A stretch of DNA of 64,000 bases from Thioclava atlantica. GTDB lineage: Bacteria; Pseudomonadota; Alphaproteobacteria; Rhodobacterales; Rhodobacteraceae. Below, piece by piece: positions 1 through 64,000 of the stretch; the stretch's first letter is position 1, and the number at the start of each line of letters is the position of its first letter. The translations under genes were made by a program, and so were the position numbers. The DNA lies in assembly GCF_000737065.1 (NCBI RefSeq), contig NZ_AQRC01000004.1:1-64000 (forward strand). The letters are read 5' to 3'. The notes beneath the pieces were generated by a model, which made no database searches, had not been told where the DNA came from, and saw only the letters and a program-made list of their open reading frames with translations.

Positions 1-959
1 CACGCGGGAGCCATCCATACATGGTCCGAGGACAATGCCGAGCGCGTATTTCGCCAGGGATGCAAAGTGAGATATGCGTTCGTGGCCGAGCATCGCGGGC
101 AGTTCTCCGTCAGAGCCATGTGCCGCTGCCTTCGTATCCAACCGAGTGGGCTCTCAGCGTGGCTGAAGGCGCCGCTGAGCAAGCGGGCTCAGGAAGATAG
201 ACGACAGACTGCGATGCTGAAGGAGGCATGGGTGGAAAGTGGCAAGGTCTACGGTCACCGCAAACTGCATGACGACCTTCTCGAGCAAGGCGAAAGCGTC
301 TGCCTGAACCGTGTTGCCCGCCTGACCAAGCTGGCCGGCATCAAGGCGCAGATCGGCTACAAGCGCCGACCGGGAAAGTATGGCGGAAAGCCTTCGGTCT
401 TGGTCGACAACACTCTGGACCGACAGTTCGACGTGGCGACACGGGATAAGGCCTGGGTGACCGAAATCACCTATATCCGCACGCAGGAAGGCTTCGCCTA
501 TCTCGTCGTGGTCATTGATCTCTTCTCGCGTCGTGTCGTCGGCTGGGCAATGAAGAGCCGCCAGACGACAGACGTTGTCCTGCAAGCGCTGCTGATGGCG
601 ACATAGCGGAGAAAACCCCGGGCGAAGGTTCTGATCCATTCGGACAAGGCAGCCAATTCACCAGCATGGACTGGGCGGCGTTCGTTCGGGCCCACAATCT
701 GAAGCACCCGATGAGCCGCCGCGGAAACTGCCATGACAACGCGGTAGCTGAGAGCTTCTTCAACCTGCTCAAACGTGAGCGGATCAGGCGACGAAACTAC
801 CGAACACGGGAAGAAGCCACGCAGGATGTGTTCGACTACATCGAGATGTTCTACAACCCGAAGCGCAAGCACGCCCGAAACGGAATTCTGTCGCCCGTCG
901 ACTTCGAGCGGCAGCAAAAACTGAGACACGAAGGCGTCTAAGAAACGCCGGGCTATTCA
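1..959 (+). mobile_element. IS3-family insertion sequence, left end off window, inactivated
   Basis: The segment carries an IS3-type orfB and, before it, the last few codons of an orfA-like frame ending AYFARDAK with stop TGA at 68-70. That TGA overlaps a GTG start at 67 (GTGA), the usual orfA/orfB junction. Upstream of AYFARDAK the frame no longer looks like orfA, so the 5' part is either degraded or rearranged. The probable right terminus is at about 959: reading inward on the minus strand gives TGAATAGCCCGGCGTTTC, similar to ends of IS3/IS51-type elements (recalled, not searched). The left inverted repeat is not in the window. Confidence 0.8.
67..941 (+). pseudogene. IS3-family transposase orfB (DDE integrase), broken by stop and frameshift
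   Basis: The product is a DDE transposase of IS3 type. Residues 1-179 (67-606) contain the HTH_21-like YGHRKLHDDL region and the first catalytic part (WVTEITYI, VVIDLFSRRVVGW). The frame is then closed by TAG at 604-606, where relatives have a Trp codon. Reading through gives RRKPRAKVLIHSD and then loses frame around 640-646: the expected GACCAAGGC (D-Q-G) reads GACAAGGC, a one-base deletion. The remainder continues in another frame from about 666 to 941 (MDWAAFVRAHN, NCHDNAVAESFF with the final catalytic Glu, FYNPKRKHARNG). Two independent lesions make a functional transposase unlikely. Confidence 0.9.
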
Positions 960-1009
960 ACATCTAAAAGAATATTCATCAAAACGCTTTCACGCACGCC
1001 TCGTGATCA

Positions 1010-2041
1010 TCAAAAGCGTCTTGATACTGAGAAGCCAAGAAAATTGTCATCGAAGACATCGGCAGAACTTCGGATTAGGGAATAGGAAATCTCGGCGCTC
1101 CACCGCCACGGCAGCGATCGGATCATCTGAACGGTAAGCGTGCGGTCTCGACGCGGTTGGCCTAAGTAAAGAGATCCACGGCTCTCTTCTCGGTGGAAGA
1201 AAACGCTCGTTGGCCGTCCCGCAATCAAACCTGATATACCAATACCAACCCTGTTGCGCATCACGAGCTCCCCCAAAACCGCATCGCCGAATGAGAAATT
1301 GGTGTTCAGCGCAAATCCAGTTCGCAAAGCAGAAATCATGCCGAGCGAAACAATGTTCTGGTTGGAACCCCCGTTCGCCAACTCCCGCTTTCTGGACACT
1401 CCAATCGTTAGCTCGTGAAAGCTCTGTCCGACGAGCAACTCCTGCCTCAATGTGAGGCTGCCGGAGATCCCGCGATCTTGTCCCAGATCGAAAACCTGCT
1501 TGTAACCACTCAGGCAACTGGAGAGCCATGTCGCAGTATTGAACATGCGCTCGACGCAGAGGCTGCCCGATAATTGCGTTTTGTCGACACGTTGTTGAGG
1601 GGCATAGCCCAGTTCGACCTGCCCTACCCCAGAGAGAGCCAATCCATCCGCAAGCGGCATTGCAAAACTGGCTTGGCCATCCAGCCCCACCAACGCGCCC
1701 TTCTTGCGGACATCGTCAGGATTGATTTGAAAGGTCAGCCCACCGACGGTGAGGGAAGAAACGGGAAATCCGCCATTTAGATTGCTGTCGTAGCGGATAA
1801 ACGGGGAAACGTGCGCTTCGATCCTTGATGCCACCAAGACGCGCCCTTCAAACGCGAGCGAAATCAAGAGACGCCGCATTTCCCAGCGATCCCGAAGTGA
1901 TCTTTCCGGCTGGGAGAGCGCGAATACCGCCAGTCGCGGGGCGCCGGAGAGTGCAATCGCTTCATCGCTCGATGACGAGAAAGCAGGCTCCGCAGAGAGA
2001 ACCGCGATGGCGACAGCAAATAACAGTCTGGCAATACCCAA
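1010..2041 (-). CDS. Slam-like outer-membrane beta-barrel protein
   Basis: A 343-aa protein with an N-terminal hydrophobic signal (LLFAVAIAVLSAEPAFS) followed by alternating amphipathic strands. It opens its barrel with SPFIRYDSNLNGG and ends in SVSRRF, a C-terminal aromatic typical of outer-membrane barrels. The opening and ending resemble the barrel of surface lipoprotein assembly modifiers (Slam, DUF560), which move surface lipoproteins across the outer membrane. The N-terminal TPR part of classical Slam is absent. The start is TTG at 2041: an in-frame TAG lies two codons upstream and there is no nearby ATG, so the N-terminus is uncertain. It is divergent from the lipoprotein gene at 2194, as expected for a Slam and its substrate. 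Slam assignment is inference from pattern; barrel topology is firmer. Confidence 0.55.
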   Translation of the reverse strand: MGIARLLFAVAIAVLSAEPAFSSSSDEAIALSGAPRLAVFALSQPERSLRDRWEMRRLLISLAFEGRVLVASRIEAHVSPFIRYDSNLNGGFPVSSLTVGGLTFQINPDDVRKKGALVGLDGQASFAMPLADGLALSGVGQVELGYAPQQRVDKTQLSGSLCVERMFNTATWLSSCLSGYKQVFDLGQDRGISGSLTLRQELLVGQSFHELTIGVSRKRELANGGSNQNIVSLGMISALRTGFALNTNFSFGDAVLGELVMRNRVGIGISGLIAGRPTSVFFHREESRGSLYLGQPRRDRTLTVQMIRSLPWRWSAEISYSLIRSSADVFDDNFLGFSVSRRF

Positions 2042-2193
2042 TTTCTATGCCCTTTCGTGATCCAAAACTGTCGGTGCATATAAGAACATGAAAACAAAGT
2101 CAAAATCTTCATGCCGCGAGATCTGGCCGCGCGCCGATCGCATTCTCGTCCACTGAGGCAACGCGCGGCAACAAGACAATCGGAAGGGAAAAA

Positions 2194-2937
2194 ATGAAAC
2201 TAGTGCGAGGTTCAGTTCTGATCGCGGCGGTCGCGCTCTCTGCCTGCGGTGGCGGTGGCTCCGTCGTCGCCCCGCCGGTCTACGATCCGCTCGTGGCGCC
2301 CGACGGCTCGGATATTTCGAGCGTGATCGCCTTTGCGAAAAAAGGCGGAACGATCGATCTGGGCAATGGTGTGACGCGCTACACCAACACTCAGGTGATC
2401 AACTCCAAGAAGTATGCCGCCTGGGTGGATGTGCTTCCCGGTTACGGCGATGCGCTCGTGAGCTTCCAGACCGACGATCAGGGTGTCACCTACACGATGA
2501 CCGGCGATACCCCGACCGTGGTGAGCGCGCCCACCGGCGTCTACACGGGCCAGATCGAACTGTCCTACAAGCAGACCAGTGCCGATACCTGGCGCGTGGC
2601 GACGGGGAATGTCTCGGTCAACCTCGATCTCGCCAACGGCACCGCGGCGATCGACTCGATCGCGAGCAATGCCGACAACAACATCGAGGTGTTCGGCAAC
2701 GCGACGGTCTCGGGCGCTCAGCTCGCTTCCAACACGATGACGATGCGGATGCGCGATGGCGCGGGCACCCTCCTCTACGACAAGACCGGCTCGCTCGACG
2801 GGAAGATCATCACCGGCACCGACACCTCGGCGATCGTCGGCACCGTCAATGCGACCGACTCCGCGGATGGCTACGAGCTCAATGGTGGCCTGACCACCGG
2901 CTACAATGCCGCCTGCACCGCGAACCCGAGCTGCTGA
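2194..2937 (+). CDS. Surface-type lipoprotein, TbpB/Slam-substrate-like
   Basis: A 247-aa precursor with a lipoprotein signal peptide and lipobox (VALSACGGGG, lipidated Cys at residue 18), then a beta-rich domain. The domain has repeats of the style seen in small TbpB-like barrels: GVYTGQIELSY, VSVNLDLANGTAAID, and a final GTVNATDSADGYELNGGLTTGY. The Gly tract after the Cys is usual for a surface-exposed anchor. A GGAAGGG Shine-Dalgarno lies before the ATG. It stands divergent to the barrel protein and is followed by its own terminator, so it is probably monocistronic. Family membership is inferred from composition and motif style; a metal-, haem- or host-ligand role is not shown. Confidence 0.6.
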   Translation: MKLVRGSVLIAAVALSACGGGGSVVAPPVYDPLVAPDGSDISSVIAFAKKGGTIDLGNGVTRYTNTQVINSKKYAAWVDVLPGYGDALVSFQTDDQGVTYTMTGDTPTVVSAPTGVYTGQIELSYKQTSADTWRVATGNVSVNLDLANGTAAIDSIASNADNNIEVFGNATVSGAQLASNTMTMRMRDGAGTLLYDKTGSLDGKIITGTDTSAIVGTVNATDSADGYELNGGLTTGYNAACTANPSC

Positions 2938-2967
2938 TCCACAGGCAGGCCGCCGGCCAAACAAATG

Positions 2968-2995
2968 AAGCCCGGAGCCTTCCTCCGGGCTTTTC
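2968..2995 (+). terminator. Intrinsic terminator after the lipoprotein gene
   Basis: Perfect stem AGCCCGGAG / CTCCGGGCT with a short CCTTC loop, followed by TTTTCTT, about 30 bases after the lipoprotein stop codon. Confidence 0.85.
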
Positions 2996-3204
2996 TTCAT
3001 CCGCCACGAACATCCCGAATAACGCGAGCACGCATCCGGCCGCGTCTTGGTCGAAAAAAAGATCTACATCTCTCATGCCAGTGACGCACTGCACCGGTGG
3101 AAATCGGTCATTCATTCAACAGAACTAACCGAAAAGACGCCCAAGCGGACGACAATACGACACGGCTTTCCTTCGAATACGGCGAGGAAGGAATTTCATA
3201 AAAC

Positions 3205-3900
3205 TCAGATCAACCCCGCGCGAATAGCCGCTGCAACCGCTGCAGTCTTGTTTGTCGCTTCGAGCTTTTGACATGCATTTCTGAGATAGCCGTTAATACT
3301 CTGTTCTTTCAGGCCCAATATTGCCCCGGTCTCCCAAGATGTCTTCCCCGAAGCAGCCCAGAAAAGCACTTCGCGCTCACGCTTTGACAGTCCCACGAAA
3401 CGACCTGTGCGTGCATAGCTTGGAAATACATCATTGTGGAATTCGAGTGCCAAGCTACGCGCCCGGTTCGCCAAAGCCTCCATTGCCTTGACACCAGGAG
3501 AGCTCCGCTCGCCCGTGGTAAGGCTCAGCATGCTCCAATGTCGCGGCCCGCTTCGGATCGGCACGGAGAAGCCGATGGAAGTTATCCCATGCGCATTAGA
3601 GAGCTGGAAGAAGCGCCGCGCAGAGACACTCTTCTCAAGAAGTTCGTTCCAAGAAAACAAACGGCCATGGCAAAAATTTTCCTGGAGGACCGGGTCCAGT
3701 GCGCCTACCCCTTCAAGAAGGTAAGCGTCGCGCCATTCGTTTGAATAGTTCGACAACACGGCAGCGCCGTCAGAGAATTGACCGCCCGAAATCGAGCGTG
3801 CGTAAGCGAATTGGCAAAACCCATGAGCCTCCGCGAAGCGGTTCAGGTCAGATTTTGCATAAAAGATTTCGACGGGGAAATTTTGTTCTCTAGACGACAT
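3205..3900 (-). CDS. LuxR-family quorum-sensing regulator (solo)
   Basis: A 231-aa transcription factor with an N-terminal autoinducer-binding domain (about 20-160) and a C-terminal GerE HTH (about 168-231: LSKREREVLFWAASGKTSWETG). The residues that contact acyl-homoserine lactones in TraR/LuxR are all present one position off TraR numbering: W56, Y60, D69, P70, W84. The HTH carries the conserved E, L and G. So it should bind an AHL-like signal. No luxI synthase is in the window, hence a solo. The ATG has a pyrimidine-rich stretch directly upstream and no Shine-Dalgarno I can see. It lies in the accessory region; its targets are unknown. Confidence 0.85.
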   Translation of the reverse strand: MSSREQNFPVEIFYAKSDLNRFAEAHGFCQFAYARSISGGQFSDGAAVLSNYSNEWRDAYLLEGVGALDPVLQENFCHGRLFSWNELLEKSVSARRFFQLSNAHGITSIGFSVPIRSGPRHWSMLSLTTGERSSPGVKAMEALANRARSLALEFHNDVFPSYARTGRFVGLSKREREVLFWAASGKTSWETGAILGLKEQSINGYLRNACQKLEATNKTAAVAAAIRAGLI

Positions 3901-4072
3901 GGAAAGGAAAAGAAGAAATAGGATTCTCCCTTAGCTACCCCCAAAGCGGATCAATTTGAACTGAGAATTTTTCAGACCTACGCAAACGGTCAGAAAGCGC
4001 CCTCCGATCGCGACCGCGTCGCCTCGGCGAATTTCTTCGATTCCACTCAAGACAAAACGCCGATCTAGCCTT

Positions 4073-4249
4073 TCACTCCTCACTCGCAGCCAACCACTGA
4101 GCGAGGGCACGCCTGATCATTTCCGGTCGGGTCGGCAGATCGCTCTCGAGCCTCCGGCGTTCGTCGATCGCCTGCAGCATCTCGCGACTGAGACGAAGGT
4201 TCACCGCCTCTGTATCTACCCGCGGCCGGCCTTTCTTCTTCTCTTCCAT
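4073..4249 (-). CDS. Ribbon-helix-helix (CopG/Arc-like) regulator, 58 aa
   Basis: A small protein starting MEEKKKGRPRVDTEAVNLRL and ending LAQWLAASEE. VNLRLSREML gives the beta strand and first helix turn, and TRPEMIRRALAQWL gives the second helix: the layout of a ribbon-helix-helix DNA-binding dimer. The ATG at 4249 has AAAGGA nine bases upstream. Its start is only 19 bases from a sigma70-like promoter that fires the other way into the cargo operon at 4373, so it is well placed to repress that promoter and perhaps its own. An overlapping 64-aa frame (4080-4274) is a shadow. The fold is inferred from sequence pattern. Confidence 0.75.
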   Translation of the reverse strand: MEEKKKGRPRVDTEAVNLRLSREMLQAIDERRRLESDLPTRPEMIRRALAQWLAASEE

Positions 4250-4267
4250 GACACCGAATCCTTTTAG

Positions 4268-4298
4268 TTGACACTTTGGTTTTTTGGTGCCATATTAT
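4268..4298 (+). promoter_or_regulatory. Sigma70-like promoter for the cargo operon
   Basis: A perfect TTGACA at 4268-4273, then 17 bases to CATATT (4291) or 19 bases to TATTAT (4293-4298). The T-rich spacer stands out from the GC-rich surroundings. It faces the 4373 gene and abuts the divergent RHH gene. Confidence 0.65.
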
Positions 4299-4372
4299 GC
4301 GAGCGAAGGCAAGGGATTAGGGCCCCTCGCCAACGCTCTCACCACAGCCAATCTCGTCACAGGAGACCGACC

Positions 4373-4873
4373 ATGGCTAATTTCGTCACTACCACGCGCA
4401 CAGCCGCGAATGAAGACGCGTCCACCTACATTCCCTCCCCGATCTCGACGCTCTTCGAGCGCTTGTTGCTCGCGCTCGCCGAGGTGATCGAGTGCAATCG
4501 CGATCTCGCCGATATCGATATCTGGGACATTGCCTGCAGCGGCTGGCTCAAGGCGACGGAACTCGCCGAGGAGCGCCTCGGTGCCTTGGTCCATGATCTC
4601 CTGAACGCGGATGTCGTGCGCCCCGCCGACCGGCCGCTCAGGCTCGCGGCTTTCATGCTGCATCTGACGATGGACGCGGCCGGTCCCAAAGAGGTTGCGC
4701 GCTTCGCCGCGATCGCCCGCCTCAAGGCGGAGGACTTCCTGCTGACCGACGAGACCGCAACCCATCGCCATGTCAACGCGATGACCCGCTCGGCGCTCGC
4801 GCTCTTCGAGGGGTTCGTCGCGCTCGACCTCTGCGGTCACGATCCTTGCGCGGATCTCGCCGCCAGCATCTGA
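4373..4873 (+). CDS. Helical protein of unknown function, first cargo gene
   Basis: A 166-aa protein, predicted mostly alpha-helical (FERLLLALAEVIECNRDLADIDIWDIACSGWLKATEL; RPLRLAAFMLHLTMDAAG), acidic, without signal peptide or membrane segment. I do not recognise the family. The start at 4373 is chosen because AGGAGA sits seven bases upstream; the frame is open further upstream but lacks a ribosome-binding site. It is the first gene after the promoter at 4268 and is followed in the same direction by the GIY-YIG and AAA-protease genes, so it probably belongs to one transcription unit with them. It may be a partner or adaptor of the protease, but that is only context. Confidence 0.65.
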   Translation: MANFVTTTRTAANEDASTYIPSPISTLFERLLLALAEVIECNRDLADIDIWDIACSGWLKATELAEERLGALVHDLLNADVVRPADRPLRLAAFMLHLTMDAAGPKEVARFAAIARLKAEDFLLTDETATHRHVNAMTRSALALFEGFVALDLCGHDPCADLAASI

Positions 4874-4910
4874 CCCTCCTCCCCTTCCCGATACCCTGTT
4901 CGCCTGCCCT

Positions 4911-5027
4911 GCCGGGCCGCCGGCCCGGCTGAACGGGGACGCGCTTGCGGGCGGCGCCGCCTGTGGTGGCGCCCGCACCTTCCTCCCGGCGCACGCTTCC
5001 GCGCGCCCTCCCCCTCTCCCCCCATAC
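4911..5027 (+). promoter_or_regulatory. Structured leader: hairpins then C-rich G-free tract
   Basis: The gap before the GIY-YIG gene holds a GCCGGGCC / GGCCCGGC hairpin (4911-4929) and a second bulged stem (4947-4976, arms GCGGGCG / CGCCCGC). A 22-base stretch without G (5006-5027, C and T rich, ending CCCCATA) follows. The same order occurs before the protease gene at 6084-6148. C-rich, G-poor RNA is what Rho prefers, so attenuation is possible. Confidence 0.4.
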
Positions 5028-5049
5028 GTCTGCACAAGGAGGTCTGGCC

Positions 5050-6051
5050 ATGTCCCAGCCCATCCCGAACACCCTGCCCATTGGCGGGACGCCCCAGCCC
5101 ATCCATCCCGGCGCGCTTCATGCGCATTGGAAGAAGATGGCGCGCAAGAAAGGCTTCGAGCTCATCGCCCGCGTCACGGACCGCTACCACCTGGCACTCC
5201 GGTGCAAGTGCTGCGGCGAGCTCTCCTCGACGAAGCTCTTCGTCCTGATGAACGCCCGCCCCCTCTGCCCCCATTGCCTCGCGCGGCGCAGGCAGAGCCG
5301 GGCGAGGCGCGCGCATCTGCGCTTCCTGCGCCGCGATCCGTCGGACACCCGATACGGAGTCTACAAGGCACCTTGCGGCCATGAGCTCCGCCGGCAGTTC
5401 GGCTTTGTCGAACGGATCGCGCGCGGCGAGGTGAGCCACCGCTGCGAGACCTGCCAGCACGCGCGTGAGCAGGAGGAGGCGATCGCCCGCGGCTGGCAGC
5501 TGATCGGCCCCGACCCCGAAGGCAATCACAACTACCGGCTCTACCGGCATAAAGAGGGCTGTGGCATCGTCACGCGCATCGCGCGGGTGAACATGAAGAC
5601 CGGTCGGTTCGACTGCCCCCAATGTGGTGAATGCTGGTCGGCGGAGCCGAGCGCCATCTACCTGATGCGCATCACGCTTGCGCCGGACAAGCATGTCGTG
5701 AAGCTCGGCTTCTCGCGCGATCCCGAGAGCCGCCTGCTCCACCAGCTCCATCGGGTTCCGGATCTGCCGCGGCAATTGATCAAATCCGTCCCGATCCGGT
5801 CGGGGCGTCAGGCGCAGCGGCTCGAGAAGAAGCTCCACGCCTGGCTCGCGACCCGTTTTCCCGAGGGGCGCGTTCCGCCCGAGGAGTTCGCGCACCTGCT
5901 CAAGGTGAAGTCGGAGATCTACCGGCCCGAGCTCGAGCAACCGATCTCGCAAAAGCTCGACCGGCTGATGCGCAAGGAGCGCCGTGCGGCCTCGCGCAGC
6001 CGCACCAAGCACCGCGCCCGCCAGGTGCGCCTCCGCAAGGTGCGGCGCTGA
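5050..6051 (+). CDS. GIY-YIG-type (T5orf172/MUG113-like) nuclease with zinc-ribbon repeats
   Basis: A 334-aa protein. The N-terminal half has three cysteine units that look like zinc ribbons: C52-C55 with C73-x2-C76; C109-G-H with C132-x2-C135; C161-G with C179-x2-C182. Units 2 and 3 are clear repeats (CG...i..v..G...C..C). The C-terminal half (about 192-290) has IYLMRI, VKLGFSRDPESRL and a Glu-containing RLEKKLHAWL, the pattern of the T5orf172/MUG113 branch of the GIY-YIG superfamily. It is probably a DNA endonuclease guided by its ribbons. The very basic tail (RRAASRSRTKHRARQ) fits nucleic-acid binding. The start at 5050 has AAGGAGG eight bases upstream. It lies between the helical protein and the AAA protease, same strand. 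Confidence 0.7.
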   Translation: MSQPIPNTLPIGGTPQPIHPGALHAHWKKMARKKGFELIARVTDRYHLALRCKCCGELSSTKLFVLMNARPLCPHCLARRRQSRARRAHLRFLRRDPSDTRYGVYKAPCGHELRRQFGFVERIARGEVSHRCETCQHAREQEEAIARGWQLIGPDPEGNHNYRLYRHKEGCGIVTRIARVNMKTGRFDCPQCGECWSAEPSAIYLMRITLAPDKHVVKLGFSRDPESRLLHQLHRVPDLPRQLIKSVPIRSGRQAQRLEKKLHAWLATRFPEGRVPPEEFAHLLKVKSEIYRPELEQPISQKLDRLMRKERRAASRSRTKHRARQVRLRKVRR

Positions 6052-6083
6052 CCGCGGGCGTCCACGACACAGCCCCTCTCCCT

Positions 6084-6148
6084 GGTGGCCCCCATCCCGG
6101 GGCCACCGCCTCCTCCCTTTCCTTCCCTCTTTCTCCCCTCCCCCATAA
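6084..6148 (+). promoter_or_regulatory. Structured leader before the protease gene: hairpin then 40-base G-free tract
   Basis: Perfect nine-base-pair stem GGTGGCCCC / GGGGCCACC (6084-6092 and 6099-6107), then forty bases with no G (6109-6148), nearly all C and T, ending CCCCATAA. A GAGG-type ribosome-binding site and the ATG at 6163 follow. The layout matches the leader at 4911-5027. Rho-dependent attenuation is a possible reading. Confidence 0.4.
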
Positions 6149-6162
6149 GACGAGGTTCCGCC

Positions 6163-8319
6163 ATGACCCAATTCGACCTGTCCCCGAGCTGGGGCCCGCT
6201 CGCGCTCGAAGCCGTCTTTCGCCTGCGCGACGAGATGAGCGACAAGCGCCCCGCACCGACCTCATCCGCGTCACGCCGCGCACCCGGCAGCAGCAACGGC
6301 GGAGACGATGGATATGACCTCGAGTTCGACGGGGGCCATCTGCACCTCTCTGGTCCCGAGGCCCAGCCCCAAGAGCCGGGCGCGAAAGCGCTTCCCGGCT
6401 CGATCATCACGCCGCATCTGCTCCTCCTGACCTTGCGGCTCGCCGCAACCTTCGGAACCGCAGAGCGCATCGAGGCGCTCACGCGCCCCGGAGCGGTCAC
6501 GCTCCTTCAGGGTGCTAGCCGCGAGGATATGAGCGAGATCGCGGATCGTATTGCTGCGCTCTTCCTGCCGCCATCGGCCACCCCGCCTCGCGACAAGCTG
6601 CAACGCGACATCGACGCGCTCGCACGGCTCTCGATCCTGCTCCCGAGCCGGACCAAGACGCAGCCGCCCGAAAGGGAGATCCGCGAGGGGCTCGAGACCC
6701 ACCGCGCGACCCTCATCCTGCTTCCCGACGACATCCGTCTGCCGCGTGCGCTTCTCACACTCCTGCCCGTTCCCCTCACCCTCGCGCCGGTCGACCGGGA
6801 GATCACGCTTGCCCAGCTCGCAATGACCTATTCCGAGGGGATCGATCTGGAGGCCCTGCGCCGCGCGCTTCCCGAGAACGCCGCCCTCGCCTCGGTCCCG
6901 CAAGCTGCCCGAGCCCTCGCGCTGCGCGCACCGAGTGCGCTTGAAGCGGCCAATCAACTCGCCAAGGCGGCGCGACCCCGCGTGATCACCGCAGGCCCCG
7001 ACCTCGATCAGATCGCCGGTGACACCGAGGCGCTGCGCATCGCGAAGCGCATGGTGCGCGATCTGGCCGACTGGAAGGCGCGCAAGATCGACTGGTCGGA
7101 GGCAACGCGCTCGGCGCTCTTCTTCGGTCCTCCCGGCTCCGGCAAGACCTGGCTCGCGCGCGCGATGGGCGCAAGCGCCGGGGTCACCTTCATCTCGGCG
7201 GGCTTCGGGGAATGGCAAGCAGCAGGACATCTGGGCGACATGCTCGGCGCGATGCGCCGCTCCTTCGCCGAAGCCCGGGCCGCGGCCCCCGCGATCCTCT
7301 TCATCGATGAGACCGATGCGGCGGGCTCGCGCTTCGGCGGCGACCAGCACGGCAAGACGTATCAGCGCCAGGTCATCAACGCCTTTCTGCAGGAGATCGA
7401 TGCGCTCATGCTATCCGAAGGCGTGCTTCTGGTCGGCGCGACGAACGATCCCGGCGCGATCGATCCCGCCATTCTCCGCCCCGGGCGTTTCGACACCCAT
7501 GTCGAGGTCCCCCTGCCCGATGCGACCGCGCTCGAGGGGATGTTGCGGGCGCAATGCGATTGGCCGGAGGAGACGCTGCGTGCCCTCGCGCGCGCCGCCG
7601 TCGGCCAGTCCGCTGCCGAGCTCGATGCCGCAATCCGCGCCGCGCGCTCGGAGGCCCGCGACGAGGGGCGCCCTCTCGTCGTCGAAGATCTCGCACGACA
7701 GCTCACGACCCTGCAGGTAACCGACCCGTCCCATGACTGGCGCGTGGCCCTGCACGAATGCGGCCATGCCATCGCCTATGCCGCCCTGGGGCTCAGCGCG
7801 ACCAGCCGTCTCGTGCTCACCCGCAATGGCGGCGGCGAGGCCCATGGCGCCCCCACCCGCGCCCTCAGCAGCCTTTCCGATCTCGAAGACGACATGACCT
7901 GCCTGCTGGCAGGTCGCGCGGCCGAGAGCCTCGTGCTCGGCGAAGCCTCGGCCGGGGCCGGCGGGACGCAGGACTCCGATCTCGCGCGCGCCACCCGGCA
8001 TGCGGTCGGGATCGAGACCCGCTATGGTCTCGGCCATCACCAGCTGGTCTGGCTCGACGCGCCCGATCATGTCGCCCTGCACAACCCCCACGTTTACGGC
8101 CGGGTGCGGGCCCGGATCGCCAAGGCCGAGACCCGCGCCCGCGCCCTTCTCCACGCACGCCAAGCCACGCTCGAGGCGATGGCGCAGGCGCTGCTCGAGA
8201 GGCGCGAGCTGAAGGGCGAGGAGTTGGCGCGGTGGTTGGCACCGCTGTGCTCGCCGCAGCCCTCGTCCCCCTCGCCCGAGGCGCCCCGCGACGGGCTGTG
8301 CCCGCGCGAAGACATGTAA
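6163..8319 (+). CDS. Soluble FtsH-like AAA+ ATPase with M41 metalloprotease domain
   Basis: A 718-aa protein. Residues 1-300 are an uncharacterised, partly disordered N-domain with no membrane segment. The AAA module follows: Walker A GPPGSGKT (322-329), Walker B ILFIDE (378-383), and a second-region-of-homology stretch DPAILRPGRFD. The C-terminal M41-type peptidase has HECGH at 531-535 (FtsH usually HEAGH) and a downstream Asp in GGTQDSDLARAT matching the third zinc ligand of FtsH. All catalytic elements appear intact, so it should unfold and cut proteins in the cytoplasm rather than at the membrane. The start at 6163 is chosen for initiator context after a GAGG site; the open frame upstream is leader. 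It is the last of three cargo genes on the mobilizable element. Confidence 0.85.
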   Translation: MTQFDLSPSWGPLALEAVFRLRDEMSDKRPAPTSSASRRAPGSSNGGDDGYDLEFDGGHLHLSGPEAQPQEPGAKALPGSIITPHLLLLTLRLAATFGTAERIEALTRPGAVTLLQGASREDMSEIADRIAALFLPPSATPPRDKLQRDIDALARLSILLPSRTKTQPPEREIREGLETHRATLILLPDDIRLPRALLTLLPVPLTLAPVDREITLAQLAMTYSEGIDLEALRRALPENAALASVPQAARALALRAPSALEAANQLAKAARPRVITAGPDLDQIAGDTEALRIAKRMVRDLADWKARKIDWSEATRSALFFGPPGSGKTWLARAMGASAGVTFISAGFGEWQAAGHLGDMLGAMRRSFAEARAAAPAILFIDETDAAGSRFGGDQHGKTYQRQVINAFLQEIDALMLSEGVLLVGATNDPGAIDPAILRPGRFDTHVEVPLPDATALEGMLRAQCDWPEETLRALARAAVGQSAAELDAAIRAARSEARDEGRPLVVEDLARQLTTLQVTDPSHDWRVALHECGHAIAYAALGLSATSRLVLTRNGGGEAHGAPTRALSSLSDLEDDMTCLLAGRAAESLVLGEASAGAGGTQDSDLARATRHAVGIETRYGLGHHQLVWLDAPDHVALHNPHVYGRVRARIAKAETRARALLHARQATLEAMAQALLERRELKGEELARWLAPLCSPQPSSPSPEAPRDGLCPREDM

Positions 8320-8440
8320 GGCATCACGAGGGACGCACGCGAAATCGGGCCCGATTTCCACCACTCTCTAGGTTCTAGTGCGCGCGAGACTGGGCCGGAG
8401 GGGTGCGGGGCGATCAAAAAAACCGTCGCGGCGGCCAAAT

Positions 8441-8468
8441 CATCCTGTCCCCTAACGGGGACAGGATG
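8441..8468 (+). other. Candidate oriT nic region (palindrome with ATCCTG motif)
   Basis: A perfect 12-base inverted repeat, CATCCTGTCCCC / GGGGACAGGATG, with TAAC between. CATCCTG followed by T fits the YATCCTG/Y nick motif known for MOBP relaxases of the RP4 type. Because the repeat is perfect, the motif is present on both strands. It lies in the gene-free stretch (8320-8642) directly upstream of alpA-mobC-relaxase. There is no T-run after the stem, so it is not an ordinary terminator. Confidence 0.5.
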
Positions 8469-8496
8469 CCCCAGAAACACCCCCTCAAGCAATTGG

Positions 8497-8520
8497 TTAT
8501 CCACAGCTTTCTGGGGATAA
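8497..8520 (+). repeat. DnaA-box-type imperfect palindrome
   Basis: TTATCCACAG (8497-8506) faces CTGGGGATAA (8511-8520), ten-base arms with one mismatch across a four-base spacer. The left arm contains a perfect DnaA box TTATCCACA; the right arm reads TTATCCCCA on the minus strand. It could be a replication, transfer or operator element of the mobilizable unit. The rest of the 8320-8642 gap shows no further gene. Confidence 0.45.
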
Positions 8521-8642
8521 CTCCCCTCTTCCCCATGATTCGCGGCGAAAAATGAACTATTTTGAGAATGCAACCCGGACGGGCAACCCGAGCCGGACTT
8601 CTAGATCAAACGCGCAATTCGCGCAAACCGAGGAGACCCGCC

Positions 8643-8849
8643 ATGAGCAACAACGCCCCCACGCGATACTATACGATCAACCAAGTCGCAGAGATGTTCG
8701 GCGTGACACGCGCAACGATCGACAGGTGGCACCGTGATCGGCCTGACTTCCCGCGGAAGGTTTCGCTCGGAATGAACTGCGCCCGTTTTCGCGTCGCGGA
8801 TATCGAAAACTGGATCGCCCGTGTTGAGGGAGAGCGGCTCGGTGTCTGA
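8643..8849 (+). CDS. AlpA-family excisionase/transcriptional regulator
   Basis: A 68-aa protein with a MerR-like winged helix: YYTINQVAEMFGVTRATIDRWHRD, then DFPRKVSLG and FRVADIENWIARVEGER. This is the AlpA/HTH_17 pattern used by excisionases and small activators of integrative elements. The ATG at 8643 follows GGAGACCCGCC. It overlaps the next gene by eight bases (GTG at 8842), so it is translationally coupled to mobC. It may control transfer or excision of the element. Confidence 0.8.
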   Translation: MSNNAPTRYYTINQVAEMFGVTRATIDRWHRDRPDFPRKVSLGMNCARFRVADIENWIARVEGERLGV

Positions 8850-9135
8850 ACGAAGAACAGCCATCGTGAAGCTCCGGCTGTCTCCGAAGGAACACCATTT
8901 TCTTGAGAGCGAGCGGAAAGCCGCAGGCAGTCCAACGCGTGGAAAATACCTACGAGACCGTGTGCTCGCCGGAATAGCGCCAGGCCAGGCGAAGGGGGCC
9001 GAGATCGCTGAACAACTCGGGCGACTTTCTCTCGCGGTGAACGCGCTCGGTCCACGATTGTCGGGGGAAGGCCGCGCACTCGCGAGAGAGGTTCGCGACT
9101 TGGCCGCTGCAATTCGCGCTTGGTCGGAGACCTGA
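8842..9135 (+). CDS. mobC: MobC-like relaxosome accessory protein
   Basis: A 97-aa basic protein starting at GTG 8842 inside the end of alpA. It begins SERRTAIVKLRLSPKEHHFLESERKAAG, an RHH-like N-terminus seen in MobC accessory proteins that help open oriT for the relaxase. A helical tail follows (AEIAEQLGRLSLAVNAL). Position immediately before the relaxase, two bases away, supports the role. Assignment rests on pattern and context. Confidence 0.7.
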   Translation: MSERRTAIVKLRLSPKEHHFLESERKAAGSPTRGKYLRDRVLAGIAPGQAKGAEIAEQLGRLSLAVNALGPRLSGEGRALAREVRDLAAAIRAWSET

Positions 9136-9137
9136 CG

Positions 9138-10565
9138 ATGCGGGCTCACACGAAGCGCCATCGGGACGCGAAATTCATCGAGGATTACATATTCAGAGAT
9201 GGGGCTGATCCCATCGGCGGCACGTTGATCCTCGAAAATCGGCACGCATTGCGAAAGCAGTTCGAGCGTTTCGGAGATGGCGGGGAATTCCTTCACATCA
9301 CCCTCTCACTACCCAAAGGGCTGCTCGCCGATCGCGAACTCTGGGTGCAGATTATTCTGACGCAGTTGGAACTGATGCAGCTGCCGCCTCACCAGATCCC
9401 GTGGGTCGCGGCCCGCCATATCGACGCCGAATGCGACCATGTTCATGTCGCGGTCATCCTCCAGACATTTCTGGGCGATCGAGTGAAAGCCACCCTGTCG
9501 CGACGCAAAACTGATCGCAACCATCAAGAGATGGCCAAGATGCTCGGGTTGCCCGTGCCGGAGTATTTCGACCCATCGTTTCCGACATTTTCCCCTCCAA
9601 CACCGGAGCGCAACCTTACAAACGCCAAGGCAAAATCCCTGCATGGTGCTTTCACAGCCATCTTCGCGCTGGATCCCCCCACCTCCATCGAAGAACTCGC
9701 CGCCCTACTGGAGGCTATGCCAGAGCCCATCATTCTGACCACTGATGTGAACATCTACGGCAAGCAGAGCCACCTTTTCGAAACCCCCTACGGCTTTCTA
9801 CGCGGCAGCGAACTTGGCACCGCCTGGGAACCACGCCACCTCAAGGCTCGGCTTTTGCTCGCCAAAGCCTTACCCGTCGCGCGCCTCATCTGCGAGCTCC
9901 CACCCATCCAAACCAAACTGGAGAACATTACCCGTGCCGCAAGAACCGAAATCGATGCAACCTGTCTCCTCTTGGGAGGTGGTGATCAATCGCCTGGTAG
10001 CGCTCGACAAGAAAACCGACACACTTCTTCCGCTCAGGGAACTCCTCAAGCTTCTGGAACGCTCCAACTCGGATTTGGCGGAGCAGTTCCTCGCAGCGCT
10101 TTCCACATTGAACACGGAACTGCGGTTGAACCGGGAACTCCGGCACCAACAAGAAGAAGCGCTCAAAGCAAGCGTGGAGCTGCAGCAGGTCCTGGAGGAA
10201 AAGCTGGGAGAACTCGATCAAAGGCTCCTGAAGATCGAGATCATTTTACTGCGGTTGATGCGGATCATGGCAATCCCGATGAAATGACCTTCGGCGCTTG
10301 GCTTGCTCAAGCACTCTACCTGCTCAGGAAAGGTTTTCGCGGCTGGAGTTGGCGGCGGATCCCCGATCGCCACGCGATCAAGGTGGTTTTCGGAGCTGGA
10401 GACGAAGTGGTCATTTCTGCCGAGGCCATGGAAATCTGCAGAGATGGGCAGAATGCCGCGGAGCTTGCGAACGTGTTCGAACCATTTCAGTCTGCTAATG
10501 AACCCAAACCCTCCGCAAAATCGGCGCCATTGCCCTCACCTTCGGACGAGGGGCCGGAATTCTAG
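9138..10565 (+). CDS. mobA: MobA/VirD2-like (MOBP) relaxase
   Basis: A 475-aa protein. The N-terminal ~200 residues form the relaxase: the catalytic Tyr is probably in EDYIFRDG, and the metal-binding motif is ARHIDAECDHVHVAV (H-x-D...H-x-H). It would nick one strand at oriT and pilot it during conjugal mobilization. The start ATG 9138 is two bases after mobC; a TTG at 9120 is less likely. Residues from about 265 to 380 are low-complexity and coincide with a coiled-coil gene in another frame (9934-10287). The final part (MTFGAWLAQALYLLRKGFRGWSW) looks folded again, and its ATG at 10284 overlaps the stop of the nested gene (ATGA), so it might also be made as a separate product. No type IV secretion genes are present, so it is mobilizable, not self-transmissible. 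Confidence 0.8.
   Translation: MRAHTKRHRDAKFIEDYIFRDGADPIGGTLILENRHALRKQFERFGDGGEFLHITLSLPKGLLADRELWVQIILTQLELMQLPPHQIPWVAARHIDAECDHVHVAVILQTFLGDRVKATLSRRKTDRNHQEMAKMLGLPVPEYFDPSFPTFSPPTPERNLTNAKAKSLHGAFTAIFALDPPTSIEELAALLEAMPEPIILTTDVNIYGKQSHLFETPYGFLRGSELGTAWEPRHLKARLLLAKALPVARLICELPPIQTKLENITRAARTEIDATCLLLGGGDQSPGSARQENRHTSSAQGTPQASGTLQLGFGGAVPRSAFHIEHGTAVEPGTPAPTRRSAQSKRGAAAGPGGKAGRTRSKAPEDRDHFTAVDADHGNPDEMTFGAWLAQALYLLRKGFRGWSWRRIPDRHAIKVVFGAGDEVVISAEAMEICRDGQNAAELANVFEPFQSANEPKPSAKSAPLPSPSDEGPEF
9934..10287 (+). CDS. Coiled-coil mobilization protein nested in the relaxase gene (MbeB/MbeD-like)
   Basis: A 117-aa protein from GTG 9934 (GGAGA nine bases upstream; ATG 9955 is an alternative), read in the +1 frame relative to the relaxase. 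It has a long amphipathic helix with heptads: KTDTLLPLRELLKLLERSN, LNTELRLNRELRHQQEEAL, ELQQVLEEKLGELDQRLLKIE. The relaxase frame over the same DNA is Gly/Ser/Pro-rich and featureless, which suggests this frame is the one under selection. ColE1-type plasmids place mbeB and mbeD inside mbeA in the same manner. It ends in ATGAAATGA, coupling to an ATG at 10284. Confidence 0.65.
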   Translation: MPQEPKSMQPVSSWEVVINRLVALDKKTDTLLPLRELLKLLERSNSDLAEQFLAALSTLNTELRLNRELRHQQEEALKASVELQQVLEEKLGELDQRLLKIEIILLRLMRIMAIPMK

Positions 10566-10673
10566 TATTTGCAGATGCGTCCCCGGGTGTATCCCCAGCG
10601 ACTTAACAACAGGCAGACACCCTTAGATCGAGCCGAAAGAAACGGCAAAACCCTAATATTTCTAAGAGTTAGA

Positions 10674-10720
10674 TGGCGCCCGGCGGCGGCTTCGAACCAC
10701 CGACACGCGATTTTCAATCC
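10674..10720 (-). repeat. Partial tRNA-Phe copy: probable attachment-site remnant
   Basis: This stretch repeats the 3' end of tRNA-Phe (CCA end, T-arm, variable loop and part of the anticodon arm) seen intact at 19535-19582, same orientation, with about three substitutions and one missing G. The match stops in the anticodon arm, as for an att site left by tRNA-targeted integration. Sequences just outside (10566-10673 and 19430-19534) are also related (both contain GTGTATCCCC and AAGAG before the repeat). It separates the mobilization module from the next segment. Confidence 0.75.
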
Positions 10721-10751
10721 CCCCGTTTTTGTGGGGACTTGGTCGTAGAAT

Positions 10752-10988
10752 CTACGCGGCCATTCTCAGTTTCTGGGCGGGGGTCATAGCAACGTTGGAC
10801 TGTGCGGCGGGGATCAGATCAGGCTCGTTCGCCAGAAATAATAGGGCGGCTTCAACATGCGTTGCACCGACCGGGGCGTCGCCTCCGACCGCTCTTTCAA
10901 CTGCGGAAAGCAATGCGGAAGTTTTTGCCTCAGGGCTATTAACTTCGCAGCGTTCAGAGCTGTCTGAGCATGCGCTCGACTGCATGGA
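10752..10988 (-). CDS. Small protein of unknown function
   Basis: A 78-aa frame from ATG 10988 (AGGA five bases upstream), with a longer alternative start at 11057 inside the preceding gene. It ends THVEAALLFLANEPDLIPAAQSNVAMTPAQKLRMAA, a helical C-terminus of protein-like composition. I do not recognise the family. It follows the KTSC-like gene by 25 bases on the same strand, so the two are likely one unit. It sits just inside the tRNA-Phe att remnant. Confidence 0.45.
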   Translation of the reverse strand, partial: SMQSSACSDSSERCEVNSPEAKTSALLSAVERAVGGDAPVGATHVEAALLFLANEPDLIPAAQSNVAMTPAQKLRMAA

Positions 10989-11013
10989 ATCCTGCAAATC
11001 CCGGTGATACGTG

Positions 11014-11307
11014 TCAGATGGTTTCAAGAGTGCTGTGGGGAGTAAAGGCCTCCTCACTGATCCTTTTGGGCTTGGTGAAGGATTTCGTTCGCGCAGTTTT
11101 CTTCTGAGGCTCGGAAGTCGCTTTATCCTGTGCTTTTATGGATTCAACACACCGTGCATAGGCGGCAGCGAATTCCCGATAAAGGTGCTCTGGAACGCCG
11201 CGGTAAGTGATCTCCCTGCCATCACTGAACGAGACGAGCATATCGCCATCTTTCCAATCGATGCGCGATATCAAACCGTATGGAGAGGCTGAAAATACGT
11301 GAGGCAT
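11014..11307 (-). CDS. KTSC-like small protein
   Basis: A 97-aa protein. Residues 12-50 (LISRIDWKDGDMLVSFSDGR, then TYRGVPEHLYREFAAA) match the KTSC pattern (short strand, FxDG, YRGVP, helix). The tail is Lys/Thr-rich and probably disordered. The ATG 11307 has GAGGAA upstream. KTSC domains occur alone or fused in phage and island proteins, and their function is not settled. Probable operon with the 78-aa gene downstream. Confidence 0.55.
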   Translation of the reverse strand: MPHVFSASPYGLISRIDWKDGDMLVSFSDGREITYRGVPEHLYREFAAAYARCVESIKAQDKATSEPQKKTARTKSFTKPKRISEEAFTPHSTLETI

Positions 11308-11547
11308 GACGATTCCTCGCTCAATCGGCCAGCCCCTTAGTTAAATTACCACAAACAACCTGTGATTGCAATGTTTTGCCGTGTATCGCTCGTTTGCGAG
11401 CAGTTCGGGCTAGCCATAGACGCCGCTTGAGTGACCTGTCACGTGGTTTTTCCTGCATGATTTGCGCAAGCAGACCGCTTAGTGGCGGTTGGTTGCGCAG
11501 TGTCTCAGAATGCTTGATGTCAAATGAATTAAAGATATATTTTTCGT
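11308..11547. other. Intergenic stretch, no gene seen
   Basis: A divergent gap of 240 bases between the KTSC-like gene and the SNase-like gene, more AT-rich near 11520-11547 (TTAAAGATATATTTTT), which may hold the promoter of the SNase-like gene. No clear hairpin, RNA or small ORF. Confidence 0.5.
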
Positions 11548-12225
11548 ATGCCTTTTACGGATGAACGCGCTGATGAAACGGTTCGCAGGATCAATTTCCT
11601 GCTCGCTTCACGACGCCTGAAAGTCTGGGAGCGCAACCTCCTGCAAGATGCGCTCGCTAAATTCGAAAGACATGGCAATCGGATGCAGCTCAGCACCTCA
11701 GAGGCGAAGGCAATCTCGAAACTCATTTCCAAAAATCTCGATGGCAACACTGCGCAGCAGGTCGGGTCTTTTGTCGATGAGGCTGCGCGTAGAGGTCAGA
11801 TGAGTGACACGGCACTCGGAGTAAGGCTGCGACGCGCATGGATTCCGATGCTCGTCCCGATCGCCGGGATCGCGTTGATAGCTTTTGTCGGAGTGGAGCG
11901 GGGGGCCGATTATATTGGGCCTCTTTCCCATATGTTACAAGGAACGAGGATCTCTGGCCCCGTGATGGGAGTGCAAGAGGGCAATGTTGTTGACATCGAC
12001 GGCCGCCGAATTCGAATGGAATCCATAGATTGTCCCGCGCCCGCTGCGCAGGAAAGCAACGATGCGACCGCACACTTGCGTAAACTCGTCGGCAAAGAAA
12101 CGGTCACCTGTGAAGTCATCCGGCAGGATGGCGACGGCCAGAATATCGGGAGTTGTGTTCTCTCAGATGGCCGTAATCTCGCAGCGCTCATGGTTCTGGA
12201 TGGCTATTGCCACGACAACTCGTGA
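11548..12225 (+). CDS. Membrane-anchored protein with degenerate staphylococcal-nuclease-like domain
   Basis: A 225-aa protein. Residues 1-90 are soluble and helical, 98-117 form one membrane segment (WIPMLVPIAGIALIAFVGV), and 135-222 resemble an SNase fold: VVDIDGRRIRMESIDCPAP, LRKLVG, VTCEVIRQDGDGQNIGSCVL, LMVLDGYC. Two catalytic positions look lost: the Glu of the usual DaPE is Ala, and the Arg of YGR is Gln. The first Arg and Asp remain. So a binding or structural role is more likely than nuclease activity. Cysteines in the domain suggest it is outside the cytoplasm. No Shine-Dalgarno is obvious; the start is the first ATG after an AT-rich stretch. Confidence 0.6.
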   Translation: MPFTDERADETVRRINFLLASRRLKVWERNLLQDALAKFERHGNRMQLSTSEAKAISKLISKNLDGNTAQQVGSFVDEAARRGQMSDTALGVRLRRAWIPMLVPIAGIALIAFVGVERGADYIGPLSHMLQGTRISGPVMGVQEGNVVDIDGRRIRMESIDCPAPAAQESNDATAHLRKLVGKETVTCEVIRQDGDGQNIGSCVLSDGRNLAALMVLDGYCHDNS

Positions 12226-12531
12226 TCGCATTGGAATAGCTGCCGGGATTACGGCTCCCTGCGCAGACATGTCCGATGCCCCGCTCGAGTGCCACGGCTC
12301 CCGGCGTCGATCGCACGGCCTGACTTCGGCTGGATCCAGTGGGTCGTTTCGAAGTGGTCTAGATTACGAGCTCCCGAGGAAGGATGCTTCATGCAACCCT
12401 AGAGTGCGGGGCCTTTTGAATTTCACGTTCTTGCCTTTATGTGCGCCCATCTCCGCCTTTTCCCCGCCGCATTGTGGCCGCAGCCTTTAAATTATGGATA
12501 ATGAATGAAGCTTTCGTATCGAGGGCCCAAC
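12226..12531. other. Gene-poor gap after the SNase-like gene
   Basis: About 300 bases without a convincing coding frame. The plus-strand frame at 12062-12490 runs over the SNase gene and has shadow-like composition. I see no RNA gene or strong hairpin. Confidence 0.4.
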
Positions 12532-12639
12532 ATGAAAATACTGCGTGCTCTTCGTTCCCTTGTTGTGTATTTTTGTCCGCGTTGTGACCCGATTGTGGCT
12601 GCGCGGCTTGATGAAATTCGCCGGATCTCTCAAGAGTAA
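12532..12639 (+). CDS. Possible 35-aa basic micro-protein
   Basis: ATG 12532 with GAGGG six bases upstream encodes MKILRALRSLVVYFCPRC, then a helical tail ending RLDEIRRISQE, stop TAA. An in-frame ATG nine codons upstream (12505) is an alternative. It has an N-terminal amphipathic/hydrophobic helix and a CPRC pair. The good ribosome site and clean stop favour it, but the length makes chance possible. A hairpin (12648-12655 with 12673-12680) and a terminator (12727) follow. Confidence 0.3.
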   Translation: MKILRALRSLVVYFCPRCDPIVAARLDEIRRISQE

Positions 12640-12726
12640 TCCCTCCCGATGCGCTTTCACTGACCCCGTAAGAGCGCATCCGGTGAACTCTGGTGAAGCC
12701 CCTATCGCTCAGAGTTTGCCATGAAA

Positions 12727-12757
12727 GCAGCCGGACAGTTGTCCGGCTGCTTTTGTT
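12727..12757 (+). terminator. Strong intrinsic terminator
   Basis: Perfect 11-bp stem GCAGCCGGACA / TGTCCGGCTGC with a two-base loop, followed by TTTTGTTT. It reads on the plus strand after the gap that holds the possible micro-protein. It shields the following minus-strand ROK gene. Confidence 0.85.
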
Positions 12758-12873
12758 TCGAGTTTGGAGTTTTGCCTTCGAAATGCGAACTCGCTTTGAT
12801 GCACAGGTCGCTCAAGGACGAAATGGGCCGGAGCGCGGCGGGGGACGAGTTCACATGTATCTTATCCTTCGTA

Positions 12874-14103
12874 TCACCGAGACAGCTGTCCGGCGGGCTC
12901 TTTGCGTAGCAAGGTGTTTTGGTCGATCATGAAGTCATTGGAGATCGGATAGGCGGCCGCACCGAGGGCGCGAATGATGGAACCGAAATGACCGGCACAA
13001 ATTTCGGGCCGATATACCCCCTGAAGATCGAGGTGGGAGAAATGCCGGTCAACTTCAGCAACGAGGCGATCGCGGATAGTGTGGGGAAGAGCGCCGTCTA
13101 TGATCACCGCTTCGAAATCGATCACGGCCTGTGCCGAGACGATCGCATGAGCGAGGCTCCTGGAGGCTCGCGTAATCCAACGAGAAAGCACGGGTTCGAG
13201 CGCCGACCAGTCTGCACTGTCATCATATAGTAACTTGGTGTCGCAGTTATGCTCCCCCAAGAGGCGCTCGAGGACAGCTAGCGAAGCGTGGTCGATCAAG
13301 CGATGACCTCCGGGCTCGTCGGGGATTCGTAGTGGTCCAAAGCCGCCGGAGTTTCCCCAACGCCCTGGAAACACGCTGCCATTGAGAACGACACCGCCCC
13401 CGATAAATGTGCCGACGAAGAAATAGATGTAATCCTGCTTGTCGGTTGGCGGCCCAAAAACAAGCTCGCCGCGACAGGCGGCAGTGCCGTCATTCTCGAT
13501 GGAAATTGGCCCAGGGAGAAGCGAGTCCAGTTCGGCCTTAACGTCGAAGTTTCGCCATTTCTCTAATTCTGCACGCGGGGCCACGAATTCCTCGGCCCAG
13601 TGCCAGAGTTCCGAGGGCATCGCGATCCCACTCGCCGCTAAATCCTCGCGCTTGAGCTTGGCCGAGCGCAGTAGTGGACGCAGGTTTTCCTTGATGAAGG
13701 AGATCAGACCTTTGGGGGTCGGGTAGTCGTGCGAAGTGGAGCGCCGCGCGGCGACCCCGCCGACAAAGTCGACCGCGACCATGTCGAAGCTCCGACGGCC
13801 GATTTTCAGGCCGAGGTAGTGCCTTGCCTCAGGATTGAGGTGCATCGGCACTGACGGCTGGCCAACACGTCCCCGAAGAGGGTCTCCTCGAAGCAGCAGC
13901 CCGTCGTTCTCCAGCGCCTTGAATATCTCTGACACTGCGTTCGCCGACAGCCCGGTGGCGCGGGTTGCCTCAGCTTTAGTAAGCGTGCCGTGGCGTCGAA
14001 TTAGGTGAAGAACAAGGCGCTCATTGACGTCTCTCACCGTCAATTGGTTGGAGCCCTTGAGGGGCACAGATTTCAGCGGTCTGTCTCGGCGTCCTGGGGT
14101 CAT
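12874..14103 (-). CDS. frcR: ROK-family transcriptional regulator of the sugar operon
   Basis: A 409-aa ROK repressor. The winged HTH lies at about 20-80 (LTKAEATRATGLSANAVSEIFKAL, then a GRVGQPS hinge). The ROK sugar-binding/kinase-like fold lies at 90-400, with IENDGTAACRGE and FFVGTFIGGGVVLNG. The usual CxCGxxGC zinc motif of glucokinase-type ROK proteins is not evident (WGNSGGFGPLRIPDEPGGHR in its place), which fits a regulator rather than a kinase. It is divergent from frcB, with a 315-base control region between. In Sinorhizobium a ROK-type regulator accompanies frcBCA, and the symbol is by that analogy. The ligand is probably a fructose-related sugar. Confidence 0.75.
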   Translation of the reverse strand: MTPGRRDRPLKSVPLKGSNQLTVRDVNERLVLHLIRRHGTLTKAEATRATGLSANAVSEIFKALENDGLLLRGDPLRGRVGQPSVPMHLNPEARHYLGLKIGRRSFDMVAVDFVGGVAARRSTSHDYPTPKGLISFIKENLRPLLRSAKLKREDLAASGIAMPSELWHWAEEFVAPRAELEKWRNFDVKAELDSLLPGPISIENDGTAACRGELVFGPPTDKQDYIYFFVGTFIGGGVVLNGSVFPGRWGNSGGFGPLRIPDEPGGHRLIDHASLAVLERLLGEHNCDTKLLYDDSADWSALEPVLSRWITRASRSLAHAIVSAQAVIDFEAVIIDGALPHTIRDRLVAEVDRHFSHLDLQGVYRPEICAGHFGSIIRALGAAAYPISNDFMIDQNTLLRKEPAGQLSR

Positions 14104-14215
14104 CGTTCACCATGTCGGGGGTGCGCGCGGGGGTGGGCGTCGCGTAGCTAAGGGTGCTCGGATGCTACGTTGGGGACGTTTTAGGCGCAAGCATTCTGGT
14201 GAATTTCGCTCTATT

Positions 14216-14236
14216 AAAACTTCATCCGGAAGTTTT
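14216..14236 (+). promoter_or_regulatory. Candidate ROK operator overlapping the frc promoter
   Basis: Perfect eight-base inverted repeat AAAACTTC / GAAGTTTT with ATCCG between, the only AT-rich palindrome in the frcR-frcB gap (14104-14418). A TTGACA follows at 14239-14244 with a weak TAGTTC 18 bases on, so the palindrome abuts the probable -35 of frcBCA. The remainder of the gap shows no gene. Confidence 0.45.
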
Positions 14237-14418
14237 TATTGACAGATGAAAACCAGAGAGAGTAGTTCTCGACTAGCTTCACGGAAGGGAGGAGATTCCG
14301 GTCTTGGCGGCGCATCGGCCCGGAAATTGATGCGTTACGTCGTTCGATCGGACGGAAATAACTTTTCCATGAAGTTCTCAACGATCGCTTTGGATGCTGA
14401 ACAGCAAGGGAGAAGGTT

Positions 14419-15444
14419 ATGAAATTCGCAAAAGGGTGCGTCGTGGGTCTTTGTGCATCGGTCGCTCTGGTTGGCATCGCCACCGGGGCGTCGGCTCAGA
14501 CATCCGCCTGCCTGATCACGAAGACGGATACGAACCCGTTTTTCGTGAAGATGAAGGAAGGGGCGGTGGCGAAGGCCAACGAGCTCGGGATCAAGCTCAA
14601 CACCTATGCCGGCAAGATCGACGGGGATGTCGAGAGCCAGGTGGCCGCGGTGGAGAGCTGCATGGCCGCGGGCGCCAAGGGCATCCTGATCACGCCCTCC
14701 GACAGCCGCGCGCTGGCACCGGTGGTCGAGAAGGCACGCGCCGCGGGCGCGCTGGTGATCGCGCTCGATACCCCCTTCGAGCCCGCGGACACGGCCGACG
14801 CCACCTTCGCGACCGACAATTTCAAGGCGGGCGAGATGATCGGGGAATGGGCCAAGGCGCGGATGGGCGACAAGGCGGCGGATGCGAAGATCGCCTTCCT
14901 CGATCTCAACGCGAGCCAGGTCTCGGTCGATTACCTGCGCGATCAGGGCTTCATGAAAGGCTTCGGCATTGACGTGAAGGACGCCAAGAAGATCGGCGAC
15001 GAGGACGATCCGCGCATCGTCGGCCATGACGTGACCAACGGCAACGAGGAGGGCGGCCGCAAGGCGATGGAGAACCTGCTGCAGAAGGATCCGGGCGTCG
15101 ATCTCGTCTACACGATCAACGAGCCGGCGGCGGCCGGGGCCTATGAGGCGCTCAAGGCGGTGGGACTCGAGAACCAGGCGACGATCGTCTCGATCGATGG
15201 CGGCTGCCCGGGCGTGCAGAACGTCAAGGAGGGCATCATCGGCGCGACCTCGATGCAGTTCCCGCTGCTGATGGCCTCGAAGGGCGTCGAGGCGATCGCG
15301 GCCTTCGCGAAGGACGGCACCAAGCCGCAGAACTCCGAAGGTCTCGATTTCTACAACACGGGCGTGACGCTGATCACCGATCATCCGGTCGACGGGATCG
15401 ACTCGATCAGCTCGGACGAGGGCCTCAAGCAGTGCTGGGGCTGA
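14419..15444 (+). CDS. frcB: Sugar ABC transporter substrate-binding protein (fructose type)
   Basis: A 341-aa periplasmic protein with a signal peptide ([18 protein letters not shown], cleavage about residue 27) and a ribose/fructose-binding-protein fold: [61 protein letters not shown]. These stretches match FrcB of the frcBCA system. It delivers sugar to FrcC. It is first in the operon; AAGGGAGAAGG precedes the ATG. A hairpin just downstream (15462-15489) may keep its mRNA level above that of the permease genes. Confidence 0.85.
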
Positions 15445-15461
15445 GCCGCGGCTGACGATCC

Positions 15462-15489
15462 GGAAGGGGCGCCCACGCGCGGCCCTTCC
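15462..15489 (+). promoter_or_regulatory. Hairpin between frcB and frcC
   Basis: Stem GGAAGGG / CCCTTCC in the 87-base gap after frcB, no T-run. Such hairpins downstream of binding-protein genes often protect the upstream mRNA from 3' decay; equivalent structures occur here after the TAXI receptor and bztA genes. Confidence 0.45.
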
Positions 15490-15531
15490 TCCACCGCGCA
15501 ACGCGCGCGCGTCCCCAACGGGAGAGAGAGG

Positions 15532-16617
15532 ATGACGGACATGACCCAGACCGCACCACCCCGCGGCCAGTCCTTCGAACACGATCTCGAAAAGAGCGAC
15601 AGAACGGTTGCCGCCTTCGAGAGGACGAAACGCGGCCCCCTCGGCACGATCCAGCACGGGCTGCACGGCAACCCGACCCTCGTGCCGGTGATCGTGCTGG
15701 GGCTCTCGATCGCCGCCTTCGGCCTGATCGCGGGCGGCAAGTTCTTCTCGGCCTTCAACCTGACCTTGATCATGCAGCAGGTCTCCATCATCGGGATCCT
15801 CGCCGCGGCGCAGTCGCTGATCATCCTGACCGCGGGCATCGACCTGTCGGTCGCGGCGATCATGGTGCTGATGTCGGTGATCGCGGGCAATCTCGCCGTC
15901 TATATGGGTGTGCCCGCACCGGTGGCGCTTTTGGTGGCCTTCGCGGGCGGCACCGGGGCTGGGCTGATGAACGGCTTTCTGGTGACCAAGGTGAAGCTTC
16001 CGCCCTTCATCACGACGCTGGGCACCTGGTCGATCTTCTACGCACTGAACCTGTGGCTCTCGGGGGCGCAGTCGATCCGCTCGCAGGATATCGACAAGGC
16101 CGCGCCGCTGCTGAAATTCTTCGGCAATACCATAGCCATCGGCAATGCGCGGGTGACCTATGGCTCGATCCTGATGATCGTCGTCTTCCTTGCGCTCTGG
16201 TTTCTGCTGAACAAGACCGCCTGGGGCCGCCATGTCTATGCGGTGGGAGACGACAAGGAGGCGGCGGAGCTGGCGGGTATCCGCACCGACCGCACGCTGC
16301 TCTCGGTCTACGGTCTCGCCGGGCTGGTCTGCGCGATCGCCGCCTGGGCCTCGATCGGGCGCGTCGGCTCGATCAGCCCGCAGGCCTATTACGAGGCGAA
16401 CCTGCATTCGATCACCGCGGTGGTGATCGGGGGGATCTCGCTCTTCGGCGGGCGCGGCTCGATCCTCGGGGCGCTGTTCGGCGCGCTGATCGTGGGCGTG
16501 TTTCAGTCCGGGCTGCGGCTCGCGGATGTGGACGTGCTCTGGCAGGTCTTCGCGATCGGCTGGCTCATCATCATCGCGGTCGCGATCGACCAATGGATCA
16601 GAAAGGTGTCGGCATGA
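15532..16617 (+). CDS. frcC: Sugar ABC transporter permease
   Basis: A 361-aa inner-membrane permease of the BPD_transp_2 (ribose/fructose) family. It has a soluble N-terminal ~45 residues, then about ten hydrophobic segments, with the family signatures LIILTAGIDLSVAAIMVL, LTLWxxGG-like VGDDKEAAELAGIRT and GGISLFGGRGSILGALFGA. It forms the channel with FrcA and FrcB. Start ATG 15532 after GGGAGAGAGAGG; the ORF overlaps frcA by four bases (ATGA). Confidence 0.85.
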   Translation: MTDMTQTAPPRGQSFEHDLEKSDRTVAAFERTKRGPLGTIQHGLHGNPTLVPVIVLGLSIAAFGLIAGGKFFSAFNLTLIMQQVSIIGILAAAQSLIILTAGIDLSVAAIMVLMSVIAGNLAVYMGVPAPVALLVAFAGGTGAGLMNGFLVTKVKLPPFITTLGTWSIFYALNLWLSGAQSIRSQDIDKAAPLLKFFGNTIAIGNARVTYGSILMIVVFLALWFLLNKTAWGRHVYAVGDDKEAAELAGIRTDRTLLSVYGLAGLVCAIAAWASIGRVGSISPQAYYEANLHSITAVVIGGISLFGGRGSILGALFGALIVGVFQSGLRLADVDVLWQVFAIGWLIIIAVAIDQWIRKVSA

Positions 16618-17396
16618 AACGGGACCCCATTCTCACCGCGCGCGGTCTGGTCAAGCGCTATGGCCGCGTCACCGCTCTCGACAACTGCGACTTCGACCTC
16701 TATCCGGGCGAGATCCTCGCCGTGATCGGCGATAACGGCGCGGGGAAATCCTCGCTCATCAAGGCGATCTCGGGGGCGGTCCAGGCCGACGAGGGCGAGA
16801 TCCGGCTCGAGGGCAGGCCCGTCAGCTTCCGCAGCCCGCTCGAGGCGCAGGATGCGGGCATCTCCACCGTCTACCAGACGCTCGCGCTCTCGCCGGCGCT
16901 GTCGATCGTGGACAACATGTTCGTCGGCCGCGAGCTGCGCAAACCGGGCCCCTTGGGCACATGGCTGCGGATGCTCGACAAGCCCGCGATGCGCGCCTTT
17001 GCCCGCGAGAAGCTCAACGATCTGGGACTGATGACCATTCAGGACATCGATCAGGCGGTCGAGACGCTTTCGGGCGGGCAGCGCCAAGGGGTGGCCGTCG
17101 CTCGTGCCGCCGCCTTCGGCTCGAAGGTGATCATCATGGACGAGCCCACCGCCGCGCTCGGGGTGAAGGAGAGCCGGCAGGTTCTCAACCTGATCCTCGA
17201 TCTCAAGGCCAAGGGGCTGCCGATCATCCTGATCTCGCACAACATGCCCCATGTCTTCGAGGTCGCCGACCGCGTCCATGTCCACCGCCTAGGCAAGCGT
17301 CTGTGCACGATCGACCCGAAGAAGCACACCATGTCGGATGCGGTGGCCTACATGACCGGCGCCAAGCAGCCCGACGATGTGAATGAAGCGGCCTGA
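16614..17396 (+). CDS. frcA: Sugar ABC transporter ATP-binding protein
   Basis: A 260-aa single-cassette ATPase: Walker A GDNGAGKS (about 39-46), Q-loop YQTLAL, signature LSGGQRQGVAV, Walker B VIIMDEPTAALG, H-loop ISHNM. Other sugar exporters of this class often have two fused cassettes; the one-cassette form matches FrcA. It energises FrcC. Start ATG 16614 overlaps the frcC stop. The longer frame beginning at 16053 is a shadow of frcC. Confidence 0.9.
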   Translation: MKRDPILTARGLVKRYGRVTALDNCDFDLYPGEILAVIGDNGAGKSSLIKAISGAVQADEGEIRLEGRPVSFRSPLEAQDAGISTVYQTLALSPALSIVDNMFVGRELRKPGPLGTWLRMLDKPAMRAFAREKLNDLGLMTIQDIDQAVETLSGGQRQGVAVARAAAFGSKVIIMDEPTAALGVKESRQVLNLILDLKAKGLPIILISHNMPHVFEVADRVHVHRLGKRLCTIDPKKHTMSDAVAYMTGAKQPDDVNEAA

Positions 17397-17399
17397 GCG

Positions 17400-18041
17400 A
17401 TGGAGGGACGTGAAGTGCAAACGCGGGCCATTCTCGATTTGGTCGATAGCCTTCCTCGTGATGGCGGAAGGGTCGTGCTCGGGATCGCAGGGCCACCTGG
17501 CTCCGGAAAATCGACGATTGCGGCGGCCGTGGTCGCCGCCCTCAATGCACGCGGTAATAGGGCAGATGCTGCGGGTCTCGTGCCTATGGACGGGTTCCAT
17601 CTAGACAACGAAGAACTCGATGCAAGGAATTTACGTGCGGTGAAAGGGGCACCTGAAACCTTCGATGTAATCGGTTTCGGGAATCTCTTGCGTCGGTTGC
17701 GCGATGACCGGTCCGTAATCCGCTACCCGCTCTTTTCCCGGACTGAGGATCGAACGCTTCCTGGTTGCGGCGAGCTCCCTCCTGACCGACGAATCGTCGT
17801 CGTGGAGGGAAACTATCTGTTGTTGGGGATCGAGGGCTGGTCTTCATTCAAGCCGCTGTTTGATGCGACTGTGATGCTCTCACCGCCGATGGACGTGCTT
17901 GAGGAGCGGTTGATCGCGCGTTGGCTTCAGTATGGGCTCCCCCATGAACAAGCCCTTGCGCGGGCTCGTCTCAATGATCTGGCGAATGCACGCCGAGTTC
18001 TTGCGGAAAGTATCACGGCTGATCTCACCCTGCCTGCCTAA
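17400..18041 (+). CDS. frcK: P-loop sugar kinase, FrcK-like (phosphoribulokinase/uridine kinase family)
   Basis: A 213-aa cytoplasmic kinase with P-loop [12 protein letters not shown] (28-39), [39 protein letters not shown] and a Walker-B-like [11 protein letters not shown]. This is the PanK/uridine-kinase-type fold of FrcK, found with fructose transporters. It probably phosphorylates the imported sugar or a derivative. Start ATG 17400, three bases after frcA. Base composition is less GC-rich than frcBCA. Confidence 0.75.
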
Positions 18042-18081
18042 GAAGCGACGCCAAGTTTTTGATGAAAAGGAGAAAACTGAC

Positions 18082-18738
18082 ATGAAGATCTTCGCAGATA
18101 GCGCGGATGTCGCGGCCATCCGCGCGCTCGCAGAGGTGCATCTTATCGATGGGGTGACCACCAACCCGAGCCTGATCGCCAAAGGTGGTGCGCATATCCT
18201 TCAAGCAATCACTGAGATTGCAGCAATTGTCGAGGGCCCGGTCTCTGCAGAGGTTGCGGCAACCGATTATGACACGATGATGCGCGAGGCCGCGGTGCTC
18301 GGAAGAATTGCCCGGAACATCTGCATCAAAGTTCCGCTCACGATGGACGGGCTGCGTGCTTGCCGCACTCTGCGCGAAGAGGGCCGCGAGACCAACGTGA
18401 CGCTCTGTTTCTCGGTTAACCAAGCCCTACTCGCGGCAAAGGCTGGCGCGACTTATGTCTCACCCTTTGTGGGGCGGCTCGACGATATCAATCTCGACGG
18501 CACGCAATTGCTGCGCGATATCCGCACCGTGTTCGAAAATTATCCTGAACTTGATACGCAGATACTTGCGGCTTCCCTGCGCTCGGCAAATCACGTGACG
18601 GAAGCGATGCTCGCGGGCGCGGATGCCGCCACGCTGCCGCCGAGCGTGATAAAGGCGCTCGTTACGCATCCTTTGACCGACAAAGGCTTGCAGGGGTTCA
18701 TGGCTGACTGGGCCTCGACGGGGCAAAGCATCGTCTAG
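18082..18738 (+). CDS. Transaldolase / fructose-6-phosphate aldolase family (TalC-type)
   Basis: A 218-aa short transaldolase. The Schiff-base Lys is in NICIKVPLT (about 86); other signatures are [44 protein letters not shown] and [12 protein letters not shown]. At this length it belongs with TalC/FSA enzymes, cleaving or transferring dihydroxyacetone units of sugar phosphates, which fits a fructose operon. The start at 18082 follows AAAAGGAGAAA; an open frame from 17932 lies inside frcK. Transcription probably continues from frcK (40-base gap). An IS remnant begins right after it. Confidence 0.8.
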
Positions 18739-18751
18739 TCCGAGTAAGGGA

Positions 18752-19071
18752 AGGGCCGGCAGGCCCGGCGGATCGACACGCTCCAATCGACCAACATCCC
18801 GTCGACGAGCTGTCGCTTCCGGAAAGGCCTCAGAGTTTTCGGCGGATGACGTCCTTCAACATCTCGCGGTCGAGCGTCAGGTCGGCCACGATCTTCTTCA
18901 GTCGGGCATTCTCGTCCTCAAGCTGCTTTAGCCGCCATATCGCTTCTTCCAGTTGAAGTAGGCCGCCTAGCTGATCCCGGCCTTGCGGCAGATCTTTGCG
19001 ACCGGCGTGCCTTCCTCGCCCTGCTTCAGGATGAACGCCTTCTGCGCCTCTGTGAACTTCGATGCCTTCAT
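18752..19071 (-). pseudogene. IS3-family transposase remnant (orfA and start of orfB)
   Basis: Reading on the minus strand from ATG 19071 gives MKASKFTEAQKAFILKQGEE and KICRKAGIS, a classic IS3 orfA start. Then come TAG (18967-18969), YFNWKKRYGG, a short deletion with frame change, and LKQLEDENARLKK...DLTLDREMLKDVIRRKL ending TGA 18830-18832. An orfB start follows (LRPFRKRQLVDGML, WSVSIRRAC) and breaks off at about 18752, a few bases from the transaldolase stop. A nonsense codon, a deletion and a truncation make it dead. It differs from the IS at position 1. Confidence 0.85.
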
Positions 19072-19534
19072 GCGATTCCGCTCCTCTCCCAGCCAGGGAA
19101 ACTTAGCGGAAAACTCCAGCTTCAGGCGGCCCAGTTCTCAGGGGCAGAGCAGTGACTCGCACGAACGCTCCACCTGTTTGGGTCGCACTTCCGAAGATGG
19201 GAGTGACAGCGCGTGACCGACCGGTTCGCGCGCGGCATGGCTTTCGAGGCTCGCGACTAGGACAGCATTTCATCGGAAGCGGGCAACGGTTTGAAGGAAT
19301 ATCCCGATGCTGTTTGAGTCGCATCCCCCTTCGAACCAGGCCAACCTCAAGGCGCTCCTGAAACTGTCTCCCTTGAAGATTCGCCACCTAAGCCTTCGCT
19401 TGATGATGAAGGACAGGATTTCTAGCGATATGGGAAATGTGTCCCAAGTGTATCCCCGAGCCATTTTCGACTAAAATAAGGCAAGCTCCGGCACGAAATC
19501 GGCCGCAAAAACCATCTATTTTCAAGAGCTTAAG
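19072..19534. other. Gap between IS remnant and tRNA-Phe
   Basis: About 460 bases with no convincing gene. The first 70 bases (containing GGAAAACTCCAGCTTCAGG) are probably the end of the IS. Position 19430-19534 is related to 10566-10673 and should be the flank of the element that used tRNA-Phe. No intact integrase gene is visible; short minus-strand frames at 19270-19464 and 19388-19579 have no integrase motif I can identify. Confidence 0.5.
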
Positions 19535-19610
19535 TGGTGCCCGGAGGCGGATTCGAACCACCGACACGCGGATTTTCAATCCGCTGCTCTACCAACTGAG
19601 CTATCCGGGC
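19535..19610 (-). tRNA. tRNA-Phe (GAA)
   Basis: A 76-base tRNA with encoded CCA. Acceptor GCCCGGA / TCCGGGC, D-arm AGCTCAGTTGGTAGAGC, anticodon loop TTGAAAA (GAA), and T-arm with GTTCGAATC. Its 3' side is the integration point of the accessory region. Confidence 0.98.
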
Positions 19611-19708
19611 ACTGGACCTTGCGGTCTTGGTGGAGCGGTTACTAGACGAGGCTGCGGGGGCTGTCCAGAGGGATTTCGCAGAAAATTCCGCGATCGGGGT
19701 GGCAGGCG

Positions 19709-19900
19709 TCAGTGGGGCTTGCCGGAGGGGAGATCGTCGCCCGAGGGACCGGTCGGCGCGCGCTCTTCCTCCTCGGCGATATCGCCGGGAATGACATAGG
19801 ACCCGTTGAGCCAGCGCGCCAGATCCACATCGGCGCAGCGCTTCGAACAGAAGGGACGGTATTTCGGATCGGTCGCCTTGCCGCAGATCGGACAGCTCAT
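19709..19900 (-). CDS. yacG: YacG, zinc-finger DNA gyrase inhibitor
   Basis: A 63-aa protein with a CPIC pair near the N-terminus and a FCSKRC pair (C-x2-C / C-x3-C zinc finger), then DLARWLNGSYVIPG, the YacG signature. YacG binds GyrB and blocks DNA binding by gyrase. ATG 19900 overlaps the stop of the RNase E/G gene (TGATG), so they are coupled. An upstream GTG (19903) is possible. Confidence 0.88.
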   Translation of the reverse strand: MSCPICGKATDPKYRPFCSKRCADVDLARWLNGSYVIPGDIAEEEERAPTGPSGDDLPSGKPH

Positions 19901-20937
19901 CACATCCCCCGCAGAAGCTGGGCCAGCGCCACACGGTCGCGCTTGCGCTGGATTTCGTAATTGCCCAGCGGCGTCCAGCCGGCGAGCGTCGTCTCGGCCT
20001 CGCCCTTGATCGCGCGGCGCAGCTGCTGCTCGAGCGTCGCCCGGTCGCGCTTGGGCATCGGCGCGAAATCCACCGCGATCTGGCCGCCCAGACCGCGCAG
20101 GCGGAGCTGGCGCGGCAGTTCCCGCGCGGCGGCGATATTGGCCTTCAGCGCGGCGGCTGGCGAGGTGTCGTTGCCCGTATTCACGTCGACGGCGATCAGC
20201 GCGCGGGTGGGCTCGATCATCATATGCGCGCCCCCCGGCAGCGCGACACGAGGCTGCAGCAGCGCCTCGATCGCATCGGTCACGCCGTGATCGTCGAACC
20301 CGCCCTCGATCACCTCGTCGGGCGCGGGATCGGCCCAGTCGCGCCAGGCCTCCTCATGGGGATCGAGCGCATCGACGAGCAGTTCCGGGCCACCCTCGAG
20401 ATCGGACATGACCTGCTCGGCCAGATCCTTCATCGCGCCGACATCCTCGGCGATCTCCTCGACCGCCGCCTGCGCGCAGGAGGAGCGCAGGATCACGCCC
20501 ATCTCGGACCCTTCCATCGCGGCCTCGGCGATCGCCTGGACCTCGTCGCGCAGTTCGCTCTCGCGAATCCGGCGCGAGACGTTGATACCCGGCGCGCCCG
20601 GCGTGACGATCGCGTAGCGGGACTTGAAGAGCACCCGCAGCGTGACGGGGAGCGCCTTGCCAGCTTCGGTGCCGCCCGAGACCATGCAGATCACGCTCTG
20701 GCCCGGAGACAGCCCCTTCGCCTCACGCAGAAAGCCGCGCGCACCGTCGGGCAGATCGACAAAGACACCGCCCTGCCCTTTCATCTGGCGTCCCACCACG
20801 CCGCGCAGGATCGTGCCGGGGGCGAAAGGCAGAGCATCCCCGGCGTCGACGATCAGTTCCTCGAGCTGTCCGTCGACCATCAGCGCGGCCGCTTCGCGAC
20901 CGGCGATCTCGTCAAGCAGGACGACGCGTCCCTTCAT
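19900..20937 (-). CDS. Short RNase E/G-family ribonuclease
   Basis: A 345-aa cytoplasmic endoribonuclease of the RNase G type: [23 protein letters not shown] is the S1-like part. The catalytic Asp residues are in [11 protein letters not shown] and IAVDFAPMP. The CxxC zinc-link found in RNase E/G after the catalytic domain and the long RNase E tail are absent, so it is a compact form. It sits between maf and yacG, overlapping both by a few bases, the arrangement usual in Rhodobacteraceae. It probably acts in rRNA or mRNA processing; a full RNase E should be encoded elsewhere. Confidence 0.8.
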
Positions 20938-21506
20938 GTCGGCTCTCCATCAATGCCTGCGCTGGCCAGCAAGGCCGCGGTTTCGGCCAGGGGCAGCCCC
21001 ACGACTGCGGTGAAGGAGCCCTGGATCCACGGGACGAAGGCGCCGCCGCGTCCCTGGATCGCGTAGCCGCCGGCCTTGCCGCGCCACTCGCCTGACCCGA
21101 GATAGCCATTCACCTCGGCATTGCTCAGGGGTTTGAATTTCACCACCGTATCGACGAGACGCTCGCGCAGCCCTGCGGCGGTGCGCACCGCGACCGCCGT
21201 CAGCACATGGTGGCGACGCCCCGAGAGGAGCCAGAGAAACTCCGCCGCCTCTTTCTCGTCTTCGGGTTTGCCGAGGATGCGGCGTCCGGCGGTGACCGTG
21301 GTATCGGCGCTCAGGATCACCTCGTCGGGGGCGACATTCAGCGCCATCGCCTTCTCGCGCGCCATCCGGGACACGTAGTCGCGCGCGCGCTCGCCCTTCA
21401 GAGGGGTTTCGTCGATATCGGCCGGGCGCACCTCATGCGGCTCCAGCCCGAGCTGGGCCAGAAGCTCGCGCCGTCGCGGGCTCGCCGAACCGAGGATCAG
21501 CTTCAC
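20934..21506 (-). CDS. maf: Maf nucleoside-triphosphate pyrophosphatase
   Basis: A 190-aa Maf/HAM1-like enzyme: [68 protein letters not shown]. It hydrolyses non-canonical or excess NTPs to NMPs, and the family is linked to septum inhibition. It overlaps infA by four bases upstream and the RNase gene by four downstream. Confidence 0.93.
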
Positions 21507-21721
21507 TTGAAGCGGTAGTTGATACGACCCTTCGTGAGGTCGTAGGTGTTCATTTCCACCTGAACCTTGTCGCCAGCCAGAACACGGATGCGGTTCTTGC
21601 GCATCTTGCCCGCCATATGCGCGATGATCTCATGGCCGTTTTCCAGCTCGACCCGAAACGTCGCGTTAGGCAGGAGTTCCTTCACGACACCGGGGAATTC
21701 GAGCATTTCTTCCTTGGCCAT
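21503..21721 (-). CDS. infA: Translation initiation factor IF-1
   Basis: A 72-aa OB-fold protein: [43 protein letters not shown]. It binds the A site of the 30S subunit during initiation. The start is ATG 21721; the ten-residue upstream extension ([10 protein letters not shown]) is not part of IF-1. It is first in the infA-maf-RNase-yacG unit. Confidence 0.97.
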
Positions 21722-21803
21722 GGTCACTCCATATCTTGTTACCCGCTCCATCCGCGGGCGAGCGTTTAAATGCGCCCGAAAGCCGCGAAATTCAAGGGTA
21801 ATG

Positions 21804-22709
21804 TCAAATCGGCCCCGGGTTTTCCCGTGCTATTCGCACCGATCGGATCGCATCGGACTGCTCTGACCAATGTTCGAAGGGCAAAACGGCTCCCTCGCGG
21901 CGGCTCGTCTCGACCCTCCCGAGATCGACCGTCGCGATCACCCAGCCCGGTGAGTCGGCCTCGCCCTGCGCGATCACGCCGCTTTCCGGCCATTGCCCGT
22001 CCGGCGGAGCGAAGAGCGCCGCGGCGCCGCGGTTCTCATCGACTGCAGGACACCAGAGCGCGTCGCCCACGGTCGGCGCCTGCACGGCGACGCACTGGTT
22101 TTCGAGCGCTCGCGCCATCGCGCCGATCCGCACGCGGTTGTAGCCCGCAACCGTGTCTGTGCAGGAGGGCACGAGAAGGATCTCGGCGCCGGCTTCGGCC
22201 AGCGCACGGGCGAGGAGAGGAAATTCGCTGTCATAGCAGATCGCGACGCCGATGCGCCCGAGAGACGTGTCGAAAAGCGTCAGGCCCTGGCCCGCATCGA
22301 CATGCCAGATCTCGCGCTCGAAGCGGGTCATGATCGCCTTGTCCTGATGGCCGATCAGCCCGTCCGGGCCGAACAGGCTGGCCCGGTTGAGCCGCCTCCC
22401 CCCCTCGATCACCGGACCGGACGGGGCGAGGATATGCACCTCGTATTGCGCGGCCATCCGCGCGAAAAGCGTCTCCATCCGCCCCCGCAGCCCCGCGACA
22501 TGCGCAAGCGCGGCCTCCAGATCCGCGGCCACCTCCGCCCCCCCGAGGCTCGCCAGTTCCATCGCCCCATATTCGGGAAAGACGAGAAGCTGCCCGCCCT
22601 TCCGTGCCGCCTCGGCGACCCAGGCCCCGATCTTGGCTTCATAGGCATCCCAGCTCTCGAACCAGTCGAGCGGATAGGCCGCGGCGGCAATGGTGATATC
22701 CCGGCTCAC
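21804..22709 (-). CDS. Carbon-nitrogen hydrolase (nitrilase superfamily)
   Basis: A 301-aa amidohydrolase with the Glu-Lys-Cys triad: [11 protein letters not shown] (Glu), [12 protein letters not shown] (Lys), [11 protein letters not shown] (Cys). Its substrate is an amide or nitrile, not predictable. Start GTG 22709 lies in the stop of the GNAT gene (GTGA), so it is coupled; the longer frame to 23000 is a shadow. Its neighbours GNAT and SnoaL-like genes lie between infA and the LMW phosphatase. Confidence 0.85.
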
Positions 22710-23290
22710 AGCGCACGCCCCCAGAATTGCAGCGGCTTCTCGCTCTGTGCGCCCTCGCCCAGATCGGTCCATTTGAACCGCGCGATCACCCCCTCCATCG
22801 GGGCATAGCCGCGCCGGATCCAGAACGCGTCGAGCGGGCGGTATCCGGCAGGCCGCATCGGATGATCCTCGGGTCGGATCACCGAGCGGAAGACCGAATG
22901 CGCCCGGCCCAGCTCGCGCGCATGGGCCTCGCGGTGATCGAAGAAGGCGTGGCCGAGTCCCCGCCCGCGATACTCGGGCAGAAGCACGGATTCCGCGCAA
23001 TAGAACACGTCCGCAAGCCTCAGCCCGGTCTGCGCGAAAGGCGCCGCGAAATCCTCGGCGTGATCCTCGAGCGGCGTTCCCGTCGCCGCGCCGACCAGCC
23101 GCGTCCCGTCGAAGGCGCCGACCACGACAGCCGTATCGGAGTTGCGATAGCTGTCCATGTAGCGCCGCTCATAGTCGAGCGAGCCGTCATAGAGATAGGG
23201 CCAGTCCCGGAACACCGCCATCCGCAGCCGCGCCACATCGTCGAGCGCCGCGTCGAGCGCCGCCCCTGTGAGCCTGCGCACCTCCATCAC
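22706..23290 (-). CDS. GNAT-family N-acetyltransferase
   Basis: A 194-aa acetyltransferase with the acetyl-CoA loop LLPEYRGRGLGHAFFDHREAHA and a preceding beta strand (RLADVFYCAESVLL). It ends in a strand-rich part where the substrate should bind. It overlaps the nitrilase-family gene (GTGA) and the SnoaL-like gene (four bases), so the three are probably co-translated and may act on one small molecule. Confidence 0.85.
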   Translation of the reverse strand: MMEVRRLTGAALDAALDDVARLRMAVFRDWPYLYDGSLDYERRYMDSYRNSDTAVVVGAFDGTRLVGAATGTPLEDHAEDFAAPFAQTGLRLADVFYCAESVLLPEYRGRGLGHAFFDHREAHARELGRAHSVFRSVIRPEDHPMRPAGYRPLDAFWIRRGYAPMEGVIARFKWTDLGEGAQSEKPLQFWGRAL

Positions 23291-23694
23291 GACACCTGCG
23301 CGATCCAGTCGGCTAGGTTGTAATAGGTCACGACGCGGGTGATCTTGCCCTCGTCGAGCGAGAAGAAGGCTCCGGCGGGCAGGACATAGGATTGACCGCG
23401 CGCTTCCGGCAGCCCGTCATCGGTCTCCAGATAGACGCCGTTGACGAGGAATTCCGCCGCCGCGCGCGTGCCCGCGTCATTGGCCATGATGACCACATCG
23501 GTGAGCTGCTCGCGGTAGCAGCGGCTCATATGCGCGTTGAATTCGCGAAACGCGGCGATGCCGTGGCGTATCTTACCCTCGTTGACGTGATGCGCGAAGG
23601 GTTCGGCCAGCAGCGCCTCCATTCCGGCGGCGTCGCCTGCATTGAAGGCGTCGTAATAGCGGCTGATCGTGTCGAGGGCGCGGGCGCGGGGCAT
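23287..23694 (-). CDS. SnoaL/ketosteroid-isomerase-like protein (NTF2 fold)
   Basis: A 135-aa cone-shaped NTF2-like protein: ISRYYDAFNAGDAAGMEALLAE, FREFNAHMSRCYREQL, FFSLDEGKITRVVTYYNLADWI. Such proteins are isomerases or ligand-binding partners. The substrate is unknown; it is co-oriented and overlapping with GNAT and nitrilase genes. Confidence 0.8.
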   Translation of the reverse strand: MPRARALDTISRYYDAFNAGDAAGMEALLAEPFAHHVNEGKIRHGIAAFREFNAHMSRCYREQLTDVVIMANDAGTRAAAEFLVNGVYLETDDGLPEARGQSYVLPAGAFFSLDEGKITRVVTYYNLADWIAQVS

Positions 23695-23697
23695 GGC

Positions 23698-24150
23698 TTA
23701 CTCCTTGGGCGGACCGAAACGGTCGATGATATGGCGGCGGATCTGGTCGCGCGTGTCGCGATAGGCGGCCAGCTTGGTCTCGCGGGTCTCCCCGATCCCG
23801 GTCGGATCGAGGATCGGCCAGTATTCGACATCGAGATGAAAATAGCGCGTCAGTTCGAGCGCTTGACGCTGCGCGGCCGGGGACAGCGCCACCACCAGGT
23901 CGAAGGCCGAGAGGTCATCGCCCCATTCCTGCAACTCGGTGAAGGAACGCGAGCGATGCCGCACCAGATCCACTCCGATCTCGCTCATCACCGCGATGGT
24001 GAACCCGTCGATCTCGAGATCGGATTTCACCCCGACCGACTGAACGTAACACTCGGTCCCGTAGAACTTCTTCATCATCCCTTCGGCCATGGGCGAGCGC
24101 GTGGCATTGTGATCGCACGCGAACAGGACCGAATTGGGAAGCGTGCCCAT
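23698..24150 (-). CDS. Low-molecular-weight phosphatase family protein
   Basis: A 150-aa protein with the P-loop CDHNATRS (C-x5-R-S) at residues 12-19 and the general acid Asp in ILDPTG near 114, i.e. the LMW-PTP/arsenate-reductase fold. It would remove phosphate from protein tyrosine or reduce arsenate. In this family the gene typically follows UPF0262 and hisD, as here (four bases from UPF0262). Confidence 0.85.
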   Translation of the reverse strand: MGTLPNSVLFACDHNATRSPMAEGMMKKFYGTECYVQSVGVKSDLEIDGFTIAVMSEIGVDLVRHRSRSFTELQEWGDDLSAFDLVVALSPAAQRQALELTRYFHLDVEYWPILDPTGIGETRETKLAAYRDTRDQIRRHIIDRFGPPKE

Positions 24151-24154
24151 GGGC

Positions 24155-24631
24155 TTACCTCGGCGCGAGCACGGCGACGAGGGTGAAGAGGCGGCGCGCA
24201 GTGTCGATATCGATCTCGGCCTTGCCCTCCAGCCGCTCTTGGAGGATGCGCGCGCCTTCGTTGTGGATCCCCCGCCGCGCCATGTCGATCGCCTCGATCT
24301 GCGAAGGCGGCAGCTTCTTCACCGCCTCGAAATAGCTTTCGCAAATCTGGAAGTAATCCTTCACCACCTGACGGAACGGGCCGAAGGAGAGATGGAACTC
24401 GGCGACCTTGTCGCCCGCCTCGGTCTTGGTGTCGAAGACGAGGCGGCGATCCTGCACCGAAAGCGTCAGCGCGAAGGGCCCCTCGGGCTTGGGCATGCCG
24501 TCGCGGCCGGGAAGGTCGAAACTGTTATCCTCGAGCAGGTCGAAGATCGCGACGCGGCGCTCCTGCTCGATCTCGGAGGACGGGGCGGGCAATCCGCCGG
24601 TCTCGAGCTCGATATGCGAGATCCGCGACAT
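24155..24631 (-). CDS. UPF0262 family protein
   Basis: A 158-aa conserved alphaproteobacterial protein: LTLSVQDRRLVFDT, SFGPFRQVVKDYFQICESYFEAV, IDMARRGIHNEGARILQERL. Its function is not known. The ATG at 24631 lies in the hisD stop (TGATG), so it is translated with hisD. The frame continues upstream to 24949 inside hisD, which is a shadow. Confidence 0.9.
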   Translation of the reverse strand: MSRISHIELETGGLPAPSSEIEQERRVAIFDLLEDNSFDLPGRDGMPKPEGPFALTLSVQDRRLVFDTKTEAGDKVAEFHLSFGPFRQVVKDYFQICESYFEAVKKLPPSQIEAIDMARRGIHNEGARILQERLEGKAEIDIDTARRLFTLVAVLAPR

Positions 24632-25941
24632 CAGCCTTCTCCGACATTGAGCGCATCGAGCCGCGCGCGCACCGACAACCCGTGCGCCTCGAGGCTTTCC
24701 GAGATCGCCAGCGTCTCGGCCGCCGGCCCGATCGCCTTGAGCGCCTCGGGCGTCATCTTCGCAAGCGTCGTACGCTTGAGGAAATCCATCACCGAGAGCC
24801 CCGAGGAGAACCGCGCCGAGCGCGCCGTGGGCAGGACGTGGTTCGGCCCGCCGACATAATCGCCGATCGCCTCGGGCGTGTAGGCGCCCAAGAAGATCGC
24901 GCCCGCATGGGTGATCTTCTCGGCCAGCGTATCGGGGTCGGCCACGCACAGCTCGAGATGCTCGGGCGCGACGCGGTTCGACAGCGCTGCCGCCTCGTCG
25001 AGATCGCGCACCACGATCACCGCGCCGAAATCGCGCCAGCTCGCCCCCGCGATCGCGTGCCGCTCGAGCGTCTCGAGCCGCGCCTCGACCGCTTTCACGA
25101 CCGCCTGCCCGAATGCGGCATCGGTGGTGATCAGGATCGCCTGCGCGCTCTCGTCATGCTCGGCCTGGCTCATCAGGTCGAGCGCGATCCAGTCCGGATC
25201 GCCCGTGCCATCCGCGATCACCAGGATCTCCGAAGGGCCCGCGATCATGTCGATGCCCACGCGCCCGAAGACCCGCCTCTTGGCGGCCGCCACGAAGGCA
25301 TTGCCCGGCCCGGTGATCTTGTCGACCGGCGTGATCGTCTCGGTCCCGTAGGCCAGCGCCGCGATCGCCTGCGCGCCCCCGACCCGGTAGACCGTATCGA
25401 CGCCCGCAAGCTGGGCGGCCAGCAGCACCAGAGGATTGACCGCGCCACCCGGGGTCGGGCAAGCGACGACAAGCCGCTCGACGCCCGCGACCTTCGCCGG
25501 GATCGCATTCATCAACACCGAGGAAGGATAGCTCGCCAGCCCCCCCGGCACGTAGAGCCCCGCCGCCCCGACCGGCCTCCACCGCCAGCCGAGTTCGGCC
25601 CCGCTCGCGTCGCGCCAGCGCGCATCCTCCGGCATCTGCCGCGCGTGATAGGCGCGGATCCGTTCGGCGGCGAGCTCGAGCGCCGCGCGCTCGTCTTCGG
25701 GAACCTTCGCCACCGCGGCCTCGATCTCCTCGGGCGAGAAGGCCAGCGTCGCGGACGTCAGCTCCAGCCGGTCGAATTTGGCGGTCAGCTCGATCAGCGC
25801 CGCATCGCCGCGCGTCCGGACATCCGCGATGATCTCGGCGACGACCGCATCCACATCGGGGCTGTCCTCGCGCTTCATCCCCAGAAGTTCGGTAAAGCGC
25901 GCCTCGAACCCGTCCTCGCGCCTGTCCAGAAACTGCGGCAT
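24631..25941 (-). CDS. hisD: Histidinol dehydrogenase
   Basis: A 436-aa enzyme of the last two oxidation steps of histidine synthesis (histidinol to histidine, Zn and NAD dependent). Signatures: GWRWRPVGAAGLYVPGG, KITGPGNAFVAAAKR, IDMIAGPSEILVIAD, DLMSQAEHDESAQA (zinc Gln and His), LSVMDFLKRTT. Full length for the family. No other his gene is in the window. Confidence 0.97.
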   Translation of the reverse strand: MPQFLDRREDGFEARFTELLGMKREDSPDVDAVVAEIIADVRTRGDAALIELTAKFDRLELTSATLAFSPEEIEAAVAKVPEDERAALELAAERIRAYHARQMPEDARWRDASGAELGWRWRPVGAAGLYVPGGLASYPSSVLMNAIPAKVAGVERLVVACPTPGGAVNPLVLLAAQLAGVDTVYRVGGAQAIAALAYGTETITPVDKITGPGNAFVAAAKRRVFGRVGIDMIAGPSEILVIADGTGDPDWIALDLMSQAEHDESAQAILITTDAAFGQAVVKAVEARLETLERHAIAGASWRDFGAVIVVRDLDEAAALSNRVAPEHLELCVADPDTLAEKITHAGAIFLGAYTPEAIGDYVGGPNHVLPTARSARFSSGLSVMDFLKRTTLAKMTPEALKAIGPAAETLAISESLEAHGLSVRARLDALNVGEG

Positions 25942-26079
25942 CGGCTTACTCCTTGTCCGACCTTGGGATTAGAGGCTCTCGCCCGCCCCCGCAAGCGCCG
26001 CCCCCGCCCTTGCGGGCATTTCCGCTTCCTCTTGATGAAAATATCCCCGCCGGAGGCATCCCCGGCCTGAGCCCGCGGC

Positions 26080-26556
26080 TCACTCGGGATGGTGCGGCGC
26101 CTGGCCCGAAGGCGCCCGGTAGGGACGCTCCACATCGCGCAGATCGACATCGAGGCATTCGACATCCGCCGCGATCGCGCCATCGCCGGCGAGCGTCAGC
26201 ACCACCCGGCCCGCGCCATCCTCCTTCGCCTCGAAGGTGACGTCGAGGATCGAGAGCACCAGATCGCGGTCCGACCGGTCGATGCCCATGCTCGCGATAC
26301 GGGTCACATCGGAAATCACGAGGAGCGCGCGCACGCGCTCATAGGGGCGCTTCTCCGCCTCCGCCTGCGCCTTGTCCTCCCAGCGGAAACGGTTGAGCAG
26401 CAGCGCAAGCCGCCGCGATTTCGCCTCCCAGGCGATCTCCGTGATCGGCAGGACGGCGTCCTGCGCGAGCGCCGCGATCACCGCCAGGTCGTCTTCGGTT
26501 TCGGCCCGGAGCGCGATCGCGCCCTCGCCCACATCTTCGAATTTCGCATCACGCAT
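26080..26556 (-). CDS. DUF2948 family protein
   Basis: A 158-aa protein conserved in alphaproteobacteria between murA and hisD: LRAETEDDLAVIAALAQDAVLP, EAKSRRLALLLNRFRWED, LVLSILDVTFE, and a final DVERPYRAPSG. It is unrelated to any enzyme I know and probably soluble. The start at 26556 is the Met before RDAKFEDVGEG; the larger frame to 27651 is a murA shadow. Its 53-base distance from murA suggests the same operon. Confidence 0.85.
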   Translation of the reverse strand: MRDAKFEDVGEGAIALRAETEDDLAVIAALAQDAVLPITEIAWEAKSRRLALLLNRFRWEDKAQAEAEKRPYERVRALLVISDVTRIASMGIDRSDRDLVLSILDVTFEAKEDGAGRVVLTLAGDGAIAADVECLDVDLRDVERPYRAPSGQAPHHPE

Positions 26557-26609
26557 CGTGAACACCTCTGCCTGAGGATATGGGTATGAGGGCCGCGATT
26601 GCCAGCCGC

Positions 26610-27878
26610 TCAGCTCGCTTTCACACGCTCGATATGAGCGCCGACTGCCTTCAGCTTCTCCTCGACGCGCTCGTAACCGCGATCGAGATGGTAGACGCGG
26701 CTCACCACGGTTTCGCCCTCGGCGGCCAGCCCCGCGAGGATCAGCGACACCGAGGCGCGCAGATCGGTGGCCATGACCGGCGCACCCTTGAGGGTCTCGA
26801 CGCCATGCACCGTCGCGTGACCGCCATGGACCTCGATATTCGCCCCCATCCGCGTCAGTTCCGGCGCGTGCATGAAGCGATTCTCGAAGATCTTCTCTTC
26901 CAGAACCGAGGTGCCCTCGGCGGTGGTCAGCAGCGCCATCATCTGCGCCTGCAGATCGGTCGGGAACCCCGGGAAGGGCTCGGTCACCACGTCGACCGCG
27001 CGGATCCGCCCGTTCTTGCGGCTCACCTTCACACCCGTATGGGTCTGCTCGACCGAGACCCCGGCGGCGTCGAGCTTCTCGCAGAAAGCCTCGATCAGGT
27101 CGATCCGGCCGCCCAGACACTCGACCTCGCCGCCGCAGATCGCCGGCGCAAGCATGTAGGTGCCCAGCTCGATCCGGTCGGCGACCACGGGATGGGTCGC
27201 GCCATGGAGCCGCTCCACGCCCTCGATCACGATCTCGGAGGTTCCATCCCCCTCGATCTGCGCCCCCATCGCGCGCAGGCATCTGGCGAGATCGACGATC
27301 TCGGGCTCGCGCGCGGCGTTCTTGAGCACCGAGGTCCCCTTCGCCAGCGAGGCCGCCATCAGGAAATTCTCGGTCGCGCCGACGGAGGCAAAACGCATCT
27401 CGTGGGTCGCGCCCCTGAGCCCTCCGCGGGCCTTTGCGTGCAGGTAGCCGTCCTTCAGCTCGATCTCGGCCCCGAGCGCGGAGAGCGCATCGACATGGAT
27501 GTCCATCGGGCGCGCGCCGATCGCGCAGCCGCCCGGCAGCGACACCACCGCATGCCCCATCCGCGCCAGCAGCGGACCGAGCACCAGATTGGAGGCGCGC
27601 ATCTTGCGCACGATCTCGTAATCGGCGACCGGGTTGATCTCGCCATGACACGAGGCCGCAAGCACCTTGCCGTCCTGCAGCGCAGTCACCTCGGCGCCGA
27701 GGCTCGCGAGAAGCTCGGTCATCGTGCGGATATCCGAGAGCCGCGGCGCATTGGTCAGGGTGAGCGGCTCATCGCTCAGAAGCGTGGCCGGCATCAGCGC
27801 CAGACAGGCATTCTTGGCCCCGGCGATCGGGATCTGCCCCGAAAGCGGACCGTTTCCGCGCACGACAATGCTGTCCAT
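26610..27878 (-). CDS. murA: UDP-N-acetylglucosamine 1-carboxyvinyltransferase
   Basis: A 422-aa EPSP-synthase-fold enzyme for the first committed step of peptidoglycan synthesis. [15 protein letters not shown] holds the conserved Lys-Asn. [14 protein letters not shown] has the catalytic Cys that fosfomycin alkylates, so the enzyme should be fosfomycin-sensitive. [19 protein letters not shown] is near the C-terminus. Start ATG 27878, one base after the stop of the small ORF upstream (TGA-G-ATG), so coupled to it. Confidence 0.96.
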
Positions 27879-27879
27879 C

Positions 27880-28050
27880 TCAACTGCCCTCGTTCTTTTG
27901 CTCTTCGGGAGGCATCGCATCGGATTGGCGCGCGCGCGCCTGCGCCTTGCGCCTGCGCAGATTCGCCCGAAGCGCCTCCGCGAGGCGCTCCTCACGGGTC
28001 TTCTCCGCGGTGCGATCCTTGTCCGATCCGTCTGTCTTCCTGCCCGTCAT
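27880..28050 (-). CDS. Small basic protein upstream of murA, 56 aa
   Basis: A highly charged 56-aa protein: [20 protein letters not shown], then [19 protein letters not shown] and [10 protein letters not shown]. It has one strong helix ([19 protein letters not shown]) and is probably otherwise disordered. Its TGA is followed by one base and the murA ATG, arguing for translational coupling. I recall similar short ORFs before murA in related genomes but cannot verify. Function unknown. The 120-base gap up to tRNA-Thr presumably holds the promoters of both. Confidence 0.7.
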
Positions 28051-28170
28051 GGCGCTCCGTTTAACGCGGTAGCGAAATCCTGTCGAGAGAGAGGCAAGAT
28101 TTGCCCTTGCACCCTATCGCGATTGCGTCTAAATCCCCGCCCACGGTCGAAGCGACGGACCGAAACCGGC

Positions 28171-28245
<75 letters not shown>

Positions 28246-28279
28246 CTCCCCCTTTCCTCGTAAAATCCGGGCCTGCGCC

Positions 28280-29583
<1,304 letters not shown>

Positions 29584-29587
<4 letters not shown>

Positions 29588-31347
29588 GCCTCCTCCTCTT
29601 CGGTTGCGCGCGCCAGCGTCACGACCATCTCCGCCCCCGCGCCCGGTGTCGAGCGGATCTCGAGCCGGCCACCGATCTCCGCGAGGATCGCTTGCGAAAT
29701 CGCGAGGCCGAGACCCAGCCCCTCCCCGTCCTGCTTGGTCGAGAAGAACGGCTCCGTGACGCGCGGCAGGTCTTCGGGGGCGATGCCGGGGCCGCTGTCG
29801 CGCACCGAGATCCGGACCGCGTCGGGCGCCGCCTCGAGACGCAGCTCGACCGCGCCGCCGGGCTGCCCCTCGACCGCGTCGAGGGCGTTCAGGAGCAGGT
29901 TCACCAGCACCTGCTCGAGCCGCACCCGGCCGGCCTGCGCGAAGATCGGCCCGTCCGGGGCGACCACCTTCGGCTTGATGCCCTGCGCCCGGGCGCGCGG
30001 CGCCACGAGTTCCAACGCGCTTGCGACCACCGCGCCGATCTCGACACGGGCGAGCGCCGCCGTATCCTTGCGCGAGAAGCTCTTGAGATGCTTGATCGTG
30101 CGCTGCATCCGGCGGATCAGGTTGCGCGCGGTCTCGATCCGCGTCGCGGTCTTCTCGGGATCGCGCGCGACGCCAAGGCCCGCCGCGGTAAGCGTGGCCT
30201 CCATCGCCGCGAGCGGCTGGCTGATCTCATGCGCGATCGCCGCCGACATCCGGCCGAGCGCCGCCATCTTCTCGGAATGCACGAGCCCCTCCTGCGCGGC
30301 GCGCAACTCGGCCTCGGTCTGCCGGCGGGCTTCGATCTCGCGCCCGAGCGCCTGCGTACGTTCGGCCACCTTGCGTTCGAGCATCTCGGACTGGCGCAGG
30401 CGCAGCGCGACCAGCTGACGCCGCTGCGCCTGCGTCTTCGCCAGCGCGAGCCCCAGCACCGAGATCAGTGCCGCAGCCGCCCCGGCGATCAGCGCCGCGA
30501 GCAAGGCGGGGCGCACGGGAGAGGCCGCCACCACCGTCCAGCCCTCGCCGAAATCCGCCGTGCGACTGCGCAGCCGCGCCCCGCTCGCGTCGAACATCCA
30601 TTGCGCCGCCCCCTGCATCAGCGGCGCGGCCCCCGCCGGATCGCGGCCCGGATAGGTCTGCGAACGGGCCAGCCGCCCGCGGGCCTCGGGATCGAGGCCG
30701 TGAAGCGGATGGTAGAGCCAGCCCGGATTGCCCGAGAGGAACACCACCCCATCGGCATCGGCCACGGCGACGGCCTGCCCTGCCTGCGCCCAGGCCTGTT
30801 GCAGCGGATCGAGATCGATTTTCACGACGACGACGCCGGGCCGCTCGTCTCCCCGCCCGATCCGGGCCGAGAGGAAATAGCCCGGCACCCCGGTCGTCAC
30901 CCCGATCGCGTAGAAGGCGCCGCGCCCGGTCGCGATGGCATCGCGGAAATAGGGCCGGAAGTTGTAGTCATGCCCGACGAAAGAGGCCGGGCTGTCCCAG
31001 TTCGAGGCCGCGAGCGTCACACCCTGCCCGTCCATCAGATAGAGCTGATCCGCGCCGGAGAGCCCGAGCACCTGCGCCAGGTAACGGTTGGCATCGAGCA
31101 CCGCGCCGGGCGCCTCGGGCTGCTCGATCACGCGGCGGATTCGGGCATCCTCGCCGACCACGGAAGGCAGGTAGCGAAAACGGTCGATCTCGGTCTCGAG
31201 GGCGCGCAGGGTGAGGATCAGGCTGCGCTCGAGCCGCGCGTCGATGCTTGAGAGCGTGATGTTCCACGCCCCCACCGCCGCAGCGACAGAGACCGCGCAG
31301 ATCGCGATCACGCGCCAGAGCGTCATGCGCGCGCCCGCTCGTGCCAT
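29584..31347 (-). CDS. Sensor histidine kinase, DctB-like
   Basis: A 587-aa membrane kinase with TM1 at about 10-28, a periplasmic Cache-like sensor (about 30-275; LYLMDGQGVTLAASNWD, VGHDYNFRPYFRDA, GYFLSARIG), TM2 at about 280-302 and a coiled coil (QRRQLVALRLRQSEMLERKVAERTQ region). The kinase core has the H-box AAIAHEISQPLAAME, N-box LVNLLLNALDA, G1 VRDSGPGIA and GEGLGLGLA. The layout is that of DctB, which senses C4-dicarboxylates; here the ligand may instead be the TAXI substrate. Start ATG 31347; ATG 31326 is an alternative. Confidence 0.88.
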
Positions 31348-31373
31348 CCTGCCCCTCCTCTCGCGCGGCGAGG

Positions 31374-31760
31374 CTAGCCTTCGCCCCCGGCATCCGCGTC
31401 ACAAGGTGCGATGCGGATCGGCGCCTCGCGTCGCGCGCCCACCACCTCGCAGCTTTCCGAACACAGCGTCCAGCCCGAAACGGTCGCCCCGGAGGCCGCG
31501 AGTTCGATCTCGGGAACTTCCGGGCCGTTCGCCTTCCAGACCCACCAGCCATCCTCGAAATGCCCGCCCGGTCCCGGCTCCATGCCCGCACCCGATCCCT
31601 TCACCGCCGCGCCGACGAGGCGCAGCGAGTGGTGATCGGTGACCTGCCAATGCTCGCGCCAGCCTTCCTTCTCGACCGAATGGGTCCAATCCAGACTGAA
31701 CTGGCCCGAGGGCGCAAGCGCGATCATCGCCGCGCCGACCATGAGGCAGGTCGCGCTCAT
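31374..31760 (-). CDS. DUF1850 protein, TRAP-associated
   Basis: A 128-aa small protein with a hydrophobic N-terminus (CLMVGAAMIALAPSGQF) and the DUF1850 pattern FSLDWTHSVEKEGWREHW, SLRLVGAAVKGSGAGMEPGPGG. It is found nearly always next to fused TAXI-TRAP permeases, as here, where its ATG overlaps the permease stop (ATGA). It is probably periplasmic or membrane-attached and linked to transport; its exact role is unknown. Confidence 0.82.
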   Translation of the reverse strand: MSATCLMVGAAMIALAPSGQFSLDWTHSVEKEGWREHWQVTDHHSLRLVGAAVKGSGAGMEPGPGGHFEDGWWVWKANGPEVPEIELAASGATVSGWTLCSESCEVVGARREAPIRIAPCDADAGGEG

Positions 31761-33838
31761 GCGGTGGCCCTTTCCCGGCGCAGCCAGAGCGCGCCCGCGA
31801 AGGCCGCGACCAGCGCGAACCCGATCTCGTCGGTCAGCGGCAGCGCCGCGATCAGCGTGAAGGCGGCGACCATGCCGAGCCCCCGTTCCCACAGCGCGAG
31901 CGGACGCCCGAGCCAGCCGATCACCGCCACACCCCAGAGCGCGATCGCGATGAGCGCCTTGAAGATCACATAGGCGACCGCAGGCCAGTAGCCGATCGCC
32001 GCCGCGAGCGGCCCGCCATCCTGCAACATCAGCGCGGGCGTATAGACCGCCATGAAGGGAACCACGAAACCGGCCGCCGCGACCTTGATCGCCTCGAAGC
32101 TGATCTTGAGGCCGCTTTCCTTGGCGATCGGGGCCGCCGCGAAACAGGCGAGCGCCACGGGCGGCGTCAGGTCGGCGAGGATGCCGAAATAGAAGACGAA
32201 CATGTGGCTCACGATCAGCGGCACGCCGAGATCGAGCAGCGCCGGTCCCGCGATCGAGGAGGTGATGATGTAGTTCGGGATCGTCGGGATCCCCATGCCC
32301 AGCACGATGCAGGTAATCATCGTCAGGACCAGCGACAGGAACAGGCTCGACTTGCCGACGCCCACGATGAATTGGCCGAAGGTCGTGGCGGCCCCGGTCA
32401 GCGTCATCACGCCGATGATCACACCGACCAGGGCGCAGGCGATCCCCACCGGCAGAGCGGTGCGCGCGCCGTCGGCAAGGCTGTCACGGCAGATCGCCAG
32501 CGTCTCGCGCCCGCCCTTGATGAAGGCGTTGATCGCGACAAGCACGGCGACAGCCGCGAGGACAGCCCAGATCCCGACTTCGAAGAAGGCCCCGGCAACC
32601 AGCGCGATCACGATCCAGAAGATCATCCGCAGCACCTGGTTGGGCAGCCCGAGGGCGACCGAGCCGCCGAGGATCAGCAGCCCCGTCAGCGACAGGCCCA
32701 CCGTCCCCGCGAAGAGCGGCGTGTAGCCCGAGAACAGCAGGTAGACGAGCACGCCGAGCGGCAGCAGCAGGTACCAGCCTTCCCGCAGCGCCTTGCGCGG
32801 GCTCGGCAACTCGGATTTCGCCAGGCCGCGCAGGTCACGCTTGCCCGCCTCGAGATGCACCATCCAGAACGCGCCCGCGAAATAGAGGATCGCGGGGATC
32901 AGCGCGGCCTTCACCACCTCGACGTAATCGACGCCCAGCGTCTCGGCCATGATGAAGGCCACCGCCCCCATCACCGGCGGCATGATCTGCCCGCCCATCG
33001 AGGATGTGGCCTCGACCCCGCCCGCAAAGGCGGGACGATAGCCGAAGCGCTTCATCAGCGGGATGGTGAACTGGCCGGTGGTGACGACATTCGCCACGCC
33101 CGATCCCGAGATCGTGCCCATCAGCCCGGACGAGAGGACCGAGACCTTCGCCGCGCCGCCCATGCGGTGACCGACGAGCCCCAGCGAGACATCGGTGAAA
33201 AGCTTGATCATCCCCGCCTTCTCGAGAAACGAGCCGAAGAGGATGAAGAGGAAGATGTAGGTCGCCGAGACATAGGTCGGGATGCCGTAGATCCCTTCCG
33301 TGCCGAAACTCATCTGCTCGACCACCTGCTCGAAGGCATAGCCGCGGGTGTTGAGCGGAGAGGGGAAATACTGGCCGAAGAAGCCATAGGCGAGGAAACA
33401 GCCCGCGATGATCGGAAGCGCCGGTCCCATCAGCATCCAGGCCGCGGTGAAGACCGTCACCAGAAGAACCACGCCCATCGTCAGATCGAGCGTGGTGGGA
33501 TCGCCCGCGCGCAACAGGAGCGGGGTGTATTCGATCCACTGATAGGCGGCGACGGCGACCCCGCCCGCGGCGAGGAGATAGGCAAGCGTGCGCCCGACCG
33601 GCCCGTAGCCCTTCGCGATCGACAGGAGCGGGAAACCGAGCGCGAGCAGGAAGCCCACATGGATCGCACGGGCCACCTGGCTCGACGGGGTGATCACATG
33701 CGCGGCGAAACCGATCTGCCAGATCGAGAAGGCCACGGCGAGCCAGAACAGCGCGCGACCCTCGCGGCTATGCGGGAAACCATCGGCGAGCGGGTCGTGC
33801 ACCACCGCATCGACCGCCGCTTCCTTGTCCATATCCAT
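31757..33838 (-). CDS. TRAP transporter permease, fused 4TM/12TM (TAXI type)
   Basis: A 693-aa inner-membrane protein joining the small (DctQ-like) and large (DctM-like) TRAP subunits. About 16-18 hydrophobic segments; DctM-type stretches are LLGTISGSGVANVVTTGQFTI-like (read GLMGTISGSGVANVVTT), SSMGGQIMPPVMGAVAFIMAE, GMGIPTIPNYI and FYFGILADLTPPVALA. It moves an organic acid with Na+ or H+, receiving it from the TAXI protein. Start ATG 33838 with GGGAGGAGGAC upstream; the extra codons to 33904 are leader. Confidence 0.93.
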   Translation of the reverse strand: MDMDKEAAVDAVVHDPLADGFPHSREGRALFWLAVAFSIWQIGFAAHVITPSSQVARAIHVGFLLALGFPLLSIAKGYGPVGRTLAYLLAAGGVAVAAYQWIEYTPLLLRAGDPTTLDLTMGVVLLVTVFTAAWMLMGPALPIIAGCFLAYGFFGQYFPSPLNTRGYAFEQVVEQMSFGTEGIYGIPTYVSATYIFLFILFGSFLEKAGMIKLFTDVSLGLVGHRMGGAAKVSVLSSGLMGTISGSGVANVVTTGQFTIPLMKRFGYRPAFAGGVEATSSMGGQIMPPVMGAVAFIMAETLGVDYVEVVKAALIPAILYFAGAFWMVHLEAGKRDLRGLAKSELPSPRKALREGWYLLLPLGVLVYLLFSGYTPLFAGTVGLSLTGLLILGGSVALGLPNQVLRMIFWIVIALVAGAFFEVGIWAVLAAVAVLVAINAFIKGGRETLAICRDSLADGARTALPVGIACALVGVIIGVMTLTGAATTFGQFIVGVGKSSLFLSLVLTMITCIVLGMGIPTIPNYIITSSIAGPALLDLGVPLIVSHMFVFYFGILADLTPPVALACFAAAPIAKESGLKISFEAIKVAAAGFVVPFMAVYTPALMLQDGGPLAAAIGYWPAVAYVIFKALIAIALWGVAVIGWLGRPLALWERGLGMVAAFTLIAALPLTDEIGFALVAAFAGALWLRRERATA

Positions 33839-33861
33839 GATGTCCTCCTCCCCCGAATGGT

Positions 33862-33891
33862 GAGGGCGACCCGACCATGCGCGCCGCCCTC
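33862..33891 (-). promoter_or_regulatory. Hairpin between receptor and permease genes
   Basis: Stem GAGGGCG / CGCCCTC in the 72-base gap after the TAXI receptor gene, no T-run; a likely mRNA-stabilising structure giving more receptor than permease. Confidence 0.4.
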
Positions 33892-33910
33892 CCTCATCTT
33901 GCATGTGGCG

Positions 33911-34861
33911 TTACTTCAGAACGCCCATTTCCTTGTAATAGCGCTCGGCGCCCGGATGGAGCGGGATCGGCAGACCCTGCACCGCCGCCTCGAGCGAGAT
34001 GCCGTTCGCGGCCGAATGCGCCGCCTTGAGCGTGTCGAGATGCTCGAAGAGCTGCTTCGTCATCTGGTAGGCCTCTTCATCCGAGACGCCTTCGCGGGTG
34101 ACGAGGATATTGGTGATCCCGATCGTCGGCACGTCGGCATCCTGGCCCGGATAGGTGCCCGCCGGGATCACGCCCGCCTTGTAGGGCGCGCCCAGCTTGT
34201 CGGCGATCTCGGCCGGGATCGACACGAAGGTCACGTCCTGGGTGGTCGAGAGATCCTTCAGCGCGGCGTTGCCCAGTCCCGAGGACTGGAAGGTCGCATC
34301 GAGCTGACGGTTCTTCATCAGTTCGACCGATTCCGCGAAGGGCAGGTACTCGACCTTGCCCAGATCGTCATAGCTCATGCCCGCCGCACCGAAGATCTTG
34401 CGCGCGTTGAGCTCGGTCCCCGACTTGGCCGCCCCCACCGAGAGGCTCTTGCCCTTCAGGTCGGTCAGGGTCGTGACGCCGGCGGATTTGAGCGACGCGA
34501 TCTGGATGAAGTTCGGATAGATCGCCGCGATCGCGCGCAGCTTGCTCAGCGGTGCCTTGAACCCGGCCTCGGGATTCCCCTCCCAGGCATCCTTCACGGA
34601 ATCGCCCAGAGCGAAAGCCAGTTCGCCCCGCCCCTGCTGGAGCAGGTTGAGGTTCTCGACCGAAGCCTTGGTCGATTGCACCTGGACGCGCGCATCCTGC
34701 ATGTTCTGGCCATAGACTTCCGACAGCGCGACGCCGAGCGGATAATAGACCCCCGAGGTGCCCCCGGTCAGAATGTTGATGAAATTCTCGGCCTTGGCGA
34801 CAGGCGCGCTCAAGGCGACAGCCGTGGCGACGAGCGCCCCGAGCTTGATGTTGTGAAACAT
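33911..34861 (-). CDS. TAXI-family TRAP solute receptor
   Basis: A 316-aa periplasmic binding protein with a signal peptide (LVATAVALSAPVAKAE, cleavage about residue 24) followed by the TAXI motif ILTGGTSGVYYPLG. Also LKGKSLSVGAAKSGTELNARKI-like lobe-II strands and EYLPFAESVELMKNRQLDATF. It captures the solute for the fused permease downstream. Start ATG 34861 with GGGAGGAAAGG upstream. The 270-base gap to the AbrB-family gene carries two hairpins; I could not find a sigma54 promoter there. Confidence 0.92.
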   Translation of the reverse strand: MFHNIKLGALVATAVALSAPVAKAENFINILTGGTSGVYYPLGVALSEVYGQNMQDARVQVQSTKASVENLNLLQQGRGELAFALGDSVKDAWEGNPEAGFKAPLSKLRAIAAIYPNFIQIASLKSAGVTTLTDLKGKSLSVGAAKSGTELNARKIFGAAGMSYDDLGKVEYLPFAESVELMKNRQLDATFQSSGLGNAALKDLSTTQDVTFVSIPAEIADKLGAPYKAGVIPAGTYPGQDADVPTIGITNILVTREGVSDEEAYQMTKQLFEHLDTLKAAHSAANGISLEAAVQGLPIPLHPGAERYYKEMGVLK

Positions 34862-35000
34862 CCTTTCCTCCCATTTGTCAGTTCCCGTCCGTTGCACGGG
34901 ACTGCGCTTAGGGTGGCGAGTTTCAACGTCAGATCAATCGTTTTCACGGTCGGGCGAGAAGAAAGATGGCAGATATCCGCGCCGGCCGTGGCCGGGATCT

Positions 35001-35071
35001 GCCAGAGCCCGGTCCTACCCCCGCTCTGGCGTTCATTCGGTCCTGCCATCCGCGCTGCGCGGGGCAGGACC
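35001..35071. promoter_or_regulatory. Two strong hairpins in the divergent TAXI/AbrB-family control region
   Basis: First stem GCCAGAGC / GCTCTGGC (35001-35008, 35023-35030). Second stem GGTCCTGCC / GGCAGGACC (35039-35047, 35063-35071) with an inner CCGCG / CGCGG stem. Neither has a T-run. They could be operators or leader structures for either divergent gene. Confidence 0.4.
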
Positions 35072-35131
35072 TTGACGCGCCCTCCCCTATCTGATGGTGA
35101 CGGAGGTGATCCCGACCCCGCAAGAGGCGCC

Positions 35132-36220
35132 ATGCGCAACACTCTCGCCTCCCGTCCCGACCCCGCCCGCTGGAGCCTCGCGATCCGCTGGACGGTGCTG
35201 CTGGGCGGGTCGGTCCTCCTCGCCTGGCTGCTGGCGGCCGCGCATCTGGCCGCAGCGCTCCTGCTCGGGCCGATGGCCGCGGCGATCGCGCTCGCGGCGA
35301 GCGGCGGGGGCGTGCCGATGCCGCGCGCGGCCTTCATCGCGGCACAGGGGGTGGTCGGCGTGATGATCGCCTCGAAACTGCCCGCTTCGCTCTTGCCCGA
35401 GATCGCACGGGACTGGCCGATCTTTCTCGCCGGGACATTCTCGACCGTGCTCGGCGCCTCGACACTCGGCTGGGTGATGGCCCGCGCCGGCGGGCTTCCG
35501 GGGACGACGGCGATCTGGGGCTCCTCGCCCGGCGCGGCGACGGTGATGACGCTGATGTCGGACAGCTACGGCGCCGATATGCGGCTTGTCGCGGTGATGC
35601 AATATACCCGTGTCGCGTGCTGCGCGATCGCGGCGACCGCGGTGGTCCGCCTGTTCGGGGTCGCCCATCCGGGCGTCACCGCACCCGCGCCCGCCACGCC
35701 CGACACGCTGATCGTGATCGAGGTCGCGAAGACGCTCGCGCTCGGCATCGGCGCGGCCTTTCTCGGTCTGCGCCTCAAGGTGCCGGGCGGCGGGCTGATC
35801 TTTCCGATGGGACTCGGGCTCGCCGCGAGCGCCGCTGGCCTCGTCACGATCACCCTGCCCGCGCCCGTCCTGGCGGTGAGCTACGCTGTCGTCGGCTGGG
35901 GGATCGGGCTGCGTTTCTCCCGCGAGGTCCTGCGCCACGCCGCGAGACTGCTCCCGCGCATACTCGCCTCGATCCTCGCGCTGATCGCGATCTGCGCCGG
36001 GTTCGCGGGGCTCCTCGTGGTCTTCGCGGGGATCGAGCCGGTCACCGCCTATCTCGCCACGAGCCCCGGCGGCGCGGATTCGGTCGCAATCATCGCGGCG
36101 GGCACGCAGGTGGACGTGCCCTTCGTTATGGCGATGCAGATCGCGCGTTTCCTGCTGGTGCTGATCGCGGGGCCGGCGCTGGCCCGCGCGCTGTCGCAAA
36201 GACAGGCGCGGGCCCGGTGA
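35132..36220 (+). CDS. AbrB-family (AbrB duplication) membrane protein
   Basis: A 362-aa inner-membrane protein with about ten hydrophobic segments arranged as two related halves (GPMAAAIALAASGG...GVVGVMIAS; IFPMGLGLAASAAG...VVGWGIGLRF). It also has PGTTAIWGSSPGAATVMTLM and TSPGGADSVAIIAAGTQVDVPFVMAMQIARFL, the signature of the PF05145 AbrB/putative ammonia monooxygenase-like family. It is probably a transporter of unknown substrate. Start ATG 35132. The frame is open far upstream to 32204, but that part is antisense to the TRAP genes and not coding. Confidence 0.82.
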   Translation: MRNTLASRPDPARWSLAIRWTVLLGGSVLLAWLLAAAHLAAALLLGPMAAAIALAASGGGVPMPRAAFIAAQGVVGVMIASKLPASLLPEIARDWPIFLAGTFSTVLGASTLGWVMARAGGLPGTTAIWGSSPGAATVMTLMSDSYGADMRLVAVMQYTRVACCAIAATAVVRLFGVAHPGVTAPAPATPDTLIVIEVAKTLALGIGAAFLGLRLKVPGGGLIFPMGLGLAASAAGLVTITLPAPVLAVSYAVVGWGIGLRFSREVLRHAARLLPRILASILALIAICAGFAGLLVVFAGIEPVTAYLATSPGGADSVAIIAAGTQVDVPFVMAMQIARFLLVLIAGPALARALSQRQARAR

Positions 36221-36227
36221 GCCGGGC

Positions 36228-36860
36228 TCAGAACGGCAGGTTCGTGCCGTGCTCGGGCGCCTGCTGCTGGATCATGAGAACGCCCGAATTGTCATCCGGA
36301 TCGTTGTCGTAGTGATCTTTCTCCGTCACGCCGGGGAGCTGTCCGAAGGCCTTGGAAAGCTTGAGCGGCGAGAAGGTGAAGGGGACCTGGTCATGCAGCC
36401 AAGGCATGTCGCGCAACACGCTCGAGACCGAATCCGCGCACATCATCTTGTTGACCGAACCGTTGCGCTCCACACGCGCCATCAGCTGATCGGCCTGCGC
36501 CATGGTGATCGGCATCTTTTGCGCCCGGACATACCAGCTCTCGCGCGCATGATAGTCGATGTAGAATTTCCGCATCTTCTCGGTGATGCCGAAATGCACG
36601 TCGTTGCGCTCGGGAGCCCAGGGGTGATTCCAGGTCCCCGCCGGGTCGAAGATGATCCGCTCGCGCCCGTTGATGAGCAGCGCGGAATGCCCGCCCGCCC
36701 CCGTATTCGTGCTGATCACCGTGTAAAGCGTCAGCGAGGGCGGTTCGTCCGATACATAGCGGTATTTCGCGACCTCGGCGTCCGAGGCATAGATATGGTC
36801 TGCACCGCAACCGGCCAGAAGGATCGGCAGCATCAGGCAGACGAGAAGCAGGCGCATCAT
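36228..36860 (-). CDS. Lipoprotein with possible permuted NlpC/P60-like domain
   Basis: A 210-aa lipoprotein precursor (MLPILLAGCGAD, lipidated Cys about 18). The mature part has NTGAGGHSALLING followed by RIIFDPAGTWNH, and later NKMMCADSVSSVL. His ahead of Cys is the order in circularly permuted NlpC/P60 (YiiX/LRAT-like) cysteine peptidases, so an amidase acting on cell wall or lipid is possible. The match is weak and the gene could be an unrelated lipoprotein. It ends eight bases from the convergent AbrB-family gene. Confidence 0.5.
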   Translation of the reverse strand: MMRLLLVCLMLPILLAGCGADHIYASDAEVAKYRYVSDEPPSLTLYTVISTNTGAGGHSALLINGRERIIFDPAGTWNHPWAPERNDVHFGITEKMRKFYIDYHARESWYVRAQKMPITMAQADQLMARVERNGSVNKMMCADSVSSVLRDMPWLHDQVPFTFSPLKLSKAFGQLPGVTEKDHYDNDPDDNSGVLMIQQQAPEHGTNLPF

Positions 36861-36911
36861 CTGCCCGATCTCCCGTTCTGAAGGTGTCTCTTTCCGCCGC
36901 GCCGCAGCGCG

Positions 36912-37046
36912 TCAGGCGTTTACCAGAGCGAGAAACACCAGAACGCAGATGATCGCAATCACCGCATAGGTGACGAAGCGCACAAAACCTGAGAATGTTT
37001 TTTCCTGGTCACGGATGTTCATGCTGCCGTGCTGGTGATCGACCAT
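36912..37046 (-). CDS. aa3-type cytochrome c oxidase subunit IV
   Basis: A 44-aa single-pass protein: MVDHQHGSMNIRDQEKTFSG, then FVRFVTYAVIAIICVLVFLA and LVNA. This is the bacterial aa3-oxidase subunit IV pattern (a soluble start with D-x-x-x-x-E-K-T-F, one TM helix). It binds the periphery of the oxidase; catalytic subunits are not in the window. The ATG at 37046 follows AGGGAG. Confidence 0.88.
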   Translation of the reverse strand: MVDHQHGSMNIRDQEKTFSGFVRFVTYAVIAIICVLVFLALVNA

Positions 37047-37109
37047 TGCGCGTACTCCCTAATTACGCAGTTCTCCCGCTGGAAAACCTAGCCGAGCGAT
37101 CGGTAGCTG

Positions 37110-37592
37110 TCACGCCTCGTCTTGCGTCTTGGCGGCATCTTCTCCCAGCGCGCGGGCCAGACGAAACCCGATCCGGCGCGGCGTCTCGTCCTCGGGAGCC
37201 TTGGGCTGGGCGATCAGCATCACGTTGAGCTGGCCGACATGCTGGATGAGCTGCGTGCGCGCGCCGTATTCGTCGACGCCGTAGAAGGTCAGGATATCGG
37301 GATCGAAAAAGCCGATACCCTCGATCTGGAGCACGCCCGCCTCGCCGCCGGTCAGGCCGAGCACGACCTCCTCGTCATCCTGCAACTGCTCTTCGAAGTT
37401 CTGGATATAGAGCAACAGCCGTTCATAGGCCCATTGCGCGGGGCTCTTGCCCTCGGGCGGCTCGCGCAAGAGCTGGGGCGGGAGCGGCTGCAACTCCGCG
37501 GTCTTGGGGGCATCGTCCGAGGTCTGCGTCACCCGCGCCCGCGGAAGGGCGGTCTCTTCATGGGCTTCGGCGGTGGTACGAATGTCCGTCAT
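37110..37592 (-). CDS. DUF6173 family protein
   Basis: A 160-aa soluble protein with a variable N-terminus, then SPAQWAYERLLLYIQNFEEQL, EVVLGLTGGEAGVLQIEGIGFFDPDILTFYG and QHVGQLNVMLIAQPK. I recall this as a rhodobacterial family of unknown function. The start overlaps the stop of the upstream MBL-hydrolase gene (ATGA type), so it is cotranscribed with it. Confidence 0.7.
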   Translation of the reverse strand: MTDIRTTAEAHEETALPRARVTQTSDDAPKTAELQPLPPQLLREPPEGKSPAQWAYERLLLYIQNFEEQLQDDEEVVLGLTGGEAGVLQIEGIGFFDPDILTFYGVDEYGARTQLIQHVGQLNVMLIAQPKAPEDETPRRIGFRLARALGEDAAKTQDEA

Positions 37593-38626
37593 GTTAGGCT
37601 CCAGACCCAGGCGCCGTCCTCGCGCAGGGTCCGGCTTGCCTCACCTTTGTGCCAGAGATGGTTGAGATGCGCCATCGCCTCGACCAGCGCGAGCCCGTAG
37701 GTCCCCTCGTCGATGCGGCGCTTGAAGAGCGGCGGGAAACATTCGCAGGCCGTGCGCGGTTCGGCGAGATGGTTGCGCAGGCGCCTCAGGGCGCCCTCGT
37801 GATTCTCGACCATCTGGCGCAGCCGCAGCGGCAACCCGGTGAAGGGCAGCTTGTGGCCGGGCAGCACGAGGTGCCGCGCCTCGGCGATGCGCGCGAACCG
37901 CTCGCAGGAGACCAGCCAATCGCTGAGCGGGTCGGCCTCGGGTTCGGTCGCATAGACCCCGAGATTTGCAGAGATCGACGGCAGGAGCTGATCCCCACCG
38001 ATCACCAGATCATCATCGCGGCTCCACAGCGTCGCATGTTCGGGCGCGTGCCCATCGCCCATCCGCACCACCCAGCGCCGGCCCCCAAGGGTGATCTCTT
38101 CGCCCTCGACGATCCGGCGAAAGCCAAGCGGCATCGGATGCACGCAATCGGCGAAGTTGAACGGACGCTCCTCCACGCGTTTCGCGAAGATCTCCGGATC
38201 CATCCCCGCGCGGCGGTAATAGTCGAGCGTCTCGGAGACCGGGCGGTCCTGCGGATCAAGCGTGAGCATGCGCGCAAACAGCCACGAGGTCCGCGTGGTC
38301 CAGAGTTCGGCACCCTGCGCCTGCAACCATCCGGCCAGCCCGATATGATCGGGATGATAATGGGTCACCAGAACCCGGGTGACGGGCTTGCCCCCGAGCG
38401 GCCCGTCCAGCGCCGCCTGCAGCGCGGCGCGGCATTTGCGGGTGTCGATGCCGGGATCGACCAGCGTCCAGCCTTCGCCCTCGTCAAGCGCGAAGCAATT
38501 GACGTGATCGAGCGTCATCGGGAGCGGCAGGCGCAGCCAGAAAACACCCTCCGCGACCTCGACCGCGGCGCCCGGCTCGGGAGGCTCGGGCCAAGGGTAT
38601 CGGATGCCTGCGCCTTCGTCTCTCAT
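37589..38626 (-). CDS. MBL-fold metallo-hydrolase
   Basis: A 345-aa metallo-beta-lactamase-fold enzyme: VNCFALDEGEGWTLVDPGI, the metal motif VTHYHPDHIGLAG (H-x-H-x-D-H), GDGHAPEHA, VIGGDQLLPSISANLG and VLPGHKLPF. It has a C-terminal helical extension (LFKRRIDEGTYGLALVEAMAHLNHLW), as in LACTB2-like members. It is probably a thioester or ester hydrolase. It is coupled to the acyl-CoA dehydrogenase (ATGA overlap), so acyl-CoA or acyl-glutathione thioesters are plausible substrates. Start ATG 38626. Confidence 0.82.
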   Translation of the reverse strand: MRDEGAGIRYPWPEPPEPGAAVEVAEGVFWLRLPLPMTLDHVNCFALDEGEGWTLVDPGIDTRKCRAALQAALDGPLGGKPVTRVLVTHYHPDHIGLAGWLQAQGAELWTTRTSWLFARMLTLDPQDRPVSETLDYYRRAGMDPEIFAKRVEERPFNFADCVHPMPLGFRRIVEGEEITLGGRRWVVRMGDGHAPEHATLWSRDDDLVIGGDQLLPSISANLGVYATEPEADPLSDWLVSCERFARIAEARHLVLPGHKLPFTGLPLRLRQMVENHEGALRRLRNHLAEPRTACECFPPLFKRRIDEGTYGLALVEAMAHLNHLWHKGEASRTLREDGAWVWSLT

Positions 38627-40314
38627 GCCTCGAGATCTTCCACCGAGAGCGCGTAAAGCCCCTCGGCCCCCTCTTTCGCCTCGGCCAGCGAGGCTGCGTA
38701 GATCGGCATCAAGCGCCGGATATAGACCGCCGCGAGATGACCGCGCGCGGAGTTGCGTCCCTCCGCCATCGCGGCACGCAGATGATAATAGCCGCCCAGA
38801 ACCCGTGCGAAAGCGTCGAGATAAGGAACGGCGCCCGCGAACCGGTCCTGCATCCCCTGGCCCACCATCCATTCGGTATGTTCGCGCAAGGCCTCCGCGG
38901 CCTGCCAGACATCCTCGGCGAGCACCGGGAAATCGCCGCGCGCGGCCCGCGCCTCGTCCTCGATCTCCTGCAGCAGACGGAAGGCCGCAGCTCCGTCATC
39001 CATCATCTTGCGGCCGACAAGATCCATCGCCTGGATCCCGTTCGTGCCCTCGTAGATCGCGGCGATGCGCACGTCGCGCGCGAATTGGGCCGCTCCCGTT
39101 TCCTCGATATAGCCCATGCCACCATGGACCTGGATCCCGAGATTGGTCACCCGGATCCCCATATCGGTGCCATAGGCCTTGGCAATCGGGGTCAGGAGCG
39201 CGGCGCGCGCCTGCCAGCTGTCCTTGCCCGTCGCGCGGCCCATGTCGATCGCCACGCCGCAGGCCAGCGCGATCGCGCGGGCGGCGAAGATCTCGGCCTT
39301 CATCTCGGCCAGCATCCGGCGCACATCGGCATGTTCGACGATCGGCGCGAATTGCACGCGATCCTTCGCGTATTCGAGCGATTTCTGGAACGCGGCTTCG
39401 GCAACGCCGATCCCCTGCACGCCCACGTTCAGCCGCGCGTTGTTCATCATCGTGAACATCGCGGCCATGCCCTTGTGCTCCTCGCCGACCATCCAGCCGG
39501 TCGCGCCCTCGTAGCTCATGACGCAGGTGGGCGAGCCGTGAAGGCCCATCTTGTGTTCGAGCGAAACGACCTTGAGAGAGTTGGCCACACCCGGATTGCC
39601 GTTTTCGTCGGGGATCCGCTTGGGCACCATGAACAGGCTGATCCCTTTCGTGCCGGGCGCCCCGTCGGGCAGGCGCGCCAGAACGAGGTGGCAGACATTG
39701 TCGACCGCATCCGAGTCGCCCCAGGTGATGAAGATCTTCTGCCCCGTGATCGCATAGCTGCCATCGCCATTGGGTTCGGCCTTGGTGCGCAGCGCACCAA
39801 CATCCGAGCCCGCCTGCGGCTCGGTCAGGTTCATCGTGCCCGACCATTCGCCCGAGATCAGCTTGGGCAGGTAGAGCGCCTTGATCTCGTCGCTGGCGTG
39901 ATGTTCGAGCGCCTCGATCTGGCCCTGCGTGAGCAGCGGGTTGAGCTGCAGCGCGAGGTTCGCACCCGAGAGCATGTCGTTGAAGCCGACGTTCAGCGCC
40001 TGCGGCAGGCCCATGCCGCCATATTCGGGATCGGCCGCGATCCCGACCCAGCCGCCTTCGCCGATCGCCTTGAACGCCTCCTTGAACCCTTTCGGGGACC
40101 GCACTACGCCGTTTTCCAGGCGCGCAGGATCGAGGTCGCCGTCACGCAGGGTGGGCGCGATCACTTCGTCGCAAAGCCGTCCCGCCTCGGTCAGGATCGC
40201 CTCGACCGTGTCGGGCGTCGCTTCGGAGAAAAGCTCGGTCTGGGCCACCGGTGCGAGCGGCACCACCTTGTCGAGGATGAAGCGGATATCGGCAACGGGC
40301 GAACGGTAGCTCAT
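38623..40314 (-). CDS. Large acyl-CoA dehydrogenase (DmdC-like subfamily)
   Basis: A 563-aa FAD enzyme: ISGEWSGTMNLTEPQAGSDV (FAD/substrate loop), ITGQKIFITWGD, FARDVRIAAIYEGTNGIQAMDLVGRK with the catalytic Glu in YEGT. Its C-terminal extra domain (ACAD_C type) marks the long subfamily that includes 3-methylthiopropanoyl-CoA dehydrogenase DmdC and fatty-acid enzymes. The N-terminal MSYRSPVADIRFILDKV is typical. Without other dmd genes nearby the substrate is open. Start ATG 40314. Confidence 0.88.
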   Translation of the reverse strand: MSYRSPVADIRFILDKVVPLAPVAQTELFSEATPDTVEAILTEAGRLCDEVIAPTLRDGDLDPARLENGVVRSPKGFKEAFKAIGEGGWVGIAADPEYGGMGLPQALNVGFNDMLSGANLALQLNPLLTQGQIEALEHHASDEIKALYLPKLISGEWSGTMNLTEPQAGSDVGALRTKAEPNGDGSYAITGQKIFITWGDSDAVDNVCHLVLARLPDGAPGTKGISLFMVPKRIPDENGNPGVANSLKVVSLEHKMGLHGSPTCVMSYEGATGWMVGEEHKGMAAMFTMMNNARLNVGVQGIGVAEAAFQKSLEYAKDRVQFAPIVEHADVRRMLAEMKAEIFAARAIALACGVAIDMGRATGKDSWQARAALLTPIAKAYGTDMGIRVTNLGIQVHGGMGYIEETGAAQFARDVRIAAIYEGTNGIQAMDLVGRKMMDDGAAAFRLLQEIEDEARAARGDFPVLAEDVWQAAEALREHTEWMVGQGMQDRFAGAVPYLDAFARVLGGYYHLRAAMAEGRNSARGHLAAVYIRRLMPIYAASLAEAKEGAEGLYALSVEDLEA

Positions 40315-40432
40315 GGGTCTCCTCCGGGCGCCGCTTGGCATTCTGTGCACGCGCCTCTATGTCCTCTTTGGATGCCGACACCCTATCGCACGGGTATCCC
40401 TCTTCAACTTCAACGCTGCGTCACGGACCCCA

Positions 40433-41395
40433 ATGCCCCACGAGACCGCGATCCTCGCCCCCGATCCCGCCGGCTATGCCCGCGCGGCGGAGCTGTTGCG
40501 GCAGGGAGAACTCGTCGCCATCCCGACCGAGACGGTCTACGGGCTCGCGGGGGATGCGCGCAACGACCGGGCGGTGGCGGAGATCTTCGCCGCGAAGGGA
40601 CGGCCGCATTTCAACCCGCTGATCGTGCACCTGCCCTCGCTGGAGGCCGCCGAAAAGATCGCGGTCTTCTCCGAGGCCGCGCGCCAGATCGCACGCAAAT
40701 ACTGGCCCGGACCGCTCACGCTTGTCCTGCCGTTGCGTCCCGATGCCGGTCTCTCCGATCTGGTGACGGCGGGAAATGACACGGTCGCGATCCGTCTGCC
40801 CGCCCATCCGGTCGCGCGTGCCCTTCTGACCGCGTTCGGCGGGCCGCTCGCGGCGCCCTCGGCCAATCCTTCGGGCAAGATCAGCCCCACCACGGCGCAG
40901 CATGTGCTCGACGGGCTGGCCGGGAAAATCGCCGCAGTGGTCGATGGCGGCCCCTGCGCGGTCGGGGTGGAATCGACGATCCTCGCGCTCGACCCGCCCG
41001 CGCTGCTGCGCCCCGGCGGGATCGCGGCGGAGGAACTCGAAGCCGAACTCGGCCTGCAACTGCCGACCGGCGGCGATGCGGCCAAACCGAATGCACCCGG
41101 TCAGCTCCTGTCCCACTACGCGCCGGGTGCGGCGGTGCGCCTCGACGTGACCGATCCGCGTCCGGACGAGATCTGGATCGGGTTCGGTCCGGGATGCGGC
41201 CAGGCGGCATTGAACCTCTCGCCCAGGGGCGATCTGACCGAGGCGGCGGCCAGTCTTTTCGCCACCCTGCGCAAGGGCGATGCGCTGGCGCGCGAGCGCG
41301 GTGTCGCGACCCTCGCCTTCGCGCCGGTACCCGAGAGCGGGCTGGGCCGCGCGATCAACGACCGCCTGCGCCGCGCCGCCGCCCCGCGCGACTGA
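40433..41395 (+). CDS. Threonylcarbamoyl-AMP synthase (Sua5/YwlC)
   Basis: A 320-aa enzyme for the first step of t6A37 tRNA modification. The YrdC domain (about 8-190) has GELVAIPTETVYGLAGDARN, KGRPHFNPLIVHL, AAPSANPSGKISPTTAQHV and GVESTILAL. The C-terminal Sua5 domain starts after PGQLLSHYAPG. Start ATG 40433; there is no strong ribosome site. It is divergent from the dehydrogenase. The 60-base gap after it ends at the cupredoxin gene and carries a GCGGCCA / TGGCCGC stem. Confidence 0.92.
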   Translation: MPHETAILAPDPAGYARAAELLRQGELVAIPTETVYGLAGDARNDRAVAEIFAAKGRPHFNPLIVHLPSLEAAEKIAVFSEAARQIARKYWPGPLTLVLPLRPDAGLSDLVTAGNDTVAIRLPAHPVARALLTAFGGPLAAPSANPSGKISPTTAQHVLDGLAGKIAAVVDGGPCAVGVESTILALDPPALLRPGGIAAEELEAELGLQLPTGGDAAKPNAPGQLLSHYAPGAAVRLDVTDPRPDEIWIGFGPGCGQAALNLSPRGDLTEAAASLFATLRKGDALARERGVATLAFAPVPESGLGRAINDRLRRAAAPRD

Positions 41396-41458
41396 GCGCG
41401 GCCACAAAAATGGGCTGGCCGCGAAGGACCGGCCCGCCGCAGCCCGTTCCAGAGCCGC

Positions 41459-41971
41459 TTATTTCACCGTGAACAGCGTCCACATGCCGAGCACGTAGTG
41501 GCCCGGGATGTTGCAGAAGAGGATATAGGAGCCCGGCTTGAGATTGAGCGTCAGTGCCCCGCTCGCCCCGGGATCGAGCTCGGAGACCTCGCCCAGATGG
41601 CCCGCGGCGTCCTCGTCGACGCGCATCTCGTCATCGATATAGGGGAGCGGCGTCGACATGTCCTTGACCGGCGAGACGATCATCTCGTGGATCGTTCCCT
41701 TCGAGTCATTCGTCACTTCGAAGGTCACCTTTCCGGCGGGCACCGCGTCGGGTGTGACGGTGACCCCCATCGTTGCGGTCTTGTCCTTCTCGGCCGCCCC
41801 CACCATGGCGAAGCCCATCGGCGGCACCTTTCCGAGAGTGTCCATCGACATGTCGCCCTTGTCCCAGAGCGAAACTTTCACGACGCTGTCGGCAGCCATT
41901 GCGGGCGTGATCGAAAGCGCCGGCAACGCGGCGAGAGCGAGGGCGAGTGCGGCCCGGCGTGTAAGAGACAT
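41459..41971 (-). CDS. Periplasmic cupredoxin
   Basis: A 170-aa precursor with a signal peptide (ALALALAALPALSITPAMAA, probable Tat-like RR start). The cupredoxin fold carries a full type-1 copper site: His95 (GTIHEM), then Cys153, His158 and Met163 in LFCNIPGHYVLGMW. It probably shuttles electrons or handles copper in the periplasm; the partner is not evident from neighbours. Confidence 0.85.
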   Translation of the reverse strand: MSLTRRAALALALAALPALSITPAMAADSVVKVSLWDKGDMSMDTLGKVPPMGFAMVGAAEKDKTATMGVTVTPDAVPAGKVTFEVTNDSKGTIHEMIVSPVKDMSTPLPYIDDEMRVDEDAAGHLGEVSELDPGASGALTLNLKPGSYILFCNIPGHYVLGMWTLFTVK

Positions 41972-42092
41972 GGTCCTTCCTCCTTTGACCGAAACTGTCT
42001 TCGATCGGAAGGTGCGCTCATGCCGCGCGAGACGGCTTGATCTGCGTCACGCTTCACGGAGTGCTGAAGTGATGTGAGGCGCGCGCGAGCGG

Positions 42093-42653
42093 TCAGGCCC
42101 GCCCCGCCGCGGCCGAAAGCGTGCGCGGGTCGATCCCCATGCCCTCGAGCGCGCGCATCCATTTCGTGGCGTGATCGTCATCGAGCGCCAGATCGGCGTC
42201 GCCATCGGCGGTGAGCCAGCCATTGTCGAGGATCTCCTCCTCGAGTTGGCCCGGCCCCCAGCCCGCATAGCCAAGCGCCATCAGCGCGCGGTCGGGGCCA
42301 CGCCCCATCGCGATATCCTCCAGAATGTCGCGCGTACCCGTCATCCGGAGCCGTTCGGAAACCTCCATCTGCCCTTCCGCGCTGCGCCAGTCCGGCGAAT
42401 GCAGCACGAAGCCGCGCCCGGTCTCGACCGGGCCGCCGAAGAGGATCGGGCGGTGCGTACTGCTATCGGAGCCTTCCGGCTCGATCCCGAGGCTCTCGAG
42501 AAGCTCCGAGAAATCGGGTTTCGGCAGGGGCTTGTTCACGATCAGCCCCATCGCGCCCTCGGGGGAATGGGCGCAAACGGCGATCACCGAATGTTCGAAG
42601 CGCGGATCCCCCATCCCCGGCATCGCGATCAGAAACTTGCCCGTCAGATCCAT
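42093..42653 (-). CDS. YqgE/AlgH family protein
   Basis: A 186-aa protein: GKFLIAMPGMGDPRFEHSVI, GAMGLIVNKP, LFGGPVETGRGFVLHS, ALGYAGWGPGQLEEEI. This matches UPF0301/YqgE. Its molecular role is unresolved. Start ATG 42653 after AAGGGGGCGG; upstream Met residues (MNRMCGKGAD) are less likely. It is divergent from the DsbD-N-like gene. Confidence 0.92.
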   Translation of the reverse strand: MDLTGKFLIAMPGMGDPRFEHSVIAVCAHSPEGAMGLIVNKPLPKPDFSELLESLGIEPEGSDSSTHRPILFGGPVETGRGFVLHSPDWRSAEGQMEVSERLRMTGTRDILEDIAMGRGPDRALMALGYAGWGPGQLEEEILDNGWLTADGDADLALDDDHATKWMRALEGMGIDPRTLSAAAGRA

Positions 42654-42817
42654 ATCCGCCCCCTTGCCACACATCCGGTTCATTCCTTTCAAGGTGGCGC
42701 TGCCCCGAGCAGGGTTCAAGCCCGCATCCCGAACACGGCGGCCCTGCGCGGATTTGTTGCACCGACCTGTCGCGTTTGTGACTTTGGCGTCGCCCCCGCG
42801 CAGGATAATGAAAAGCA

Positions 42818-43633
42818 ATGACGCGTCTGTTACCAGTTCTCGGGCTTTTTCTCGGCACCCTTCCGCTTGCGGCCTCCGCGCAGCAGCTTGCGGCGCTGAC
42901 CGATCAGCCGCTGCCGCCGGGCCTCGAGCGGGCGGAAATCCTCGAAGGATGGCAACGTGACGACGGCACGCGCATGGCGGGTCTCCTGATCGCGCTCGCG
43001 CCCGGCTGGAAGACCTATTGGCGCGCGCCCGGCGATGCGGGCATTCCGCCACAGATCGCCTTCGCCGGATCCGAGAACCTCGGCAAGGCGAAACTGCACT
43101 GGCCCGCGCCCGAGGTGTTCGACACGGCCGGGATTCGGACGGTCGGCTATCATGGCGGTCTGATCCTCCCGATCGAGATCACCCCCGAGGACACGGCGAA
43201 GACGGTCGATCTGCGCATCGAGGCGACGATCGGGATCTGCGACAAGATCTGCATCCCCGCGAACCTGCATTTCGAGGCAGACCTGACAGGCAAGGGCGCC
43301 CCCGACCCGCGGATCGAAACCGCGCTCGCCGCCGAGCCGAAAAGGATCGTCGCGCCCACCGAATGCACCGTGCAACCCGTCCGCGACGGGATGAACGTGA
43401 CCGCACGGATCACGCTGCCGCCCGCGATCGGCCCGGAACAGCCGCTTTTCGAACTCGCCTCGACGCCGGTCTGGGTCTCGGAGGCCCAGAGCCACCGCGA
43501 GGGCGATCAGCTCGTCGCCACGGCGGATTTCGTGCCCCCCGAGGCCGAGCCCTTCGATGTCGACCCGAAAGACATACGCATCACCGTGCTTTCCGATCGC
43601 GGCGCGGTGCAGATCGACGGCTGCACCCGCTGA
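42818..43633 (+). CDS. Periplasmic DsbD-N-terminal-like protein
   Basis: A 271-aa secreted protein (LLPVLGLFLGTLPLAASAQ signal) with a DsbD-alpha-like immunoglobulin fold: LAPGWKTYWRAPGDAGIPPQ, VGYHGGLILPIEITP, and the cysteine pair ATIGICDKICIPA. A Cys pair in this position accepts electrons from DsbD-type membrane proteins, but the membrane and thioredoxin parts are missing here. It resembles the N-terminal part of ScsB/DsbD. It may be a periplasmic thiol partner or chaperone. Confidence 0.75.
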   Translation: MTRLLPVLGLFLGTLPLAASAQQLAALTDQPLPPGLERAEILEGWQRDDGTRMAGLLIALAPGWKTYWRAPGDAGIPPQIAFAGSENLGKAKLHWPAPEVFDTAGIRTVGYHGGLILPIEITPEDTAKTVDLRIEATIGICDKICIPANLHFEADLTGKGAPDPRIETALAAEPKRIVAPTECTVQPVRDGMNVTARITLPPAIGPEQPLFELASTPVWVSEAQSHREGDQLVATADFVPPEAEPFDVDPKDIRITVLSDRGAVQIDGCTR

Positions 43634-43635
43634 AT

Positions 43636-46600
43636 TCAGGCATCTGGCGGCGCGATGTGCCGGACATGTCCGCGCAACAAGCGTGGCGCGAGCACCCCGG
43701 CAAGACCCACGATCAGCGCCGAGATCAGCGCGAAGGCCCCGAAGGCCGGCAGAAGCGCCCCGCCCTCGACCATCGCGCGCCCGAGCGTGACCGCGAAGCC
43801 CCCCGTCAGCAGCAGCGCCACCCCGGCCAGGACGCCGCGCAGCCGAACGACACGCGCCCCGTGGCGCACCGCACGGATCTGACGCCCGAAATCGAGCTGG
43901 ATCGCCAGCACCGCAGGCACCACCAGCAGCACGATCACCATCCCGAAACCGAGCCCGTAGACGAGGGTGATGACCGTCGGCTTGAGGAACAGTGCCGAAC
44001 TCGATTGTTCGTACAGTAGCGGCGCGAGGCCGAGCACCGTGGTCAGCGTGGTCAGCAGCACCGGGCGCAGACGATCCGAAACCGCATCGACGATCGCCGG
44101 AACGAGGCCGCGTTTCTCGGCATATTCGTCGACCGTCGAGATCAGGACGATCGCGTCGTTGATGATGATCCCGACCATGCCGATCGCGCCCACCACCGAG
44201 AACATCGAGAGCGGCATGTCCCAGATATAATGCCCCCAGATCGCGCCGACGGCGCCGAAGGGGATCACCGACATCACCACGAGCGGCCGGGTCCAGCTCG
44301 CGAATATCCAGGCAAGGACGATGAAGATGCCCACGAGGCACATGACGAGGCCGACCAGCGCGTCCGACAGGAAATCACGCTCCTGTTCGGCCTGACCGGC
44401 GAGCTGGAAGCTCACGCCGCGCTCCTCGGCGATCCGCGGCAGGATCTCCTTCTCGATCTGCGCCGTGATCTGGTTGGCGCGCGCCGGATCATCCTCGGAG
44501 ATATCGCCGGTGACCGCGACCTGCCGCACGCCATCCTCGCGCCGGATCGTCGAGAACCCGGTCTGGCTGCGCACCGCGACGATATCGGCCAGCGGCACCC
44601 ATTTGCCCGAGGGGCTGCGCAACTGCATCCGGTCGATGAAATCGGCGGCGAGTTCGTCTTTCGGAAGCTCCACCTGAATCGTTGCTGTGCGCACCCCGTC
44701 GGGGAAACTCGCGGCTTCCGTGCCATTGAGCCGGGCGCGCAGCTCGCGCCCCAGCGTCGCGATATCGAAGCCCAGCGCCTCGCCCTGCGGCGTCAGGTCG
44801 AGGATCATCTCGCGCTTGTCATAGGCGAGGTTGTCCTCGACCGCGGAGACCTCGGGGAATTGTGCGAGCGCGGTCTTCAGGTCCTCCGCCGCCTCCTTGA
44901 GCACGCGCGTCTCCGCCCCCGAGAATTGCACGTCGATCCCGTCGCCCGCCCCGCCCGCGCTGTAACGGCGGAAGCTGATCTCCTCGACGAGCGGCAGATG
45001 CGGCATTTCCTTTTGCAGGCGCGAGACGAATTCGAAGCTCGAATAGGGGCGATAGTCGGGGTCGATCACCTCGACCGAGATCGACCCGAGCAGATCGGCA
45101 TCCTTCGTATCGGCCGAGGCGAGCCCCCGGCCCGACGCCCCGCCGATCTGCGCGATCGCGTATTCGACCGGGTTCACCCCGTATTCGTCCTCGAACTCCT
45201 TCGCGACCTTGGTCACGGTCGCCTGCATCGCGCGCATCATCTCGAGCGTATCGGCCCGAGTCGCCCCCTCGACCATCGCGAAGGAGCCGCTGACGGTGGA
45301 TTGCTCGGGCGGGCTGAAGAAGCGCCACTGGACCTTGCCCGAGAGCACGAAGGAGACCTGCCAGAACAGCAGCGCGATGGCGGCCGCGATGACCGGATAA
45401 CGCGCCGCCACCACTGCGCGGGTGAGCGGCTTCATCACGACGCGGCGGAACCATGCGAGCCCCTCGTTCACCTTGCGCGACGGCCAGTCGTACCACTTGC
45501 CCTCGGAGGTGTGGCGCAGCGCGTGGCTCATGTGGTTGGGCAGGATCAGGAAGCACTCGACGAGCGAGGCCGCGAGCACCGCGATCACCGTGTAGGGAAT
45601 GTCGAGGATCATGCTCCCCATGCGCCCGCCGATCATCGTGAGCCCGGCAAAGGCGATCACCGTGGTCAGGGTCGAGGCGAAGACGGGTGCGGCCATCCTG
45701 CGCGCACCGCGCTCGGAGGCGATCACCGGATGCTCGCCCAGATGGCGGGCGCGGAAATCGGCATGTTCGCCCACCACGATGGCGTCATCGACCACGATCC
45801 CCAGCGTCAGGATGAGCGCGAAGATCGAGATCATGTTGAGCGTCATCCCCGAGAAATACATCACCGCCAGCGCGGCGGCCATCGAGGTCGGGATGCCCAT
45901 CGCGACCCAGAAGGCGGTGCGCGCATTGAGGAAGAGGAACAGAAGCCCCAGCACGAGGGCGAGCCCGAGCACCCCGTTGTTCAACAGCAGATCGAGCCGC
46001 TGCGTGATCCGGTCCGAGCGCGTGCGCACCAGATCCATCGTGGTCCCCGCGGGCAGCGTCGGCTGCATCGTCGCGATGACGCTCTCGACCTTCTTCTGGA
46101 TCGCGATCGCGTCGCCCGCGGCCGAGCGCGCGACATTGATCACCACCGCCGGATTGTCGCCCACGAAATAGGCCCGGTCCCGGTTGCCGCCCTCGACCCG
46201 GATCGTCGCGACATCGCCCACGGTGAGTTGCGAGCCGTCGGGCTCGGTCCGGATCACCAGCGAGGCGATTTCGGGGGCGCTGCGACGCTCCTCCCCGGTG
46301 GTGACGCGGGTCGCGCCGCCGGCCACATCGCCTGCCGGATCGGTCGAGGCCGCGGCCGAGATCACGTCGATGATCTGGGTCAGCGTCACGTCATGCGCCA
46401 TCATCGAGACCGTGGACACCTCGACCACGGTCTCGGGCGCTGCGATCCCGGCAAGCGAGGTGCGCGTCACGCCCTGCTGGTAGAGCCGGGTCACCGCCTC
46501 GTCGCCCAACCGACCGAGTTGTTCGACCGAGAGCGGGCCGGTGATCACCAGATCGGTCACGGTATCGCGCCAGACGCCGCGCTGGACCTCCGGCGCCTCG

Positions 46601-47004
46601 GCGCCTTCGGGGAGGTCCCCTGCGGTGGCGAGCGCGTTCTCGACATCGTTGACCGCGCGCGACATGTCCCAGCCCGGTTCGAAATCGAGCGAGATCCGCG
46701 CAGAGCCTTCCGAGGCCCGACTTTCGGAATGCTCGACGCCCTCCACGGCGATGAGCGAGGGTTCAAGCACCTGGATGATCGCGCGGTCGACTTCCTCCGC
46801 CCCCGCGCCCGGCCATTTCACCGAGACGGAAACCGTTTCCTCGACCGAGTCGGGAAAGAATTGCGCGCGCATCCGCGGCACCGCCACGATCCCCGCGCAG
46901 AGCATGATGACAAGCACGATATTGGCAAGCGTCGCGTGGCGCGTGAACAGCCCGATCAGGCCACGTCCGCGCGGGATCGACCCGAGGTCCTTCGGCCCCG
47001 CCAT
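43636..47004 (-). CDS. RND-family efflux permease
   Basis: A 1122-aa inner-membrane RND pump: N-terminal TM in HATLANIVLVIMLCAGIVAVP, porter motif PGAGAEEVDRAIIQVLEPSL, TM4 with the proton-relay region LILTLGIVVDDAIVVGEHADFRARH, and the second half with GMVGIINDAIVL-type (VGAIGMVGIIINDAIVLI) and TLTTVLGLAPLL. It works with the adaptor encoded just upstream. An outer-membrane channel is not in the cluster. Substrate unknown; RND pumps of this HAE type export drugs or lipids. Stop lies two bases from the convergent DsbD-N-like gene. Confidence 0.93.
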   Translation of the reverse strand: MAGPKDLGSIPRGRGLIGLFTRHATLANIVLVIMLCAGIVAVPRMRAQFFPDSVEETVSVSVKWPGAGAEEVDRAIIQVLEPSLIAVEGVEHSESRASEGSARISLDFEPGWDMSRAVNDVENALATAGDLPEGAEAPEVQRGVWRDTVTDLVITGPLSVEQLGRLGDEAVTRLYQQGVTRTSLAGIAAPETVVEVSTVSMMAHDVTLTQIIDVISAAASTDPAGDVAGGATRVTTGEERRSAPEIASLVIRTEPDGSQLTVGDVATIRVEGGNRDRAYFVGDNPAVVINVARSAAGDAIAIQKKVESVIATMQPTLPAGTTMDLVRTRSDRITQRLDLLLNNGVLGLALVLGLLFLFLNARTAFWVAMGIPTSMAAALAVMYFSGMTLNMISIFALILTLGIVVDDAIVVGEHADFRARHLGEHPVIASERGARRMAAPVFASTLTTVIAFAGLTMIGGRMGSMILDIPYTVIAVLAASLVECFLILPNHMSHALRHTSEGKWYDWPSRKVNEGLAWFRRVVMKPLTRAVVAARYPVIAAAIALLFWQVSFVLSGKVQWRFFSPPEQSTVSGSFAMVEGATRADTLEMMRAMQATVTKVAKEFEDEYGVNPVEYAIAQIGGASGRGLASADTKDADLLGSISVEVIDPDYRPYSSFEFVSRLQKEMPHLPLVEEISFRRYSAGGAGDGIDVQFSGAETRVLKEAAEDLKTALAQFPEVSAVEDNLAYDKREMILDLTPQGEALGFDIATLGRELRARLNGTEAASFPDGVRTATIQVELPKDELAADFIDRMQLRSPSGKWVPLADIVAVRSQTGFSTIRREDGVRQVAVTGDISEDDPARANQITAQIEKEILPRIAEERGVSFQLAGQAEQERDFLSDALVGLVMCLVGIFIVLAWIFASWTRPLVVMSVIPFGAVGAIWGHYIWDMPLSMFSVVGAIGMVGIIINDAIVLISTVDEYAEKRGLVPAIVDAVSDRLRPVLLTTLTTVLGLAPLLYEQSSSALFLKPTVITLVYGLGFGMVIVLLVVPAVLAIQLDFGRQIRAVRHGARVVRLRGVLAGVALLLTGGFAVTLGRAMVEGGALLPAFGAFALISALIVGLAGVLAPRLLRGHVRHIAPPDA

Positions 47005-47005
47005 C

Positions 47006-48466
47006 TCAGCCTCCGATCCGCGATTCGAGCCGCTGGACCGTCTCGGCCGGCACCTCGTCCTGCGAGAGCTGAGCGATCAGGTCCTTCTTCGCCGTCTCGG
47101 GCATCCGCGCATTGCCCTCGACGAAGGCGATCAGCTTGGCGCGGCGTTCGGGATCGAGCTTGACCGTCCGGCTCGGCGCAGGGGTGGCGGACTGGCCCTG
47201 ACGCATCGGGCGCAGCTTGATCCCGCGCCCGAGAAGCGGCGTGCGCTCGGCCACGATTTCGGTCCCCGCTTTGAGATCGGCGCGGATGATGACCGCATCG
47301 CCCTGACGGTGCAGGATCTCGACCGGCGCTTCCTCCAGCCGGTCCTCCGGGCCGAGGACGAGCACCGTGTTCTTCGCATCGACCGCCGCGGCCGGGATCT
47401 TCGCGACATTCTCGAGCGCCGGCTCGCGCAGTTGCACGGTCACGAAATCGCCGGGTCGCAGATGCGCGGCCCCTTGTGTGACCTGCGCGAAGAGCTGGCG
47501 CCCGGCCACCCCGGCCTCGACCGCCGGAGAAACCCGCGTCAGATGCCCCTCCGCGCGCAGGCGCGCGCCGGAGCTGTTGAGGTCCGCGGTGACGGGAAGA
47601 TCGCGCAGCGTGCCCTGCCTCGTCGTCAGACGCGCGAATTGCGCGGTGGAGACCCGGAACGCGACTTCGAGCGCGGACGGGTCGATCAGCTTCCCGAGCA
47701 TCTCGTTATTCGACACGAGCCCCCCCGCGACCGCATTCACCTCGGCGAGGCGCCCGGCGAATTCGGCCCGGATCTCGGTATCGGCCAGCTTGCGCTCCGC
47801 CTCCGAAAGCGTGATGCGCGCGCGGGTCAGCCCGGTGCGCGCGGTATCGAGCTGGGCCTGCGCAGAGGAGAGCGCCGCACGGCGGTTGAGCACCGCCTGC
47901 TCGGCCGCGGAGGCGGCCAATTCCGCCGTCTCGAGCGCGGAGGCGGAGCCCACGCCGCGATCCGAGAGACTCTGCTGGCGTTCGAGCGCCGACTTGCGCA
48001 GATCCGCCTGCCGCTGCGCCGCCGCCACATCGTCGCGGGCGATCGCGAGCGACCGCTCGGCCTGGGCCAGCGCGGCTTCGGCTTCGGCCACCGAGGCCTT
48101 GGCGGTGTCGCGCGCGGCCTGCGCCTCGGCCGGATCGAGCTTCACCAGCAATTCGCCTTTCGCGACGTCCGCCCCGTCCTCGAAATCGGGCGCGAGCGTC
48201 GCGATCGTGCCCGCGGAAGCCGCGCGCAGTTCCAGCTCGCGGGTGGAACGCACCTCACCATAGGCGGTCAGCACCGGCTCGATCGTGGTGTAGTCGAGCG
48301 CAATCACATTGGCCGCGAAGACCCGCTCGCGCGCGGCAGGGGCCCGACCGCTCGCGCTCTTGCGCGCCTCGATCGCCTTGAAGATCGAAAACCCGCCCAT
48401 CGCCAGCAGGCCGAGGGTGAGCGCCAGCAAGAACAGCCCCATCAGGGAGCGGGTGAGAAACCGCAT
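47006..48466 (-). CDS. RND efflux periplasmic adaptor (membrane fusion protein)
   Basis: A 486-aa HlyD/AcrA-type adaptor. An N-terminal signal anchor (LMGLFLLALTLGLLAMGGF) is followed by lipoyl half-motifs (APDFEDGADVAKGELLVKLDPAEA; AGRLAEVNAVAGGLVSNNEMLGKL) around a long alpha hairpin (AKASVAEAEAALAQAERSLAIAR). Beta-barrel and C-terminal parts follow, ending in helices (FVEGNARMPETAKKDLIAQLSQ). One base separates it from the pump gene, so they form an operon. The region upstream (48467-48629) should hold the promoter. Confidence 0.92.
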   Translation of the reverse strand: MRFLTRSLMGLFLLALTLGLLAMGGFSIFKAIEARKSASGRAPAARERVFAANVIALDYTTIEPVLTAYGEVRSTRELELRAASAGTIATLAPDFEDGADVAKGELLVKLDPAEAQAARDTAKASVAEAEAALAQAERSLAIARDDVAAAQRQADLRKSALERQQSLSDRGVGSASALETAELAASAAEQAVLNRRAALSSAQAQLDTARTGLTRARITLSEAERKLADTEIRAEFAGRLAEVNAVAGGLVSNNEMLGKLIDPSALEVAFRVSTAQFARLTTRQGTLRDLPVTADLNSSGARLRAEGHLTRVSPAVEAGVAGRQLFAQVTQGAAHLRPGDFVTVQLREPALENVAKIPAAAVDAKNTVLVLGPEDRLEEAPVEILHRQGDAVIIRADLKAGTEIVAERTPLLGRGIKLRPMRQGQSATPAPSRTVKLDPERRAKLIAFVEGNARMPETAKKDLIAQLSQDEVPAETVQRLESRIGG

Positions 48467-48629
48467 GTGATCTCCAGTATTCCGGTCTCGGATCAGCGCT
48501 CACGCCACCGCGCGAAGACGCGATCTCATCTTATCGCGCCCCTGCAGCGGAGGGGAACGGTTTGTTATACGTGCAAGCCCGGAACTTCCGTCACTTTTTT
48601 CACGGCCGCGCGACGGATTTTCGCGCCCC

Positions 48630-49454
48630 TCACCCCTGCGCCAGGAGCCGTGCCCGGATCTGCAGAAGGTCGGCCCAGGCCTCGCGCTTGGCCGCAGGGT
48701 TGCGCAGCAGATAGGCGGGGTGCGTCATCGGCAGCGCCGGACGCCCGAAAGCCTCGGCCCAGGTGCCGCGAAGCCGCAGGATGCCGCGCTTGCCGAGGGC
48801 GGCAGCGCAGGCCGCGTTGCCCATCAGCACGATCAGGTCGGGATCGGCGAGATCGACGTGACGGGCGAGGAAGGGCAGCATCTGCGCGATCTCGGCGGCC
48901 TCGGGCTCGCGATTTCCGGGCGGGCGCCAAGGCAGGACATTGGTGATATAGAGACCGGCCTCGGCATCCGGCGTCTCACGCGAAAGGCCGATCGCTGCGA
49001 ACATCCGGTCGAGCAGATGCCCCGCACGCCCCACGAAGGGGCGCCCCTTCTGGTCCTCTTCGCGCCCCGGCGCCTCGCCGATCACCATCACCCGCGCCGA
49101 GGGCTTACCATCGGCGAATACGGTGTTGCGCGCGCCTTTCTTCAGCTCGCACAGATCATAGGCTTCGATCGCCGCCCGCAACGCTTCGAGACTGTCGGCC
49201 CGGCCTGCCGCCTCGCGCGCGACGACGACCGGATCGGGTCCCTCGATCCTTGCGACCTGCGCCACCGGCGGAAGCGCCGGATCGGGGGCCGCGGCGTCCG
49301 TCGCGGGCGGTTGCGGCGCGGCCTGCTTGCCCGGAAGCTCGTAGCGATCGACCGGCTCGTCGGCGATCGGCGTGTCCACACCCATCTCGAGCTGCCATTC
49401 GAGAGCGGCCAGAGCGGCGTGATAGTCGAATTCCGGGGGCGCTTGAGTCTCCAT
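48630..49454 (-). CDS. Family-4-like uracil-DNA glycosylase lacking Fe-S ligands
   Basis: A 274-aa enzyme with a variable ~100-residue N-terminus, then motif 1 VIGEAPGREEDQKGRPFVGRAG and motif 2 PMTHPAYLLRNP. These mark the SPO1-polymerase-related UDG family (family 4) that removes uracil from DNA. Family 4 normally has four cysteines for a [4Fe-4S] cluster. Here only one plausible ligand (YDLCELKKG) remains; the others appear replaced by Tyr, Trp (NVLPWRPPGNR) and Met/Gln (EIAQMLPFL). I recall other alphaproteobacterial members with the same loss. Divergent from pyrB. Confidence 0.82.
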   Translation of the reverse strand: METQAPPEFDYHAALAALEWQLEMGVDTPIADEPVDRYELPGKQAAPQPPATDAAAPDPALPPVAQVARIEGPDPVVVAREAAGRADSLEALRAAIEAYDLCELKKGARNTVFADGKPSARVMVIGEAPGREEDQKGRPFVGRAGHLLDRMFAAIGLSRETPDAEAGLYITNVLPWRPPGNREPEAAEIAQMLPFLARHVDLADPDLIVLMGNAACAAALGKRGILRLRGTWAEAFGRPALPMTHPAYLLRNPAAKREAWADLLQIRARLLAQG

Positions 49455-49552
49455 CGCGTCACCCTAATCTGCCGACATGCGACGGTAAAGCGGCTGGACG
49501 CCCGCCCCCCCGTTTGCCATAAGCGGGACCAGTCCAACCGGAGCATCGCGCA

Positions 49553-50518
49553 ATGGCATTTCGCCCAAGGCACCTGCTGGGGATCGAGCATCTGAGCCCC
49601 GAGGATATCCGCACAGTTCTCGACCTTGCCGAAGAATATGTCGATCTCAACCGTCGCACGGTCAAGAAGACGGATGCGCTGGAGGGGATGACGCAGATCA
49701 ACATGTTCTTCGAGAACTCGACGCGCACCCAGGCCTCCTTCGAACTGGCGGGCAAGCGGCTCGGGGCGGACGTGATGAACATGGCGATGCAGACCTCGAG
49801 CGTGAAGAAGGGCGAGACGCTGATCGACACCGCGCTGACGCTCAACGCGATGCATCCCGACCTGCTGGTCGTGCGCCACGGATCGTCCGGCGCGGTGGAC
49901 CTGCTCGCGCAGAAGGTCGAATGCGCGGTGATCAATGCCGGCGACGGCAAGCACGAACATCCCACGCAGGCGCTGCTCGACGCGCTCACGATCCGGCGCG
50001 AGAAGGGCCGGATCCAGCGCCTCACCGTCGCGATCTGCGGCGACGTGGCGCACAGCCGGGTCGCGCGGTCGAACCTGATCCTGCTGGGCAAGATGGAAAA
50101 CCGCGTGCGCCTGATCGCGCCCCCCACCCTGATGCCGTCGGGCGTGGCCGAATTCGGCTGCGAGGTCTATGACGACATGCGCGAAGGGCTGCGCGACGCC
50201 GATGTGGTGATGATGCTGCGGCTTCAGAAAGAGCGCATGGATGGCGGCTTCATTCCGTCCGAGCGCGAATATTTCCACCGCTACGGGCTGGATGCCGAGA
50301 AGCTGGCCTATGCCAAGGACGACGCCATCGTGATGCATCCGGGACCGATGAACCGTGGCGTCGAGATCGACGGCACCATTGCCGACGACATCAACCGCTC
50401 GGTCATTCAGGAACAGGTGGAGATGGGCGTCGCGGTGCGCATGGCGGTGATGGACCTGCTGGCGCGCAACCTGCGCGCCGATCGCGGACGCGCGCTCAAC
50501 GAGGGCACCTATGTCTGA
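49553..50518 (+). CDS. pyrB: Aspartate carbamoyltransferase catalytic chain
   Basis: A 321-aa ATCase: [20 protein letters not shown] (carbamoyl-phosphate site), [63 protein letters not shown]. It makes carbamoyl-aspartate in pyrimidine synthesis. It is followed by a small membrane protein and a PyrC-like protein without metal ligands, as in PyrB-PyrC' pairs, so a non-catalytic PyrC' may stabilise it. No pyrI is present. Confidence 0.96.
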
Positions 50519-50996
50519 GCTTGAGCGCGACGAGGTCCTCAATTACCGCCCCGGCCCCGAGAGCGAATTGCCGCTCGACGAGGACGAGACGGTGCTTGCG
50601 GTCTTCGCACCCGATACGCGCCGCTACTGGAGCGATCACCTCTGGCTCGCCGGGATCGGCATGGCGCTCGCCGGCGCGGTGTTGATCGCGCTTGGCAAGC
50701 CGCACCAGATCCCGGTTGCGCTGCTCGCGATCGCGCTCGGGATGGCGGCACGCGGCTGGTATTTCAAATCCGAGGCCTTCGCGCGTCGCTGGCAGCTCAC
50801 CGACAGACGCCTGATCGGACCGCAGGGCCGGCAGGTGATGCTTCTGGAAATCGAGACGGTGCGGCGGCTGATGGGCGATGTGCAGATCGTGACCCGCTCG
50901 GGCGCGAAACACCTGATCCGGCACCTCGCCGACAGCGCACCGGTGGTCGAGCGGATCGAAAGCGCCCGCAACGCGCGGCGCATGATGATGAGTTGA
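50511..50996 (+). CDS. Membrane protein with PH-like domain between pyrB and pyrC'
   Basis: A 161-aa protein with an acidic N-terminal tail, two hydrophobic segments ([36 protein letters not shown]), then a short bPH2-like domain ([37 protein letters not shown]). It overlaps pyrB by eight bases. Its function is unknown; the conserved position suggests a shared transcript rather than a role in pyrimidine synthesis. Confidence 0.65.
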
Positions 50997-51010
50997 ACGA
51001 GGCCCAGCCG

Positions 51011-52291
51011 ATGACGATCTTCCTTCAAAACGCCCGCCTCATCGACCCCGAAGCGCTGAGCGAAACCACCGGCAACGTGGTGATCGACAACGGCCGGATC
51101 GCCGCGATCGGCGACATGTCCGCCCCCGCGGATGCCGAGGTGATCGACTGCGGCGGCAAATGTCTGGCACCGGGGATCGTGGATCTCGGGGTGAAGATCG
51201 GCGAGCCGGGCGAGCGGCATATGGAAAGCTTCCGTTCGGCGGCGCTCGCGGCGGCGGCAGGCGGGGTGACCACGATCGTGGCGCGCCCCGACACCGCATC
51301 CGCCATCGACACGCCCGAGACGCTGGAATTCGTGCGCCGCCGCGCCGCGGATGCGCCGGTGCGCATCCTGCACATGGCCGCGCTGACCAAGGGTCGCGAC
51401 GGCCAGGAGATGACCGAGATCGGCTTTCTCAAGGATGCGGGCGCGGTCGCCTTCACCGATGTCGCGCGGGTCTCGGACCAGACCAAGGTGCTCCAGCGCG
51501 CCTTCACCTATGCTGCGAGCCTCGGCGTGCTGGTGATCGGCCATCCGCAGGAACCGGGCCTGTCGAAAGGCGCGGCCGTCACCTCGGGCAAGTTCGCGAG
51601 CCTGCGCGGCCTGCCCGGCGTCTCGCCGATGGCCGAACGCATGGGGCTGGAGCGCGACCTCGCGCTGGTCGAGATGACCGGGCTTGCCTATCACGCCGAC
51701 CAGATCACCACCGCAAAGGCCCTGCCCGCGCTCAAGCGCGCCAAGGAGGCGGGGCTGGACGTCACCGCGGGCGTGTCGATCCATCACCTGACGCTCAACG
51801 CGCTCGACGTGGGCGATTATCGCACCTTCTTCAAGCTGACGCCTCCGCTGCGCGACGAGGAAGACCGTCTCGCGGTGATCGAGGCGGTAGCCGAGGGGCT
51901 GATCGACGTGATCTGTTCGATGCACACTCCGGCCGACGAGGAAAGCAAGCGCCTACCCTTCGAAGAGGCCGCCTCGGGCGCGGTGGGCCTCGAGACGATC
52001 CTGCCGGCGGCGATGCGGCTCTACCACTCCGGTCAGCTCTCGCTGCCGCAGCTTTTCCGCGGGCTGGCGCTCAACCCGGCGAAGCGTCTGGGTTTGCCGC
52101 AGGGTCGGCTCGCCGAAGGCGCACCCGCCGATCTGGTGCTCTTCGACCCGGACGCGCCCTTCGTGCTCGACCGGTTCAAACTGCGCTCGAAATCCAAGAA
52201 CACACCATTTGACACCTCGCGGATGGAGGGCAAAACGCTTGCCACATTCGTCTCAGGGGTGCAGGTTTATAGAAACAATAACGACTTATAA
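51011..52291 (+). CDS. Dihydroorotase-like protein without metal ligands (PyrC')
   Basis: A 426-aa amidohydrolase-fold protein clearly homologous to type I dihydroorotase (GLDVTAGVSIHHLTLN, TPPLRDEEDRLAVIEAVAEGLIDV, VGLETILPA, ADLVLFDPD). The metal-binding H-x-H of DLHVHLREP is replaced by DLGVKIGEP (Gly60, Lys62), and the Asp of TDHAPH reads SMHTPA. It is therefore probably inactive, like PyrC' of Pseudomonas that supports ATCase assembly; its position behind pyrB agrees. A true dihydroorotase should exist elsewhere. The start is ATG 51011; TTG 50993 overlapping the previous gene is possible. Confidence 0.85.
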   Translation: MTIFLQNARLIDPEALSETTGNVVIDNGRIAAIGDMSAPADAEVIDCGGKCLAPGIVDLGVKIGEPGERHMESFRSAALAAAAGGVTTIVARPDTASAIDTPETLEFVRRRAADAPVRILHMAALTKGRDGQEMTEIGFLKDAGAVAFTDVARVSDQTKVLQRAFTYAASLGVLVIGHPQEPGLSKGAAVTSGKFASLRGLPGVSPMAERMGLERDLALVEMTGLAYHADQITTAKALPALKRAKEAGLDVTAGVSIHHLTLNALDVGDYRTFFKLTPPLRDEEDRLAVIEAVAEGLIDVICSMHTPADEESKRLPFEEAASGAVGLETILPAAMRLYHSGQLSLPQLFRGLALNPAKRLGLPQGRLAEGAPADLVLFDPDAPFVLDRFKLRSKSKNTPFDTSRMEGKTLATFVSGVQVYRNNNDL

Positions 52292-52309
52292 GCGAGGCGA
52301 GGGCAGGCA

Positions 52310-52918
52310 ATGCCGGGATTTGAGAACGGGTCCGTATGGCTCGGGCTGGTGGCTGCACTGGGCTACCTGCTCGGTTCGGTCCCCTTTGGCGTGGTGATCA
52401 CGCGCGCTCTGGGGCTGGGCGATCTGCGCAAGATCGGCTCGGGCAATATCGGGGCGACGAACGTGCTGCGCACCGGAAACAAGCCCGCCGCGCTCGCCAC
52501 GCTCCTGCTCGACAGCGGCAAGGGCGCCATCGCGGTTCTGATCGCGCGCTATTTTCTCGGCGAGACCGCCGCACAGGTCGCGGGCGCCGCCGCCTTCATC
52601 GGCCATATCTATCCCGTCTGGCTGCGTTTCCAGGGCGGCAAGGGCGTGGCGACTTTCCTTGGCACGATGATCGCGCTGTCCTGGCCGGTCGGCCTCGCCG
52701 CCTGCGGCGTGTGGCTGCTGACCGCGGTTGTGACGCGCATCTCCTCGCTCTCGGCGCTGGTCTCGGCCGCGACCACGGTTCCGCTCGCCTTCGCCTTCGA
52801 GCGGCGCGACCTCATGATGCTCGCCGCGGGCCTAGCCGTGCTGATCTTCTGGCGCCACCGCTCCAACATCGCGCGGCTCGCGATGGGGACCGAGCCGCGG
52901 ATCGGCAAGAAGGGCTGA
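52310..52918 (+). CDS. plsY: Glycerol-3-phosphate acyltransferase PlsY
   Basis: A 202-aa inner-membrane enzyme with five or so TM segments: GYLLGSVPFGVVI, IGSGNIGATNVLRTGNKP (phosphate-binding loop), GHIYPVWLRFQGGKGVATFLG. It transfers acyl from acyl-phosphate to glycerol-3-phosphate, the first step of phospholipid synthesis. The start is 18 bases after pyrC'. It converges with the SDR gene. Confidence 0.95.
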   Translation: MPGFENGSVWLGLVAALGYLLGSVPFGVVITRALGLGDLRKIGSGNIGATNVLRTGNKPAALATLLLDSGKGAIAVLIARYFLGETAAQVAGAAAFIGHIYPVWLRFQGGKGVATFLGTMIALSWPVGLAACGVWLLTAVVTRISSLSALVSAATTVPLAFAFERRDLMMLAAGLAVLIFWRHRSNIARLAMGTEPRIGKKG

Positions 52919-52924
52919 ACCGCC

Positions 52925-53659
52925 TCAGACGTGCTGGCCGGCATTCACCTCGATCTCGGTGCCGGTGACGTAGCTCGAGGCATCCGAACACAGGAACCAG
53001 ATCACGTCGGCCACTTCCGAGGGCTGCCCCAAGCGGCGCAGAGGCAGGGCCTCGACGATCTTCTCGGTGCCCGGGCTCAGGATCGACGTCTCGATCTCGC
53101 CCGGCGCGATCGCGTTCACCCGCACGCCCAGGGGCCCGAAATCATGCGCCATCTCGCGGGTCAGCGCCTTGAGCGCGGCTTTCGAGGTCGAATAGGCGGC
53201 CCCCGCGAAGGGATGGACCCGCGAGCCCGCGATCGAAGTCACGTTCACCACCGCACCCTGCGCGGCCGAGAGCTCCTCCACCAACCCGCGCGCGAGCACG
53301 ATCGAGGCGAAGAAATTGATGTGGAATACCTGACCCCAGGCGCGCAGATCGGTGTCGAGCGTGTTGAGCCGCTCGCCATTGGGGCCCTTGGGGGATATCC
53401 CGGCATTGTTCACCAGAGCATGCAGCCGCCCGTCGATACGCGAGCGAATCTCTTCGATCGCCCGGATCGTCTGGTTCGGGTCCGCGAGATCGACCTGGAT
53501 ATGATCCTCGCGACCGCCTCCCCAGGGGCATCTCTCGGGGAACGCGTGGCGCGAGCAGGTGATCACCCGCCAGCCCTCGGCGGCGAAGCGTTTCACCGTG
53601 GCATGACCGATCCCGCGGCTCGCCCCCGTCAGCAGCATTACCTTGCGATCATCCATCAT
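52925..53659 (-). CDS. Short-chain dehydrogenase/reductase
   Basis: A 244-aa classical SDR: the TGASRGIG nucleotide loop, NNAG, Ser in VVNVTSIAGS, and the catalytic Y-x-x-x-K in AAYSTSKAALKAL. Arg after the first beta strand (CSRH) suggests NADP. Substrate unknown. Start ATG 53659 (MM) after GGGGAGACGA. Confidence 0.88.
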   Translation of the reverse strand: MMDDRKVMLLTGASRGIGHATVKRFAAEGWRVITCSRHAFPERCPWGGGREDHIQVDLADPNQTIRAIEEIRSRIDGRLHALVNNAGISPKGPNGERLNTLDTDLRAWGQVFHINFFASIVLARGLVEELSAAQGAVVNVTSIAGSRVHPFAGAAYSTSKAALKALTREMAHDFGPLGVRVNAIAPGEIETSILSPGTEKIVEALPLRRLGQPSEVADVIWFLCSDASSYVTGTEIEVNAGQHV

Positions 53660-53784
53660 TCGTCTCCCCGTTTGCGCCCGCGTGACCCTAGCCGCTTTTG
53701 CCCCGAGCGCAACGGCCTGCCCTTTCCAAGCCCGCCGATTGGGTCTAGCAAGATGGGACCGCCGCTGCCTCCGAGGAACAGCTG

Positions 53785-54678
53785 ATGAGAAAGCAGACCA
53801 TGGATCGAGACTGGATCGCAACCGCCCGCACCCTATCCGAAGCCCTTCCCTACCTGCAGCGCTATACCGGCGCCGTCGTGGTGGTGAAATTCGGCGGCAA
53901 CGCGATGGGCGATGACGAGGCGATGGCCGATTTCGCCCGCGACATCGTGCTGATGCGCCAGGTCGGCATGAATCCGGTCGTGGTGCATGGCGGCGGACCG
54001 ATGATCAACGAGATGCTCAAGAAACTTGGGATCGAGAGCGATTGGGTGCGCGGCAAGCGGGTGACCGACAAGGCCACCGTCGAAGTGGTCGAGATGATCC
54101 TCTCGGGTCTCGTCAACAAGCGCATCGTGCAGGCGATCAACGATCAGGGCGGGCGCGCGGTCGGGATCTCGGGCAAGGATGACGACCTGATGGTCTGCGA
54201 GGCGGACGATCCCGAACTGGGCTTCGTCGGACGCCCCGTCGAGATGAACGTGCAGGTCATCCGCGACCTCTACAACGCCGGGATCATCCCGGTGATCGCC
54301 CCGGTCGCCACCGGCATGAACGAGAACGAGACCTTCAACGTCAACGGCGACACCGCCGCGGGCGCGGTGGCGGGCGCTTTGCAGGCCGACCGCCTTCTGC
54401 TGCTGACCGACGTGGCCGGGGTGAAGAACAAGGCCGGCGAGGTGATCACCGAGCTTACCCCCGACGACGTCACCGCGCTGATCGCCGACGGCACGATCTC
54501 GGGCGGCATGATCCCCAAGGTCGAAACCGCGCTGAAGGCGGTGGAAGACGGGGTGCGCGCGGTCGTCATCGTCGACGGCCGGGTTGCCAATGCCTGCCTG
54601 CTCGAGCTTTTCACCGAACATGGCGCGGGGTCGATGATCCGCACCACCGAACCGCGCGTGAAGCCGCGCCGCCGGTGA
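53785..54678 (+). CDS. argB: Acetylglutamate kinase
   Basis: A 297-aa amino-acid kinase: [72 protein letters not shown]. It phosphorylates N-acetylglutamate in arginine synthesis; the long N-terminal helix fits the arginine-sensitive hexameric form. Start ATG 53785 after GAGGAACAGCTG; ATG 53800 is an alternative. Confidence 0.96.
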
Positions 54679-55325
54679 GCGAAACCCCGGTTGCCGAAAG
54701 CCCGGTGATCGCGGCACTCGGGGAGGCTCTCGCGCCGCACCGGCTCTTCGTCTCGGGGCTGGCGCATGAGGGCGAGGAGACGATCGCGCTGATCTCCCCC
54801 GACGAGCCCGGCTTCTGGCCCCATGTCACCGCGGCGCCGGAATTCGCCGATACGGCGCCCCACCCGCTCGACCGCTGGTCGTCACGGGTGATCGGCGGGA
54901 TCGCCCCGGCCTTCGGGGCACGGGCCCTCTTTCCCTTCGACGGCCCGCCCTGGCCGCCCTTCATTCGCTGGGCGCTGAGCTCGGGCCAGAGCTTCGCGTC
55001 GCCGGTCCACATGCTCGTCCATGCCCGGATGGGGCTCTGGGCGTCGCTGCGCGGCGCGCTCGCCCTGCCCGGCCGCCTGCCGCTGCCCGAAGCCCTGCAA
55101 TCCCCCTGCCTGGGCTGCGACGCTCCCTGCGCCGATGCCTGCCCGGTCGCTGCGCTCGGTCCCGAGGGCTACGACGTGCCGGCCTGCCATGCCCATCTCG
55201 ATCGCGCCGAGGGGCGGGACTGCCGCGAAAACGGGTGTCGTGCACGCCGCGCTTGCCCGGTCGGCAAGAGCTATGGCAGGCTGCCTCAACAATCAGCATG
55301 GCATATGAGGCAGTTTCACCCATGA
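54675..55325 (+). CDS. Ferredoxin-like iron-sulfur protein
   Basis: A 216-aa soluble protein starting at GTG 54675 in the argB stop (GTGA). The C-terminal third carries [18 protein letters not shown] (C-x2-C-x3-C-x3-CP) and a second group ending [18 protein letters not shown], suggesting one or two [4Fe-4S] clusters. The N-terminal part resembles none I know. It is conserved-looking, possibly an electron carrier; it overlaps the next gene (ATGA). Confidence 0.65.
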
Positions 55326-55840
55326 CCCCGCTCGGACATCGACGCCTGATCCTGACCCGCCATGCGAAATCGAGCTGGGAAGACCCGGCCATGGAAGACC
55401 GCGACCGCCCGCTCAACACGCGCGGGCGTCTCGCCGCAACCGAATTGGGGGATTTCCTCGCCTCGCGCGGGCTCGAACCCGAGGAGGTGCTCTGCTCGAG
55501 CGCGCGGCGCACGCGCGAGACCTGGGAACGCATCGAGGGTGCGGTCATCGAGACCCGTCCCGAGATTCGCTTTGTCGACCGGCTCTACCATGCGAGCCCC
55601 GACGTGATGCTCGACGTGCTCAGATCCGCGACGGCGCCCACGGTGATGATGCTCGGCCACAATCCCGGCATCTCCGAATTCGCCCGGATGCTGCCCGCCC
55701 GCACCATCCACGACCCGGATTTCCGCCGCTTTCCGACCTGCGCCACCCTGATCGTCGATTTCCAGACCGAAGACTGGACCGAGGTGGAGCCGGGACAGGG
55801 ATCGACCCTCGATTTCTTCACGCCCACGCGGCGCGGATAG
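55322..55840 (+). CDS. SixA-type histidine phosphatase
   Basis: A 172-aa phosphoglycerate-mutase-fold phosphatase: LTRHAKSSWEDP (catalytic RHG replaced by RHA, as in SixA), CSSARRTRETWERI, MMLGHNPGISEFA. SixA removes phosphate from phospho-His domains. Start ATG 55322 overlaps the stop of the Fe-S protein gene. Terminator follows. Confidence 0.85.
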   Translation: MTPLGHRRLILTRHAKSSWEDPAMEDRDRPLNTRGRLAATELGDFLASRGLEPEEVLCSSARRTRETWERIEGAVIETRPEIRFVDRLYHASPDVMLDVLRSATAPTVMMLGHNPGISEFARMLPARTIHDPDFRRFPTCATLIVDFQTEDWTEVEPGQGSTLDFFTPTRRG

Positions 55841-55844
55841 CAGA

Positions 55845-55868
55845 AGGGCCGGTCCTGAGACCGGCCCT
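55845..55868. terminator. Bidirectional hairpin between sixA-like and bztD
   Basis: Perfect ten-base stem AGGGCCGGTC / GACCGGCCCT with CTGA loop between convergent genes; no long T-run either side, so termination may be partly Rho-dependent. Confidence 0.6.
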
Positions 55869-55940
55869 CGCCTTCCTATCGTCCGAAGCCGGCGGGAGAT
55901 GCGGCTTCCCTCGGCGGGAAAGCCCCTCGCCGGTCTGCCC

Positions 55941-56732
55941 TCAATGCCCGAGGATCTGGCTCAGGAACTGCTTGGTGCGCTCCGATTGCGGGTTGTTGAA
56001 GAAGTCATGCGGGTTGTTCTGCTCGACGATCTGACCGTCGGCCATGAAGATCACCCGGTTCGCCACCGCCTGCGCGAAGCCCATCTCGTGGGTCACGCAA
56101 AGCATGGTCATGCCCTCTTCGGCGAGCTCGATCATCGTGTCGAGCACCTCCTTGATCATCTCCGGGTCGAGCGCCGAGGTCGGTTCGTCGAAGAGCATGA
56201 TCCGCGGCTTCATGCACAGCGAGCGCGCGATCGCCACACGCTGCTGCTGACCGCCCGAGAGCTGGCCGGGATACTTGTCCGCCTGTTCCGGGATCTTCAC
56301 CTTCTCGAGGAAATGCATCGCCGTCTCGATGGCTTCCTTCTTCGGCGTCTTGCGCACCCAGATCGGGGCCAGTGTCAGGTTCTCGAGAATGGTCAGATGC
56401 GGGAACAGGTTGAAGTGCTGGAACACCATCCCGACCTCGCGGCGGACCTTGTCGATGTTCTTCAGATCGTTGGTCAACTCGATCCCGTCCACCACGATCT
56501 TGCCCGCCTGATGTTCTTCCAGACGGTTGATGCAGCGGATCAGGGTCGACTTGCCCGACCCCGAGGGGCCGGCGATGACGATGCGCTCGCCGCGTTGCAC
56601 GGTCAGGTCGATGTCACGCAGCACGTGGAACTGGCCGTACCACTTGTTCATGTTCTCGATCTGGATCGCCACCTCGTCGCTGACGGCCATGTGGCTGCGG
56701 TCGATCTCGCGCTCGAAATGCGGTTCAGTCAT
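55941..56732 (-). CDS. bztD: Polar amino-acid ABC transporter ATPase
   Basis: A 263-aa ATPase: [10 protein letters not shown]-loop [50 protein letters not shown]. It powers the BztBC permease. In R. capsulatus bztABCD takes up glutamate, glutamine, aspartate and asparagine; the four genes here are in the same order on the minus strand. Start ATG 56732, 11 bases after bztC. Confidence 0.92.
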
Positions 56733-56743
56733 GGTGTTCTCCC

Positions 56744-58060
56744 TTAGCGATGGTCGCGCTGAAGCCGGTTCTCGAGATGCATCGAGTAACGCGACATCGC
56801 GAAGTTCAGGATGAAGAAGATGGCGCCGACGAAGACGAAGGGCTCCCAGTAGATGCCCTTCCACGCGAAATCGGCGCGGATGAAGTCCGGAATGCCCTTG
56901 AGCGGATCGAAGAGCCCCACGAACGCCACGAGGGTCGTGTCCTTGAACATGCCGATGAAGGTCGACACGATCCCCGGGATCGAGATCTTGAGCGCCTGCG
57001 GCAGGATGATCAGCCGCTGTGCCTTCCAGTAATCGAGCCCGAGCGCGTCAGCTGCCTCGTACTGGCCGCGCGGAAGCGCCGCGAGACCACCCCGGACCAC
57101 CTCGGCGATATAGGCCGCGGAGAACATGGTCACGAGGATCATCACCCGCAGGATGATGTCGAAATTCGTACCCGGCGGCAGGAAGTAGTTCAGCAGGAGC
57201 GAGGCCACGAACAGCAGAGTGATCAGCGGAACGCCCCGGATGAACTCGATGAACACCACCGAGAAGGTCTTGATCAGGAACATGTCCGACTGCCGCCCGA
57301 GCGCGAGGACCACCCCCAGCGGAAGCGACATCACGATGCCGCCCGCCCCCAGGGTGATCGCCAGCAGGAACCCCCCGAACTTGGCGGATTCGACAGGCTC
57401 GATCCCGAGCGGGATCGCGGCGTGCAGTATCCCGGCCAAGGGGGAAACGCCGAACATCCAGAAGAGGATGGCGACAATGGCCCCCGCCGAAAAACCCGCG
57501 ATGGAGCCATAGCGCCCGACCAGGCTGAACACGATCCAGGCCAGAACGAAACCGACCGCCACGAGGATCGGCCCCCAGACCGAGCCGCCCCAGAGCAGCC
57601 AGACCGCGAGGAAGGGGTAGATCGGGGTGAACCAGATCAGCTTCTTCGGCACCCATTGGAACAGGACGGGCCCCACCGCCACGAAGAGCAGCAGGAAGGT
57701 CAGGACCGGCCGCCAGTAGAGCTCGCGCTGGTAGAAGCCGAAGATGAACTGGTGCCAGCGGTCACGGATCACGGCCCAGCATGCGCCGGTCGCGCCCTGG
57801 CCGTATTCCGCGGTGATGATCTTGCGGCATTCGGCGAGCGAATCCGCCTTCCAGACCCCATGCAGGAACCAGCTGGCGAAATGCGACACGAAGAAATAGA
57901 TCGTGAGCACTCCGAGCACGGTCAGCAGCGTGTTGAGCCAGCCCGAGAACAGGTTCTCGCGCAGCCAGCGGATCGCACCGCTCTCGCCGGCCGGAGCCGG
58001 CTGCGGTTTGAGCATCGTGTCGCGCACATAGGCGACGGATTCGGCGTGTGTATCGCTCAT
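56744..58060 (-). CDS. bztC: Polar amino-acid ABC transporter permease
   Basis: A 438-aa permease with an N-terminal TM and a large extra region (about 40-200) with several TM helices, as in BztC/AapM. The core BPD domain follows, with [26 protein letters not shown] and the EAA-like loop [28 protein letters not shown]-type (read [15 protein letters not shown]). It pairs with BztB. It overlaps nothing; bztB ends two bases away. Confidence 0.92.
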
Positions 58061-58061
58061 C

Positions 58062-59327
58062 TCACCGCTCCTTCAGCTTCACGCGATTGTTGTAGACGTT
58101 CATCACGCCCGAGATCGTCAGCGAGATCGCGAGGTAGAGCAGCATCATCAGCGTGATCGCCTCGAGTTCGCGCCCCGTCTGGTTCAGCGTGATGCCCCCC
58201 AACGTCCCGCGCAGTTCGAGATAGCCGACCGCGATGGCGAGCGAGGAGTTCTTCGTCAGGTTCAGATATTGCGAGATCAGCGGCGGGATGATGACCCGCA
58301 GCGCCTGCGGCAGGATGACGAGGTTCATCGTGCGGTTCGGACGCAGGCCGAGCGCATAGGCCGCCTCGGTCTGGCCCTTGGAGATGGCGAGGATGCCCGC
58401 ACGCACGATCTCGGCGATGAAGGCCGCCGTATAGAGGCTGAGCCCCGCCCAGAGCGCCACGAAGGAATTCGACACGTTCGTGCCGCCGGTGAAGTTGAAG
58501 CCCTTGAGGACCGGCTCGTCCGGATTGAAGCCCAGGGCGATGAGCAGCGCCAGGGTCGGCACCACGAGGATCAGCGCGCTCTTCCACCATGTCGTGGGGC
58601 GCTTGCCGGTCGCTTCCTGCACCCGCCCCGCATGAGCGAGCAGGCGCTTGTTGATCCAGAAACAAAGACCCAGGACCACGGCGATCGCGAGGACGTTCAG
58701 CGAGATCGGCATGAAGGCGGTGTCGATCACCCCGAGGCTGCGGTCGAAATGGATCGAGGGAATCGCGGTGTAGCGGTTGGTGAAGGCGATCGATTCGAAC
58801 ACCATCGAGAGTTTCGCCTCGCCGGTCTCCGGGTTGATCTTGTAGGCGTTCGGCGAGGGCGCGACTTCGGTAAGGAGCGCGATCGCCACGAGGATCCACA
58901 GCAGGAGCGGGATGTTGCGGAACACCTCGACATAGATCGTCATCATGCGCGCCACGAGCCAGTTCTTCGACAGGCGCAGCACGCCCACGACGACCCCGAG
59001 GATCGTCGCAGCCACACAGCCGAGGAACGAGATCCAGAGCGTGTTCACCAGACCGACCAGCATGGCACGGCCATGGGTCATGTCATTGTTGTAGGGTATC
59101 AGCGCATTGCCGATGTCATAGCCGGCGCGCTGCCACAGGAAGCCGAAGTTGAAATCCTTGCCGAGCGCGTTGAGGTTTTGGATCGTGTTGTCCACCAGCC
59201 AGCCGACGAACGCCATCACGAGGAAGAACACGACCACCTGGATGGTCAGTGACCTGTATCGCGTGTCGTAGATGAGCTGGCTGAGCCGGAACCCCGAGTG
59301 CTCCGGCGCGTCATGCGCAGTAGTCAT
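58062..59327 (-). CDS. bztB: Polar amino-acid ABC transporter permease
   Basis: A 421-aa permease with BztB/AapQ architecture: a TM near residue 30-50, GVVVGVLRLSKNWLVARM, EVFRNIPLLLWILVAIAL, a long insert (about 165-300), then the EAA loop SKGQTEAAYALGLRPNRTM and LPQALRVIIPPL. It lies behind a strong intergenic terminator after bztA, so it is probably expressed less than bztA. Confidence 0.92.
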   Translation of the reverse strand: MTTAHDAPEHSGFRLSQLIYDTRYRSLTIQVVVFFLVMAFVGWLVDNTIQNLNALGKDFNFGFLWQRAGYDIGNALIPYNNDMTHGRAMLVGLVNTLWISFLGCVAATILGVVVGVLRLSKNWLVARMMTIYVEVFRNIPLLLWILVAIALLTEVAPSPNAYKINPETGEAKLSMVFESIAFTNRYTAIPSIHFDRSLGVIDTAFMPISLNVLAIAVVLGLCFWINKRLLAHAGRVQEATGKRPTTWWKSALILVVPTLALLIALGFNPDEPVLKGFNFTGGTNVSNSFVALWAGLSLYTAAFIAEIVRAGILAISKGQTEAAYALGLRPNRTMNLVILPQALRVIIPPLISQYLNLTKNSSLAIAVGYLELRGTLGGITLNQTGRELEAITLMMLLYLAISLTISGVMNVYNNRVKLKER

Positions 59328-59417
59328 TTCTTATTTCCCCTGTCGCCGTGTGCTTATCATTATCTGGCCATTTTAGGTCGGCCTGCCGGAGCTTTCCGCC
59401 CCTGCCCACGGTCTTCT

Positions 59418-59459
59418 GAAAAAATGTCAGGGGCGCGGATCGAGCCGCGCCCCTGACAT
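59418..59459 (-). terminator. Strong intrinsic terminator inside the bzt operon
   Basis: Perfect fifteen-base stem ATGTCAGGGGCGCGG / CCGCGCCCCTGACAT (59424-59438, 59445-59459) with ATCGAG loop. Read on the minus strand it is followed at once by TTTTTT (59418-59423). It lies just after the bztA stop and before bztB, which suits a read-through attenuator giving excess binding protein. Confidence 0.85.
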
Positions 59460-59466
59460 GTGTTTC

Positions 59467-60483
59467 TTAGCGGAAGGGAGGAGCGTAGAGCAGGCCGCCC
59501 TGGGTCCACTGCGCGTTGAGACCGCGGGCCAGACCGATCGGGGTCTGCTCGCCGATGGTCGCCGCGAAGATCTCGCCGTAGTTGCCGTTCGCCTTGATGG
59601 CGCGCACCAGCCACTGCTTGTCGAGACCCAGCATCGCGCCGAGATCGCCTTCGGTGCCGAGCATGCGGTTCACTTCCGGATTCTCGGTGCCCTTGGCGAG
59701 TTCATCGATATTGGCCGAGGTCACGCCGTATTCTTCAGCGGCGATCAGACCGAAGATGGTCCAGCGCACGATGTCGGTCCACTGGTCGTCACCCTGACGC
59801 ACGGCCGGAGCCAGCGGCTCTTTCGAGATGATTTCCGGCAGGATCACGTAATCCTGCGGGTTCGCGAAAGCCGCACGGGTCGCGGCGAGGCCCGACGCGT
59901 CGGTGGTGTAGGCGTCGCAGGCACCGGCCAGGAACTGCTGTTCGCCTTCGGCGTTCGAGTCCACCGTGATCGGCTGGTAGCTCATGTTGTTGGCCTTGAA
60001 GTAGTCGGCCAGGTTGAGCTCGGTCGTGGTGCCGGTCTGGATGCAGATCGAGGCGCCGTCGAGTTCTTTCGCGGAGGTCACGCCCGAATCCTTGCGGACC
60101 ATGAAGCCCTGACCGTCATAGTAGTTGGTCGCGGTGAACTGGAGCTTCAGGTCGGTGTCGCGCGAATAGGTCCAGGTGGTGTTGCGCGCCAGCAGATCGA
60201 CCTCGCCCGAGCCGAGCGCGGTGAAGCGCGTCTGGCCGGTGGTCGGCACGTATTTGACCTTGGACGGATCGCCCAGAACCGCAGCTGCGACCGCTTGGCA
60301 GACAGCGACGTCGAAGCCGGACCAGTTGCCGTTCGCATCCGGTGCCGCGAAGCCGACAAGACCGGTGTTGACGCCGCAGATCAGTTCCCCGCGCGACTTG
60401 ACGTCGTCAAGCGTCGCAGCGCCTGCCACTCCGGCAGCCAGCGCCGCCGCGGTCAGCGCGCCGAAAAAGACGGATTTCTTCAT
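59467..60483 (-). CDS. bztA: Glutamate/glutamine/aspartate/asparagine-binding protein
   Basis: A 338-aa periplasmic binding protein with signal peptide (GALTAAALAAGVAGAA, cleavage about 22), then TLDDVKSRGELICGVNTGL, GNWSGFDVAVCQAVAAAVLG, RFTALGSGEVDLLARNTTWT and ICIQTGTTTELNLADYF, the BztA/AapJ pattern. Start ATG 60483 preceded by GGAAGAGG on its strand. The gap upstream (60484-60703) should hold the promoter; I see no clear operator. Confidence 0.94.
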   Translation of the reverse strand: MKKSVFFGALTAAALAAGVAGAATLDDVKSRGELICGVNTGLVGFAAPDANGNWSGFDVAVCQAVAAAVLGDPSKVKYVPTTGQTRFTALGSGEVDLLARNTTWTYSRDTDLKLQFTATNYYDGQGFMVRKDSGVTSAKELDGASICIQTGTTTELNLADYFKANNMSYQPITVDSNAEGEQQFLAGACDAYTTDASGLAATRAAFANPQDYVILPEIISKEPLAPAVRQGDDQWTDIVRWTIFGLIAAEEYGVTSANIDELAKGTENPEVNRMLGTEGDLGAMLGLDKQWLVRAIKANGNYGEIFAATIGEQTPIGLARGLNAQWTQGGLLYAPPFR

Positions 60484-60703
60484 TTTTACCTCTTCCTGTT
60501 TCGCCACCCTCGGGGGGTGGTTCTTGCGGTCCGAAGCGGACCCGGTCGATCGTGTCCCATGACACAGAGTAACGAAAGTGTGGTCCAATTGATCAAAGAA
60601 GGTCAAGGCCACTTTCCAGCTGCGACAAGAGCATCTGCACATTTATTCATCACGTGCAACCGCTCTCGTCATCCACTTGAGCAGAGTTCGAAATCCCGCG
60701 GGC

Positions 60704-61414
60704 TCACCTCCGGGCAAGCGCCCAGATTCGCGCCGCGTCACACAGGGCCTCTCGTTTGAGAGAAGCGATTTCCGCGGCCTCTTCGTCTTCGCCCCACTGC
60801 GCGATCTGCCAGTCCTCGTCGAGCCGCGAGATCACCCACGCATCCTCGACCGGGACTTTCCCGCGCGCGACGGCGAGCCCCAGGACGAGCGATCCGCTGA
60901 TGCTGACAAGGTCGTGAAGCGCGGCGAGCGCGAAGGGATCGAGGGCCGCCACATGGGCGTGGAGCCGCGACAGGCTCGCTTCGGGTTGCGCCACGGGCAG
61001 CACGCCCACGGTGACTTCGAGCGGGGCCTCGAGTTCCTGGGCCGCCCATTCGAGAAGCGGATCCCAGAGCGCGGCCTGCCGTTCGACCAGCTCCTCCGGG
61101 CCCTCCGCGCGGTAGCACAGAAGATCGGTTCCGCCGAATTCGGCGATCATCGTGACCACCTCGTCCTTCTGCACGGCGACCTTGTCGATCGCGGCATTGG
61201 CCGAGCGGGTCGTGGGCATCGTCTGGGGCTTGATGCTGCCCTCCTGAGCATCCCATTCGGCGGCGATGGCCTCGGCCAGCGCGCGCGTCGGCACGACGAG
61301 GGGCGCCTTCGCGGGGGTCTTTACCGGACGCCCGTCCAACGCCACGCCGAAACCCTCGGGAAGCTCGGTCACGGAAGCCTCTTTCCAGAAGCGTTTCGCG
61401 GCCCATTCACTCAT
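60704..61414 (-). CDS. ATP12-family F1-ATPase assembly chaperone
   Basis: A 236-aa protein: MSEWAAKRFWKEA, VALDGRPVKTPAKAPLVVPTRALAEAIAAEW, IAEFGGTDLLCYRAEGPEELVERQ, SLVLGLAVARGKV. This matches ATP12, which binds the F1 alpha subunit before assembly and is found in alphaproteobacteria and mitochondria. Start ATG 61414 overlaps the stop of the HAD gene (ATGA). Confidence 0.92.
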   Translation of the reverse strand: MSEWAAKRFWKEASVTELPEGFGVALDGRPVKTPAKAPLVVPTRALAEAIAAEWDAQEGSIKPQTMPTTRSANAAIDKVAVQKDEVVTMIAEFGGTDLLCYRAEGPEELVERQAALWDPLLEWAAQELEAPLEVTVGVLPVAQPEASLSRLHAHVAALDPFALAALHDLVSISGSLVLGLAVARGKVPVEDAWVISRLDEDWQIAQWGEDEEAAEIASLKREALCDAARIWALARR

Positions 61415-62076
61415 GCGCTCATCTCCCACAGGTCGAACAGCGCCGCCTCCAGCGCTTCGAAATCGTCCACCATGCGATGCGCCCCGGCGGCTTCCAGCAC
61501 GTCGGGAGCGTGATAGCCCCATCGCACACCGATCGTCGCGATCCCCGCGCTGCGCCCCATCTCGATGTCGAAGCTTGTATCGCCGATCATCACCGCCTCC
61601 GTCGCAGGGACGCCCGCCTCGCTGAGCGCCGCCCCGATCATCGAGGGGTGCGGCTTGGAGGGGTGGTCGTCGGCCACCTGCTGGCTGACGAAGATCCCCT
61701 CGAGCCCGTGATGGGCGATCAGGGCGTTCAGGCCGCGGCGAGATTTTCCGGTCGCCACAGCCAAAAGCATGTCATCGCGGGCCGCCAGCTTGCGCAGCAG
61801 CGCCTCGGCGCCGGGATAGAGCGGCGCCGGCGAGGCCGCGCGCGAGCTCATATAGCTTTGCTTGTAGCCCTCCACGATCTGCGACTGGGTCTGCGCGTCG
61901 AGATCGGGCGCAAGCCGCGCCACCGCGATCGGCAGCGACAGACCGACGATCTGCAGCACGTCGGCCGCGGCCGGGGCGGGCTGACCCGCCGCCTCGAAGC
62001 CGAGCGTCATCGCGTGCGTGATGTGGTTCTGGCTGTCCGAGATCGTGCCATCGACGTCGAAGATCGCGAGCTTCAT
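61411..62076 (-). CDS. HAD-family phosphatase (phosphoglycolate-phosphatase-like)
   Basis: A 221-aa HAD hydrolase: FDVDGTISDS (nucleophile Asp), LAVATGKSRRGL, KPHPSMI, VMIGDTSFDIEMG. The helical cap places it with Gph/beta-PGM type enzymes; substrate open. It overlaps the RluC-type gene by four bases upstream, and ATP12 downstream. Confidence 0.9.
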   Translation of the reverse strand: MKLAIFDVDGTISDSQNHITHAMTLGFEAAGQPAPAAADVLQIVGLSLPIAVARLAPDLDAQTQSQIVEGYKQSYMSSRAASPAPLYPGAEALLRKLAARDDMLLAVATGKSRRGLNALIAHHGLEGIFVSQQVADDHPSKPHPSMIGAALSEAGVPATEAVMIGDTSFDIEMGRSAGIATIGVRWGYHAPDVLEAAGAHRMVDDFEALEAALFDLWEMSA

Positions 62077-63116
62077 TTCAGATCCTCGAACGGGTCCGCA
62101 GGCACATCGTTCTCATGCCAGTCCAGCAGCTCCCAGGTCCGCTTCATATGTTCGGGCAGCGGGGCTGTGAGCGTGATGCGCTTGCCGGTGATCGGGTGAT
62201 CGAAGCTGATCTGGCGGGCATGGAGGTGCAGCTTGCGGGAGATCTCGCCGCCCAGCTGCGCGCCCCAACCATCACCGAGATTCTCCTGGCTGCTTCCGCC
62301 GTATTTTCCGTCGCCGATGATCGGGTTGCCGATCTCGGCGATATGCGCGCGCAGCTGGTGCGTGCGGCCGGTGATCGGCACGAGCGCGACCCAGCTGACC
62401 CGCTGGCCCAGGATATGCAGGGTGAAATAGTCGGTCGTCGCGCGCTTCGCGCCTTCGGTCTGGTCGATCTTCGACGGGTGGACGCAATGCATCTTCTCGC
62501 CTTCGCCGCCCCGGCCGTGCCCGGGCGCCTTCACCAGGCCGAAGCGGATGGTCCCGGTCTTCGGCTCAGGCGCGCCGGCGACCGCGGCCCAGTAGATCTT
62601 GCGGGTGGTCTTGGCGCGGAAGGCCTCCGACAGGCGCCGCGCAACACGGTCGGTGCGCGCGAGCAGCAGCACTCCCGACGTGTCCTTGTCGAGACGGTGG
62701 ACAAGCTTCGGCTTGTCCTTGTAGCCGAATTTCAGCGCCTCGGAGAGCCCGTCCACATGACGATTGCCCTGCCCGGATCCCCCTTGCGAGGGCAGCCCGG
62801 GCGGCTTGTTGAGCGCAATGATATGCTCGTCCTTCCAGATCACGCAGCTCTGGATGAATTTCGCATCGGCCTCGGAGATGCCATCCTCGGCTTTCGGCTT
62901 CGGCGTCGCGTCGGGAAGCGGAGGGACACGGATCTCCTGGCCCGGCTCGACGCGCGTATTGGCCTTCACGCGGCCGCCCTCGACGCGCAATTCGCCCTTG
63001 CGGCACATCTTCTCGATCATGCCCTGAGCGAGTTGCGGGAACCGCTTCTTGAGGAACCGGTCGAGACGCTGCTCGCCATCGTCCTCGGTGACGGTGATAT
63101 GCTGTACCTTGCTCAT
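62073..63116 (-). CDS. RluC/RluD-type 23S rRNA pseudouridine synthase
   Basis: A 347-aa enzyme with an N-terminal S4 domain (DRFLKKRFPQLAQGMIEKMCRKGELRVEGG) and catalytic core with the active Asp in LVHRLDKDTSGVLLLAR, plus GRTHQLRAHIAEIGNPIIGD. It converts uridines of 23S rRNA. The C-terminal part has the RluC-like RKLHLHARQISFDHP. It overlaps crcB by four bases. Confidence 0.93.
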   Translation of the reverse strand: MSKVQHITVTEDDGEQRLDRFLKKRFPQLAQGMIEKMCRKGELRVEGGRVKANTRVEPGQEIRVPPLPDATPKPKAEDGISEADAKFIQSCVIWKDEHIIALNKPPGLPSQGGSGQGNRHVDGLSEALKFGYKDKPKLVHRLDKDTSGVLLLARTDRVARRLSEAFRAKTTRKIYWAAVAGAPEPKTGTIRFGLVKAPGHGRGGEGEKMHCVHPSKIDQTEGAKRATTDYFTLHILGQRVSWVALVPITGRTHQLRAHIAEIGNPIIGDGKYGGSSQENLGDGWGAQLGGEISRKLHLHARQISFDHPITGKRITLTAPLPEHMKRTWELLDWHENDVPADPFEDLK

Positions 63117-63490
63117 AGAAGTGTCCGCATCAGGTGCACGCCGGCGATGAGACCGAGGAACGCCGCGACCAGCGTCAGCGCGACATAGAATGCCGCAAGC
63201 GACGTCTGCCCGCGCTCGATCAGGGTCCAGGTCTCCAGCGAGAAAGAGGAATAGGTGGTGAAGCCGCCCAGAACGCCGGTCGCCAGGAAGGCGTTCCAGT
63301 GGGTGAGCTGCTTGTCACCGAGAAATGTGACCAGCATCCCCATCAGGAAGGATCCGAGGATGTTCACGGTGATCACGCCAAGCGGCATCGGCTGCGGGCC
63401 GAAGCTCCGCATCAGGCCCACGCCGACCAGATAGCGTCCCGAAGCGCCGATCGCACCGCCAAGCGCGACCTGCAAGACCGTTGAAAGCAT
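63113..63490 (-). CDS. crcB: Fluoride channel Fluc/CrcB
   Basis: A 125-aa four-TM protein: GGAIGASGRYLVG, GVITVNILGSFLMG, GVLGGFTTYSSFSLET (phenylalanine box and selectivity Asn). It exports fluoride as a dual-topology dimer. The start at 63490 is the Met before LSTVLQVALG; the 48-base extension upstream is not needed. I see no fluoride riboswitch in the short gap before it. Confidence 0.93.
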   Translation of the reverse strand: MLSTVLQVALGGAIGASGRYLVGVGLMRSFGPQPMPLGVITVNILGSFLMGMLVTFLGDKQLTHWNAFLATGVLGGFTTYSSFSLETWTLIERGQTSLAAFYVALTLVAAFLGLIAGVHLMRTLL

Positions 63491-63534
63491 CGCTGTCTCC
63501 TTTGGCGCCCTTGGACCTGCGGGCGCACGAAATG

Positions 63535-64000
63535 TCAAGTTTGGCGGCGGGTGCGCTGCTTGGTGAACCAGTCGAGACGCTTTTTCAGCTCGCGCTCGAA
63601 GCCGCGTTCGACGGGCTGGTAGAGGACGGGGCGCTTCATCGTGTCGGGGAAATAGTTCTGCCCCGAGAAGGCGTCCTCGGCATCGTGGTCGTACTGGTAG
63701 CCTGAACCGTATCCCTGCTCTTCCATCAGTTTCGTGGGTGCGTTGAGGATATGCTTGGGCGGAGGCTCCGAGCCGGTCTTCTTCGCCGCGGCGCGGGCCG
63801 CCTTGTAGGCGACGTAGCCTGCATTCGATTTCGGCGCGAGCGCGAGATAGAGCACCGCCTGCGCGAGCGCCAACTCGCCCTCGGGCGATCCGAGCCGCTC
63901 ATAGGTATTCCAGGCGTCGATGCAGAGCACCTGCGCCTGCGGATCGGCCAGCCCGATATCCTCGACCGCCATGCGGGTGATGCGGCGCGCGAGAAAGCGC
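63535..64000 (-). CDS. rarA: RarA/MgsA recombination ATPase, C-terminal part (runs off window)
   Basis: The frame is open beyond position 64000 on the minus strand; about 155 codons are visible. They contain RFLARRITRMAVEDIGLADPQA, the MgsA C-terminal domain (AVLYLALAPKSNAGYVAYKAARA, KHILNAPTKLMEEQGYGSGYQYDHD, NYFPDTMKRPVLYQPVERGFE). The N-terminal AAA+ module is outside. RarA acts at stalled replication forks. Confidence 0.92.
   Translation of the reverse strand, partial: RFLARRITRMAVEDIGLADPQAQVLCIDAWNTYERLGSPEGELALAQAVLYLALAPKSNAGYVAYKAARAAAKKTGSEPPPKHILNAPTKLMEEQGYGSGYQYDHDAEDAFSGQNYFPDTMKRPVLYQPVERGFERELKKRLDWFTKQRTRRQT

Follow-up and report, generated by a model that had tools for sequence, protein, structure and literature searches.

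A recurring cassette of a structured mRNA leader, a helical protein, a nuclease and a soluble AAA+/M41 protease in Thioclava atlantica, a possible weapon or safeguard of mobile elements

The window analysed was the whole 64,000-nucleotide stretch of Thioclava atlantica contig NZ_AQRC01000004.1 (positions 1 to 64,000). The genes and coordinates originally predicted for its segment 4073–8319 were checked and found to be correct. The minus-strand gene at 4073–4249 encodes P0001, a divergently placed ribbon-helix-helix (RHH, CopG-type) regulator of 58 aa (PF01402, E 2.3e-6). The candidate promoter/operator (4250–4298, plus strand) overlaps GGTTTTTTGGTGCCATA. Both boxes of the predicted promoter were present, TTGACA at 4268–4273 and TATTAT at 4293–4298, separated by a long spacer of 19 nt; the distance from the RHH start to TTGACA was 18 nt and not 19 nt. 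Downstream on the plus strand lie a leader hairpin at or near the mRNA 5′ end (SL1, 4301–4338; arm-swap folding and helix pairing), a conserved box separating the hairpins (4339–4348; TCACCACAGC in the window, consensus CTAACCACAA from column 38 in alignments A8 and A9), and the Shine-Dalgarno (SD) region with a weak hairpin, SL2 (4350–4372; AGGAG at 4361–4365). They are followed by P0002 (4373–4873), P0003 (5050–6051) and P0004 (6163–8319), all on the plus strand, with a gap of 176 nt between P0002 and P0003. An SD-like sequence was visible at each of the three genes, as expected from the separate ribosome sites proposed for them. ORFs were called as the longest frames, and some were over-extended.

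P0002 (166 aa) is a small, fast-diverging protein without a known family. The predicted structure model (pLDDT 88.4) was all-helical, in line with its first description as a helical protein, and the fold search with it gave no convincing match. P0003 (333 aa) consists of three Cys/His zinc-ribbon-like modules (aa 52–192, nt 5203–5625) and a GIY-YIG domain (aa 204–291, nt 5659–5922). It matched the phrog_681 endonuclease (E 2.2e-9), and scored slightly under the Pfam cut-off for MUG113 (20.1 bits against 22.3, E 1e-3) and under the gathering score for T5orf172 (15.3 bits against 20). Twelve Cys/His residues together with Y204, K218, G220, R228, E259, H263 and Y291 were invariant in 29 P0003-type sequences, the Tyr/Arg/Glu framework of GIY-YIG enzymes among them; these GIY-YIG residues presumably have catalytic roles. 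The match and the invariant residues argue for the zinc-ribbon, GIY-YIG nuclease-like protein that had been proposed.

P0004 (718 aa) is a soluble AAA+/M41 zinc protease by Pfam, fold match, hydropathy and kept residues. The AAA+ domain (aa 319–451, nt 7117–7515; AAA, 5.6e-28) and the M41 domain (aa 524–689, nt 7732–8229; Peptidase_M41, 7.4e-12) were both over the Pfam cut-off, and the fold matched the cytosolic core of FtsH (2ce7_B, E 1e-21, TM 0.82 by target and 0.49 by query), which bears out the FtsH-like assignment. The N-terminal part of about 290 aa had no family match, and aa 84–270 were modelled as alpha/beta. The predicted lack of a membrane segment was confirmed: the best 19-aa hydropathy was 1.35, versus 2.35 in the FtsH control, and a value of at least 1.8 was reached in four of 51 protease rows, with the FtsH control among these four. 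An ordinary FtsH was rejected on the TIGR01241 score under the cut-off, the missing membrane segment and the divergent pore-loop region. K328, D382, E383, H531, E532, H535 and D606 were kept in 36 of 36 aligned proteases (A3) and in 24 of 25 in a second alignment (A7), in which L159 loses H535 and D606. The relative L077, which lacks the cassette, has Arg in place of the Walker-A lysine. The alignments indicate that the active sites of the cassette enzymes are kept.

Among 70 P0003 loci with enough flank, the protease was found downstream at 60, P0002 upstream at 58 and a divergent RHH gene at 45, while 25 showed none; these loci were pooled from several overlapping searches and are hence non-independent (L160 and L161, for example, are 98% identical over 8.6 kb). 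Because the remaining 10 of the 70 have no protease, the nuclease can do without it. A bait scan with P0003 alone returned 50 loci, 45 of them with a P0003 frame longer than 233 aa (L171–L174 and L176 were left out for short or missing frames). P0002 was upstream at 44 of these 45 and an RHH gene was present at 22, and the protease was found at 38 of the 41 loci with at least 800 nt downstream (39 if L163, an over-extended ORF, is counted). Some protease-less loci, L040, L086, L179 and L181 among them, keep P0002. Several genomes carry two or three cassettes each.

The reading of the genes as unrelated passengers could appeal to the fact that each gene type also occurs alone elsewhere; it was refuted by the neighbour counts at P0003 loci, since order and partners were kept though the 28 aligned P0003 relatives are only 28–51% identical to the window's P0003, and we give it practically no weight. 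The gene order was repeated at dozens of diverged loci, so the cassette is more than chance, and the co-occurrence of the three homologues elsewhere, put forward as a check, was found at most loci. The recurring neighbourhoods support a single operon that is inherited together, has an RHH gene of its own and sits on mobile DNA, and indicate that the leader, P0002, the nuclease, the soluble AAA+/M41 protease and often a divergent RHH gene form one inherited unit. A broad alphaproteobacterial spread of P0003 was rejected: of 385 genomes from across the class, only the one that holds the window had P0003, which is nearly confined to one bacterial family. P0004 also has relatives in Azospirillum, Methylorubrum, Rhizobium and Bosea; neither P0002 nor P0003 was found there, and these relatives were taken as a wider family and left out.

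In seven related cassettes the nuclease slot holds a PD-(D/E)XK-like protein, and in one a weakly CoiA-like protein. The seven form one family with pairwise identities of 38–93%; the L041 member matched PDDEXK_5 (30.2 bits, cut-off 26.1) and the other six are its homologues. On the protease tree, built by a quick method with some long branches flagged and with L159 and L163 labelled "other" although they carry P0003, the PD label required four changes by parsimony and at least two by starred branches. These comparisons indicate that the nuclease type is exchangeable while the rest of the cassette stays.

The RNA leader between the promoter and the first gene had been missed in the original prediction. 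It showed strong covariation over 4301–4378, the span matched by a covariance model at 61.2 bits. RNAalifold found no structure in the MAFFT alignment A8, which was blamed on variation in hairpin length and internal-loop register, and arm-swap and register tests were therefore used. In 68 leaders, SL1 arms folded at −16.5 kcal/mol with their own partner and −11.2 kcal/mol when swapped (p ≤ 5e-5), and the outer helix was 94% paired in 31; for SL2 the values were −6.1 and −5.6 (p 0.004; 76% paired). SL3, which places the first ~14 codons of P0002 under nucleotide-level constraint, was negative in a first test of 16 sequences (p 0.35) and significant in 68 sequences with other segment limits (p ≤ 5e-5); at codon 6 the third base carried 1.81 bits versus 0.14 and 0.22 at bases 1 and 2. 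The 68-leader set lacks L041, L048 and L056, which the box pattern missed, and L039, for which a wrong start had been chosen; the leaders of L038 and L072 were likewise missed by pattern and were recovered by the covariance model. Against shuffles, two of five covariation measures were not better (both-side changes 122/500, further pair types 244/500). Folding of single sequences gave a mean z of −1.7, with 32 of 71 under −2 and several near zero or positive. A known RNA family was rejected, the best Rfam match being RF00043 (21.6 bits against a gathering score of 55, E 2).

Across 49 loci, with pairs lacking a P0002 sequence entered as <40% identity, the promoter class followed the RHH strand residues, and the window's operator resembles those of loci whose RHH strand reads NLRL. 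Regulator and promoter sequence thus change together, which favours the dedicated RHH control proposed earlier, although adjacency alone could explain part of the matching. The divergent RHH gene is likely the cassette's own repressor. An addiction module, with the nuclease as toxin, P0002 as antitoxin and a protease whose degrading activity makes losing the element lethal, would suit a small, fast-diverging, helical P0002 that is the most constant nuclease partner (44/45) and stays in protease-less loci such as the four named above. It is unlikely in our judgement, since the likely repressor is encoded by its own divergent gene and is not the antitoxin, 176 nt separate P0002 from P0003, and addiction modules do not usually include an AAA+ protease of their own.

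Of 76 cassette loci, 25 had a large serine recombinase downstream, at a median distance of 591 nt, and none had one upstream; among the 58 loci with at least 2.5 kb downstream, the recombinase was found at 15. In a cluster of 11 loci, of which one member was scanned, a Mob_Pre-like protein is encoded upstream, a relaxase cluster of five includes the window, relaxases lie near L040 and L041, and four loci have an SRAP-type gene. All these suit a module for element transfer or DNA processing, in which the protease would strip bound relaxase, recombinase or other proteins and the nuclease would trim or resolve intermediates, aiding the carrier's movement. However, 51 of the 76 loci show no such recombinase in the examined stretch (some stretches being short), the type of mobility gene varies among loci, and unrelated slot nucleases are easier to explain as interchangeable effectors than as enzymes of one defined step in DNA processing; we consider this role improbable too, about on a par with addiction. 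Of 201 neighbouring ORFs called, 136 were aligned and 130 scanned. The PADLOC scan of neighbours gave few defence-model matches and no PADLOC-rich neighbourhood, and the cassette neighbourhoods are not obviously defence islands. Recombinases and relaxases were the commonest neighbours, and the suggested function in defence, anti-defence or element maintenance stays a conjecture.

The leader also precedes portal and capsid genes in L199 and head protease/capsid genes in L205, and in L200 it lies close to an integrase; RHH genes adjoin it in L200, L202 and L205. Given its presence ahead of phage head genes, the leader does not prove that the cassette serves defence. The same occurrences could mean that leader and RHH operator are a phage-type late-gene control and that the cassette, derived from a phage or satellite, acts as a weapon when a prophage is induced. 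We rate this lower still, for two phage records matched P0003, over 36% of its length, one IMG/VR contig carried P0002 and P0003 together, and the 25 Pfam families shown, out of 104 in the 130 cassette neighbours, included no phage head family. Phages as the main habitat were rejected on these few matches.

The reading that we prefer, though we hold it at somewhat less than an even chance, is a mobile, repressed nuclease system with an exchangeable effector, gated by proteolysis and serving conflict between mobile elements or with phages. The RHH protein would keep the promoter nearly off and the leader would restrict translation, while P0002 could bind the nuclease, either as its adaptor or to inhibit it. 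The N-terminus of P0002, disordered and conserved, would be a fitting place for entry into the protease pore; RNA explains the same conservation too. Once a phage or a rival element disturbs the cell, the AAA+/M41 protease might unfold and degrade either P0002 or some foreign protein. The nuclease, which its zinc ribbons would keep on DNA, would cut the DNA of the invader or of the cell. Sensing and gating would be the task of the constant core, with the nuclease as the interchangeable effector. We infer this order of events, and which protein cuts or degrades what. The loci where the nuclease goes without the protease count against this reading, as do the 25 of 70 loci without a divergent RHH gene, the few defence-model matches, the leaders before phage head genes and the Arg of L077.

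Mobile elements may use the cassette as a weapon or a safeguard of a kind not yet described. A more speculative extension, which we rate as less likely than not, is a new type of immunity or competition among mobile elements, where whichever nuclease fills the slot would be gated by a helical adaptor together with a soluble FtsH-type protease. Control would come from the co-changing repressor/operator pair and from the new structured leader, which the same mobile gene pool also places before prophage head genes, so that firing of the cassette and prophage activity could answer one RNA-level signal. If true, AAA+ zinc proteolysis would be linked to exchangeable nucleases. Dozens of loci, many in named strains, are available for tests. 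The leader is of interest in its own right: covarying, without an Rfam match, overlapping the start codon and common to the cassette and prophage head genes, it makes translation coordination by the mobile elements of this family directly testable.

We know of no described system with this gene set, and a literature search found no description of one, as the original prediction had held; nor do we know of a described defence or plasmid-conflict system that pairs an AAA+ zinc protease with an exchangeable nuclease. P0004 shares with FtsH the AAA+ and M41 core, HExGH, the Asp ligand and the fold match to T. maritima FtsH (TM 0.82 by target). However, it has no membrane segment, scored 165.9 bits against a TIGR01241 cut-off of 600, belongs to a family reading WQxxGHLG (in part CQxxGHxGD) in the pore-loop region versus FVEMFVG in the FtsH row L083, and has an N-terminal domain without a family and a nuclease partner. 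PADLOC 2023 gave no matches to P0001–P0003, and its matches to P0004 covered the AAA part only. That part resembles IetA (PADLOC E 8e-23) of the anti-phage system IetAS, an AAA ATPase with a subtilisin-like protease, and AAA is paired with a protease in both. IetS is a separate S8 protease, whereas the protease of P0004 is a fused M41 domain with no separate subtilisin-type gene among the window's cassette genes; P0004 reached only 75.8 bits against the cut-off of 510 for the NCBIfam IteA model, and the cassette includes a nuclease. P0003 shares the catalytic motif order and invariant residues with T5orf172/MUG113 GIY-YIG proteins, but has three zinc-ribbon-like modules in front and P0002 as a partner (44/45). 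PDDEXK_5 endonucleases, absent from the window, are the alternative nuclease of the same slot in related cassettes. The cassette resembles type II toxin-antitoxin systems with RHH proteins in its small operon, RHH protein and possible nuclease/partner pair; it differs from them in its divergent and separate RHH gene, its extra protease and its conserved leader RNA.

The locus lay at the start of contig C4 in a genome of 3.9 Mb. The divergent gene of the RHH regulator P0001 (4073-4249, minus strand; PF01402 match) was followed by three co-oriented genes encoding P0002 (4373-4873), the GIY-YIG nuclease P0003 (5050-6051) and the protease P0004 (6163-8319). The TTGACA/TATTAT promoter proposed ahead of these three genes was located at 4268 and 4293, respectively, with a spacer of 19 nt. 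The distance from the RHH start to TTGACA was 18 nt, not the 19 bases of the original prediction. On the 3' side of the cassette, an AlpA/MerR-like gene was found together with a relaxase that scored above cut-off and a NikA-like match that did not reach it; therefore, its placement on a mobilizable element was considered reasonable. IS3-like transposase pieces were read from the ORFs at the contig start (1-1000), so the left edge of the island was outside view. A LuxR-type gene with an autoinducer-binding domain (3205-3900, minus strand) adjoined the RHH gene on the upstream side, and LuxR-related genes were present near three cassettes (L134, L138, and L144) of a single Sulfitobacter strain. 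The window's own genome (G000) probably carried a second, diverged cassette copy, with P0003 and the larger part of the protease at the end of contig C5 (L070) and the remainder of the protease at the start of contig C7 (L084).

Loci were obtained by searching plasmids, 295 Rhodobacteraceae genomes and GTDB species genomes (P0003 bait), and were annotated with HMMs. Among 70 P0003 loci with at least 2 kb downstream and at least 1.5 kb upstream, the protease was downstream in 60/70, P0002 upstream in 58/70 and a divergent RHH gene present in 45/70, showing that homologues of the three proteins also co-occur elsewhere. The ten loci without the protease were L177-L181, L169, L051, L052, L040, and L086. 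The bait scan yielded 50 loci, 45 of them with a long P0003; P0002 accompanied it in 44/45 and RHH in 22/45, and the protease was found in 38 of the 41 loci with at least 800 nt (39 counting L163). Identity to the window proteins was 28–51% for P0003 (n = 28), 16–32% for P0002 (n = 27) and 27–51% for P0004 relatives (n = 35). These low identities indicated that the gene order was old and not a product of recent copying.

P0003 occurred in 19/295 and P0002 in 16/295 of the Rhodobacteraceae genomes, while P0003 was present in 10/16 genus genomes. Class-wide, P0003 was found in 1/385 genomes, namely its own, and was absent from four other same-family genomes among those listed. The bait scan also gave a partial relative of P0003, 51% identical across aa 161-306, on a 4.3-kb contig of a MAG labelled Rhodospirillales (L171); it counts against strict family confinement, and could be mis-binned.

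In the intergenic regions, hairpin SL1 came directly 3' of the -10 box. Behind it lay a box reading CTAACCACAA, a weak hairpin at the SD and, within the first codons, one further hairpin. In 68 leaders, SL1 folded at -16.5 kcal/mol with its own arms and -11.2 with swapped arms (permutation p ≤ 5e-5), and 73% of its cells were paired vs. 54% (sd 1.1) in shuffles. Hairpin SL2 was weaker (p 0.004); SL3 gave -8.3 vs. -7.0 (p ≤ 5e-5), an earlier version with 16 sequences having been negative. Across 31 aligned leaders, the outer helix was 94% paired; for the whole structure, 39 cells were changed on both sides vs. 10.4, and the covariation score exceeded all 500 shuffles. The coarser counts, one of pairs and one of types, were not above shuffles. 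At P0002 codon 6, T was almost invariant in the third position (1.81 bits) and the first two positions varied freely (0.14 and 0.22), so the constraint acts on nucleotides. The box at 4339-4348, CTAACCAC, before the SD resembled the CTANCACG motif of P0002 codons 6-9, as if a single factor bound either side of the start codon. The leader had no Rfam match at gathering score and is apparently an undescribed RNA.

The covariance model of the leader matched 39 places in 25/295 genomes: 32 at cassettes or partial cassettes, some cut at contig ends, and seven elsewhere, six of which (all except L204) were read for their surrounding genes. The stronger of the latter were L199:4218-4289 (4.5e-6), followed by portal and capsid/protease genes, and L200:4229-4302 (7e-5), with an integrase nearby and an adjoining RHH gene. 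The weakest of all those listed were L201:3848-3920 (0.001), ahead of a small gene whose product has a TAT-like signal by our own reading, and four matches at E 0.003-0.008: L202, with RHH adjoining; L203; L204; and L205:3315-3386, upstream of head protease/capsid genes, also with RHH adjoining. In L150 (4453-5022, minus strand), the leader model matched once more on the opposite strand, directly after the protease and together with a gene weakly resembling P0002.

Promoters and regulators were compared at 49 loci holding both leader and RHH gene. Promoter segments resembled each other much more closely when their RHH proteins shared identical strand residues, scoring 14.5 (179 pairs) vs. 2.7 (997 pairs), and 13.6 vs. 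2.6 in pairs whose P0002 was below 40% identity or missing; none of 2000 permutations scored as high in either set. Strand TLRL mostly accompanied TGATGTTGACATCAT-like segments, NLRL (the window) GGTTTTTTGGTGCCATA-like segments and TIRM TTGACT...TGACGTCAT-like segments, with exceptions. Part of this matching can be explained by shared inheritance, because gene and operator adjoin; from the sequence comparison we infer that the RHH protein may bind the promoter segment.

P0002 had no match in Pfam, NCBIfam or PADLOC and a single PHROG at E 0.38. Its AlphaFold2 model (28 sequences) was all-helical (pLDDT 88.4), and searches of PDB and BFVD gave no similar fold at E ≤ 0.001. In 29 sequences, 12 Cys/His positions of P0003 were invariant; they formed three groups N-terminal to the GIY-YIG domain and were read, by their motifs and not from a model hit, as three putative zinc ribbons. 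GIY-YIG residues Y204, K218, G220, R228, E259, H263, and Y291 were invariant, and P0003 matched phrog_681 'endonuclease' (E 2.2e-9).

P0004 had AAA and M41 domains, each above cut-off, and no membrane segment was found, in agreement with the predicted membrane-free FtsH-like protease. K328, D382, E383, R439, R442, H531, E532, H535, and D606 were identical in 36/36 rows of protease alignment A3 and all kept in 24/25 of alignment A7, L159 deviating at H535 and D606. In L077, a cassette-free relative, the Walker-A Lys was Arg. Residues ~280-690 modelled as an FtsH cytosolic core (pLDDT 80.8); TM to FtsH 2ce7_B was 0.82 when scaled to the target length and 0.49 when scaled to the query. The N-terminal ~290 residues had no family match; a degenerate AAA domain is our guess. 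A wider AAA+/M41 family was seen on Azospirillum, Hyphomicrobiales and Falsirhodobacter plasmids (L042-L045, L047), with no P0002 or P0003 detected, a metallophosphoesterase in L043-L045 and DUF6634 in L043, L045, and L047. In L049 (4882-5487) and L088 (4880-5485), a gene of ~200 aa, with the annotation of a site-specific integrase, stood directly 5' of the soluble protease, replacing nuclease and P0002.

In loci with P0002 and P0004 and without P0003, another gene could occupy the intervening slot. In L041, L046, L048, L055, L057, L059, and L072 it encoded a protein of ~190-220 aa with a PD-(D/E)XK-like pattern; the seven were mutually homologous (38–93% identity). Among six scanned (all except L059), PDDEXK_5 matched L041 above cut-off and L048 (E 4.8e-5), L072 (0.011) and L046 (0.28) below it, with no match for L055 and L057. 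The L064 slot held a protein of 453-512 aa with weak CoiA-nuclease similarity (E 0.11). In a tree of 79 proteases with some long branches flagged, the PD label required four changes by parsimony, at least two by starred branches.

A serine recombinase of ~566 aa was downstream in 25/76 cassette loci (median 591 nt), never upstream, and in 15/58 loci with at least 2.5 kb downstream. A Mob_Pre-like protein was upstream in a cluster of 11 cassette loci (one member scanned). The Pfam families seen most often in the neighbour proteins (130, from 28 loci) were recombinase (5) and relaxase (4). Matches to 82 PADLOC models were obtained at 1e-10; the 25 listed had one protein each (mad3 two), mainly methyltransferase. 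The neighbour proteins, scanned on their own, gave no clear defence-island signal. An SRAP (HMCES/YedK-type) gene was upstream of the cassette in L142, L155, L158, and L162:5154-5861 (by Pfam scan in L162 only).

The four-gene cassette is a real unit, old and mobile, whose nuclease is exchangeable. No description of the four-gene set or of the leader was found in the literature searched, which excluded most subscription papers; a passage of PMC10924106 concerns ietA. The reading as a conflict system is the best supported, though unproven. Many conflict systems are built from a constant core and effectors that can be interchanged.
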